45,101 nucleotides of DNA. Source: Campylobacteraceae bacterium. Lineage in GTDB: Bacteria > Campylobacterota > Campylobacteria > Campylobacterales > Sulfurospirillaceae. Where the stretch lies: assembly GCA_027050775.1 (NCBI GenBank), contig JALUBH010000047.1, forward strand, positions 1-45,101. The letters are read 5' to 3'. Position 1 is the first letter of the stretch; each line of letters opens with the position of its first letter. Both the position numbers and the translations under genes were made by a program. The notes beneath the pieces are model-generated. The model was not told the DNA's origin. It did no database searches and saw nothing but the letters and a program-made list of their open reading frames with translations. This document shows positions 1 through 45,101 of this stretch, piece after piece.

Positions 1-42
1 CAAAGATTGAATAATTTAACATTGTAAAAAATTAATGAACTC

Positions 43-63
43 AAGTCCCTAAATTGGGGACTT
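43..63. terminator. short hairpin, possible terminator of an upstream gene
   Basis: AAGTCCC (43-49) pairs perfectly with GGGACTT (57-63) around a 7-base loop. No T-run follows, so terminator function is only a guess. The segment 47-63 recurs with one mismatch at 32794-32810. Apart from this hairpin I see no gene in 1-236; a candidate -10 (TATTAT, 196-201) for the next gene lies at its right end. Confidence 0.4.
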
Positions 64-236
64 AGTAACACCCGTTCTCTCAAACGAGGACGAAATTATA
101 TACAAAGGATGCTTAGAGTTTGCTTAGGTTAGATAAAGAATTTTATTAATGTATTTAAAATCATTTTTGAACTGTTTATCATTCATTAATCATCTTATTA
201 TAAAATCCAATCCTAATTATTATACAGGAGGAAAAA

Positions 237-944
237 ATGGCTTTATATGATAGAAAATATATCAGTCAAAATGCTAGTGAAGCTAGTGAACACTTTGGGC
301 AGACTAGAACAAGTAGCAATATGGCTATCTTTGTTAAGCAGACTTATCAGCTATTTGCTGCTTCTTTATTGGCTGCAAGTGCAGGTGCTTATATAGGATT
401 GGGATTTGCGGCTGAAATATCCAGCATGTACTTCGTGCTTGTTATATTGGAGTTTGTAGTTTTGTTTGGACTCTTTGCGGCAAAAAAGAAAGCGGGATTA
501 AACCTTGTTTTGCTTTTTACTTTTACTTTTTTGAGCGGTTTAACTTTAGCGCCCCTATTGACATCTATAATGGGTCTTAATGGCGGAGGCTCTATAATCG
601 CAAATGCATTTATGCTTACAACTGTTGCCTTTGGATCTCTGTCTGTATTTGCTATGAATACAAAAAGGGACTTTTCCGTGATGGGCAAAATGCTTTTTAT
701 CACTTTAATTGTTGTAGTTGTTGCAAGTATTATCAATATATTCTTGCACAGCCCAATGATGCAAATAGTAATAGCTAGTATAAGCTCAATACTATTTAGT
801 GCTTTTATACTTTACGACACTCAAAATATCTTAAAAGGAAGATACGAAACTCCAATCGAAGGGGCAATAGCTTTATATCTTGATTTTTTAAATCTTTTTA
901 TATCTTTATTACAAATTTTAGGAATTTTCGGAAGTAGAGACTAG
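237..944 (+). CDS. Bax inhibitor-1 (BI-1/YccA/YbhL) family membrane protein
   Basis: A 235-residue integral membrane protein of the BI-1/TMBIM family. After a polar N-terminus of about 30 residues there are about seven hydrophobic segments, with the family-like ending in which a YDTQNIL segment precedes the last helix (LYLDFLNLFISLLQILGIFG). Bacterial members are linked to ion (Ca2+/H+) leak and membrane-protein quality control, but the role here is unknown. The start is supported by a strong ribosome site, AGGAGG, seven bases before the ATG. The gene stands alone and is closed by a hairpin that begins at its stop codon. Confidence 0.85.
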   Translation: MALYDRKYISQNASEASEHFGQTRTSSNMAIFVKQTYQLFAASLLAASAGAYIGLGFAAEISSMYFVLVILEFVVLFGLFAAKKKAGLNLVLLFTFTFLSGLTLAPLLTSIMGLNGGGSIIANAFMLTTVAFGSLSVFAMNTKRDFSVMGKMLFITLIVVVVASIINIFLHSPMMQIVIASISSILFSAFILYDTQNILKGRYETPIEGAIALYLDFLNLFISLLQILGIFGSRD

Positions 945-978
945 TATAGTTAGAGGGGTTTCCCTCCAACTATACTAT
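942..978. terminator. bidirectional terminator between BI-1 gene and small exported protein gene
   Basis: An inverted repeat with 16-base arms (942-957 and 962-977) holds one A/C mismatch and a 4-base loop. It overlaps the stop codon of the plus-strand gene and is followed by AT-rich sequence. It lies between convergent genes, so it can serve both. Confidence 0.7.
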
Positions 979-998
979 AAAATTTTATAAATCATCTT

Positions 999-1316
999 TT
1001 AGCAAGATGGCACATTGCCGCTATCGCTAGCAAAGTTATCTAAGAAATCATAGACATCTTTTAAATATCTTTTTCTCAAAGGCTTAGCCTTTGGACATAT
1101 TTTCTTCAATTCAGCACTTAATTTCCCAGCCTTGAAGATTGTAGTCCACTCTTCTTGAGTATGTTTTTTTGCTAAAACACCACCATTGAAACCACAAGGT
1201 CTTTTCAATTTCTTGACGATTATCTTCTGTCCCTTGTCACTGCTTGCAAATGCTGAAGTACTAACAAAACTCAAACCTACTATAGCTGCAAATATTACTA
1301 CTAGTAATCTCTTCAT
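999..1316 (-). CDS. small exported cytochrome-c-like protein without haem motif
   Basis: A 105-residue protein with a clear signal peptide (MKR, then a hydrophobic core to about residue 24, cleavage near AFA-SS). The mature part resembles the short cytochrome-c-like proteins of sulfur-oxidising Campylobacterota that end in ASDSGNVPSC. There is no CXXCH. Instead three cysteines are spread out (PCGF near residue 41, KKICP near 74, and the final residue), so disulfides are more likely than haem binding. It follows the psr operon on the same strand but has its own TATAAT (1355-1350) and a strong AAAGGAG, and a hairpin separates them. Function unknown; periplasmic redox partner or chaperone would be a guess. 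Confidence 0.7.
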   Translation of the reverse strand: MKRLLVVIFAAIVGLSFVSTSAFASSDKGQKIIVKKLKRPCGFNGGVLAKKHTQEEWTTIFKAGKLSAELKKICPKAKPLRKRYLKDVYDFLDNFASDSGNVPSC

Positions 1317-1349
1317 ATTTTTTCTCCTTTCATAAGATTTATTGTTGTA

Positions 1350-1355
1350 ATTATA
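1350..1355 (-). promoter_or_regulatory. -10 element of the small exported protein gene
   Basis: TATAAT read on the minus strand, about 34 bases before the start codon and followed by an AAAGGAG ribosome site. No convincing -35 is seen, which is usual for sigma-70 promoters of this phylum. Confidence 0.55.
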
Positions 1356-1364
1356 ACATATTAA

Positions 1365-1396
1365 TTGTGAGGCGAATGTGAATTTTCACCTCACAA
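1365..1396 (-). terminator. hairpin after psrC
   Basis: TTGTGAGG (1365-1372) pairs with CCTCACAA (1389-1396); after one mismatch three further pairs continue the stem. It lies 22 bases past the psrC stop codon and before the promoter of the next gene. The T-run is weak. Confidence 0.55.
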
Positions 1397-1418
1397 AAGA
1401 AATTTATCTAAAAGTATA

Positions 1419-2687
1419 TTAATGCTCTCTTATCTTCGAAACTGATAACAGCTTATTAAGCAAAGTATATACGGCCAAGATAACACCGAAAGAGCCGATT
1501 ACCACAAGCACCTCAGCTCTTTCTGGTGGGTAGTATATGAAGCTTGTGAACTTTTCATAAATTCCATATTTTTCAAATCCTGTACCGAATCTATCACTCA
1601 TCGGATGTGCATTACCGCCGTACACAAATATATACCTTCCTATATAGGTTCCTATAATCATAAATATTGAAGCCAAAGTTGTCATATAATTTTTGCTCTC
1701 TTTAAACAATAGCAGATAAGGAATCGTCATAGCAAGCAATATATATCCGCCGAAAAAGAGATATTTAAACGGTCCAAACAGTATCAAAAATGCCCACGCT
1801 TTATCTATAGATAGATAAGCAAGTGCTTCATAAACAGCTAATAGTGTAATAGTTATTACAGCCGTCTTTCTTATAACTTCTATCAAAGTATGATACTCAT
1901 TTTTGAGAACTTTTCTATATGTAAAAAAACTATATACTCCCATCACACCGATAGCAGCAACATACGCAGATATTATAAAGTAGAGTGTTAGCCATGGATA
2001 TGTTGTCCATAAGTGTCTAGCCTCATTTAAACTAAACAAATTTGCTTGTATATAATACTCAACTATATCTATAATCACAGACAAAAAGAGTATGGCATAA
2101 GATATACTCTTTACCCATCCGCCTTTTTTGGTTATCAAAAGATATATCTCAAACAATACAAATGGGATATACACCATGTACAACGGTAGCATTTGCCACA
2201 TACCAGCACCAAAATTTGGACTTCCTATCATCCATAGCATATGAAGAGAGTTTAAATCAACCATGATAGTAAAAAGACCGCCTATAACCATGGCTATACC
2301 AAAGGTTAAAAAGCCAGCCGCAGTTTTTTTGATTATTTGAAGATTTAGTATCTCATCCAATGCAACTAGGAAAATAATACCACTTCCTGTATATATCATA
2401 TACATGTAGTTCACGATATATAAAGACCATGGTGCTTCTCTTTTGACTTCTCCACCTTCTCCGAATACTGCGTCTTTCATAGCTGTAACCATCTGATGGG
2501 TGCCAGGATGCATGCCGGCATCAGCCGCAGTTGCACCTACTAAAAAATATCTCATTTGAATAACTTCATAAATTCCATAAATTCCTATAGCAAGGAGGAT
2601 ATAAGACAAAAGCATATATTTGTTAAACAAAAGCTGTCTAATTGAGACTCTATTTATCTCAACCCCTGCGATTACGATTTTTTCCAT
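1419..2687 (-). CDS. psrC: PsrC/NrfD-type membrane subunit of polysulfide/thiosulfate reductase
   Basis: A 422-residue polytopic protein with about nine to ten hydrophobic segments, of the NrfD/PsrC family that binds quinone and anchors molybdopterin oxidoreductases. A loop containing GNAHPMSDRFGTGFEKYG near residues 360-380 is typical of the PsrC-like proteins of this phylum. It is the last gene of the psr operon: its start overlaps the end of the iron-sulfur subunit gene by 16 bases, implying translational coupling. The subunit would pass electrons between the quinone pool and the periplasmic catalytic subunits. The natural substrate (polysulfide, thiosulfate or tetrathionate, and in which direction) cannot be told from sequence. 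Confidence 0.85.
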   Translation of the reverse strand: MEKIVIAGVEINRVSIRQLLFNKYMLLSYILLAIGIYGIYEVIQMRYFLVGATAADAGMHPGTHQMVTAMKDAVFGEGGEVKREAPWSLYIVNYMYMIYTGSGIIFLVALDEILNLQIIKKTAAGFLTFGIAMVIGGLFTIMVDLNSLHMLWMIGSPNFGAGMWQMLPLYMVYIPFVLFEIYLLITKKGGWVKSISYAILFLSVIIDIVEYYIQANLFSLNEARHLWTTYPWLTLYFIISAYVAAIGVMGVYSFFTYRKVLKNEYHTLIEVIRKTAVITITLLAVYEALAYLSIDKAWAFLILFGPFKYLFFGGYILLAMTIPYLLLFKESKNYMTTLASIFMIIGTYIGRYIFVYGGNAHPMSDRFGTGFEKYGIYEKFTSFIYYPPERAEVLVVIGSFGVILAVYTLLNKLLSVSKIREH

Positions 2688-3346
2688 TGTTTACTCCTTT
2701 TTGCTTTAGCCGCCTCAATAATAGGAGACATTTCATCCCAAGTATAGATTTTATTGTTATGCCCTATTGATTGCAAGGCATACTCTTCATCATTTTCCGG
2801 TACGAGATAAAAAAGTTTCGGAACTGTTCCCTCTTTTGCTTTAAGCACAAAAAATTTCCTTTGTTTCAAAAGCTGAATTACATCACCATTTTCATCATCC
2901 AAATCACCAAACATTCTTACTTTTGTAGGACAAGTAGCTTGACAAGCCGTAGTGGTTTCTCCCTTTAAAATTCTAGTATCATAACAGAATGTACACTTAT
3001 CTACCGCTACTCTTTCATCGTCTACAAATCTTGCATCATAAGGACAAGCTTCCATACACCCTTTGCACAAGATACATTTTTTTTGATCAACCAAAACCAA
3101 ACCGCCTTCAACAAAATGGCTAGCTTGAGTAGGACAAACATCAACACACGGAGCATCCAGACAATGATTACATTGGGAGGGATAAAAATTTACAAACAAG
3201 TTTCCAAAAATCACATTATCTGTCTGACCAACCCAAATTCGCTGCTTATCAGCACCGAGCTCAACATTATTTTGCTCTTTACATGCTACTTCACAAGCTT
3301 TACAGTTGATACAATTTTGATAATCTAGCACCATTGCATAATTCAT
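2672..3346 (-). CDS. psrB: PsrB-type four-cluster ferredoxin subunit
   Basis: A 224-residue DMSO-reductase-type iron-sulfur subunit. Four cysteine groups are visible: CINCKACEVACK near residue 12, CNHCLDAPCVDVCP near 59, CILCKGCMEACP near 91, and CTFCYD with CQATCP near 118-140, enough for four [4Fe-4S] clusters. It lacks its own export signal, as expected for a subunit carried across the membrane with its Tat-dependent partner. It lies one base after psrA and overlaps psrC by 16 bases. The ribosome site AAGGAAGG sits inside the end of psrA. Confidence 0.9.
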   Translation of the reverse strand: MNYAMVLDYQNCINCKACEVACKEQNNVELGADKQRIWVGQTDNVIFGNLFVNFYPSQCNHCLDAPCVDVCPTQASHFVEGGLVLVDQKKCILCKGCMEACPYDARFVDDERVAVDKCTFCYDTRILKGETTTACQATCPTKVRMFGDLDDENGDVIQLLKQRKFFVLKAKEGTVPKLFYLVPENDEEYALQSIGHNNKIYTWDEMSPIIEAAKAKRSKQWKKS

Positions 3347-3347
3347 T

Positions 3348-5714
3348 TTACACCTTCCTTACTTCAACATTTGTTTCGTGCATAACAGCTCCGCCATAAA
3401 CAGGTTCAACCTTGTCTTCGATGATAAGAGCATCATTTGCACCATGCCCATACGCAAACTCCATCTCCTTGCTCGTTCCACCAAAGCCATGAAGCAAAAA
3501 TATCTGATTATATGCTATCCTATCTGTAGGGAAAGCCTTGATATTTATCTTTCCGACACTACTCTTAACCTCAAGATCATCTCCAAACTCAATGCCCCTT
3601 TTATTGGCTACATCTTGATTTATCCAAAGATAGTTTGTACGAATCAAATCTCTTAACATTATGTTATTTGTTGTTCCGCTTTGGGTAAATTGAGCATGCC
3701 TGCCGGTGATTAGTCTAAATTGACCCTCCGGTACTTTAAACGCCCACCTGTCATGCCAAGTCGGCATAGGATCAACTCCTTTTTTTGCTAGATTTTTAAA
3801 ATTCATAATTACTTTAAGTTTATCTTTTTTGGTGGTGTAGTATTTTTTATCATCCGGATAATATTCAGATTCATTTGCGTTTAATTTCTTATGATATTTT
3901 TGGATATTTGGGTAGTATACACCTCTCTCCTCTAGTATTTTCCAAGCCTCTTCGCCAAATGTTTTAATCACCTTGTCTCTATTCGCTTCTTCAACTGTTT
4001 TTTCGTACAAATCGGTTAAATCGAATCCATTTTCTTTGTAGTACTTTTCAATTGCTGAAGGATCCATTCCTTTTGTATCATCCTGAACATCTTCATCATA
4101 TTTCAGCGTATTTTTCCACAACGGCTTTGTCAATCTTTGCGCAAGCTCTTTATATATAACTTCAGGAGTTTTTGTTTCATACAGAGGCTCAACAGATGCC
4201 TTTCTTTGTACAATTGCCGGCTCTATAGCTCCATAGCTGGCAACCGGGGAAGTCCTCTCAAGATACGAGGCCTCAGGAAGCACAACATCACAAAACATCG
4301 TTGTATCGCTCGGAAGTATATCAATCATGACATTCAAATCCATCTTTCTCAAAAACTGCTCTGTTTTTGTGGTATTTGGAACACCACTCATAGGATTGTG
4401 TTTTCTCATAAACATCGCTCTTACCGGGTATGGATTTTTTCCTTCTAATATTATATTTCTGAACAAAATCCAAGAACCTGTTTTATCCGGAGGAATTGCA
4501 ACTGACTTTACATCAAACCTCTCTTGCACCTGAGCATACATCGGAGCATTTATATCTTCTTTTGGAAGCTTTATCTTTTTCCCAAAGACAATTCCACCTT
4601 TTTTATCAAGATTTCCACTTAATCCTTGAAAAATTGCCATAGCCCTGCGAAGTTGAAAATCATTTTTAGCAAATACACTTCTTCTTCCCTGATAATATAT
4701 AGGATTTATCGCTCTCATAAACTCAACAGCAGTTTTGTAAATTTCATCAGCATCTATACCTGTGATTTTTTCTGCCCATTGAGGTGTATAATTATTTGAA
4801 AGGATATGTTTTTTATAATCCTCAAATCCTACAGCATATTTTGCTACAAAATCTTTATTATAGAGTTCTTCTTTAATGACGACATAAGTTAAAGCCAAAA
4901 CAAAAGCTAAATCAGTACCAGGATTTATAGCATACCATCTGTCTGCATTTGCCACGGTATTTGTATATCTTGGATCTATGGCTATGATTTTCAAACCTCG
5001 TCCTCTATTTCTTTTAAACATATCCATTGTATCTGGGGTTATAATAGCTTCAGCGCGATTTGCTCCCGCTATTATCAGATAATCACAATTTTTTAAATCT
5101 GCCTCTCCGTAAGTACCTATTGTATTAAAATATCCGGCAAGCGTTGTTTCAAGACAAATACTAATCTCATCAACATAATTTGGAGTACCGATTTTTTGTC
5201 CCATCAAATCCTCAAAACCTTCTTTTGAAAGACCCTCCCCATTGCAATACCCTATGGTTGCACGGTTATCCTTCTCTTCATCAAGGATTTGCAAAATACC
5301 TTTAAATTTGTCTGTTCCATGAAGTATGGCATCGTATGCCTCATCCCAACTCGCCCTCTTATACTTTCCATCTCCTCTTTCACCTATCCTTATTAGTGGA
5401 TATTTTAAACGGTCCGGATCATACAAGGTATGAATCCCTGCATTTCCTCTTGGACAAAGCATATTTCTTGATTTTGGGAAATATGGATTTGGATTTAATT
5501 TCTTAATAACACCATCTTCCACCCGTGCAAACCCTGCACATTTATTGACGCACATACCACATAAAAATGGCACATCCTTAGTCTTTTTTTCACTAGAAAG
5601 TGAGTCTTTATTCTCTTGCGAAAACAACTTGTCGCTAGAGAAAGACATGCCGCCCAATATACTAAGAGCAACACTTCCTTGTAAAAATCTTCTTCTGGAT
5701 ATTTCAACATTCAT
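3348..5714 (-). CDS. psrA: PsrA/PhsA-type molybdopterin oxidoreductase catalytic subunit
   Basis: A 788-residue member of the DMSO-reductase superfamily. The N-terminus carries a Tat motif (SRRRFLQ, residues 6-12) with a hydrophobic stretch. A [4Fe-4S] site follows with C52, C55, C59 and C87 (CGMC...C...LCPRG). Cys187 in the segment SICLETT is the likely molybdenum ligand, which fits polysulfide/thiosulfate reductases rather than the serine or selenocysteine types. Later segments such as AGANRAEA and the C-terminal molydopterin-binding domain are present. It heads the psrABC operon and acts in the periplasm. The modABC operon at 32972-35637 may supply its metal. Substrate is inferred from family only; arsenate or tetrathionate enzymes are related alternatives. 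Confidence 0.85.
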   Translation of the reverse strand: MNVEISRRRFLQGSVALSILGGMSFSSDKLFSQENKDSLSSEKKTKDVPFLCGMCVNKCAGFARVEDGVIKKLNPNPYFPKSRNMLCPRGNAGIHTLYDPDRLKYPLIRIGERGDGKYKRASWDEAYDAILHGTDKFKGILQILDEEKDNRATIGYCNGEGLSKEGFEDLMGQKIGTPNYVDEISICLETTLAGYFNTIGTYGEADLKNCDYLIIAGANRAEAIITPDTMDMFKRNRGRGLKIIAIDPRYTNTVANADRWYAINPGTDLAFVLALTYVVIKEELYNKDFVAKYAVGFEDYKKHILSNNYTPQWAEKITGIDADEIYKTAVEFMRAINPIYYQGRRSVFAKNDFQLRRAMAIFQGLSGNLDKKGGIVFGKKIKLPKEDINAPMYAQVQERFDVKSVAIPPDKTGSWILFRNIILEGKNPYPVRAMFMRKHNPMSGVPNTTKTEQFLRKMDLNVMIDILPSDTTMFCDVVLPEASYLERTSPVASYGAIEPAIVQRKASVEPLYETKTPEVIYKELAQRLTKPLWKNTLKYDEDVQDDTKGMDPSAIEKYYKENGFDLTDLYEKTVEEANRDKVIKTFGEEAWKILEERGVYYPNIQKYHKKLNANESEYYPDDKKYYTTKKDKLKVIMNFKNLAKKGVDPMPTWHDRWAFKVPEGQFRLITGRHAQFTQSGTTNNIMLRDLIRTNYLWINQDVANKRGIEFGDDLEVKSSVGKINIKAFPTDRIAYNQIFLLHGFGGTSKEMEFAYGHGANDALIIEDKVEPVYGGAVMHETNVEVRKV

Positions 5715-5845
5715 ACATTATCCTTCTGTGAAATTTTTATTTATTCCCCATAAGTCTAACTAACTTTACTTTATAGAAAATTAAACATTTCTGGGCAATA
5801 TTATTTTTAATTATGCTAATATAAAAGAAGTCACGATATGTAGGT

Positions 5846-5894
5846 ATTTTACTTTTTTTCAAAAAAAAAATAATTTTTTTCAAAAAAGTAAAAT
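5846..5894. terminator. A/T-rich inverted repeat between bioC-like gene and psr operon
   Basis: Perfect 13-base arms (5846-5858 and 5882-5894) surround a 23-base loop of almost only A and T. It lies downstream of the minus-strand methyltransferase gene and upstream of psrA. Termination of the methyltransferase transcript is the likeliest role; the remainder (5715-5845) should hold the psr promoter, of which TATAAAGT at about 5774-5767 is a weak candidate. A ribosome site AGAAGGAT precedes psrA. Confidence 0.5.
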
Positions 5895-5953
5895 TTATTT
5901 TTAAAATTGCTACAAAAAAACAGTTTTTTTAACTAAAGTAAAACATTTGTAAT

Positions 5954-6649
5954 TTAATTAAGAATAAATGTTACTTCAAACTCCAAGTAACTATATGGAT
6001 AGTATTTTATCAGATATTTTGTTTTCTTATAATTCAATATCTCATTTCCTCCACCGATCCCACTATTATTTATATATCTTAATTTTGAAATATTATCTTT
6101 AAAATCCAATTTATAGATTTTCTTTGAAACTTTTGCATTATCAAATATTTTAGATAAATTTTTTAGATGCCTATAATCAGGTAAAAAGCTTTTTCTTTTT
6201 GTCATTTCATATATAGTTTTAAAAGTTCCGTCGGTAAATATCGCAAAAGCGATTTTACCGCCAAGACTCTTATAAAATTTGAAATTTTCACCTAAACTCT
6301 TCGACCATTGCAATGATGAAGACGATATCACTAAATCAAAAGGGGAAAGATGTTGTATCTCTTTTTTAAATGACAAAGAGTTAAAATCTTCACATATAAT
6401 TTTTATCTCTTTACCTGAGGGATGCAGTTTGCACATACTATTTGAGCAATCAACCCCAACAAATTTATCCAAATTCCAAGATATATTTTTATACACTTCT
6501 CCCGTACCGCTACCTATATCCAAAATCTTTTTGGGTGTAAATTTTATCTTTTCAATAAGCTCTTTGGCAGCTTTTTTTTGTATAATAGCATGTAAATCGT
6601 AGGATTTAGCATATTTTTCAAATTCTATTTTATGGTCTTTGTCATACAT
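5954..6649 (-). CDS. bioC: BioC-like SAM-dependent methyltransferase
   Basis: A 231-residue class I methyltransferase. Motif I is DIGSGTG (residues 44-50), followed by VGVDCS and a post-motif LVISSSSLQWSKSL, which corresponds to the SNxALQW segment of malonyl-ACP O-methyltransferases. The C-terminal ending YLEFEVTFIL and the LRYINNSGIGGG segment also fit the BioC family. BioC starts biotin synthesis by masking malonyl-ACP as a methyl ester. No other biotin gene lies in the window, so the assignment rests on sequence alone; a generic methyltransferase is the alternative. The ribosome site is weak. Confidence 0.65.
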   Translation of the reverse strand: MYDKDHKIEFEKYAKSYDLHAIIQKKAAKELIEKIKFTPKKILDIGSGTGEVYKNISWNLDKFVGVDCSNSMCKLHPSGKEIKIICEDFNSLSFKKEIQHLSPFDLVISSSSLQWSKSLGENFKFYKSLGGKIAFAIFTDGTFKTIYEMTKRKSFLPDYRHLKNLSKIFDNAKVSKKIYKLDFKDNISKLRYINNSGIGGGNEILNYKKTKYLIKYYPYSYLEFEVTFILN

Positions 6650-6761
6650 TTATATAATACTTTCTACTATTTTCATCAGATTTTTACTGACTTACAGCAA
6701 ATCTCTCTGGTTTACTGCTGACATGATATTATGCGTAAGGTCAGTTTTAATATATTTTGGA

Positions 6762-6767
6762 TATAAT
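6762..6767 (+). promoter_or_regulatory. -10 element for the secG operon
   Basis: TATAAT preceded by TTGGA, about 75 bases upstream of the secG start. A short dyad (TACCTCA 6787-6793 with TGAGGTA 6812-6818) lies in the presumed leader. Confidence 0.5.
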
Positions 6768-6841
6768 CACCGATTATATCAAATCGTACCTCAATAATTG
6801 CATAAATTTTATGAGGTATAAATCAAAACAAGGAAAATTTT

Positions 6842-7183
6842 ATGACCTCAACACTATTGGTCTTACAATTTATATTGGCAGTTGTTTTAACTATAGCAAT
6901 ACTGTTACAAAAAAGCTCTTCCATAGGACTTGGCGCCTATAGCGGGAGTAACGAATCACTATTTGGCGCAAAAGGGCCGGCTGGTTTTATGGCAAAGTTC
7001 ACATTTATCGTAGGATTTATTTTTTTGGTAAACACTTTAGCCCTTGGATACTTCTATAACCAAGAGAAAAAAGTATCAGTAGCTGAAGATATTAAGATAG
7101 TCAAGCCATTGGTTCCTACTGCACCTGCAACACCAAAAATTCCAAAAGCCCCAAAAGCTCCTAGTGCACCCAAAACAAAATAA
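6842..7183 (+). CDS. secG: SecG preprotein translocase subunit
   Basis: A 113-residue protein with two transmembrane helices (about residues 3-22 and 50-70) joined by a loop with the SecG-typical GLGAYSGSNESLFGAKGPAGFMAK. SecG assists SecYE during protein export at the inner membrane. The last 28 residues form an Ala/Pro/Lys-rich tail beyond the usual core (repeats of the type PKAPKAP). It starts a close-packed run with a deacetylase, frr and pyrE. An AAGGA ribosome site precedes the ATG. Confidence 0.9.
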   Translation: MTSTLLVLQFILAVVLTIAILLQKSSSIGLGAYSGSNESLFGAKGPAGFMAKFTFIVGFIFLVNTLALGYFYNQEKKVSVAEDIKIVKPLVPTAPATPKIPKAPKAPSAPKTK

Positions 7184-7186
7184 GAT

Positions 7187-8140
7187 ATGAAAACTCTGCT
7201 TCTGTCACTTCTATCTGTGGTAATTTTATGGTCTGATGCCCATATATTTGTATACCACAGATTTGGTGACAGCAGATATCCAAGTACAGACACAACAATT
7301 TCTCAACTGAAAAAAGAGTTTAAATATTTCAAAGCAAACGGCTACAAAATCATACCTTTGGAAAAACTAGTAAATGCCGTAAAAAATGGCAAAAATATAC
7401 CGGACAAGTGGGTTGTTTTAACAATAGATGACAACTTTAGAAGTTTCTATGATAATGCTTTTGATATTTTTAAAAGATACAACTATACATTTTCACTATT
7501 TGTTTATGTTGAAGCCACCCAAAAAAAGTATCCGGATTACCTAAGCTGGAAACAATTAAGGGAAATATCAAAATATGGTTCTTTGGAGTTTCACTCTTAT
7601 GCGCATCCTCATATGACCTTTATGAGCGACAAAAAATTAAAAAATGATTTTCAAAAAGGCTTGAAGCTTTTTGAAAAAAATTTAAAAATCAAGCCGAAAT
7701 ATTTTTCCTACCCATACGGCGAGTATGACAATAGGGTAAAAAGCATAGCAAAATCTTTCGGATTTGATGCAATCATAAACCAAAACATGGGCGCTGTTGG
7801 AAAAGGTAGTGATCTATATGATCTAGACAGAAATGCACTTGTAGGCAAGTCAAATCTAAAGTTTTTACTAAAATTCAAATACCTAAAAGCTACATGGATT
7901 GAGCCAAAATCCTATCCAAAAAATGGCATCATCACATCTCTACATGTAGAGACAAAACAATCTGCAAAATATGGTGGTCTATATACAAGTGGAAACGGAT
8001 GGGAGAAAATAGCTATAAAAAATGGCATAATAGACCTCAAATTAGATAAAAAATTAACAAAAGCAAGAAACAGAATAATAATCTCAATAAAAAACAAAAT
8101 TTCAACAAAACTACTCATAAAGGACAACCAATGGAACTAA
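7187..8140 (+). CDS. exported polysaccharide deacetylase (NodB-like, CE4)
   Basis: A 317-residue protein with a short signal peptide (about residues 1-18) and a NodB homology domain. The metal and catalytic motifs are TIDDNF near residue 80 (family form TFDDG), the pair of histidines in HSYAHPHM near 138-145, and SYPYGEYD near 174. A C-terminal 100-residue beta-rich extension follows. Likely substrates are N-acetylated sugars in peptidoglycan or a surface polysaccharide. It starts three bases after secG and overlaps frr by 10 bases. One copy of the palindrome TCTCTACATGTAGAGA lies inside it (7937-7952). The DDG-to-DDN change leaves the aspartate pair intact, so activity is plausible. Confidence 0.8.
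7937..7952. repeat. CTACATGTAG palindrome, copy 1 (16-bp perfect palindrome)
   Basis: TCTCTACATGTAGAGA within the deacetylase gene, coding for LHVE. See finding on the repeated palindrome. Confidence 0.75.
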
Positions 8141-8691
8141 GCCTCGTATATGAAGCACAAAAAGAGCACATAGACAAATCGCTGGCATCTTTAAAAAGAG
8201 ATTTTAGCACAATTAGAAGTGGGAAAGTTTCAGTCTCCGTGCTTGACAATATAAAAGTTGACTATTATGGTACTCCGACCGCATTAAGTCAAGTTGCAAC
8301 AGTCTTGATAAATGATGCAACAACAATCAGTATAACACCATGGGAAAAGCCTATGCTTAAAGCGATAGAGCATGCCATAGGCTCTGCAAATATCGGCGTG
8401 AATCCAAACAATGACGGCGAGAGCGTAAAACTATTTTTTCCTCCAATGACAACAGAGCAAAGAAAAGAGGGTGCAAAACAGGCAAAAACAATGGGAGATA
8501 AGGCAAAAGTAGCCATCAGAAATATAAGAAAAGATGCCAATGATAAAGTAAAAAAATTGGAGAAAAACAAAGAGATCACTGAAGATGAGGCTAAAAAAGC
8601 TTATGACGATGTGCAAAAATTTACAGACGCAGGCGTAAAATCTGTAGATATGGCTGTAAAAGAAAAAGAAGCTGAAATACTAAAGATATAA
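8131..8691 (+). CDS. frr: ribosome recycling factor
   Basis: A 186-residue protein of normal length for RRF. It matches from the N-terminus ([21 protein letters not shown]-like segment) through [15 protein letters not shown] to the coiled-coil C-terminus. RRF works with EF-G to split the post-termination ribosome. Its start lies inside the end of the deacetylase gene, so translation is probably coupled. pyrE follows after two bases. Confidence 0.97.
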
Positions 8692-8693
8692 AT

Positions 8694-9302
8694 ATGAATA
8701 TAGAAAAAATATATAAAGACGCGGATGCTTTACTTGAGGGGCACTTTCTTCTTAGTAGTGGAAATCACTCACAATTTTATCTTCAAAGCGCAAAGGTTTT
8801 AGAAAACCCGAAAATTGCACAACTTTTGGCTGACGAGCTTGCAAAACAGATAAAAAAAAGTGGCCTCAAGATAGACACTGTATGCTCCCCTGCCCTTGGC
8901 GGTGTTTTGGCAGGATATGAGTTGGCACGCTCACTTGGAGTTAGATTTATATTTGCCGAAAGAGTTGATAAAAAGATGACTATAAGAAGAGGTTTTGAGA
9001 TAAAAAACGGTGAAAATATACTCATTTGTGAAGACATTATCACCACAGGAGGCTCTGCCCTCGAAGCCGCTCAGGTAGCTACAAATATGGGAGCAAATAT
9101 AGTAGCTTTTGCTGCTTTGGCAAATAGAGGTTTTTGTAGTAGGGCCGGAAGCAATAAGAGCATGAAAGCTACATGTAAACTACCAAGAGATACACCGTTT
9201 TTTGCTTTGGCAGATTTTGAATTTGATATTTATGAGCCCGAAAATTGTCCACTTTGCAAAGATGGTAGTGATGCATATAAACCTGGTAGTAGAGGAAATT
9301 AG
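8694..9302 (+). CDS. pyrE: orotate phosphoribosyltransferase
   Basis: A 202-residue enzyme that makes orotidine 5'-monophosphate from orotate and PRPP in pyrimidine synthesis. The PRPP-binding loop [15 protein letters not shown] lies near residues 106-120, and [15 protein letters not shown] upstream holds the substrate-binding lysine and arginine residues. The C-terminus adds a CPLC pair. The frr-pyrE-RDD order is common in this phylum. Confidence 0.95.
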
Positions 9303-9310
9303 AAAAATAT

Positions 9311-9775
9311 ATGAGATGGAGAGATGCCAAAAAAGGCAAATTTAAACACAAAATCAAAACAAAAAAAGAGACTCTAAATATTGCCCCTATTGTAAATAGA
9401 GTAAAGGCTTTCCTAACCGATGCTTTTATGATATTTATGCCCATAATCTACACGGTTTTTTATCTTGTAATGGGCTCTCGCGAAGAGTTTAGGGCAAATA
9501 TGCTGATGGGTTGGATATATATTTTTATCCCGCATTTTATCATAACAACACTATTTTTATATATAAAAAATCAAACACCGGGATATAAGGCTTATAATAT
9601 AAGGCTGAGTACCTTTAAACACAGTAAGCCTACTTTTTTACAGGTAAGTGTAAGATATATAGTATTTACCGTTACTATATTTATCTTTCCTCTTCTTTTT
9701 ATCCCATTCTTTACAAAGCGAAAACTAGGTTTGCAGGACTATATATCTGCTACAGTCCCTCTAAACTCTAAATGA
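9311..9775 (+). CDS. RDD-family membrane protein
   Basis: A 154-residue protein with a basic N-terminus (about 25 residues rich in lysine) and an RDD domain: APIVNRVKAFLTDAFMIF begins helix one with its Arg and Asp, and a second and third hydrophobic segment follow. Function of the family is poorly defined; some members act in ion or solute transport. It sits directly after pyrE and overlaps the MFS gene by four bases. The ribosome site is weak, so coupling to pyrE is likely. Confidence 0.8.
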   Translation: MRWRDAKKGKFKHKIKTKKETLNIAPIVNRVKAFLTDAFMIFMPIIYTVFYLVMGSREEFRANMLMGWIYIFIPHFIITTLFLYIKNQTPGYKAYNIRLSTFKHSKPTFLQVSVRYIVFTVTIFIFPLLFIPFFTKRKLGLQDYISATVPLNSK

Positions 9776-10884
9776 GTGCATTTTCTAAAATATCCTCTTT
9801 TTTCTTTTTCTATTTTTTTATTATATCTATCTATATAGTATTTTTACCAAAAATGCTACAAAATATTGGCTACACAACCCTTCAGATAGGCATAATTTTC
9901 TCACTCGGACCACTCATGAGATTTTTTATACCTTTTTTCTTTTTAAAAAGATTTAATCTCAACAAAAGAATTTTTCACATCGCTTTATTATTAGCATTAA
10001 TCTCTTCTATACTCTTTTATTTTACAATTTCAAATTTTTATCTTTTTGTCTTACCAAACATCTTACTCGGTATATCTTTTGGCATTATGTTGCCTTACAT
10101 CGATACCTATGCTCTTGGCTTTTTGAAAAAAGAAAAGTATGGTCGAGCTAGACTGTTTGGCTCCATCGGATTTATGATTTGCAGCCTTGTTTTAGCTAGA
10201 AATCTTAGTGATTATGGTGTAGGCTTAAATTATTTCTTTATATCTACCGCACTTGTCGTTTTATTTGGTTTTTTGATAACACTTGAAAAAAATAGCATAA
10301 AAAAATTAAAATACGGTATAGGCGAAAGATTCATATTTAAAAAAACACTTTACCTATGGATTAGCCTCTTTTTTATGCAGATGAGTTTTGGTATATTTTA
10401 CAATTTTTTTACTATATATGAGACAAGTCACGGAATATCTCTAAAGTCCGTCAGCTATCTGTGGACTTTTTCAATCATTTGCGAAATTGCACTTTTTTAT
10501 TTCCAATCGCATTTTTTTAAAAAATTTGAACTTTTGACACTTATAAAAACAGCTGTTTTTATAACCATAATCAGATGGATGTTATTGTATATGTTTCCTT
10601 CTTCCTTGGTTATATCTTACCTGTCTCAATCACTACATGCTTTTGGATTTGCTCTTCATCATACCGCTTCCATAAGCTTTTTATATTTAGTATATGAAAA
10701 CAAAAGGCTCTCAAACCAATTTTACTACGGCATATCTTTTGGTTTAGGTGGGTTTTCAGGTTCAGTATTTGCAGGATATCTATATGGAGCAAATATCTTT
10801 TTATATGCCGCTTTTATAGCCGCCATCTCTTTTATTTTTCTATTTTTTCAAAAGAACCCTACGGAGCTAAGACAAAATTTCTAA
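9772..10884 (+). CDS. MFS transporter (MFS_1-like, HcaT-type)
   Basis: A 370-residue membrane protein with about 11-12 hydrophobic segments. The conserved ARLFGSIGFMI segment near residue 123 and the small size fit the MFS_1_like/phenylpropionate-permease type. Substrate unknown. It overlaps the RDD gene by four bases and its 3' end overlaps the convergent fliL gene by 26 bases, with no hairpin between them. Confidence 0.75.
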   Translation: MSAFSKISSFFFFYFFIISIYIVFLPKMLQNIGYTTLQIGIIFSLGPLMRFFIPFFFLKRFNLNKRIFHIALLLALISSILFYFTISNFYLFVLPNILLGISFGIMLPYIDTYALGFLKKEKYGRARLFGSIGFMICSLVLARNLSDYGVGLNYFFISTALVVLFGFLITLEKNSIKKLKYGIGERFIFKKTLYLWISLFFMQMSFGIFYNFFTIYETSHGISLKSVSYLWTFSIICEIALFYFQSHFFKKFELLTLIKTAVFITIIRWMLLYMFPSSLVISYLSQSLHAFGFALHHTASISFLYLVYENKRLSNQFYYGISFGLGGFSGSVFAGYLYGANIFLYAAFIAAISFIFLFFQKNPTELRQNF

Positions 10885-11326
10885 AATAAATATCCTCAAC
10901 TTTATATCCAAAAGTATTATATATTATCTGTTTTAATTTGTCTTTATACTCTTGTTTACCTTTATCTGTGATGAGTTTATCGCTGTTTTGGATAGCCGTA
11001 TATCTTAAAATCAAATCCCTCACATCATTAATATTTTTTTCCAACGCCTTTTTATCATCTCTATTTTTCATCTTCAATGACATATCGGCTTTCATATAGT
11101 GATATTTCCCGCCACCAAGAGTAATAACAACACCATCTAGCGGAACTTCCGTCTTATCTGTGCCTTGTGTTGACTTGTCCGTTTGATGTGTAACTTGTCT
11201 AGAAAATTTTTGAAAATTATCTCTTGTCTGCCTATCTCCATGTATAAATATACCAATAATAAAATAGGACAAAGCTACCAAAACGATAACAACCAAAGAA
11301 ATTTTTAAAGCTTTCATACCATTCAT
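10859..11326 (-). CDS. fliL: flagellar basal-body-associated protein FliL
   Basis: A 155-residue protein with one transmembrane helix (about residues 6-27) and a periplasmic FliL domain that contains YHYMKADMSLKM and an ending LKQIIYNTFGYKVEDIYFRNFVL. FliL supports the stator at the flagellar motor. It has its own apparent promoter (TATAAT on the minus strand, 11358-11353) and AGGAT ribosome site, and no sigma-54 motif, unlike the hook genes further right. Confidence 0.8.
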   Translation of the reverse strand: MNGMKALKISLVVIVLVALSYFIIGIFIHGDRQTRDNFQKFSRQVTHQTDKSTQGTDKTEVPLDGVVITLGGGKYHYMKADMSLKMKNRDDKKALEKNINDVRDLILRYTAIQNSDKLITDKGKQEYKDKLKQIIYNTFGYKVEDIYFRNFVLAP

Positions 11327-11352
11327 TTGTGATCCTTAAAAAGATGTAAGTC

Positions 11353-11358
11353 ATTATA
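11353..11358 (-). promoter_or_regulatory. -10 element for fliL
   Basis: TATAAT on the minus strand, 27 bases before the fliL start codon. Confidence 0.5.
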
Positions 11359-11406
11359 TCTTTTTTTATGTTATTACTCCACTAACTCTATACATAATTA
11401 AAATTT

Positions 11407-11449
11407 TCTTAATCTAATTAAGACTATTTTTATCTTATTTAGATATACT
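11407..11449 (+). promoter_or_regulatory. tpx promoter region with a dyad
   Basis: A small dyad, TCTTAAT (11407-11413) and ATTAAGA (11417-11423), lies upstream of a TATACT -10 candidate (11444-11449). Placement fits an operator upstream of the peroxidase gene, but no regulator can be named from it. Confidence 0.35.
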
Positions 11450-11481
11450 TCTATTATCAAAAATTATATTAAAGGTAAAAA

Positions 11482-11982
11482 ATGTCACAAACACATCTAA
11501 AAGGTAATCCTGTAAGTCTTGGCGGAAACGCCGTAAATGTTGGAGATAAAGCTCCCGAGGTAGTCGTTGTAGCACAAGATTTGAGCGAAATCAAAGTCGG
11601 TGGGGCAACAGGTAAAAAACAGATAATCGTAGTAGTTCCTTCTCTTGATACTCCTGTATGTGCAGCTGAAACAAGAAAGTTTAACGAAGAAGCAGCAAAA
11701 GTACAAAATGCTAGTATCACGGTTGTATCTATGGATTTACCATTTGCGATGGGTAGATTTTGTACAACTGAAGGCATTGAAAATCTAAGTGTTGGAAGCG
11801 ACTTTAGAAACAAAGACTTTGCGAACTCATATGGTGTTTTAGTGGCCGATGGTCCATTGGCAGGTGTTACATGTAGAGCTATTTTTGTAGCAAATGAAGA
11901 TGGAGTTGTTACATATAAAGAGATTGTTCCTGAAATAACTGCTGAGCCTGATTACGAATCAGCGCTTAATGCTATAAAATAA
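11482..11982 (+). CDS. tpx: thiol peroxidase
   Basis: A 166-residue atypical 2-Cys peroxiredoxin. The peroxidatic cysteine lies in PSLDTPVCAAETRKF (Cys61 region) and the resolving cysteine in MGRFCTTEGIENL (near residue 93), the Tpx spacing. It reduces hydrogen peroxide and alkyl peroxides using thioredoxin. Monocistronic, with a perfect hairpin after the stop. Another peroxiredoxin and a PerR-like regulator lie at 31422-32666. Confidence 0.93.
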   Translation: MSQTHLKGNPVSLGGNAVNVGDKAPEVVVVAQDLSEIKVGGATGKKQIIVVVPSLDTPVCAAETRKFNEEAAKVQNASITVVSMDLPFAMGRFCTTEGIENLSVGSDFRNKDFANSYGVLVADGPLAGVTCRAIFVANEDGVVTYKEIVPEITAEPDYESALNAIK

Positions 11983-11989
11983 ATATAAA

Positions 11990-12019
11990 AGTGAAGTTTG
12001 GTATATGCCAAACTTCACT
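11990..12019. terminator. perfect hairpin after tpx
   Basis: Perfect 12-base arms (11990-12001 and 12008-12019) around TATATG. It lies just past the tpx stop codon and before the typA terminator. Confidence 0.8.
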
Positions 12020-12028
12020 CAACTACTA

Positions 12029-12051
12029 AAATTTTGGCAAAGCCAAAATTT
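12029..12051 (-). terminator. terminator of typA
   Basis: Perfect 10-base arms (12029-12038 and 12042-12051) with a 3-base loop; the stem overlaps the typA stop codon. On the minus strand the stem ends in a run of T. Confidence 0.65.
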
Positions 12052-13849
12052 ACCTTGATGCTCTCTTTCTTTTAGTAGCATCTAAAATTCTTTTTCTGAT
12101 TCTTATCGTATTTGGTGTCACTTCTACTAACTCATCATTTTCTATCCACTCAAGTGCAAGCTCAAGCCCCATATCTCTTGGTGGAACTAATTTTATAGCT
12201 TCATCTGCACCGCTGCTTCTTACATTTGTTAGATTTTTACCTTTGATTGGATTTACATCCAAATCATTCGGGCGAGCATGTTCGCCGATAATCATACCTT
12301 TATAAACTTTTGTTTGTGGTCCTATAAAAAGCGAGCCTCTATCTTGGAGGTTAAATAGTGAGTACCCAAGCGCAACTCCATCTTCCATGGAGATCAAAGC
12401 TCCATTTTTACGATGCTCTACTGCGCCACTTAGGGAGCGAAATTCTAAAAATGAGTGGTTCATAACACCCTCACCCTTGGTATCAGTCAAAAACTGTCCA
12501 CGAAAACCGATAAGTCCACGAGCCGGTATCTCAAACTCTATCCTTGTTTGTCCATCACCTGTTGGATTCATGGCCATCATTTCGGCTTTTTTTCTTCCTA
12601 ACTTCTCTATAACTACGCCTGTATGCTCATCCGGTACATCTACGACCAAATGTTCATAAGGCTCCATTTTAACACCATTTTCCTCTTTAGTGATAACTTC
12701 AGGGCGACCTAGTGAAAACTCAAAACCTTCTCTTCTCATATTTTCTGCCAATATCGTTATCTGAAGTTCACCACGACCGGAGACTTTAAATTTACCCTCA
12801 CCTGCGTTTTCATACTTCATAGCAATATTTATCTTCATCTCAGCTTCTAATCTCTCATCAAGTTTGTTAGAAGTGACATATTTTCCCTCTAATCCAGCAA
12901 ATGGTGAGTCGTTTACTGCAAATACAACTGAAAGTGTCGGTTCCTCTATATGAAGTGGATCAAGTGGCATAGGATTGTTTGGATCTACCACACTATCGCC
13001 AACATCTAGCGCTTCAAATCCTGCTATTGCTACGATATCACCGCTACTAGCCTCGTCAATATCAATTCTATCAAGTCCATTAAATCCAATAAGTTTTGAT
13101 ATCCTTCCTTTTATTGTTTCACCGTTTGCTTTGGCAACCATCACATTTTGATTTTTCTTAATCGTTCCGTTAAATATCCTGGCTATTCCTATTTTTCCCA
13201 CATAGTTATCATAATCAAGTGTAAAAACCTGGAGTTGAAGTGCGTTGTCAGCAGAGCCTGTAGGAAGTGGGACGGATTTTAAAATTGTCTCAAAAAGAGG
13301 TTCAAGATTTTTATTTTCATCCTCCATATTATACTTTGCATATCCCTCTTTTGCAGCTGAATAAATAACAGGAAACTCCAGCTGTTCATCATTTGCATCA
13401 AGTGCTACCAAGAGATCAAATACCTCATCAACAACTCTTTCAGGGTCAGCAGCCGGTTTGTCTATCTTATTTATGACTACTATCGGTTTTAAACCTAATG
13501 ATAGAGCTTTTTTCAAAACAAATTTTGTTTGAGGCATTACACCCTCTTGGGCATCAACCAAAAGCAAAACACCGTCTACCATCTTCAAAACCCTCTCAAC
13601 TTCACCGCCAAAATCAGCGTGGCCCGGAGTATCTATGATATTTATCTTTAAATTTTTATAGTGAATGGCGGTATTTTTAGAAAGTATTGTGATACCTCTC
13701 TCTTTTTCCAAATCATTACTATCCATAACTCTCTCATCAACTTTCTGGTGCTCTGTAAATGTGCCGGACTGTTTTAACAGCTCATCTACCAATGTAGTTT
13801 TTCCATGATCAACATGTGCAATCACAGCTATATTTCTAAACTCTTGCAA
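12050..13849 (-). CDS. typA: translational GTPase TypA/BipA
   Basis: A 599-residue ribosome-associated GTPase of normal length. G1 is AHVDHGKTT, the switch I segment contains ERGITI, G3 is [11 protein letters not shown] and G4 is NKID; EF-G-like domains III and V and the BipA-specific C-terminus follow. It takes part in 50S assembly and stress adaptation. The start codon is TTG, supported by AGGAG six bases upstream. Confidence 0.96.
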
Positions 13850-13875
13850 AAATTTCTCCTAATCTATCGCTTTTA

Positions 13876-13901
13876 ATCAGGTAACTTGCAAGATACCTGA
13901 T
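13876..13901. repeat. 8-bp inverted repeat upstream of typA
   Basis: ATCAGGTA (13876-13883) and TACCTGAT (13894-13901) surround a loop. It lies in the typA leader or promoter region; no function can be assigned. Confidence 0.4.
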
Positions 13902-13984
13902 ATGTAAAATTAAATAGTGACTTTATATAAGGATTGCATTATACCCAAAATTTTCTTTAAAGAGATAAAATTTATAATAATACT

Positions 13985-14004
13985 TTTGGAATGATAATTG
14001 CTTT
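13985..14004 (+). promoter_or_regulatory. sigma-54 promoter for the fliK-flgD operon
   Basis: GG (13988-13989), ten bases, GC (14000-14001), written TTTTGGAATGATAATTGCTT. This is the -24/-12 element with the phylum's usual GGAA...TTGCTT form. The predicted start of transcription is near 14012, about 25 bases before the fliK start codon. Confidence 0.8.
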
Positions 14005-14036
14005 TATTAAGGCATATATTTTTATAAGGCATATGT

Positions 14037-15500
14037 ATGAATAGTTTAGCAACTCTTTTAAGCCCTAATTCTAAGGCTGAAAATATACCAAAAAACATCA
14101 GAACAAAGGATGCAACTTCTGATGAAAAAAGTAATAAATTAGATTTTATATCTATACTTTTTAGCCAAATAAAAGTAAGTTCTGAAGCATCATCAAAACA
14201 AGATATAAAGATAGTTCCTACTAATGATAAACTCGATAGATCTATAAAAAATAGTGATAAACAAAAATCCTCCGATGAACTTTTATTGGGCGATATTTTG
14301 AATATTATTAGTCTTTTAAAAGATAGTGATAAAAGCAGTAGTTTTCCTAAATTTTCAGATAAGATGGATAAAATATTGAGTAATAAATCTATAAAAAATG
14401 ATTTTAAAAATATTAAAAACTTAGATGATCTTCTTAAACTTTCAAAAAAATATAATTTAGGACTCAAAGATGTAAAATTTACAAAACAGAGCATCAATAA
14501 TCTTAAAAAAGATTTTCCAAAACTTGATATAGAGAATTTTTTTAATGTGGACAATAACAAAAAAAAAGATATATCGACTAAATCCACAAACAAGATTGAT
14601 ATAAAAATAAAAAATAAAAGTAGATATTTTACAAATAATTTAGAGACTAAAAGTATTGATATGAAATCAAAAAATAAAAATAAAAATACTTTGCAAAATA
14701 TTTTAAAGAAAATAGATACTAAAAAACCTACTACGGTTAGTGAAAAACAAAATAGTGTTTTAAATGTTGAAAAAGATGTAAAAGTAGATGTAAAAAATAC
14801 TGGAAAAGTGGTGCATGTTGATAAAAAAAATCAAAAAAGTAAGCATATCAAAAAAACAAGAACAGATAAAATAAGTGAAACGAGAAATGAAACCAAACAA
14901 AATATTCAAGATGATGTACTTCATCAAATTAAATCTCAAAAACATTCAAATATATCCAATCTTGAGAAAAACAAAAGTATTGTAAATGAAAATTTATCCC
15001 AAGATGACTCTAATACAAAGATTAAGAAAAACCAAAATAGTATCTCATCTCACAAACAAGAGTTTCAAACTTCATCTCATATCGACAACAGTAAAACAAA
15101 TAAACAGGTAAAAGTTGACAATAGTCTAAATCAATTTACAAATGATTTAAAAGAAAAAGTGGATGCCTATAAACCACCCCTTATGAAAGTCAAGATGGCA
15201 CTAAATCCAAAAGATTTAGGCGAAGTAGAGGTTACTCTTATACATAGAGGCAACAATCTACATGTAAATATAACATCAAATACAAATACAATGTCACTAT
15301 TTACCCAAAACCAAGCAGAGTTCAAAAACTCTCTAGTCAATATGGGATTTACGAATTTGGAGATGAACTTCTCAGACCAAGGAAAAAATTCCGAACAAAA
15401 TCAACAAAATAGCAAGAAAAACGGTACATCTTTTGAAGAGTATAGCAACAAAGATGAGCAAGAGAGTTCAATAGAACTTATAGTACCTAGATATATATAA
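14037..15500 (+). CDS. fliK: flagellar hook-length control protein FliK
   Basis: A 487-residue protein with a long low-complexity, Lys/Asn/Ser-rich N-terminal and middle region (to about residue 370) and a C-terminal hook-length control domain: KMALNPKDLGEVEVTLIHRG through NMGFTNLEMNFS. FliK is exported and switches the secretion apparatus from hook to filament subunits. It opens the hook operon behind a sigma-54 promoter. An AAGG ribosome site precedes the ATG; an overlapping upstream ATG (14033) runs into a stop after three codons. Confidence 0.85.
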   Translation: MNSLATLLSPNSKAENIPKNIRTKDATSDEKSNKLDFISILFSQIKVSSEASSKQDIKIVPTNDKLDRSIKNSDKQKSSDELLLGDILNIISLLKDSDKSSSFPKFSDKMDKILSNKSIKNDFKNIKNLDDLLKLSKKYNLGLKDVKFTKQSINNLKKDFPKLDIENFFNVDNNKKKDISTKSTNKIDIKIKNKSRYFTNNLETKSIDMKSKNKNKNTLQNILKKIDTKKPTTVSEKQNSVLNVEKDVKVDVKNTGKVVHVDKKNQKSKHIKKTRTDKISETRNETKQNIQDDVLHQIKSQKHSNISNLEKNKSIVNENLSQDDSNTKIKKNQNSISSHKQEFQTSSHIDNSKTNKQVKVDNSLNQFTNDLKEKVDAYKPPLMKVKMALNPKDLGEVEVTLIHRGNNLHVNITSNTNTMSLFTQNQAEFKNSLVNMGFTNLEMNFSDQGKNSEQNQQNSKKNGTSFEEYSNKDEQESSIELIVPRYI

Positions 15501-15511
15501 AAGGATAAAAA

Positions 15512-16168
15512 ATGTCGACTTCAGCAATCACAAATTCTACTACAACAAATTCTGTTACAGCTACCAACCCAAAAAGTGTCTTAGGTAAAGATGATTTTAT
15601 GAAGCTACTTTTAACTGAACTTCAATATCAAGACCCTACTGATCCCATGGATAGTGAAAAAATATTAGATCAAACTTCACAATTAGCAACACTTGAATCA
15701 GCTGACAATACAAATAAAGCTATGGAAAAGCTCGTAGCTCAATTAAATTCGAGCTCTGACTTAAATGCAGTTTCAGCCATAGGAAAAACAGGTAGTTTAG
15801 GGACAGATAGTATAACTTTAGGAAAAGATGATAATCCTACTTTTGATATGTATTTTAAACACAATATAGCTAGTGGTACTATACATATAACCGATACTCA
15901 AGGAAATATAGTCAAAACCTTCGATTTAAAAACACACGATGCAGGAGTGCAATCTTTTCAATGGGATGGCAAAGATAACTCTGGAAATAGACTCCCTGAA
16001 GGAAAATATAGTATTACATCTGATTATAGCGATGGCTCGACAGGTAGTTACAAATCTGTATATGGAATTTTTCCTATAGAATCAGTTAGATTTGATAGCG
16101 GAAAAGCTCTTCTTAAATTAGGAAATAATTACTATCCATTATCTGACATAAAAGAAATATACCAGTAA
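15512..16168 (+). CDS. flgD: flagellar hook capping protein FlgD
   Basis: A 218-residue protein with the FlgD N-terminal signature LGKDDFMKLLLTELQYQDPTDPMDSEKILDQTSQLATLES (about residues 24-63) and a C-terminal Ig-like/tudor region (FQWDGKDNSGNRLPEGKYSI). FlgD caps the growing hook and is needed for hook polymerisation. It lies 11 bases after fliK with its own AAGGAT site. Confidence 0.93.
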   Translation: MSTSAITNSTTTNSVTATNPKSVLGKDDFMKLLLTELQYQDPTDPMDSEKILDQTSQLATLESADNTNKAMEKLVAQLNSSSDLNAVSAIGKTGSLGTDSITLGKDDNPTFDMYFKHNIASGTIHITDTQGNIVKTFDLKTHDAGVQSFQWDGKDNSGNRLPEGKYSITSDYSDGSTGSYKSVYGIFPIESVRFDSGKALLKLGNNYYPLSDIKEIYQ

Positions 16169-16179
16169 GGAAAAACAAA

Positions 16180-17640
16180 ATGAATACATCCTTTTACAAT
16201 GGAGTTGCCGGTGTAAAAACACAACAATTTGGTATAGATACATGGTCTGACAACATAGCAAATGTAAACACTTATGGCTTTAAAGCAAATTTACCTGAAT
16301 TTTCTACGCAATTCTCACAAGTTTTAAATTCAGCTCAAAATAGTCCCACTTCAGATGATATGGGGTTAGGAGTTAAAGTACAAGGAACAAGTCTAGATTT
16401 GGCTCAAGGAGAGTTAATAGACAGTGATAGTAACTTTGATACTGCTATCAATGGCAATGGATGGTATGGTTTTAAGAATGGAAATCAAAATTATTTTACA
16501 AAACTTGGCTCTTTTAATAAAGATGCCGATGGAAATCTAGTCAATGAAAATGGAGAGTATCTGCTGGGTACTACCAATGCGGCGTTAAAGCCTACAAATG
16601 TCTCACAATCAAAATTGGAAAGTTTTGGACAAGCATATACCAGCGATGGTTTGCAAAACCCAAAAGTTTTTACTGTAGATTCAAAGCAAGATATTCCTCT
16701 TGGAGATGTAAATAATCAAACTAAAATTAACCTTCCGGATTTTTTATATATACCGGCAAATCCGACTAAAAATATAACTTTTGGTGCAAATTTGAATACT
16801 GAAGTAGAGTCAGAAATAGATCCAACAACTAATCAAGAAGTTGCTATAAGTTCAGATCATTTTACAACAGGATTGACAAATCAAGATGGAAGTAAAAGTA
16901 TCCTTGATATGACTTTTACAAAACAGTTTCCCGAGCAAGATACAGGGAGTCTATGGAATGGTGAATTTAAAATACTAAAAGATGTTGGTCAAAAACAAAG
17001 CGATGTAAGTTATGATCCTACTCAATACTTTTCATATCCAAATAGCAATACTCTATATCAAATTTTTGATGATCAAACAGGAACGCTATCATTTAATGGA
17101 ACAGGGGCGCTAACAAATGCAGACATACCATCTCTGTCTAATGATGGAATTCCTATCACTCTAAGTTTTGGAACACCTTTAGATTCTACAATTCCAAATA
17201 GTGGATATAATGGCATGACAGCTATCAAGGGCTTAGGAAGTGAGACAAAATTTGTCAGCAATGATGGTAAAGATGAAGGTATTTTAGAAAAATATGAAAT
17301 AGAATCAAATGGCAATATAAAAGCTAATTTTAGCAATGGAACTAGTTCCTCTGTTGGAAAAATTGCTATTTACCACTTTCAAAATGAGGGAGGACTTCAG
17401 AAGATAAATAGCAATATGTTCACAGCAAGTCAAAATAGTGGAAAAGCGTTTTTTTATACAAAAAATGGTCTCAATGTCAATGGAAACAGTATTATGACAG
17501 GTAAATTAGAAGATAGCAATGTCCAAACAAGTGTAGCTATGACTGAACTGATTATAATCCAAAAAGCATTTGATGCAAGTGCAAAAAGCATAACCACTAG
17601 TGATGAAATGATTAAAAATGCAATCAACATGAAAAAATAG
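16180..17640 (+). CDS. FlgE-like hook/basal-body protein (Cj0043/HP0908 type)
   Basis: A 486-residue member of the flagellar rod/hook family. The N-terminus SFYNGVAGVKTQQFGIDTWSDNIANVNTYGFK carries the ANVNTxGFK signature and the C-terminus TSVAMTELIIIQKAFDASAKSITTSDEM ends in the usual helix. The N-terminal form matches the fliK-flgD-linked FlgE-like protein of Campylobacter and Helicobacter, not the main hook subunit. It probably forms a minor hook or junction part. It lies 11 bases after flgD and shares the upstream sigma-54 promoter. The next gene is the true hook subunit. Confidence 0.85.
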   Translation: MNTSFYNGVAGVKTQQFGIDTWSDNIANVNTYGFKANLPEFSTQFSQVLNSAQNSPTSDDMGLGVKVQGTSLDLAQGELIDSDSNFDTAINGNGWYGFKNGNQNYFTKLGSFNKDADGNLVNENGEYLLGTTNAALKPTNVSQSKLESFGQAYTSDGLQNPKVFTVDSKQDIPLGDVNNQTKINLPDFLYIPANPTKNITFGANLNTEVESEIDPTTNQEVAISSDHFTTGLTNQDGSKSILDMTFTKQFPEQDTGSLWNGEFKILKDVGQKQSDVSYDPTQYFSYPNSNTLYQIFDDQTGTLSFNGTGALTNADIPSLSNDGIPITLSFGTPLDSTIPNSGYNGMTAIKGLGSETKFVSNDGKDEGILEKYEIESNGNIKANFSNGTSSSVGKIAIYHFQNEGGLQKINSNMFTASQNSGKAFFYTKNGLNVNGNSIMTGKLEDSNVQTSVAMTELIIIQKAFDASAKSITTSDEMIKNAINMKK

Positions 17641-17656
17641 GAATAGAATTTGCTTT
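17637..17656 (+). promoter_or_regulatory. sigma-54 promoter for flgE
   Basis: GG (17640-17641), ten bases, GC (17652-17653), written ATAGGAATAGAATTTGCTTT. The first G is the last base of the preceding stop codon. Compared with the fliK promoter, GGAAT, TTGCTTTTA and the spacing are shared. Start of transcription is expected near 17665. Confidence 0.82.
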
Positions 17657-17708
17657 TAATTAAAAAATTAAGAATAATAGAAATTATTATCCAAACAAAG
17701 GATTTAAT

Positions 17709-19463
17709 ATGATGAGATCATTATGGGCTGGAGTTTCTGGTCTACAAGCACATCAAGTAGCCATGGATGTAGAAGGAAACAATATAGCCAATGTAAATAC
17801 AGCCGGCTTTAAATACAGCAGAGTTAATTTTTCAGACCTTTTAAACCAAACATCAAAGATAGCAACTGCACCTCAAGGTGAACTTGGAGGTAAAAACCCT
17901 ATGCAAGTTGGTCTTGGCTCTCAGGTTAGCTCTATTACAAAGATATTTAAACAAGGTTCAATCCAATCGACAGACAAAAACACTGACCTTGCTATATCAG
18001 GAGATGGCTTTTTTGTTGTTAGCCCAGATGGGGGGAAAACATATAATTTTACAAGAAATGGAGATTTTGTATTTGATGCAAATGGTAATTTTGTCGATAG
18101 CAATGGATATATAGTCCAAGGTTGGGATAGAGATCCGCAAACTGGACAGATAGATACAACTGCACCAATAAAAAACATAACCATTCCTTCTGGTCTTACA
18201 ACTCCGGCAAATCCTACTTCCAAAGTAACTTTAAAAGCAAATCTTAACTCAGGTCCATCAATAAAGAACAAATCATTGGTTTATTCTTTGGATAGCAATG
18301 GAGACAATAGTAGTAATGAAGTTGCAGCTGGAGCAGTAGATAAATTGGATTTTAGTTCTCTTTTTAATGAAACAGGTGAATCATTATCTATGAAAGATGG
18401 AGATAATTTTCAAATTAGTTTTGATGGGGGATCAAATTATAGTACTTTGACTTACAGCACAAACGGAGATGGTTCTTCGAGTGATGGCAATTTTCAAACA
18501 ACAAATGGTCTTAGAGAAGAATTACAAAACTTAGCACAAAACCAAAATAATAATGCTACCGTTACTGTTAATGATCAAGGAAAATTTGAAGTAATAAATG
18601 GTGATCAAAATGGAAATAATTTAACAATAAAAACCAAAGAAGGTTCTCAAAATAATCAAAACCTTTTAGATATGATGACGCCGCTTGAAGGAACTATACC
18701 GGCTGATGGAAGTTCTAAAATATCTCAATCTTTTTATAGTGCGACACATGCATCTAGTATAGATATCTTTGACTCACTCGGCACAAAACATACCCTAAGA
18801 ACTGCTTTTAGAAAATTAAGTCAAGATGCTAACGGTTCTACTTGGCAAACAGTTTTAAATGTCCCAGATCCTGGAGAGATAAGTACGGCTTCTCCTAAAA
18901 ATTATTTAGTAGGAACAATAAAATTTAATTCTGATGGATCATTGGCAACTTATACTCCATCAAGTGTAAGTTTTACAGGAAACAATGGCTCAAAACCAAA
19001 ACAAACAGTCAATTTAGATCTTGGAACTGCAAATCAATTTGATGGAATGACTAGTTTTGATGCAACTTCCAATACTTCAGGAATCTCTCAGGATGGATAT
19101 CCAGGTGGTGATTTGGATGGCATAAGAGTAGATGAAACAGGAACTTTGATAGGAAGTTTTACAAATGGTAGAAGTTTTGGTTTAGCTCAAGTTTCTATGG
19201 CAAGTTTTGCAAATAATGTCGGTCTTGAAAGCAATGGTGGCGGAACATATATACAAACTTCAAACTCAGGAGATCCAATTATCGGTCAAGCAGCTACCGG
19301 TAAAAGAGGATCAATCCAAGCAAGCTCTTTAGAGATGAGTAATGTTGATTTAAGCAGAAGTTTAACTCAGCTTATAGTGATTCAAAGAGGCTTTCAGGCA
19401 AATTCAAAAACAATCACTACTTCTGATCAGATGTTAAACACTCTACTTCAATTAAAACAATAA
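17709..19463 (+). CDS. flgE: flagellar hook protein FlgE
   Basis: A 584-residue hook subunit. The N-terminus MMRSLWAGVSGLQAHQVAMDVEGNNIANVNTAGFKYSR and the C-terminus LEMSNVDLSRSLTQLIVIQRGFQANSKTITTSDQMLNTLLQLKQ are nearly those of the main hook proteins of Helicobacter and Campylobacter. The central, surface-exposed part is Asn/Ser/Gly-rich and shorter than in those pathogens. It has its own sigma-54 promoter and an AAAGGA site. The second ATG (17712) is an equally possible start. Confidence 0.93.
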   Translation: MMRSLWAGVSGLQAHQVAMDVEGNNIANVNTAGFKYSRVNFSDLLNQTSKIATAPQGELGGKNPMQVGLGSQVSSITKIFKQGSIQSTDKNTDLAISGDGFFVVSPDGGKTYNFTRNGDFVFDANGNFVDSNGYIVQGWDRDPQTGQIDTTAPIKNITIPSGLTTPANPTSKVTLKANLNSGPSIKNKSLVYSLDSNGDNSSNEVAAGAVDKLDFSSLFNETGESLSMKDGDNFQISFDGGSNYSTLTYSTNGDGSSSDGNFQTTNGLREELQNLAQNQNNNATVTVNDQGKFEVINGDQNGNNLTIKTKEGSQNNQNLLDMMTPLEGTIPADGSSKISQSFYSATHASSIDIFDSLGTKHTLRTAFRKLSQDANGSTWQTVLNVPDPGEISTASPKNYLVGTIKFNSDGSLATYTPSSVSFTGNNGSKPKQTVNLDLGTANQFDGMTSFDATSNTSGISQDGYPGGDLDGIRVDETGTLIGSFTNGRSFGLAQVSMASFANNVGLESNGGGTYIQTSNSGDPIIGQAATGKRGSIQASSLEMSNVDLSRSLTQLIVIQRGFQANSKTITTSDQMLNTLLQLKQ

Positions 19464-19469
19464 TTTTGA

Positions 19470-19504
19470 TATAATGTGCCTCATTAAAAAATGGGGCACA
19501 TTAT
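19470..19504 (+). promoter_or_regulatory. thyX promoter inside a 14-bp inverted repeat
   Basis: TATAAT (19470-19475) is the likely -10. It overlaps an inverted repeat with 14-base arms (19471-19484 and 19491-19504; one G-T pair) and a 6-base loop. The right arm runs into the thyX start codon. It could be an operator, a terminator of flgE, or both. Confidence 0.55.
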
Positions 19505-20114
19505 GAAAATCACTCTCTTACAACACACATCTCTAGAAGTCTGTGCAAGTGCCATACGAACTTGTTGGCAAAGTTTTGACAAAAGTGACAATGGTGGCGA
19601 AAAAGACAGAGAATTAATAGACAGAGTCGGCAATAAATTTAAACATGCTTCTACGCTTGAGCATCTCGTATATACATTTTACATCCAAGGTATCAGCAGA
19701 GCACTACTTCAAGAACTAGCAAGACACAGAATAGCATCACTTTCAGTAAAAAGTACAAGATACACACTAAAAGAGCTCAAAAATGAGGAGAGCTTTACAT
19801 GTAGAGACTTTGAGAAAGCGAGTAAATATCTTGTTATTACACATAATGAAAAAGTGGATGAAATGAGCATAAAAGCACTTGAAAATCTAAGAATTATACT
19901 AAAAGAGGGCATAAGTAACGATGTTGCAAAATATTGTCTTCCCGAGAGTTATAAGACTGAGCTTACATGGACTATAAATGCTAGGAGTTTACAAAACTTT
20001 TTAACACTAAGAAGTGGCAAATCTGCCCTTTGGGAGATTCGTAATTTAGCCCATAAACTATATGATTCTCTACCAAATGAGCATAGATATCTTTTTACAT
20101 GTGAGAAACTTTGA
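19503..20114 (+). CDS. thyX: FAD-dependent thymidylate synthase ThyX
   Basis: A 203-residue flavin-dependent thymidylate synthase that makes dTMP from dUMP with methylene-tetrahydrofolate and NADPH. The ThyX signature RHR-X7-S is present in [15 protein letters not shown], and the segments [17 protein letters not shown] and [13 protein letters not shown] fit the family. I prefer the ATG at 19503 (MKITLLQ) over the one at 19491, since homologues begin there and the earlier ATG lies in the arm of the inverted repeat with no ribosome site. The 3' end overlaps ruvC by 20 bases. Confidence 0.93.
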
Positions 20115-20574
20115 TAGTGTTTGCATAAGTCAATGCTATAGCTATAGCATCCGTTATATCAAGGGGTTTAATCTCTTGTTTTATACCTAAAATTCTCTTT
20201 ACCATAAAAGCTACTTGTTCCTTTTTTGCTTTACCATTTCCCGTCACCGCTTTTTTAACTTGTAGTGGTGTAAACTCATGAAAATTTCCTACAACTTGAA
20301 GTATCTTCAGACTCAATGCACCCCTAAACTGCGCTAGTTTAAGCACTGTTTTTGGGTTGTAAGCATAAAATATATCTTCTATAACAACTTCATCTATCTT
20401 ATGATTTTTAAAGATGATATCTAAACCCTCTACCAGCTCTACTATTTGGTGTTGTAAGATTTTTTCTTTGATTTTTATGAGCCCCGCTTCAACTAATCTA
20501 ATTCCATTTTTTTCCTTGTTAATTATCGCATATCCACAATTTTTTGTACCTGGATCTATACCTAAAATAGTCAT
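20095..20574 (-). CDS. ruvC: Holliday junction resolvase RuvC
   Basis: A 159-residue endonuclease. Acidic catalytic residues are seen in LGIDPGT, VVIEDIF and [11 protein letters not shown] choose the ATG at 20574 because the family starts with TILGIDPGT and AGGGTG lies just upstream; the longer frame to 20604 adds ten residues that include a DnaA-box region. Adjacent to the origin and divergent from dnaA, as is usual in Campylobacterota. Confidence 0.93.
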
Positions 20575-20579
20575 TTTAC

Positions 20580-20711
20580 ACCCTTTATTCACATACTTAT
20601 TCATATAGTGAAAAACTTTTTCACTATATGCTTTTTTATCTCATTTTGTATTTTAACATATAACTAATAATATTTTAGGTAAAATAAACAGATTATACTT
20701 AAGGAGTTTGT
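20580..20711. other. upstream half of a bipartite replication origin (oriC1-like)
   Basis: Between ruvC and dnaA. DnaA-box-like sites: TTATTCACA (20585-20593), TTATTCATA (20597-20605), and two facing TTTTTCAC boxes within a perfect palindrome with 14-base arms around C20616 (20602-20630). An almost pure A/T tract follows (20631-20700), a candidate unwinding element. The TTCAC core is the form reported for DnaA boxes of this phylum. Confidence 0.75.
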
Positions 20712-22034
20712 TTGTTAGCGGATAGTATATTAAATCTTTTAAAAAATGAGATATCTGAACAAGATTATGAAAGATATATCAAACAATTAGAATTTGATGA
20801 AAAAAACTCACACTCCGACCAAAAGGTTTTTACCGCTCCTAATATACTCATACAAAATTGGATAAAAACAAAATACAGTAAAAAATTGGCACATCTATTT
20901 GAAGTAAAAACAGGTATAAAACCAGATATAAAAATCACACTAAAAAATAGATCCGAAATACATACAAAAAAACCAAAAAATATAGACATATATGAAGCAA
21001 ATAAACCAACGATAAATACCATATTAAATCCATCATATACTTTTGAAAGTTTTGTAGTAGGAAGCTCAAACCAATTTGCATACTCTATAGCAAAGTCTGT
21101 TGCAAAAAAACCGGGTATTATTTATAATCCTGTATTTATCTATGGTCCAACAGGTCTTGGAAAAACCCACTTAATTCATGCTATAGGAAACTATTCACAA
21201 ACACTGGGTAAAACAGTGATATATGCTACGATAGAGCAATTTATGAATGATTTTACATATAATCTAAAAAATCAGACTATGGACAGATTTCGAGAGAAAT
21301 ACAGAAATTGTGATATTTTACTCATAGATGATACTCAATTTTTATCAAATAAAATTCAAACGCAAGAAGAATTTTTTCACACTTTCAATGAACTGCATGC
21401 TGCAGGAAAACAGATAGTTTTAACAAGTGATAAACCACCAAAGATGATAAATGGCTTAGAAGAGAGACTAAAAAGCAGATTTGAGTGGGGAACTACAGCA
21501 GATATAGGCATACCTGAACTCGAGACAAAGATAGCCATCATAAAGAAAAAGTGTGAATTAGACGGTATAGATTTAAATAACGAGATAGCAAATTATATAG
21601 CTGCAAATATGGGTGATAATATAAGAGAGATAGAGGGTGCAATCATAAATCTAAATGCCTATGCAACTCTTATGCGTCAAGAGATAACCATGGAATTTGC
21701 TAAAAATGTTATGAAAGCTCAAATAAAAGAGAAAAAAAATCATATAACTTTAGAAGACATCATAAAGGTAATTTCAAGAGAATTAAACATAAAACCAAGT
21801 GAAATTAAGTCTAAAAAGAGAAATAAAAATATAGTAGAAGCAAGAAGAATAGGAATCTATCTAGCAAGAACCCTGACACCAAATTCTATGTCATCCCTTG
21901 CATCATTTTTTGGTATGAAGGATTATACTGCAGTTTCACATAATATGAAAAAAATAAATGAGCTGATAGAAACAAATGAGACATTTAAACTTAAAATAGA
22001 AGAGCTAAAAAATAAAATTTTGGTAAGGGAGTAG
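20712..22034 (+). CDS. dnaA: chromosomal replication initiator DnaA
   Basis: A 440-residue initiator. Domain I occupies the first 85 residues; the AAA+ domain has Walker A GPTGLGKT (145-152) and Walker B ILLIDD; the C-terminal DNA-binding domain carries the helix-turn-helix and the DYTAVSHNMKKI signature that reads the DnaA box. The start codon is TTG, five bases after AAGGAG. It lies between the two clusters of DnaA boxes, and may be autoregulated through the upstream one. Confidence 0.97.
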   Translation: MLADSILNLLKNEISEQDYERYIKQLEFDEKNSHSDQKVFTAPNILIQNWIKTKYSKKLAHLFEVKTGIKPDIKITLKNRSEIHTKKPKNIDIYEANKPTINTILNPSYTFESFVVGSSNQFAYSIAKSVAKKPGIIYNPVFIYGPTGLGKTHLIHAIGNYSQTLGKTVIYATIEQFMNDFTYNLKNQTMDRFREKYRNCDILLIDDTQFLSNKIQTQEEFFHTFNELHAAGKQIVLTSDKPPKMINGLEERLKSRFEWGTTADIGIPELETKIAIIKKKCELDGIDLNNEIANYIAANMGDNIREIEGAIINLNAYATLMRQEITMEFAKNVMKAQIKEKKNHITLEDIIKVISRELNIKPSEIKSKKRNKNIVEARRIGIYLARTLTPNSMSSLASFFGMKDYTAVSHNMKKINELIETNETFKLKIEELKNKILVRE

Positions 22035-22049
22035 AAAGTTATATAAAAA

Positions 22050-22131
22050 TATGTGAACATATGTGAAAAATTTATATTTTTTATTCATATAAATTTCGCC
22101 TATTTTTAGGGTTTTAAAGGTGTTTTTCACT
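22050..22131. other. downstream half of a bipartite replication origin (oriC2-like)
   Basis: Between dnaA and dnaN. Boxes: GTTCACATA and TTTCACATA on the minus strand (22058-22050 and 22068-22060), exactly ten bases apart; TTATTCATA (22081-22089); TTTTTCACT (22123-22131). An A/T-rich inverted repeat (22068-22077 with 22087-22096) lies in the middle. Box clusters on both sides of dnaA match the bipartite origin known in Helicobacter pylori. Confidence 0.75.
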
Positions 22132-22144
22132 TTTTCAAGCTATG

Positions 22145-22159
22145 CTACTACTACTACTA
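22145..22159. repeat. (CTA)5 trinucleotide repeat in the dnaN leader
   Basis: Five tandem CTA units lie 29 bases before the dnaN start codon, outside the coding region if dnaN starts at 22189. Confidence 0.8.
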
Positions 22160-22188
22160 TTTTATTTTTAAATATAAAAGGAGATTTG

Positions 22189-23256
22189 ATGAAAGTTTCG
22201 ATAAATAAAGGCGTATTGGAGACGATACTCATAAACACACAACCCTATTTAGAAAAAAAAGATTTGAGTCAAATTACATCTCATCTTTTAATCACAACAA
22301 ATGATGATGAGCTAATCATAAAAGCAACAGACTTTGAAATAGGATTAAGCTATAACAGTAAAAATATAAAAATCCAAGATCACGGTACTGCCACGGCAAA
22401 CGGTAAAAAATTACTTGATATTATTAAAATATTAAAAGATGATGAAGTGATACTTGAAACTATAAACGATAACCTTTACATAAAACAAAATAGTTCAAAA
22501 TTTAAACTTCCTATGTTTAATCCAAATGAATTTCCATCATTTCCACAAATAGAAAATAGACCAAAATTTAATATAAACAGTTCGCTATTTGTAAGATCTA
22601 TCAAAAAAATAGCACCTTCTATAGATAATAACAACCCAAAATTTGAGTTAAATGGTGCATTGATAGATATAAAAGATGACATAATAAATCTTGTATCTAC
22701 GGACACAAGAAGATTAGCCATAGTAAAACTTGAAAATAACACAGGAGATCATTTTTCTATGATCATACCTAAAAAAGCTATCAGTGAAATTCAAAAACTT
22801 TTCTTCGATGAATTAGAGATATTTTATGATGAAAATACACTAATAGCAAAATCATCTAATTTTCAATTTTTTACAAAACTGATAAATGGAAAATTTCCCG
22901 ATTATGAAAGAATCATACCTAAAGAAAAAAGTTTTAGACTTCTTTTAAACAGGGCAAAGATAGTAGAAGCTGTAAAACAGATATCTATAATATCAAATGA
23001 GATGAAAATCACTTTTAAAAGTGATAAAATAATATTTGAAAGTCTAAATGATGAAAATATAGAAGCAAAAACAGAAATTCAATATAATACTGGTTTAGAT
23101 ACTCAGATATATCTTGCAACAAACAGCAGATATCTTCTAGATTTTCTCTCAAATATAGAAAATGTTGATTTTACTCTTGGATTTAATGATAGTTCACTAC
23201 CATTTACACTAGAAGATGAAAATTTTATAACGATAGTTATGCCGATAATGATATAA
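22189..23256 (+). CDS. dnaN: DNA polymerase III sliding clamp (beta subunit)
   Basis: A 355-residue beta clamp with three repeated domains; it ends in FITIVMPIMI, in keeping with the clamp C-terminal strand. It encircles DNA and gives processivity to the replicase. The start MKVSINK at 22189 has AAAGGAG upstream; the frame is open to 22120 but those 23 residues overlap DnaA boxes and are not clamp-like. gyrB follows after 10 bases. Confidence 0.95.
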   Translation: MKVSINKGVLETILINTQPYLEKKDLSQITSHLLITTNDDELIIKATDFEIGLSYNSKNIKIQDHGTATANGKKLLDIIKILKDDEVILETINDNLYIKQNSSKFKLPMFNPNEFPSFPQIENRPKFNINSSLFVRSIKKIAPSIDNNNPKFELNGALIDIKDDIINLVSTDTRRLAIVKLENNTGDHFSMIIPKKAISEIQKLFFDELEIFYDENTLIAKSSNFQFFTKLINGKFPDYERIIPKEKSFRLLLNRAKIVEAVKQISIISNEMKITFKSDKIIFESLNDENIEAKTEIQYNTGLDTQIYLATNSRYLLDFLSNIENVDFTLGFNDSSLPFTLEDENFITIVMPIMI

Positions 23257-23266
23257 GGAAGATTAA

Positions 23267-25575
<2,309 letters not shown>

Positions 25576-25576
<1 letters not shown>

Positions 25577-26997
25577 TGCTTTACTCTGAATCAAAAGAGA
25601 GAGGAAACAGATTTTTAATAGCATTAAAAATTGCTTTTCCTTTTCTCATTTTGATTGCTTATATGATTTATACTTTTAACACAAATAAAAACAGTATATC
25701 TATCATATTAGTAACGATTCTCATACCAATTTATACATATTACATTTTTTATATGATATATAATGGCTTTAAATCGACACTTATAGATAAAATTACAAGA
25801 ACATTTAACAGAAAAGAGATACTAGAGCTGATACAAAAAGAGATACAAAAAGATGAAAATACGCTTATAGTACTTTTAAATATAGAAAATATATACGATA
25901 TAGATGAGAGATACGGTGTAAATAATGCTGATAACCTTCTCGCTGAATTTGCAAAAAAAATCAATACATTTTTAGAAAATTATAATTTCAAAAATATTCC
26001 AATCGGAAGATACTCCGGTGGGAGTTTTTTGTTGATAATTAAACATAAGAAAAAAGAGTTAAGACATTTGCTAACTATGTTTTCAAAAGAGTTAAAAAAT
26101 ATAGGCATAAATGACATAGAAGTGAAGGTTGATTTTTCTATGATAGAGTCAAATTATGATAGTAAAGTTGAAAATATTATAAAAGTTCTTTTTGATTTTA
26201 TAGACGAAGAGAAAGAAAGTGAGTTTGAAACTCAAAATATAAAACCAAACGAGTTTGAAAAGATTATTTATGATGCTATAAAAGAAGAAAAATTTCTTTT
26301 AAAATACCAACCTAGTCTCAATTTAAGAACTAAAAAAACAGAGATTTTTGAAGTTTTAGTAAAAATTTACTCAAAGAATTATGGATTGATTTCAAAAAAC
26401 CAAGCACAAAAGGCGATAAATTTTGGTGGATTTGAAAAAATATTTGATAAAAAAATATTTGACTATTTTTTAACAGAATTTAAAAATTTAAATATAAAAG
26501 ATAATCCTGATAGATATTTTAGTATAAATGTATCGGCTGTTTCTTTAAGAGACAATGACTTTAGAATATACCTAAGAGAGATTTTTTATCACAATAATAT
26601 AAAAATAGAAAATATCATTTTAGAGATAAATGAAAAAAAAGCCTATAAAGATTTGAAAAGATTTAGTGAAATTTTAACTCAATACAAGAAAGCAGGCTTC
26701 AAGATAGCACTTGACAATTTTGGCGGCGATAACTGCTCGATAGAGTATCTAAAAAATCTGCCTATTGATTTTGCTAAATTTGACATACAATATACAAAAT
26801 ATTTTCAAAATGAAAAGTATAAAAAAACACTAAAAAATCTATTAGAACTATGCAAAGATTTAGGTGTAAAAACTATGATAAAATTTATAGACAAACAAAA
26901 ACTTTATGAGGAAATTATGGAGTTTAATCCAACATATATACAAGGTTTTTATATAGCAAAACCAAAGAGTATAAAACAGTTAGAGGAGAATATATGA
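25576..26997 (+). CDS. membrane protein with degenerate GGDEF and EAL domains
   Basis: A 473-residue protein with two transmembrane helices (about 14-34 and 41-62), a GGDEF-like domain (about 70-215) whose signature is SGGSF (147-151), and an EAL-like domain (about 225-470). In the EAL domain E259 (EVL), N318, E350, D380, K401 and QGFY (456-459) remain, but the DD pair reads D380-N381 and the AEGVE loop is replaced by MIKFI. Both enzyme activities are probably lost, so a c-di-GMP-binding or protein-binding role is more likely. It overlaps gyrB by one base and queF by four. Confidence 0.8.
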
Positions 26998-27383
26998 GAT
27001 ATGGCGAAAAAGAGATAAAAGAGTTTGATATAAACAAGGATTTGGAGCTCTGGCCAAATAAGCATCAAAAAAATTATATAATAAAGATAGAGTTACCAGA
27101 GTTTATGTGTCTTTGTCCTAGGAGTGGATATCCTGATTTTGCAACTATATACATAGAATATATTCCAAATGAGTTGGTAGTGGAATTAAAAGCTATAAAA
27201 CTCTATATAAACAGTTTTATGTATAGAAATATCTCCCATGAAGATAGTGCAAATGAGATATATGACACTCTTTTTACAAAGTTAAAACCAAAATGGCTTA
27301 GAGTTTTTGCTGATTTTAACCCAAGAGGAAATGTTCACACAACTATAGAGTTAGACTCAAAAAAGATGGAATTAAAATGCTAA
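26994..27383 (+). CDS. queF: NADPH-dependent 7-cyano-7-deazaguanine reductase QueF
   Basis: A 129-residue short-form (YkvM-type) QueF. The catalytic cysteine and aspartate are in FMCLCPRSGYPDFA, the QueF signature is ELKAIKLYINSF, and the NADPH-side motif HEDSANEI follows. It reduces preQ0 to preQ1 for queuosine in tRNA. It overlaps both neighbours by four and seven bases. Confidence 0.93.
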   Translation: MRYGEKEIKEFDINKDLELWPNKHQKNYIIKIELPEFMCLCPRSGYPDFATIYIEYIPNELVVELKAIKLYINSFMYRNISHEDSANEIYDTLFTKLKPKWLRVFADFNPRGNVHTTIELDSKKMELKC

Positions 27384-28582
27384 ATCCTCAACTTATAGAG
27401 CATATTTTTGCAGCAGCTTCAATTCAAAGATGGAATGACTATCCAAGAATGGTTGAGTTAGTAGAACTTGATAAACAGGCTCATAAGTTTATCATAGCTT
27501 ATTTTATGGCAAATATGGAAGAGGATGTAAACAGAGTTCATCTTATAGAAGCGGGTATATTTGAATTTTTAAGACGAGTTGTAGTGACGGATATAAGACC
27601 GGATGTCTTTAGAAAAGCTCTTCAAAAAAAAGAGAAAGAGATAAACGAGTGGGTTCTCTCAAAGCTTATAGACTCTATAAAAGATATACAAAACGGAGAA
27701 TTCTTACAGAGGTTTAAAAACTATCTTGATGATCCTCAAATGTATAAAAAAGAGAGATTTATATTAAAAGCTGCATCATATATATCTACAAAATGGGAAT
27801 TTTCCATAGTCTATCAAACAAGCCAATTTTTAAGCGGTATAGATAGAGTAAAAGAGGCAGTTGATGAAGAGATCGAGGACTATTATGAGCTTGTAAGCGT
27901 AAGAAAAATTGCCTTAAATAAAAAGATTTCAAAGATTATAGATTTAAGCGGGAGACTAAGATTTCAAAAAAGGTGGGCTCAAACCCCTAGAGTTCCCGAG
28001 ACTTCAGTTTTAGGACATATGCTTACAGTCGCGATACTTGGCTATTTTTACTCTCTACATGTAGAGGCCTGTGATAGTAGGATAGAAAATAACTTTTTTT
28101 GTGCACTTTTTCATGATCTCCCTGAAGCTCTCACAAGAGATATAATATCTCCTGTTAAATACTCAGTAAGTGGCTTAGATGATATCATCAGTGAGTATGA
28201 ACTAAAAGTGATGGATGATGAGATTTTTCCATACATTCCAAATAGTTTTTTGAAAGATTTTCAGTATATTTTGGGTCTTTATGACGGTAAGAAAAATGAA
28301 TTTTTAGATAAAATTCAAGATGATGACGAGATAAAAATAGTAGATGATATAGAAAATTATAATGAAGATAGATTTTGTGCTATAGATGGCAAAGCACTTA
28401 AAAACTGTGATAGACTCTCAGCTTTTATAGAGGCAACGCTCTCTATATCTCACGGTGTAAAATCGAAAGAGTTAGTACAAGGTAAAGCCCATATATTAGA
28501 ATCTTTAAGAGAAAAATCTCAAGATGGAGCTATAAATTTTTATGATTTGGCAAAAAATATAGAAAAGTTTTTAGAGAGTTAA
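27377..28582 (+). CDS. HD-domain phosphohydrolase-like protein
   Basis: A 401-residue cytoplasmic protein. The second half carries an HD domain: HMLTVAILGY near residue 214 and the metal pair in ALFHDLPEALTRDI near 243-256, then DRLSAFIEA. It resembles the HD_3/YfbR-like group (nucleotidases), so a nucleotide substrate is possible. The N-terminal 180 residues are not recognised. It ends the gyrB-linked run, four bases from the 3' end of the opposing SRP RNA. A copy of CTCTACATGTAGAG lies inside (28053-28066), coding for LHVE. Confidence 0.7.
   Translation: MLNPQLIEHIFAAASIQRWNDYPRMVELVELDKQAHKFIIAYFMANMEEDVNRVHLIEAGIFEFLRRVVVTDIRPDVFRKALQKKEKEINEWVLSKLIDSIKDIQNGEFLQRFKNYLDDPQMYKKERFILKAASYISTKWEFSIVYQTSQFLSGIDRVKEAVDEEIEDYYELVSVRKIALNKKISKIIDLSGRLRFQKRWAQTPRVPETSVLGHMLTVAILGYFYSLHVEACDSRIENNFFCALFHDLPEALTRDIISPVKYSVSGLDDIISEYELKVMDDEIFPYIPNSFLKDFQYILGLYDGKKNEFLDKIQDDDEIKIVDDIENYNEDRFCAIDGKALKNCDRLSAFIEATLSISHGVKSKELVQGKAHILESLREKSQDGAINFYDLAKNIEKFLES
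28053..28066. repeat. CTACATGTAG palindrome, copy 2 (14-bp perfect palindrome)
   Basis: CTCTACATGTAGAG within the HD-domain gene, coding for LHVE. Confidence 0.75.
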
Positions 28583-28585
28583 AAA

Positions 28586-28688
28586 CCCTCCTCCAGATTA
28601 CTGCGGCACACACTTTAAAAGAGTGCTCTGCTGTGTTCCCACCCTGAAGCATTGTTCAAATAGAGTATTGCACAGGTCTAGAGGAGAG
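28586..28688 (-). ncRNA. ffs: signal recognition particle RNA (4.5S, small bacterial type)
   Basis: Read on the minus strand the segment holds the conserved apical hairpin of SRP RNA: TTCAGGGTGGGAAC then ACAGCAGAGCAC, equivalent to the family's CAGGUCxGGAA...AGCAG, preceded by TTGAACAATG. The 5' end TCCTCTAGA (28685-28677) pairs with TCTGGAGGA (28597-28589) to close a rod of about 100 bases. A TATAAT (28702-28697) sits at the right distance. The RNA binds Ffh and targets membrane proteins co-translationally. Confidence 0.82.
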
Positions 28689-28696
28689 CGAACAGA

Positions 28697-28702
28697 ATTA
28701 TA
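28697..28702 (-). promoter_or_regulatory. -10 element for the SRP RNA
   Basis: TATAAT on the minus strand; transcription would begin near 28690, matching the predicted 5' end of the RNA. A perfect palindrome lies immediately upstream. Confidence 0.65.
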
Positions 28703-28704
28703 AC

Positions 28705-28726
28705 AGATTTTACTTAAGTAAAATCT
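28705..28726. promoter_or_regulatory. perfect 22-bp palindrome between divergent promoters
   Basis: AGATTTTACTT joined directly to AAGTAAAATCT, with no spacer. It covers the -35 region of the SRP RNA promoter and lies 20 bases before the TATAAT of the transporter gene. A dimeric regulator could bind here; none is identified. Confidence 0.5.
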
Positions 28727-28746
28727 TAACTTTAAGTTTTATAGAG

Positions 28747-28752
28747 TATAAT
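28747..28752 (+). promoter_or_regulatory. -10 element for the AspT/YidE-type transporter
   Basis: TATAAT followed by a ribosome site AGGTGA and the ATG at 28778. Confidence 0.55.
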
Positions 28753-28777
28753 TCGCGAAAAAATAGGTGATATCAAT

Positions 28778-30364
28778 ATGCTACATAGTGAGATTTTTTA
28801 TCTTTTTTTGATTATTTCTATCGGTTATATTTTGGGCAATATAAAGATAAGAGGTTTTTCACTAGATATTACGGCTATGCTTTTAGTAGCGCTTATAGCC
28901 GGGCATTTTGGTATGGTTATATCAGATAATTTTAAACTTTTTGGTTTGGCTATATTTATCTATGCAGTGGGACTTCAATCAGGTCCGGGATTTTTTGAAA
29001 CTATAAAAAATGATGGTATTAAGCTAAATATTATAGCTATATCGCTGCTTCTTAGTATTTTTACATGTATCTATATCATCGGTTCGTATTATGGTTTAAG
29101 CAAAAGTGTTATAGACGGTATCTTTACGGGCTCACTTACAAGTGTTCCGTCTCTAGCGGCTGCCATAGAGGTGAAAAACGATCCGATAATTTCGGTTATA
29201 TTTGGTATAGTCTATCCTTTCGGGATTTTTGCTACCATACTTTTTATCAGGATTTTGCCTATCATATTTAGAGTAGATCTTCAAAAAGAGGTTCAGATTT
29301 ATGAAGAGACAAAGAGAAAAAAATACCCACTGATAATTACAAAAAATTTCAAGATTACAAATGAAAATTTTAAAAAACATCCCATTAAAAAATCACAAAT
29401 AGAAGAGTTAACATCTACGCTGATAGAGAGAGTCGAATCTGTCGATATGTGTGAATTAGATGAAAAGGCTTGCAGATATCTTCACTACAATGACATCGTA
29501 AGAGTATCAGGTACAAAAGAGCAGCTAGAAGCACTTAGCGTGATGCTTGGTGATGAGATGGGTGATGCATATAAATTTCATGACGATATGAAAGTTTTTA
29601 GACTCCTCGTAACTTCAAAAGATATTGTAGGCAAAAAGATAGCAAGTATTAAAGAGCTAAAATCTCTCAGAGCTGTTGTCACAAAAGTCAGAAGAGCAGG
29701 AATCGATATAAAACCACATCCCTCTTTGGCTTTGATGCTTGGAGATAAACTCTATGTAGTAGCACCCCAAAAATATGGACAGAGAGTTACAGACTTTATA
29801 GGAAATGATCTTTTAAAGTATCCTGCCGCTGATTTTTTGCCTATATCAGTCGGTATAGTATTTGGCATAATCCTAGGATCCATCCCTTTTAACCTTCCTT
29901 TTATCGGGGATATAAAGCTTAGCTTTGTAGGCGGTATCTTGATAACAGCACTAATTTTAGGTAGATTTGGTAGAGTAGGACCGATAGTTTGGCAACTTTC
30001 ACCACACTCAAATACGCTTATGAAAACTCTAGGGCAGCTTATATTTATGGCTTCTATCGGTACAAATGCCGGTAAATACTTATTTGAAGGACTCGCTTCA
30101 AACGGTTTCTTGCCTATTTATATAGCCCTTTTTTCACTTATATTTTCCCTATTTCTTATAGCATTTATATGCAGAATTTTTTTAAAAATGAACTTTTTAC
30201 ATATTTTGGGGGTTTTGAGTGGCGGTATGACTTCAACTCCAACACTTACGATGGCAAACAATATCTCAAAATCAGACTACCCGTCTATCTCATACGCAGC
30301 AGTATATCCGATGGCTCTAGTGTCGGCTATCGTTTTGGCTCAACTGTTATTAAAGTTGTTGTAG
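28778..30364 (+). CDS. AspT/YidE/YbjL-family transporter with RCK-type domain
   Basis: A 528-residue membrane protein in which two similar hydrophobic halves (about 1-160 and 350-528) flank a cytoplasmic part with TrkA-C-like folds (about 190-345; KFHDDMKVFRLLVTSKDIVGKKIASI...GDKLYVVAP). The halves carry the duplication signatures GSLTSVPSLAAAIE and SGGMTSTPTLTMAN. AspT is an aspartate:alanine exchanger; the substrate here is unknown. The gene is single and its 3' end overlaps the convergent haemerythrin gene by 15 bases. Confidence 0.82.
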   Translation: MLHSEIFYLFLIISIGYILGNIKIRGFSLDITAMLLVALIAGHFGMVISDNFKLFGLAIFIYAVGLQSGPGFFETIKNDGIKLNIIAISLLLSIFTCIYIIGSYYGLSKSVIDGIFTGSLTSVPSLAAAIEVKNDPIISVIFGIVYPFGIFATILFIRILPIIFRVDLQKEVQIYEETKRKKYPLIITKNFKITNENFKKHPIKKSQIEELTSTLIERVESVDMCELDEKACRYLHYNDIVRVSGTKEQLEALSVMLGDEMGDAYKFHDDMKVFRLLVTSKDIVGKKIASIKELKSLRAVVTKVRRAGIDIKPHPSLALMLGDKLYVVAPQKYGQRVTDFIGNDLLKYPAADFLPISVGIVFGIILGSIPFNLPFIGDIKLSFVGGILITALILGRFGRVGPIVWQLSPHSNTLMKTLGQLIFMASIGTNAGKYLFEGLASNGFLPIYIALFSLIFSLFLIAFICRIFLKMNFLHILGVLSGGMTSTPTLTMANNISKSDYPSISYAAVYPMALVSAIVLAQLLLKLL

Positions 30365-30742
30365 TCTCCACTTCTCTATCTTAAGATCATTATTTAAAAT
30401 ATGATCTATGAGCCATTTCTTTGTAGCTATTTTCATTTGTTGTTTTAAAGGTTCCAATGAGTGATTTTTTTTTACCATTTGCGTAAAATCCTCTATAATC
30501 TCATGGTGCAAGAGATGATGTTTTTTTAAAAGTGGATATCCTATACTTTTCATATAATTTTCTTCATCTCTAAAGTGGTCTCTCATATAGATAAAAAAAC
30601 TATTTAAAAGCTTTTTTATATCATCTTTTGTTGTGTTTTCATCCAGCGCATCTACCAGTGCAGAGAGTCTAAAGAGCTCTTTGTGTTGTTTGTCAATTTT
30701 CTCTACATGTAGAGAGTATTTTTCGTCCCATTGTGAAATCAT
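30350..30742 (-). CDS. bacteriohaemerythrin
   Basis: A 130-residue single-domain haemerythrin. Iron ligands are visible in EKIDKQHKELF, YMRDHFRDEENYM, HHLLHHEIIEDF and WLIDHILNND. Such proteins bind oxygen at a di-iron site in the cytoplasm and are used for oxygen storage, delivery or sensing in microaerobes. The start MISQWDEKYS at 30742 fits the family; the frame is open to 30808 but those codons overlap the divergent promoter. AGGA lies upstream. A palindrome copy lies inside (30700-30715), coding for LHVE. Confidence 0.88.
   Translation of the reverse strand: MISQWDEKYSLHVEKIDKQHKELFRLSALVDALDENTTKDDIKKLLNSFFIYMRDHFRDEENYMKSIGYPLLKKHHLLHHEIIEDFTQMVKKNHSLEPLKQQMKIATKKWLIDHILNNDLKIEKWRLQQL
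30700..30715. repeat. CTACATGTAG palindrome, copy 3 (16-bp perfect palindrome)
   Basis: TCTCTACATGTAGAGA within the haemerythrin gene, coding for LHVE near its N-terminus. Confidence 0.75.
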
Positions 30743-30800
30743 TATATAAATCCTAAATATTTTGTTATCATTATATAAAAAATTGGCTAATATAATGATA

Positions 30801-31271
30801 ATGAACAAAATTTCTCACAACACAATGTTGGATGATTATATTTTAAATCTCGAGCTCTCTTCTTTGGCAGGTATATCATCCAATGCCTATAGATTTTGGA
30901 GGGCAGTAAAAGCTGTAAAATATGATGAATCAAGAGTGGTCTATCTCGAAAAAAGATCTATCCCGGATAGATATCAAAAATACATAAAAAATTGTACGGA
31001 TTTGAGCGGATATATACAGGCTCAAGCCTTTTGCAAATACACCACTCTTGCCCCTTCACACCTGATTAAGAGCAATAACTCAAAGATATATAAAATCTTT
31101 GATATATTACAGATAAAAGCAGTAAAATTTATAAATTTAAGAAGATTTTATGACTATTTGGGACTCGATTACAATTATCATATATACATAGAGAAGTGTA
31201 GATATTTTGGTCCTTTTCCTCTAGAAAAAAAGATAAAACTAGATGGTGGTATGTGTGTCGGATATTATTAG
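30801..31271 (+). CDS. unrecognised protein of about 156 residues
   Basis: I do not recognise this protein. It is soluble, basic and rich in Tyr and Lys, with a segment SSLAGISSNAYRFWRAVKAV that looks helix-turn-helix-like and a later LSGYIQAQAFCKYTTLAPSHLI. It ends in GGMCVGYY. The start is uncertain: the frame is open from 30762, and ATG codons stand at 30795, 30801 and 30825. TATAAT at 30791-30796 overlaps the first of these, so a short leader or the later ATG is possible. It is divergent from the haemerythrin gene and faces the peroxiredoxin gene across a strong hairpin. Confidence 0.5.
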   Translation: MNKISHNTMLDDYILNLELSSLAGISSNAYRFWRAVKAVKYDESRVVYLEKRSIPDRYQKYIKNCTDLSGYIQAQAFCKYTTLAPSHLIKSNNSKIYKIFDILQIKAVKFINLRRFYDYLGLDYNYHIYIEKCRYFGPFPLEKKIKLDGGMCVGYY

Positions 31272-31380
31272 CGCAGAGCACTATATATGCTACTTATGAG
31301 GATTGCCAATATAAATACCGCACCTATTATGAGCCGTATATAAAATCGTTTATATTTTTTATTCATACAAAATTATATCA

Positions 31381-31413
31381 AAAATTAGGGAGCAATAAAA
31401 ACTCCCTAATTTT
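31381..31413. terminator. bidirectional terminator between unknown gene and peroxiredoxin
   Basis: Perfect 12-base arms AAAATTAGGGAG (31381-31392) and CTCCCTAATTTT (31402-31413) with a 9-base loop and flanking A/T runs. It lies 9 bases past the peroxiredoxin stop codon (minus strand). The preceding 31272-31380 has no gene I can support. Confidence 0.85.
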
Positions 31414-31421
31414 ATCAATTT

Positions 31422-32126
31422 TTATGAAAGAATCTCTTCTATAGTGATATAATCCCCTACTCTTCCTGTCATATTCTCTACATCTGTGTTTACAGGTAGA
31501 GTTTTTTTGCCTTCTCTCCAACCGGCAGGGCAAACTTCACCTGTTTTTGTGGCATGTTGCCAAGCTCTTACTTGTCTTAAAAATTCATTTACATTTCTTC
31601 CTACGCTTGGTGCCTGTACCTCTTGAGCTACACATACGCCATCAGGATTTATAAGAAATCTACCTCTAAGAGCTATGCCCTCATCTTCAATCATCACACC
31701 AAAAGCACGACTAACATCACCCTTTGGATCAGCTCCCATAGTAAGCTTTAATCCCTCTAGTAGAGGCTCAGTCTCTACAAATCTTTTATGTGAAAATTTA
31801 GTATCAGTCGATACTGCTAAAATTTCAACCCCAAGTTCGCTAAATTCGTCATACTTAGCATTCATAGCTGCTATCTCTGTTGGGCAAACAAATGTAAAAT
31901 CAGCCGGATAGAAACATACTACATGCCATTTTCCTTTGTAGTCTTCACTGCTTACTGTTGTAAAGTGACCTGTTTTTGCGTCATACGCATCCATTTTAAA
32001 CTCTGGTGTTCTTTGTAAAACCATTGATGAACTCATCTTCTTTGTCTCCTTGTTTTTTTCATTTTTTATTTCTATTTCGTCTTTTTGTTCTTTTATAGGA
32101 ACAATACTATCTGAATCACATGCCAT
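31422..32126 (-). CDS. typical 2-Cys peroxiredoxin (AhpC/Prx1 type) with N-terminal extension
   Basis: A 234-residue peroxiredoxin. The peroxidatic cysteine is C81 in DFTFVCPTE and the resolving cysteine C199 in GEVCPAGW. The first 30 residues (MACDSDS, then Glu/Lys-rich) are not part of the fold. Two starts look usable: 32126 with AAGGA seven bases upstream, and the internal MSSSMVLQ at 32036 with AAGGAG nine bases upstream, giving 204 residues. It reduces peroxides. It is divergent from a PerR/Fur-type gene, which suggests peroxide-controlled expression; TATAAT for it lies at 32170-32165. Confidence 0.9.
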   Translation of the reverse strand: MACDSDSIVPIKEQKDEIEIKNEKNKETKKMSSSMVLQRTPEFKMDAYDAKTGHFTTVSSEDYKGKWHVVCFYPADFTFVCPTEIAAMNAKYDEFSELGVEILAVSTDTKFSHKRFVETEPLLEGLKLTMGADPKGDVSRAFGVMIEDEGIALRGRFLINPDGVCVAQEVQAPSVGRNVNEFLRQVRAWQHATKTGEVCPAGWREGKKTLPVNTDVENMTGRVGDYITIEEILS

Positions 32127-32162
32127 AATCTAATCCTTAAATACCAATTTTTTCTAACAAGG

Positions 32163-32232
32163 AAATTATAGTATATAAGGTCTTAAAATAATATTAATTA
32201 CTTGCAAAAAATTATTATTTATGCTATTATTC
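32163..32232. promoter_or_regulatory. divergent promoter region of peroxiredoxin and perR-like gene
   Basis: Minus-strand TATAAT (32170-32165) for the peroxiredoxin and plus-strand TATTAT (32225-32230) for the regulator, separated by A/T-rich sequence including the dyad TAATATTA (32189-32196). Its composition is compatible with a PerR or Fur box but no full consensus is seen. Confidence 0.45.
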
Positions 32233-32258
32233 TAACATTAACTAAAAAAGGTACTATT

Positions 32259-32666
32259 TTGTCACATATAGAATTATTAAAAAATCATACATTAAAAGCA
32301 ACACCACAGAGGCTTTGTATATTAGATACGCTAGAAGAGTGTGGACACGCAACGCTAGAAGATATACAAAAGATTATAAGCAAAAAATTTCCAACACTTT
32401 CGCTCTCTACTATATATAGAAATCTAAACGATATGGTAAAACAAGACATAGTTAGTGAAGTAAAATTTGCAAATAAAAAAGATTATTTTGAGATTAGCAA
32501 AAACAAGCACATACATCTAGTTTGCCAAGAGTGTGGCAAGATTGAGGATTTTGAAATAGAAACAGATGATATCTCAAAAAAAATAGAAGATTTAACAGGA
32601 GACAAAGTCTTAAATGATACCCTCTCTTTTGATGTCATATGTAAAGATTGTCTAAGCGCAAAGTAG
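32259..32666 (+). CDS. perR: Fur-family regulator, PerR-like
   Basis: A 135-residue Fur-family protein. The winged-helix part carries TPQRLCILDTLEECGHATLEDI and STIYRNLNDM; the metal part has HIHLVCQECGKIEDF and a second pair CKDC, the structural zinc site. The gene context (divergent peroxiredoxin) points to PerR, a peroxide-sensing repressor, rather than Fur. The best start is TTG at 32259, preceded by AAAAAAGG; the frame extends to 32202 but has no ribosome site there. tRNA-Ser follows after 28 bases. Confidence 0.72.
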   Translation: MSHIELLKNHTLKATPQRLCILDTLEECGHATLEDIQKIISKKFPTLSLSTIYRNLNDMVKQDIVSEVKFANKKDYFEISKNKHIHLVCQECGKIEDFEIETDDISKKIEDLTGDKVLNDTLSFDVICKDCLSAK

Positions 32667-32667
32667 A

Positions 32668-32673
32668 TATACT
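32668..32673 (+). promoter_or_regulatory. -10 element for tRNA-Ser
   Basis: TATACT 22 bases before the tRNA 5' end. The tRNA may instead, or also, be read through from the perR-like gene. Confidence 0.35.
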
Positions 32674-32686
32674 CTCTTTCTTATTT

Positions 32687-32696
32687 CTACATGTAG
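32687..32696. repeat. CTACATGTAG palindrome, copy 4 (non-coding)
   Basis: CTACATGTAG flanked by T and A (12-bp palindrome 32686-32697). Its right end is the first two bases of the tRNA. This copy is outside any protein gene. Confidence 0.7.
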
Positions 32697-32782
32697 AGAG
32701 GTGTCCGAGTGGCTTAAGGAGCACGCTTGGAAAGCGTGTGTGGGGCAACTCACCGAGGGTTCGAATCCCTTCCTCTCTGCCA
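32695..32782 (+). tRNA. serX: tRNA-Ser (anticodon GGA)
   Basis: An 88-base class II tRNA. Acceptor arms AGAGAGG (32695-32701) and CCTCTCT (32772-32778), discriminator G, and an encoded CCA (32780-32782). The anticodon stem is CACGC/GCGTG around TTGGAAA, with GGA at 32729-32731. A long variable arm (GTGGGGCAACTCAC) and the TTCGAAT loop follow. It reads UCC and UCU codons. Confidence 0.97.
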
Positions 32783-32793
32783 CTCCTTTTATA

Positions 32794-32810
32794 CCCTAAA
32801 TTAGGGACTT
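32794..32810. repeat. 17-base near-copy of the hairpin segment at 47-63
   Basis: CCCTAAATTAGGGACTT; 16 of 17 bases match 47-63. It forms a short stem (CCCTAA with TTAGGG) just after the tRNA and may end the tRNA transcript. The rest of 32811-32920 shows nothing I can name. Confidence 0.5.
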
Positions 32811-32925
32811 TGTAAAGGTAAAAACTTTATAATTACTAAAGCTTTTCTTAAAAACATCTGATTAATTTTTTTATCACGCCAACTTCATCTAATCATCTCT
32901 TTTTTATTTATATAAAATATGATAC

Positions 32926-32959
32926 AATTTCGTTATGTTTTTTTATATATAACGAAATT
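32926..32959. promoter_or_regulatory. ModE-type operator overlapping the modA promoter
   Basis: Perfect 11-base arms AATTTCGTTAT (32926-32936) and ATAACGAAATT (32949-32959) with a 12-base spacer. CGTTAT...ATAACG is the known half-site pattern of ModE molybdate repressors. The left arm overlaps a TACAAT -10 (32923-32928), so binding would block transcription when molybdate is plentiful. No modE gene is in the window. Confidence 0.72.
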
Positions 32960-32971
32960 TGAGGAATATAG

Positions 32972-33712
32972 ATGATGAAAAAAGTATTATTGATTACTTT
33001 GTTGGCTCTGTTTGCTTCTGCTTCTCAGATCAAAGTTGCAGTTGCTGCAAATGTTAGTTTCGCTATAGATGACATCGTAAGTGCATTTCATAGCAAATAT
33101 CCTGATGTAAAAGTAGCTGTGATTTTGGGTAGTAGCGGTAAGCTAAATGCACAGATAAAAAGAGGCGCTCCTTTTGATGTTTTTTTGGCTGCAAATATAA
33201 GATATCCTCAAGATTTGTTTAACAATGGCTTGGCGACTTCTAGGGCAAAAGTCTATGCCCAAGGAGGTTTAGCTATATTTAGCGTTAAAAAAAGAGATTT
33301 TTCAAAAGGAATCTATATAGCAAAAGAGAGTTCAATCTCAAGAATTGCCATAGCAAATCCAGATACGGCACCTTATGGAAAAGCTACTGTTGAAGCTTTG
33401 AAAAATGCAAAAATATATGCTAAAGTAAAATACAAATTTGCTTATGCCCAAAGTATTTCACAAACAGTACAATACGCCATGACTGCAGCTGACATAGGTT
33501 TTATCGCTAAATCTTCACTCTTTAGTTCCAAAATGAAAAGATTCAAAAAAGGCATAAACTGGGTGGTGGTAGATAAAAACTTATATACACCTATAAAACA
33601 AGCTATGGTTATAATAAAAGCCACAAAAAGCCCAAAAGCATCAAAAGAGTTTTATGATTTTATCCTCTCAAAAGATGCTAAAAAAATCTTTAAAAAGTAT
33701 GGTTATCTATGA
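32972..33712 (+). CDS. modA: periplasmic molybdate-binding protein ModA
   Basis: A 246-residue exported solute-binding protein. Signal peptide about residues 1-18. The mature part starts with KVAVAANVSFAIDDI and contains SSGKLNAQI and GAPFDVFLAAN, then IANPDTAPYG, all typical of ModA oxyanion binding. It delivers molybdate or tungstate to ModBC. GAGGA precedes the ATG; a second ATG follows directly. It overlaps the TOBE gene by four bases. Confidence 0.94.
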   Translation: MMKKVLLITLLALFASASQIKVAVAANVSFAIDDIVSAFHSKYPDVKVAVILGSSGKLNAQIKRGAPFDVFLAANIRYPQDLFNNGLATSRAKVYAQGGLAIFSVKKRDFSKGIYIAKESSISRIAIANPDTAPYGKATVEALKNAKIYAKVKYKFAYAQSISQTVQYAMTAADIGFIAKSSLFSSKMKRFKKGINWVVVDKNLYTPIKQAMVIIKATKSPKASKEFYDFILSKDAKKIFKKYGYL

Positions 33713-34113
33713 ATAAGATAGAAGCAGTAGTAAAAGATATACAAGAGAGTGATGCTGTACATGTAGTGACATTTTGTGCTAAAGATGAAGAGTTTACTAT
33801 GATGGCACTTGAGCTTCCAAAAAAGGTCAAAGAGGGCGCAAGAGTGACTCTTGGAATCAAACCGTCTTTCGTGCTTATTGCAAAAGAGAAATCAAAAGAT
33901 ATAAGTTTAACAAATCAGATAAGCGCATTCATCACAAACATAGACACAGGAAAGCTTTTAGTTACGGTAAAACTAGAGAGTGAGGTTGGTATTTTTGAGT
34001 CTCTCATCACAAAAAAGTCTCACGATATGATGAATTTAAGACAGAGACAAAAAGTAGTAGTGATGATGAAAGCAAGTGAAATATCTATCATAGAGGTGGG
34101 AGATGGAGCTTAA
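33709..34113 (+). CDS. TOBE-domain (molbindin-like) protein of the mod operon
   Basis: A 134-residue protein with two TOBE-like units: about residues 1-62 and 66-132 ([42 protein letters not shown]... is the clearer one). Such proteins bind molybdate or tungstate in the cytoplasm. It has no DNA-binding domain, so it is not ModE itself. The order modA-TOBE-modB-modC is known in Campylobacter. It overlaps modA by four and modB by eleven bases. Confidence 0.8.
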
Positions 34114-34783
34114 TCTAGAGCCGTTTTACCTCTCTTTTAAGCTCGCATCCATAGTCAGTATCATACTTTTCTTGATAGCGCTTCCGCTCGCTTGGAAATT
34201 ATCACAAACTAAATCAAAGTTAAAGCCTATATACGAGGCTTTCAGCGCTCTACCTATCGTTTTACCTCCAACTGTTTTGGGTTTTTATGTACTTTTTGCA
34301 CTTTCGCAAAACTCGCCTTTGGGTGCTTTTATAGAAGATATCTTTGGAGTGAAATTGGTATTCAATTTTTACGGTCTTGTTGTTGCTAGCTGTCTCTACT
34401 CCTTTCCTTTTATGCTCCAGCCTTTGCAAAGTGGCTTTGAATCTCTTCCAAAGTCCCTCATAGAGGCTTCATATCTATGCGGTAAGAGTAGTTTTCAAAC
34501 ACTCATCCATGTTGCCTTGCCAAATATAAAATCTTCACTTCTCACAGCCATCGTCATCACTTTTGCTCATACTGTCGGTGAGTTTGGTGTGGTTTTGATG
34601 GTTGGAGGAAGTATCCCGGGGGAGACAAAAGTCGCCTCTATCGCTATATATGAGTTTGTTGAAACGTTAGATTATAGAAGCGCACACATATACTCTGCTA
34701 TCATGGTGGCGATTAGTTTTACAGTTTTGCTTTTAGTATATATCTTCAACTATAAACAGAAAAAAATAGGCTTTTTAGGATGA
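34103..34783 (+). CDS. modB: molybdate ABC transporter permease ModB
   Basis: A 226-residue permease with about five to six transmembrane helices. The segment [17 protein letters not shown] and the EAA loop [29 protein letters not shown] are typical of ModB, as is [20 protein letters not shown]. It forms the inner-membrane channel with ModC. Overlaps both neighbours. Confidence 0.94.
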
Positions 34784-35637
34784 TAATTATAGATGTAAAA
34801 AAGAGGCTTTTTGGCTCAAAGGGAGATATGGATTTAGATATAAAACTTGATATAAAAGAGGGTTCATTTGTCTCTATCTTAGGTAAAAGTGGGAGCGGTA
34901 AAACCACACTTTTGCGTATAATTGCGGGGCTTGAGAGGGCTAGAGGTCATATAAATATAAGTAGTGATATTTGGATGGATAAAAAAATGCTTCTTCATCC
35001 ACGAAGCAGGAGTGTAGGTTTTGTATTTCAAGATTATGCACTTTTCCCAAATATGAGTGTAAAAGAAAATCTTTTATTTGCCAATCCTGATAATAATCTA
35101 GCAGATAAACTTTTAGATATGACAGAACTTGGCGAGCTAAAAGATACTCTACCCACTATGCTATCAGGTGGACAGCAACAAAGAGTTGCGATTTGTCGTG
35201 CATTGATGCGAAAGCCGAAGATTTTGCTTTTGGATGAGCCACTCTCTGCGTTAGATATGCAGATGAGAGAAAAACTACAGCTCGAAATTCTCAAGCTACA
35301 TGTAGAGTTCAAAACTACTACCATTATGGTCAGTCACTCTCCAAATGAGATATATAAGATGAGTGATTTTGTGGCTCTTATGGAGGATGGAAAAATCAAA
35401 AAATATGGAAATCCAAAAGAGATATTGTTAAAGACCAGCGGAAGTCAGAAATTTTCTTTTAGGGGTAGAATTTTGGACATATACAAAGCGGATATCCTGT
35501 ATATCGCAGTCATTGCCATAGATAATCAGATAGTTGAAATTGTATTGGATTCAAATGAAGCACATAGTTTAAAGATAGGAGATAGCGTCAGAGTTAGCAC
35601 AAAGGCTTTCTCGCCTGTTGTTTCAAAAGTGGAGTAA
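34780..35637 (+). CDS. modC: molybdate ABC transporter ATPase ModC
   Basis: A 285-residue ATPase. Walker A is GKSGSGKT (35-42), the Q loop [14 protein letters not shown], the signature LSGGQQQR, and Walker B ILLLDEP. A short C-terminal TOBE-like domain (about 218-285) follows. It powers molybdate import. The gene ends the operon and is followed by a hairpin. A palindrome copy (35296-35305) codes for LHVE. Confidence 0.93.
35296..35305. repeat. CTACATGTAG palindrome, copy 5
   Basis: CTACATGTAG followed by AG, within modC, coding for LHVE. Confidence 0.7.
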
Positions 35638-35638
35638 G

Positions 35639-35668
35639 TTCTCAGTAGCCGATGGCGACTACTGAGAG
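35639..35668. terminator. terminator between modC and the cytochrome gene
   Basis: CTCAGTAG (35641-35648) pairs with CTACTGAG (35659-35666), extended by T-A and T-G pairs at the base. It lies directly after the modC stop codon and 17 bases from the convergent cytochrome stop. Confidence 0.65.
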
Positions 35669-35684
35669 TATTTGCAAATTCTTT

Positions 35685-36185
35685 CTACCAAACTACACTT
35701 GGAACTGATTCTGGAGCATGAGTTGGTAACCTATATTTTATATAGCCATGACCTGTACCCGCATGACAACCGTTACATCCTTCTATAGCAGCTGCATATC
35801 TAGCTGAAAAAGCATTCCAATCTTTAGCTTTTATGGCTGCTTGTATTGGGTCTAGATAAGCATGTTCAAATGCTTTAAGCTCTTCGGCATGGCCAGGTCT
35901 TGTAGCCTCACCAACTTCCTGGATTTCAGTTTGCTCTTTGATTTCATAGCCAGCTAAACCCCAGTTTCCAGCTTTTGCAGCATAGTATGCTACATAAAAT
36001 CTATGACCATACTCAATCATAACCGTTCCAAGACCCGGTGTGATATCAGCTATTTGACCTAGCGTCATGTGTTTATTGTGCTTTGTAGGCACTACTTGAT
36101 CATTCATATTTTTTGCATTTGTACCAACACCTGCAAATGGCAAACACACCAAGAAGCCAGATTTTACTAGCAAAAAAATACTCAC
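35685..36185 (-). CDS. monohaem c-type cytochrome with unclear start
   Basis: The C-terminal part has one haem motif, CNGCHAGTGHGYIKYRLP, and a helical preceding part (YGHRFYVAYYAAKAGNWGLAGYE...HAYLDPIQAAIKAKDWNAFSARYAAAIEG) in the style of four-helix cytochromes. A periplasmic redox protein is expected. The start is doubtful. The frame is open to 36248 (a TTG). A GTG at 36185 gives a poor signal peptide (SIFLLVKSGFLVCLPFAGVGTNA) and no proper ribosome site. The same DNA, read in another frame, encodes the start of a sensor-kinase-like protein. See findings. Confidence 0.65.
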   Translation of the reverse strand: MSIFLLVKSGFLVCLPFAGVGTNAKNMNDQVVPTKHNKHMTLGQIADITPGLGTVMIEYGHRFYVAYYAAKAGNWGLAGYEIKEQTEIQEVGEATRPGHAEELKAFEHAYLDPIQAAIKAKDWNAFSARYAAAIEGCNGCHAGTGHGYIKYRLPTHAPESVPSVVW

Positions 36186-36288
36186 TCTCTTTTGGTCTTG
36201 AAAAGAGTACTGAAACGCCAAGCGTAAAAAAAGACAATCCATAGACAAACAGAAGCAGTTCCATGCTCTCTTGCTCTAAAGTAAACAT
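36100..36288 (-). pseudogene. 5' fragment of a membrane sensor-like gene running into the cytochrome
   Basis: A 62-codon frame that begins with a strong ribosome site (AAAGGA) and an ATG directly after the stop codon of the upstream gene. It reads MELLLFVYGLSFFTLGVSV from residue 9, then RPKESEYFFASKIWLLGVFAI. This resembles the N-terminal membrane part of sensor kinases and diguanylate cyclases of the phylum, where WLLxxFGI is followed by HGxxEW. Here the resemblance stops after GVFAI and the frame ends within the cytochrome sequence. The likeliest reading is a deletion remnant. The resemblance is from memory. Confidence 0.5.
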
Positions 36289-36771
36289 TTATGTCCTTTG
36301 CAATCTTCTAAAGGTATTTAGTTTCTTGTTTTTCTCTTTCTTGCTATTATAATATCTGAGTTCATTTTTAAGGTATTCTATGATTCTTAGTTGCAAAAGA
36401 TATGTTTCTTCACTTGTATGGCTCTTTTTGACTAGGAATTTTTTGAGATGTCTTATGTTGATTTTTGTTATATATCGGGGGTTTTTACGAATCTCTTTGT
36501 TTATCTCTTTGATTAGTGAGTCGATATTTAAACTTTTGATATTTATGATTTTTTCTACATACTCTTTTGTGGTTTGCACTAAAACATTTATGCGATGCGG
36601 GTCTTTGTATATCTCTTTTGCTACTTCCTTTAGTATTTCATACTCAACCGAGTCTTCTTTTTTATTTGATGCAATCATAGAGGCAAACACTTTTGCTCTA
36701 AACTCAAGAGATTTGTGATGATATACAAAAAACTCTCTAAAAAATGATAAAAATCTAGTTGTAAAATTCAA
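36289..36771 (-). CDS. unrecognised helical protein
   Basis: A 160-residue soluble, lysine-rich, mostly helical protein that I do not recognise. The segment SLEFRAKVFASMIASNKKEDSVEYEILKEVAKEIYKD is vaguely TerB-like but this is not firm. There is no signal peptide or membrane helix. It follows the SYLF gene after 13 bases on the same strand and its stop codon abuts the start of the sensor fragment, so the three were probably one operon. Confidence 0.55.
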   Translation of the reverse strand: MNFTTRFLSFFREFFVYHHKSLEFRAKVFASMIASNKKEDSVEYEILKEVAKEIYKDPHRINVLVQTTKEYVEKIINIKSLNIDSLIKEINKEIRKNPRYITKINIRHLKKFLVKKSHTSEETYLLQLRIIEYLKNELRYYNSKKEKNKKLNTFRRLQRT

Positions 36772-36784
36772 AAATCTACTATGC

Positions 36785-37453
36785 TTACAGGTTATTTAAA
36801 GCTTGTTTAAATTTTATAGACTCCGGTTTTTCTTTTATTTTGTCGTGAGCTAAGATGTCATTTATATATATCAGTTCATCATAATAGTCAAAATCTTCAT
36901 TATCATTTACTCTAAGGCTTGCGCCACTAATTGAAATACCAAAAAAAGCACCGCTACTTTTGCCAAATGTTGCTGAATCTGCTGCTAAATATTCATCTGT
37001 TTTTGCTCCGCTTTGTATGCCTTTGGCCACAGCTACAACGCCTGCATCCAAACCTACTGTGAGTTTACCACTGGCCAAATCATCAAGGCTTCTGCTTGTT
37101 TTAAATATGACGATCAGGTCTGTCGCCTTAAATCCAAATTGCATTCCAAAACTCAAACCATTAATGTTGACAAATATAGGCTCGCTCCATTTGCCCTCTT
37201 CGTTTTTAATACTCATCACACCTTTGCCTGCTCTCCCTCCAATAAAAAATGCTGTTTTCATCACATTGGGAAAAATAGCAATGGCTTTTGCATTATGAAG
37301 CATTTTCTGGGTTATACCGGTTTTTGGGGCTTTTAGGGCATCTTGGAGTATCTTTGTGGAGGTGAGTACTCTTCTTTCTTGATTGTACCCGGCATTTAAA
37401 ACAGTTGCTAAAAACAGGCTGCTAAGCAAGACTAAGATAGATAATTTTTTCAT
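36785..37453 (-). CDS. exported SYLF-domain (Ysc84/DUF500) protein
   Basis: A 222-residue protein with a signal peptide (about 1-21) and a SYLF lipid-binding domain: MLHNAKAIAIFPNVMKTAFFIGGRAGKGVM, then GLSFGMQFGFKATDLIVIF and LDAGVVAVAKG. Eukaryotic SYLF domains bind phosphoinositides; bacterial ones are periplasmic or outer-membrane linked with unknown role. AGGAG precedes the start and a minus-strand TATAAT lies at 37490-37485. Confidence 0.85.
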   Translation of the reverse strand: MKKLSILVLLSSLFLATVLNAGYNQERRVLTSTKILQDALKAPKTGITQKMLHNAKAIAIFPNVMKTAFFIGGRAGKGVMSIKNEEGKWSEPIFVNINGLSFGMQFGFKATDLIVIFKTSRSLDDLASGKLTVGLDAGVVAVAKGIQSGAKTDEYLAADSATFGKSSGAFFGISISGASLRVNDNEDFDYYDELIYINDILAHDKIKEKPESIKFKQALNNL

Positions 37454-37517
37454 AATTTTCTCCTAAATATAAAGTTCTTGATGTATTATATCTATTTTTG
37501 GAAAAATTTTGCAATTT

Positions 37518-37536
37518 ATTGATATAATATATCAAT
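37518..37536 (+). promoter_or_regulatory. -10 element within a dyad, promoter of the signalling operon
   Basis: TATAAT (37523-37528) lies inside ATTGATAT (37518-37525) and ATATCAAT (37529-37536), arms that match perfectly around three bases. The start codon is 33 bases further. The dyad could bind a regulator that blocks the promoter. Confidence 0.5.
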
Positions 37537-37568
37537 CTTGTTGACTAACCATATTTTTTGGAGTTATC

Positions 37569-39083
37569 ATGGAAAGTAAAAACAACTATAAAAAACTTGC
37601 CAAACTTGCGAAAGATTTTACTCTTTTATATATCGAAGACAACTCCGGTCTCCAAAAACAGGCAAGTAAAATATTTAAGAAATTTTTCCCAAAAGTTATC
37701 GTTGCCACAAACGGACAAGAGGGCTTGGAGTTTTTCAAGAAATATTATCCCGATATCATTATATCCGATATAAAGATGCCCAAGATGAATGGCTTGGATA
37801 TGGCAAGAAAGATAAAAGAGATAGACAATGATGCTCAAATCATCATAACTTCGGCTTTTGATGAAAAAGAGTACCTTCTAGAGTCCATAGATATAGGCAT
37901 AACAAAATACCTTAAAAAACCCATACCGCTAGAAGAACTCATCGAGATACTTTTGGATGTGATAAGTCAGCAAAACGATAAGAAAAACAGAAGATTGTTT
38001 GATGCGTACACTAAAGATGCTTTTGAATACCAAGATCACATGCTGATATTTATAGAAAAGGACGAAGTTTTGATGGTAAACAAGAAATGCCTGGAATTTT
38101 TTGCTCAAGAAAACAGTAAAACTTTCAAAGAGCTTTTCAAAACTTTTTCAAAACTTTTGCTTCCTCATGAAAATTTTTTATATGAAAAAGATACCCAAAG
38201 TTGGCTTGAAATCATCAAAGAACAAGACGGTAAATTGTTTAATGTAAAGCTTAAAGACACCAAAAACAAAAACAGACATTTTGTTTTAAAAGCCAATAAG
38301 ATTCCAGACAAAGATAACTACTATATCCTCTCTTTTGATGATATTAGTGAACTAGGGCTTTTAGAAGAGGATAACCCAAATCTAACTGATGAACAAAAAG
38401 CACAAGAAGAGAAGATAAAGATGATCAACCTTCTTCATGTATTAAAAAGAAACAAAACCAAGATCAAGCTCTACAATTCATATAAGGGCTTGTCCATATC
38501 AAATACAGGTATTATCGAAGAGGTGCTTTCAAATCAAATCAAGATAAAAACAACATATCTCCAGCAAAGAGCTATCCATATAGATAAAAAAACCACCATA
38601 GAATCTGAACTTTTTTCAAAGGCCCTAGAGTGTAGTTTGGTGAATCTAAACTTTGAGACACAAAGTGTTGTTCTAAATAACTTTTCATTTACGCCATTTC
38701 TTCCTTCCAAACAAAAGTATGTGCGAGTTATGCCCGAATCAAGCAGTTTTGTAGATATATATTTTGATGCGATAAGACTATCTGTCAAGATACACATTTT
38801 AGATATCAGCATAGAAGGATCTAAACTCTCTTTTAACTCTTTGCCTGCAGGATTAAAAGAAAACAGTGAGTTGATTTTAAAATTAAGACTAGGCTCAAAA
38901 ACATCACCGCTTAATATGGATGTAAAAGCAGAGGTGTTAAAGATTGAGGAGCATAAAGATGAGTTTATAGTGATAGTTGTATTTAAGTTAGAATCAGAAT
39001 CAAAAAAATTGCTCATAGATTATATAGCCAAAAGACAGATGGCTTTGATACGAGAGTTCAAAGGATTGCAAAATGCAGAATGA
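37569..39083 (+). CDS. response regulator with REC, PAS-like and PilZ domains
   Basis: A 504-residue cytoplasmic protein. The REC domain (about 15-133) has acidic E23-D24, phosphoacceptor D67 in IISDIKMP, and K117. A PAS-like domain follows (about 152-262). The C-terminal part (about 290-500) ends in a PilZ-like domain with YVRVMPES (R386) and DISIEGSKL (412-420), the DxSxxG motif; the second arginine of RxxxR is missing. It may read both phosphorylation and c-di-GMP. First gene of the operon, GGAG before the ATG, 11-base overlap with the next gene. Confidence 0.82.
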   Translation: MESKNNYKKLAKLAKDFTLLYIEDNSGLQKQASKIFKKFFPKVIVATNGQEGLEFFKKYYPDIIISDIKMPKMNGLDMARKIKEIDNDAQIIITSAFDEKEYLLESIDIGITKYLKKPIPLEELIEILLDVISQQNDKKNRRLFDAYTKDAFEYQDHMLIFIEKDEVLMVNKKCLEFFAQENSKTFKELFKTFSKLLLPHENFLYEKDTQSWLEIIKEQDGKLFNVKLKDTKNKNRHFVLKANKIPDKDNYYILSFDDISELGLLEEDNPNLTDEQKAQEEKIKMINLLHVLKRNKTKIKLYNSYKGLSISNTGIIEEVLSNQIKIKTTYLQQRAIHIDKKTTIESELFSKALECSLVNLNFETQSVVLNNFSFTPFLPSKQKYVRVMPESSSFVDIYFDAIRLSVKIHILDISIEGSKLSFNSLPAGLKENSELILKLRLGSKTSPLNMDVKAEVLKIEEHKDEFIVIVVFKLESESKKLLIDYIAKRQMALIREFKGLQNAE

Positions 39084-39828
39084 AAAGGTTATCTACGATG
39101 ATGGCGATCATAAGTGTATCGTATTTAGTTTTGACAATGAAGAGGTAGAAGAGAGTTTCTTGGCGGTAAATCAATATCTAATTATCCAAAAAAACTCGGC
39201 AATTTTGATAGACCCCGGAAGCCAATCTACATATGATGAGGTTTATGATGCAGTCTGTAGATATATAGATATAGATAATCTAAAGTATATATTTTACTCA
39301 CACCAAGACCCGGATGTTGCGGGATCTATCGGTAAGTGGTCGGTCAGTTGTGCGGCACAGCAGATAGTCTCTAAACAGTGGATTAGATTTATGAGTCACT
39401 ATGGATTGATGAACTTTAACAGGGTTATTCCACTCGAAGACAAGGGTGCAAAGATACACTTTGGAGAAGATTATCTGCATTTTATCCCTGCACATTTTTT
39501 GCATAGCCCGGGTAATTTTTCGTTATATGACAGCCGCTCAAAGATACTTTTTAGTGGGGATATTGGAACTAGCATCACGAGTTATTACGGTGCAAAGTCA
39601 CAAGATGTAACTTTTGGTGAGATAAGGGAATCTTTAGAGGGTTTTCATAAAAGATATATGGCGGGAAATAGATTTTGCAAAGTCTGGGTTCAAAAAGTAA
39701 AAGAGCATGATGTACACACTATGGCACCCCAACACGGCTCTTTGCTTAGCGGTGAAGAGTATGACAATTTTCTTGCTTGGTTTAAAGACTTAGAGTGTGG
39801 AGGAGATTTGATGGAAAGTATATATTGA
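39073..39828 (+). CDS. ODP-like di-iron protein with metallo-beta-lactamase fold
   Basis: A 251-residue protein resembling the diiron domain of flavodiiron proteins but with no flavodoxin or rubredoxin part. Ligand positions are H77-x-D79-x-D81 (SHQDPDVAGS), H144 (HFLHSPGN), D163 (LFSGDIGTS) and H221 (PQHGSLL). This pattern matches the oxygen-binding di-iron protein (ODP) that serves as an oxygen/iron sensor for chemotaxis in Treponema. The neighbours here are signalling genes, which supports a sensor role over an NO or O2 reductase. Overlaps the REC-PilZ gene by 11 bases and the next gene by one. Confidence 0.8.
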   Translation: MQNEKVIYDDGDHKCIVFSFDNEEVEESFLAVNQYLIIQKNSAILIDPGSQSTYDEVYDAVCRYIDIDNLKYIFYSHQDPDVAGSIGKWSVSCAAQQIVSKQWIRFMSHYGLMNFNRVIPLEDKGAKIHFGEDYLHFIPAHFLHSPGNFSLYDSRSKILFSGDIGTSITSYYGAKSQDVTFGEIRESLEGFHKRYMAGNRFCKVWVQKVKEHDVHTMAPQHGSLLSGEEYDNFLAWFKDLECGGDLMESIY

Positions 39829-40685
39829 TGAAAAAGTCTAAGATATTTTATGTTTTTATTCTATTTTTGTCATTATTTCTTTTTTTGGGTTGTGAAAAAA
39901 AGATAGAAAAACCACTGGTTCTTAGTGCAAATGTTTGGATAGGATATGCACCGCTGTACTATGCTTATGAAAAAGGCTGGCTAAGGCAAAACGATATAAA
40001 ATTTGTTGCAACTATATCCTTAGGCGAGACTCTAAAATACTATAAAAAAGGCTCTATTGATGTATTTGCGGGAACACAGTATGAGTATATAAAAGCAAAA
40101 AATAGTGTTAAGGATTTGACTGCTATCAAGCTTTTGGATATTTCTAAAAGTGGAGATTTGATTTATGCCAACAAAGGTATAGATGAACTGAGAAAAGCTG
40201 ATAAGATAGATGTGTTTTTGGAAACCAATAGTATAAATTCACTACTTTTGAAAAAATTTACCAAAAGATATGGATTAAAAAAAGAGCAATTAAACTTGAT
40301 GAACGAAAGAGCTGATGCAACTTTGAATCTCAAAATGAGGGGAAATCCTACTTTGATAGTGACATATAAACCTTATGATATGCATATGGAAAAAGAGGGA
40401 TATAAAAAAATAGCAACTGCAAAAAGTTTGGGTTTTACAATTTTTGATGCACTTTTCAGCTCAAAACGATATATCCAAAAACATCAAAAAGAGCTGAAAA
40501 AGCTAGTTGTGCTTTTCCAAAGAGCCTTGGGCGAACTTAAAAAAGACCCACATGGTTTTTATATCGTTATAAAGCCGGACTTTTACTATAAAAAGTATGA
40601 TGATTTTAAAGAAGATTTAAAATCAATCTCATGGACAAGTAGTAAAAGTTTAAAATATCTTCTAAATCAAAGCGGAACAAGATGA
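39828..40685 (+). CDS. NMT1/THI5-like substrate-binding lipoprotein
   Basis: A 285-residue lipoprotein. The signal peptide ends in the lipobox FLFLGC, with lipidated C22. The mature domain is an ABC-type solute-binding fold (VLSANVWIGYAPLYYAYEKGWL...) of the NMT1/THI5 or nitrate/taurine-binding kind. No permease or ATPase genes follow; a sensor kinase does, so it may pass ligand information to the kinase. The start at 39828 (MKKSKIF) overlaps the previous stop codon; the open frame upstream to 39795 is unlikely. Confidence 0.82.
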   Translation: MKKSKIFYVFILFLSLFLFLGCEKKIEKPLVLSANVWIGYAPLYYAYEKGWLRQNDIKFVATISLGETLKYYKKGSIDVFAGTQYEYIKAKNSVKDLTAIKLLDISKSGDLIYANKGIDELRKADKIDVFLETNSINSLLLKKFTKRYGLKKEQLNLMNERADATLNLKMRGNPTLIVTYKPYDMHMEKEGYKKIATAKSLGFTIFDALFSSKRYIQKHQKELKKLVVLFQRALGELKKDPHGFYIVIKPDFYYKKYDDFKEDLKSISWTSSKSLKYLLNQSGTR

Positions 40686-42703
40686 AATTAAGATATAAAA
40701 TAACACTTATAGTCACAGCTTTTTCTCTTTTTGTTATGTTTGTTATGATAGTTTTATATGCAAACTATCTGCTTGAAGATAGATTTGAACAAACAAGAGA
40801 AAGACTTCTTTATGAGAGTGATAATTTGGCAGGACATATACAGAGTGATCTTCTTAGCGCTTTAAGTGTGGTAAAAACGATGCAAAGCGCGGGTAAGGTA
40901 CAAAAAGTACTCTTGGAAAGTAATGCAAAGTATGAAAAACTCTCAAAAGGCATGGTCAAAAAAAAGCTATCTAAATTAAACAAAATTTGGATGAATACTT
41001 ATAGCGCGAAAAGCCCGTTCATCTTGCAATATACTGACAATAAGTTAGCAAAATACCTCAAGGAGCAAAAAAGAGTGCTTCCCGGAGCATATGGCGAGAT
41101 ATTTGTAACTAACAAATTTGGTGCTTTAGTAGCAGCGACAGAGAAGCTTACCACTTTTGAACATGATTTTAAGTATTGGTGGAAAGAGGGTTATGATCAT
41201 GGGCATGGAAAAGTATTTTTTGACGACAGGGGCTATGACGATAGTGTTGGAGGCTATGTTATAGGTATCGTTTCGCCCATCAAAAAAGATGGTCAAATTA
41301 TCGGAATTATAAAGGCAAATATCAATGTGCAGCCGTTGTTAAGCAAAGCACTGAGAAAGTACAACAAACTTAGTGAAACTCAAGCAAAAGTAGTAAGATC
41401 GAAAGGCTTGATTGTATATGAAAAAGGTTTTCCACCACTTAGTACAAGAGTTTCGCCAAAGCTTACTAAGCGATTAGAAGAGCTAAAAGACGGTGTAACG
41501 GATATGAAGATATTTGATAAAGAGAAGATAGTAGCGTATGCGCCTGTAATGCTTTCTTTGAATGATAAAAATATTGTCTTTGGCGGCAAAAAAAGAAGCA
41601 TAGATCATCTCTTGGGAAATGATGGCGAGATATGGAATGTAGTTATCGAAAAAGATAAAGATGCCATCTTCAACAAAGTCTTACCGCGCATAAATAATCT
41701 TTTGCTTATAGGTTTGTTTTTTATAATTTTGCTTGCAATTGTGTTGTTTATCATTGTGGACAGAGTAAGCTCTCCTCTAAGCAGACTCTCAGAGGTAGTC
41801 AAAAAAATAGGCCGCGGAGAGAGGGATATAAAGATAGAACAAGAATCAAATGATGAAGTGGGTGAATTGGCAAAATCATTTAAAGATATGTTCGAGAATT
41901 TGAAAAAAACAACTGCATCACGAGACGAGTTGGAAAAAGAGGTTGAAAAAAGAGTTGAGGCACAAAAGAAGCTTAAGGAGAGAGATGAGATGCTTATAGC
42001 TCAGTCGAAACAGGCGGCCATGGGTGAGATGATCGGCATGATAGCGCATCAATGGAGACAGCCTATAAGTATCATTTCTATGACTATAAACAACATAATG
42101 GTAGATATGGAGTTAGATGAATTAAAAGAGGAAAGCGTAAGAGAGTGCTCATCTGAGATACTAAATGAAACAAGATATTTATCGCAAACCATAGATGATT
42201 TTAGAAATTTTTTCAAGCCAAACAAAGAAAAAGAGGTGGTTTTGGTACAGGAGTTGTATGATGATGTCTATAAATTGATTGGAAAATCTCTCGAAAATAA
42301 CAACATAGAGTTAAGCTTTTTAGGAGATACAAATCTTAAAGTCAAGACATATGGCAGGGAACTGCTTCAAGTTTTTATAAATATCTTAAACAATTCAAAA
42401 GATGCACTCATAGAGAGTTCTAAGGATGAGAAGAAAATATCTATTTTAACATGTAAGGAAAAAAAGAGTATAGTTTTTGAGTTATGTGACAATGCAGGAG
42501 GAGTCAAAAAAGCGATTATAAGTAAGATTTTTGATCCATACTTTAGCACAAAAGATGAAAAAAATGGAACAGGTCTTGGCTTATATATGAGTAAAACGAT
42601 AGTGGAAAAACATTTACTAGGCGATATATGGGTAGAAAATAGAGACAACGGGGCATGTTTTGTGGTAAAAATACCGATAAATTTAGGAAAAAATGATGGC
42701 TAA
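40682..42703 (+). CDS. membrane histidine kinase with Cache-type sensor domain
   Basis: A 673-residue kinase. Transmembrane helix one is about residues 7-28, a periplasmic dCache-like domain about 30-335 (GEIFVTNKFGALVAAT...WWKEGYDHGHGKVFF...YVIGIVSPI), helix two about 338-359, HAMP 360-412, coiled coil to 445. The H-box AHQWRQP holds H456, the N-box NILNNSKDAL about 567-576, then DNAGG, FDPYFSTK and GTGLGL (629-634). It overlaps the lipoprotein gene by four and the regulator gene by eleven bases, so ligand protein, kinase and response regulator form one unit. Confidence 0.92.
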   Translation: MKLRYKITLIVTAFSLFVMFVMIVLYANYLLEDRFEQTRERLLYESDNLAGHIQSDLLSALSVVKTMQSAGKVQKVLLESNAKYEKLSKGMVKKKLSKLNKIWMNTYSAKSPFILQYTDNKLAKYLKEQKRVLPGAYGEIFVTNKFGALVAATEKLTTFEHDFKYWWKEGYDHGHGKVFFDDRGYDDSVGGYVIGIVSPIKKDGQIIGIIKANINVQPLLSKALRKYNKLSETQAKVVRSKGLIVYEKGFPPLSTRVSPKLTKRLEELKDGVTDMKIFDKEKIVAYAPVMLSLNDKNIVFGGKKRSIDHLLGNDGEIWNVVIEKDKDAIFNKVLPRINNLLLIGLFFIILLAIVLFIIVDRVSSPLSRLSEVVKKIGRGERDIKIEQESNDEVGELAKSFKDMFENLKKTTASRDELEKEVEKRVEAQKKLKERDEMLIAQSKQAAMGEMIGMIAHQWRQPISIISMTINNIMVDMELDELKEESVRECSSEILNETRYLSQTIDDFRNFFKPNKEKEVVLVQELYDDVYKLIGKSLENNNIELSFLGDTNLKVKTYGRELLQVFINILNNSKDALIESSKDEKKISILTCKEKKSIVFELCDNAGGVKKAIISKIFDPYFSTKDEKNGTGLGLYMSKTIVEKHLLGDIWVENRDNGACFVVKIPINLGKNDG

Positions 42704-44198
42704 ATTAAAAGATTTAAAACAGATATGTGAAAACCTTAGTGTTCTATATGTGGAGGATGATGATAGGCTCAGACTCAAAGTATGGTCATATTTGTTAAAA
42801 TTCTTTAAATCCGTTGATATAGCTAAAGATGGACAAGAGGGTCTTGATAGATATAAACAGAGATCATACGACATAGTTTTGACCGATATAGAAATGCCAA
42901 AATTAAATGGTCTCGATATGTCCCAAGAGATAAAGAAGTTAAACAAAAACCAAAAGATTATAATAGTCTCTGCATACTCCCAGAGCGATATTTTTTTAAG
43001 AACCATCAAAATGGGTATAGACGGATATATATTAAAACCTTTTGACTATACTCAAATCAACGAATCACTATATAAAGTGACAAATGCCATAAAAGAGTCA
43101 AGAGAGAACGAAAAATTCAAAAATAGACTTTTAGAGATGGTTGAAGATAAGATAAAAGAGATAAGAAAACTAGAAAAAACAAAAGAAACGAACTATAAAG
43201 ATACACTATATACTCTCGTGGATTTGATTGAGCAAAGAGATGCATATACGGGAGGGCATTCACAAAGAGTCGCAAAATACTGCAAGATGATAGCCGAGCA
43301 GTTAAAATTGAGTAAAAAAGCTATAGAAGATATATATGAGGCAGGTATTTTGCACGATATAGGAAAGATAGCCATACCGGATAGTGTACTTTTAAAACCC
43401 GGAAAACTAAATGATATAGAGTACAGGTTGATAAAAAAACATGTAGATATAGGGTATAATGTACTTGCAAAATCGCCTATGTTTGAAGATGTGGCACAAA
43501 TCATAAAAGAGCACCATGAGAGAGTTGACGGAAGCGGATATCCAAATGGTTCAAAGGGAGATGAGGTAAGTCTCTCGGGCAAGATTATGGCAGTTGCGGA
43601 TTCATTTGATGCGATGACAACAAATAGGATATACAAAGCCAAAAAGGATAAGATTGAAGCTCTAAAAGAGATAGTATCTTTAAGTGGAATCAAGTTTGAC
43701 AAAGATGTTGCAGATGCTGCTTTTATCGCACTACAAGATGTAAAGATAGAGCAAAATATAAGCCAATTGCCGGTTGAAGAGATGGAAAAAGAGAGGTTTT
43801 CGTATTTTTATAAAGACCAACTTACACACGCATACAACAAAAACTATCTAGATTTGGTGCTCAACCAAAAAAGTATCGTGGAAAAGTTTTGGGTATTAAA
43901 TATCATATTTTTAAAAAATTTCAGTGCTTATAACAAAAAATATGGATGGATAGAAGGAGATATTTTTCTTAAAAAAGTAGCAAAAAATCTGATCGAAGAT
44001 TATCCTGATGCGATGATTTTTAGGATTCAGGGTGATGACTTTGTGGCTCTAAGCTCTGAAAAGATTGATTTTGAGAGCATATATGAGCAGTGTAAAAAAA
44101 GCTTAGTCAATTGTTTGCATATACAAATCGACCTAAAGAGTGAAAATGTGACTTCAATAAAAACGCTAGAAGAATTTTTGGAAAATAATATACACTAA
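42693..44198 (+). CDS. response regulator with REC, HD-GYP and degenerate GGDEF domains
   Basis: A 501-residue protein. REC (about 12-130) has E21-D22-D23, phosphoacceptor D65 in LTDIEMP, S93 and K115. The HD-GYP domain (about 168-350) has GGHS (H189), HDIGK (H221-D222), HHERVDGSGYP (274-284), the features of an active c-di-GMP phosphodiesterase. The last 130 residues look like a GGDEF domain with FRIQGDDF (443-450) in place of GGDEF, so cyclase activity is unlikely. It is the probable partner of the kinase just upstream. The second ATG at 42696 is also possible. Confidence 0.9.
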   Translation: MMAKLKDLKQICENLSVLYVEDDDRLRLKVWSYLLKFFKSVDIAKDGQEGLDRYKQRSYDIVLTDIEMPKLNGLDMSQEIKKLNKNQKIIIVSAYSQSDIFLRTIKMGIDGYILKPFDYTQINESLYKVTNAIKESRENEKFKNRLLEMVEDKIKEIRKLEKTKETNYKDTLYTLVDLIEQRDAYTGGHSQRVAKYCKMIAEQLKLSKKAIEDIYEAGILHDIGKIAIPDSVLLKPGKLNDIEYRLIKKHVDIGYNVLAKSPMFEDVAQIIKEHHERVDGSGYPNGSKGDEVSLSGKIMAVADSFDAMTTNRIYKAKKDKIEALKEIVSLSGIKFDKDVADAAFIALQDVKIEQNISQLPVEEMEKERFSYFYKDQLTHAYNKNYLDLVLNQKSIVEKFWVLNIIFLKNFSAYNKKYGWIEGDIFLKKVAKNLIEDYPDAMIFRIQGDDFVALSSEKIDFESIYEQCKKSLVNCLHIQIDLKSENVTSIKTLEEFLENNIH

Positions 44199-44206
44199 GG
44201 AGAAAA

Positions 44207-45061
44207 ATGAAAACGGTTTTTTTAAATGGAGAGTATCTAAAAGAAGATGAGGCAAAAGTCTCTATATTTGATAGAGGTTTTGTCTTTGGTGACGGTGTTT
44301 ATGAGGTTGTTCCCGTAGTTGAGGGCGTAGTGCTGGATAAAGAGCCGTTTTTAGAAAGGTTTGATAGAAGTTTAAATGAACTAAAGCTCGGTTGGCCGAT
44401 GAGTAGAGATGAATTTTTAGTGATGATAAATGAGCTCATCAAAAGAAACGGCGTAAATGAGGGTGGAGTCTATATGCAAGTGACCAGAGGTGTTGCTCCT
44501 CGTGCTTTTGCCTATCCAAAAGATATAACCCCAACTGTTATGGCATTTAGCTTTGAAAAAGAGATTATCAACTCACCAAAAGCAAAAAGTGGTATAAAAG
44601 TAGTCACAGTTGATGACATCAGATGGAAAAGAAGAGATATCAAATCCATAGCACTCTTAGGACAATGCATGGCAAAGGAACAAGCAGCAAAACAGGGAGC
44701 TTATGAGGGTTGGATGGTAGAAGATGGCTTTGTGACAGAGGGTACTTCTTCGAGCGCTTACATCGTAAAAGACGGCAAAATCATCACCAGACCACTCTCG
44801 AACTCTATACTCTCAGGCATCAGAAGAAAACTCTTGATTCAAATCGCCAAAGATCATGGAGTGGAGTTTGAACTAAGACTCTTTAGCGTAAAAGAAGCAC
44901 TAGAGGCCGATGAGGCATTTCTCTCAAGTGCTACAACATTTGTGCTGCCTATCATCGAGATAGACGGCAAGCATATAGGGGATGGAAAACCAGGCACGGT
45001 CGCTAAGAAAATGAGAGAGATGTATATAGACTCCGCTCTAAAAATCGCAGGGCTAAGATAA
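44207..45061 (+). CDS. dat: D-alanine aminotransferase (class IV aminotransferase)
   Basis: A 284-residue PLP enzyme. The segments DRGFVFGDGVYEVV, VYMQVTRGVAPRAFAYP, and DDIRWKRRDIKSIALLG (with the PLP lysine in DIKS) match the D-amino-acid aminotransferase of Bacillus closely, as does SSATTFVLPIIEIDGK. It would interconvert D-alanine and D-glutamate with their keto acids for the cell wall. AAGGAG precedes the ATG; it begins eight bases after the signalling operon and may be co-transcribed. Branched-chain aminotransferase is less likely. No terminator is evident in the remaining 40 bases. Confidence 0.88.
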   Translation: MKTVFLNGEYLKEDEAKVSIFDRGFVFGDGVYEVVPVVEGVVLDKEPFLERFDRSLNELKLGWPMSRDEFLVMINELIKRNGVNEGGVYMQVTRGVAPRAFAYPKDITPTVMAFSFEKEIINSPKAKSGIKVVTVDDIRWKRRDIKSIALLGQCMAKEQAAKQGAYEGWMVEDGFVTEGTSSSAYIVKDGKIITRPLSNSILSGIRRKLLIQIAKDHGVEFELRLFSVKEALEADEAFLSSATTFVLPIIEIDGKHIGDGKPGTVAKKMREMYIDSALKIAGLR

Positions 45062-45101
45062 ACTATTTTGGTAAGGTGGCACGATTTAGCGCCAAGAGTA
45101 T

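Follow-up and report, generated by a model that had tools for sequence, protein, structure and literature searches.

A Campylobacteraceae operon linking an ODP-type di-iron protein with a REC-PAS-PilZN-PilZ protein, a solute-binding lipoprotein, a histidine kinase and an HD-GYP protein

An ORF check of the window (the whole 45,101-nucleotide stretch of DNA analysed) identified six plus-strand open reading frames at 37569-45061. The first five overlap by 11, 1, 4 and 11 bases when read directly from the sequence, confirming the five-gene operon described in an earlier note on this DNA, and the sixth, encoding a D-amino-acid transaminase (44207..45061, + strand), lies close behind, as previously noted, starting 8 bp 3' of the fifth. 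A promoter scan placed a -10-like TATAAT at 37523..37528 on the + strand, 5' of the operon, and comparison of orthologous upstream regions found this element in most relatives, at a similar place in five of the loci. The position from which the earlier note counted the operon, 37518, falls on a palindrome covering this element. The 17-bp palindrome itself, TTGATATAATATATCAA at 37519-37535, was present in none of the seven relatives whose upstream regions were compared and has a single exact site in the genome, and was therefore rejected as a candidate operator.

The first gene (37569..39083, + strand) encodes a 504 aa protein with an N-terminal Response_reg match (Pfam, 5.7e-23), in which alignment showed the phospho-acceptor Asp to be intact, and a marginal PilZ match (hmmscan gave 19.9 bits where the cut-off is 22.5, and a genome search gave 23.2 bits). 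The earlier label of REC-PAS-PilZ is borne out for REC and for the PilZ fold; no PAS domain was matched by Pfam, but PAS-like topology was observed at about residues 155-258 of an AF2 model (mean pLDDT 85). The label omits an additional, PilZN-like beta-barrel predicted at about residues 298-375, N-terminal to the PilZ barrel. A Foldseek search with the model matched this two-barrel half to the c-di-GMP receptors MotI, MrkH and PA4397 (5vx6, 5kgo and 3kyf), and on these grounds the protein is better named REC-PAS-PilZN-PilZ. The modelled C-terminal half thus appears to resemble the PilZN-PilZ receptors YcgR, MotI and MrkH, from which the protein differs by its additional N-terminal REC and PAS-like domains. 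It also differs in its ligand motifs, since alignment showed QKYVR where RxxxR is expected, with Gln at the first position in 8/8 genus members. The DxSxxG motif is present as DISIEG and is retained across the genus with one exception, and no aligned relative has both canonical motifs together. Loss of the first Arg makes the proposed role of this PilZ domain as a c-di-GMP read-out doubtful on motif grounds.

The second gene (39073..39828, + strand) gave a full-length match to PF19583 (E=4.9e-68; 229 bits, cut-off 27), and its 251 aa product matched PDB entries 6qrq (8.8e-66) and 6qnm (2.3e-61), the ODPs (oxygen-binding di-iron proteins) of Treponema denticola and Thermotoga maritima (Muok et al. 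2019). The putative metal ligands HQDPD / H / D / H are common to all three proteins, and the window protein consists of an MBL fold ending level with 6qrq and 6qnm, with no flavodoxin domain. Judged by its sequence, the gene 2 product is a bona fide ODP and likely an oxygen/iron sensor. The sensor role proposed earlier also gains from gene context, with signalling genes beside ODP at 56 of the 69 loci (compared with an expectation of 11%, the loci being taken as independent of shared ancestry), and from the existence of ODP-GGDEF and ODP-kinase fusions within the same order. The ODPs of T. denticola and T. maritima are coupled to a cytoplasmic chemoreceptor (PMC7666581). In contrast, the present ODP belongs to a separate Campylobacterota clade (support 100/100) in which a REC-PAS-PilZ protein is directly adjacent in 11/14 cases, drawn from several families; neighbours in the remaining ODP clades are chemoreceptors, GGDEF-EAL or HD proteins. 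Distances among ODPs and among REC-PilZ proteins, not corrected for kinship, are correlated (Mantel r=0.80, p=0.0001). The REC-PAS-PilZ protein is thus the constant neighbour of ODP in Campylobacterota. In bringing a di-iron O2/redox site together with c-di-GMP turnover, the operon recalls the hemerythrin-controlled enzymes Bhr-HD-GYP of Ferrovum and VcBhr-DGC (PMC8846402), although those are covalent hemerythrin fusions whereas here a stand-alone MBL-fold ODP is linked only genetically.

The product of the third gene (39828..40685, + strand; 285 aa) matched NMT1 (PF09084, 1e-5, 26.0 bits against a cut-off of 20.5), and a lipobox, LFLGC, supports its assignment as a solute-binding lipoprotein. 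An order-wide alignment of the family comprised 36 members, and elsewhere in the order the lipoprotein's relatives lie 5' of a membrane GGDEF(-EAL) protein in 36 of 41 typed cases; an NMT1 domain is also fused to PAS-GGDEF-EAL elsewhere in the same genome. As the family accompanies c-di-GMP enzymes, the suggestion that this lipoprotein signals and does not transport is plausible. The layout of these relatives is like that of NspS-MbaA of Vibrio cholerae and Sinorhizobium meliloti, in which a binding protein of the periplasm works together with a c-di-GMP enzyme (PMC9993111). At the present locus no membrane GGDEF-EAL protein adjoins the lipoprotein, which is of NMT1 type rather than a polyamine binder, and its partner in the genus is a histidine kinase that would feed a separate HD-GYP protein. 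The lipoprotein gene directly precedes the kinase gene in four genomes, and in at least three of them the two genes overlap by 4 bases. The link between the two is nonetheless weaker than first supposed, with gene order as its sole basis and the kinase retained without the lipoprotein in three genomes. In a BLASTP comparison, the sensor of the kinase showed no homology to those of the GGDEF-EAL proteins that partner the lipoprotein's relatives. An AF2 model of the lipoprotein built from two sequences had a pLDDT of 42 and was not used, and the family profile gave no credible match to a solved relative in the PDB, so no ligand is proposed.

The kinase (40682..42703, + strand; 673 aa) is a predicted membrane protein with clear HAMP, HisKA and HATPase matches and a dCache_1 match of 2.5e-8 that nevertheless falls under its Pfam cut-off; its H-box (MIAHQWRQP), N box (NNSKDAL) and G box (GTGLGL) are intact. 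The fifth gene (42693..44198, + strand) encodes a 501 aa REC-HD-GYP-GGDEF protein (HD_5 4.2e-43, GGDEF 1.9e-9), in which the HD-GYP motif HDIGK...HHE..DGSGYP is intact, as it is in the orthologues, and the GGDEF domain, previously described as dead, carries the degenerate motif QGDDF in place of GG(D/E)EF. The transaminase exceeded the NCBIfam cut-offs for NF005209 and TIGR01121.

The complete five-gene set was found in four of ten genus genomes, including G003, where joining two contigs through a 127-base end overlap restores the five-gene order. ODP is unbroken in only two of these four, appearing truncated in G004 and interrupted by a stop in G005. G007 has a second kinase where the lipoprotein would be, and G001 and G006 have neither ODP nor lipoprotein at the locus; it is these three that retain the kinase without the lipoprotein. 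In the seven genus genomes with a kinase orthologue (54-69% identity), it lies 3' of REC-PilZ. Such variation argues against the set as one fixed system, and since the earlier note had taken free variation of neighbours in close relatives as evidence against its proposal, the survey counts in part against it; what stood is the constant place of REC-PilZ beside ODP within its clade. The core appears to be REC-PilZ with one or more kinases, often with REC-HD-GYP, and ODP and the lipoprotein appear to be exchangeable inputs. A transaminase orthologue ends the operon in G001, G004 and G008 and not in G005 or G007; it was set aside as a member of the system and is probably a housekeeping passenger.

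The reading we prefer, at about even confidence, is that the five genes form a co-transcribed multi-input two-component/c-di-GMP control module, with exchangeable inputs, in a Sulfurimonas-like bacterium of the order Campylobacterales. The lipoprotein would bind a small periplasmic solute and present it to the kinase at its dCache sensor, and the kinase would phosphorylate the REC domains of both the REC-HD-GYP-GGDEF protein, whose intact HD-GYP motifs predict hydrolysis of c-di-GMP, and the REC-PAS-PilZN-PilZ protein. Conserved adjacency and matching divergence suggest that the partner which ODP binds and modulates, in an oxygenated, oxidised or empty state of its di-iron site, is the REC-PAS-PilZN-PilZ protein and not directly the kinase. 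The REC-PAS-PilZN-PilZ protein may in turn act on motility or attachment through protein interactions, in the manner of YcgR/MotI, and, because the first PilZ Arg is lost, its activity would be controlled by phosphate and ODP instead of by c-di-GMP bound in the canonical way. Against this reading stand the kinases kept without the lipoprotein in three genomes, the broken ODP genes of G004 and G005, and REC-PilZ homologues that lack a nearby ODP in seven genomes.

It is rather unlikely, by comparison, that this is an operon of convenience in which cotranscribed regulators serve separate pathways, ODP with REC-PilZ as one unit and the lipoprotein, kinase and HD-GYP protein as another, the lipoprotein perhaps being no sensor partner at all. 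Occurrence of ODP with REC-PilZ but without lipoprotein or HD-GYP in three cases from other families would fit such a division, as would variable neighbours and a lipoprotein that varies independently of the kinase. The repeated, overlapping placement of lipoprotein before kinase does not, nor does the recurrence of REC-PilZ beside the kinase and/or REC-HD-GYP-GGDEF without ODP. REC-PilZ adjoins REC-HD-GYP-GGDEF in three cases outside the genus too, in favour of the module reading. The model of the earlier note, one conserved dedicated system in which ODP and the lipoprotein-kinase pair converge on c-di-GMP that HD-GYP lowers and PilZ reads, agrees with the operon order, the intact HD-GYP, the receptor-like PilZN-PilZ fold and the retained DxSxxG, but we regard it as unlikely in view of the genus-wide Arg to Gln change and the patchy gene set. 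That ODP is instead an O2/NO-scavenging di-iron enzyme fed by a separate reductase is very improbable, its distant homology to flavodiiron O2/NO reductases being set against the lack of a flavodoxin/FMN domain, 225 bits to solved sensor ODPs as against 28 to reductases, an operon that encodes neither a rubredoxin nor a flavin reductase, and its signalling neighbourhoods.

Beyond the module reading, we tentatively suggest that the Campylobacterota ODP clade exchanged chemoreceptors for a REC-PAS-PilZN-PilZ protein with a non-canonical PilZ domain, whose output would depend on phosphorylation and on the state of ODP. In the same operon, a binding-protein-fed kinase would promote the breakdown of c-di-GMP, and its binding protein would have moved from direct control of a GGDEF-EAL enzyme to control of a kinase. 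That ODP genes share operons with signal-transduction genes of various types was reported previously, as PMC7319448 summarises from Muok et al. (2019). The parts are all of known kinds; measured against that summary of the survey, neither the combination nor the lipoprotein's change from its usual partner, with a kinase taking that place, appears to have been described. The ODP/REC-PilZ gene pair is small, predicted to be soluble and open to direct test. If correct, these proposals would give the ODP family a non-chemotaxis output and, in Campylobacterota, tie the sensing of oxygen/iron to the control of c-di-GMP and of motility. They would also record a binding protein that left a c-di-GMP enzyme for a histidine kinase, a case with a bearing on the exchange of input modules between signalling systems.

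Six open reading frames lie on the + strand at the end of the window (37569-45061) in the order described in the earlier note, with the predicted overlaps of 11, 1, 4 and 11 bases among the first five and, as also claimed, a D-amino-acid transaminase gene close behind, starting 8 bases past gene 5. The operon is real and its component families are all known, and within the openly accessible literature searched the combination of a REC-PAS-PilZN-PilZ protein (REC-PilZ; gene 1, 504 aa), an oxygen-binding di-iron protein (ODP; gene 2, 251 aa), a lipoprotein (gene 3), a dCache-HAMP-HisKA-HATPase kinase (gene 4) and a REC-HD-GYP-GGDEF protein (gene 5) is apparently undescribed. At the level of sequence, alignment identified the phospho-acceptor Asp in both REC domains (genes 1 and 5), the H, N and G boxes of the kinase and both HDIGK and HHE..DGSGYP in the HD-GYP domain. 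The GGDEF domain of gene 5 reads QGDDF and, judged from this motif, is predicted to be dead, in agreement with the earlier note. A paralogous REC-HD-GYP-GGDEF gene in the same genome follows and overlaps a gene for a 1448-aa CheB-CheR-PAS-histidine kinase (the pair at contig C46, L160:3624-9463), an arrangement with a like in genus genomes G005 and G006.

The PAS domain proposed for gene 1 was sustained in part: the middle region received no Pfam call, but an AF2 model (pLDDT 85) has PAS-like topology there, followed by two barrels. Foldseek matches to the two-barrel half include MotI/DgrA, MrkH and PA4397, and the modelled C-terminal half is therefore PilZN-PilZ-like. The c-di-GMP motifs of PilZ domains are RxxxR and DxSxxG (PMC7288161). 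The aligned window protein reads QKYVR and DISIEG at these sites, with Gln replacing the first Arg in 8/8 genus members. Relatives outside the genus either retain RxxxR with the Gly of the second motif changed to Ala or another residue, or retain the first Arg but not the second, and none of the aligned members carries both canonical motifs. The suggested c-di-GMP read-out by this domain is therefore doubtful as judged from its residues.

The ODP gave the strongest domain call of the operon (PF19583, E=4.9e-68) and matched solved ODPs 6qrq and 6qnm with 225 and 211 bits, whereas the closest flavodiiron reductase scored 28 bits. Alignment with the two solved proteins showed matching HQDPD, H, D and H motifs. 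Scanning the species collection of GTDB yielded 80 ODP loci. Of those surveyed, 69 had a neighbour in the same orientation no more than 150 bp away, and 56 of these had a signalling gene as neighbour; distant ORFs at these loci gave an expectation of 11%, with no correction for kinship. The ODP tree sorts by partner (chemoreceptor, GGDEF-EAL, HD or REC-PilZ), requiring 4 changes versus 31.9 in shuffles. Within the Campylobacterota clade (n=14, support 100/100) REC-PilZ directly adjoins the ODP in 11/14 members and lies a few genes away in G010 and G013; it is missing from the ODP contig only in G001. ODP and REC-PilZ distances are correlated (Mantel r=0.80, p=0.0001); joint inheritance would give this, but so would vertical descent alone. 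ODP-GGDEF fusions, with the GGDEF motif mostly intact, and ODP-histidine kinase fusions are present in the same order (Campylobacterales). ODPs in operons with differing signal-transduction genes, and as fusions, are attributed to Muok et al. 2019 in a published summary (PMC7319448), and on that summary the general principle is therefore already known. At L014 and L023, from other Campylobacterales, an ODP-like domain is fused to a histidine kinase (737+ and 519 aa), which is a covalent precedent for ODP-kinase coupling. A tandem ODP pair followed by an HD_5-domain protein was observed in Oceanospirillum, Marinospirillum and one Pseudomonadaceae genome (loci L045, L046, L047, L049, L050, L052, L053, L055, L062, L063, L069 and L070); the two ODPs fall into separate clades, and the usual HD residues are absent from the two HD_5 proteins that were read.

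The gene 3 lipoprotein is NMT1-type by Pfam, a match shared by 14 of 36 aligned family members; the PBP clan is frequent among c-di-GMP proteins and little studied (PMC8846402). For 36 of the 41 typed relatives (other genera and a second gene of G008) a membrane GGDEF or GGDEF-EAL protein is encoded directly 3', usually across a 4-base overlap, EAL being Pfam-confirmed in two partners and motif-suggested in others. The four genus orthologues that precede the kinase group together as a single clade (100/100; 84/89 when joined by its sister group). This clade is nested among GGDEF-partnered lipoproteins, from which the direction of change is taken: most parsimoniously, the partner changed from a c-di-GMP enzyme to a kinase. 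A distant relative in G063 likewise precedes a kinase. A BLASTP search for homology linking the sensor of the kinase to those of the GGDEF-EAL partners found none. The window's genome also encodes (contig C45, L197:4883-8773) a 1296-aa NMT1-SBP_bac_3-PAS-GGDEF-EAL protein, in which a c-di-GMP enzyme carries two fused binding-protein domains.

Upstream, on the - strand at 35685-36288, comparison with four relatives revealed an apparent deletion scar, real or an assembly fault. About 50 codons from the beginning of a membrane kinase gene continue into a cytochrome-c-like gene whose start and signal peptide are gone; at loci L111, L113, L153 and L168 the kinase is whole, the cytochrome is intact and a divergent response regulator is present. 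A close copy of that regulator was not found in the window's genome (best 45%).

Across ten genus genomes (G000-G009) the five-gene order was found in four: the window's own (G000), G005 (a single in-frame TAA inside ODP), G003 (two contigs whose ends overlap by an exact 127 bases, ODP intact) and G004 (ODP cut to 85 aa by an in-frame internal deletion). The G007 operon lacks the lipoprotein and runs REC-PilZ, ODP, a dCache_3-like kinase split over two reading frames, the orthologous kinase and HD-GYP. Both gene trees place G000 and G007 as sisters (93/98 and 86/89), which implies either loss of the lipoprotein in G007 or its repeated gain. In G006, REC-PilZ is accompanied by a dCache_3 kinase as well as the orthologous kinase, no close ODP being found; in G001, REC-PilZ is followed by the orthologous kinase and then the transaminase, and a more distant ODP lies elsewhere. 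In G008 the contig stops after ODP, with REC-HD-GYP and the transaminase on a separate contig; G009 has a distant REC-PilZ only and G002 no close orthologues of the operon genes. Since the majority of the assemblies are divided among many contigs, and several of them are MAGs, the breaks and stop codons may be assembly faults.

In the proposed mechanism the lipoprotein would deliver a ligand to the kinase, which would pass phosphate to the REC domains of both genes 1 and 5; the ODP may act on gene 1, whose output could be through protein contacts in the manner of MotI/YcgR. Because close relatives vary, the data favour a core of REC-PilZ and kinase, often with REC-HD-GYP, to which exchangeable inputs are joined, rather than a single fixed five-part system.
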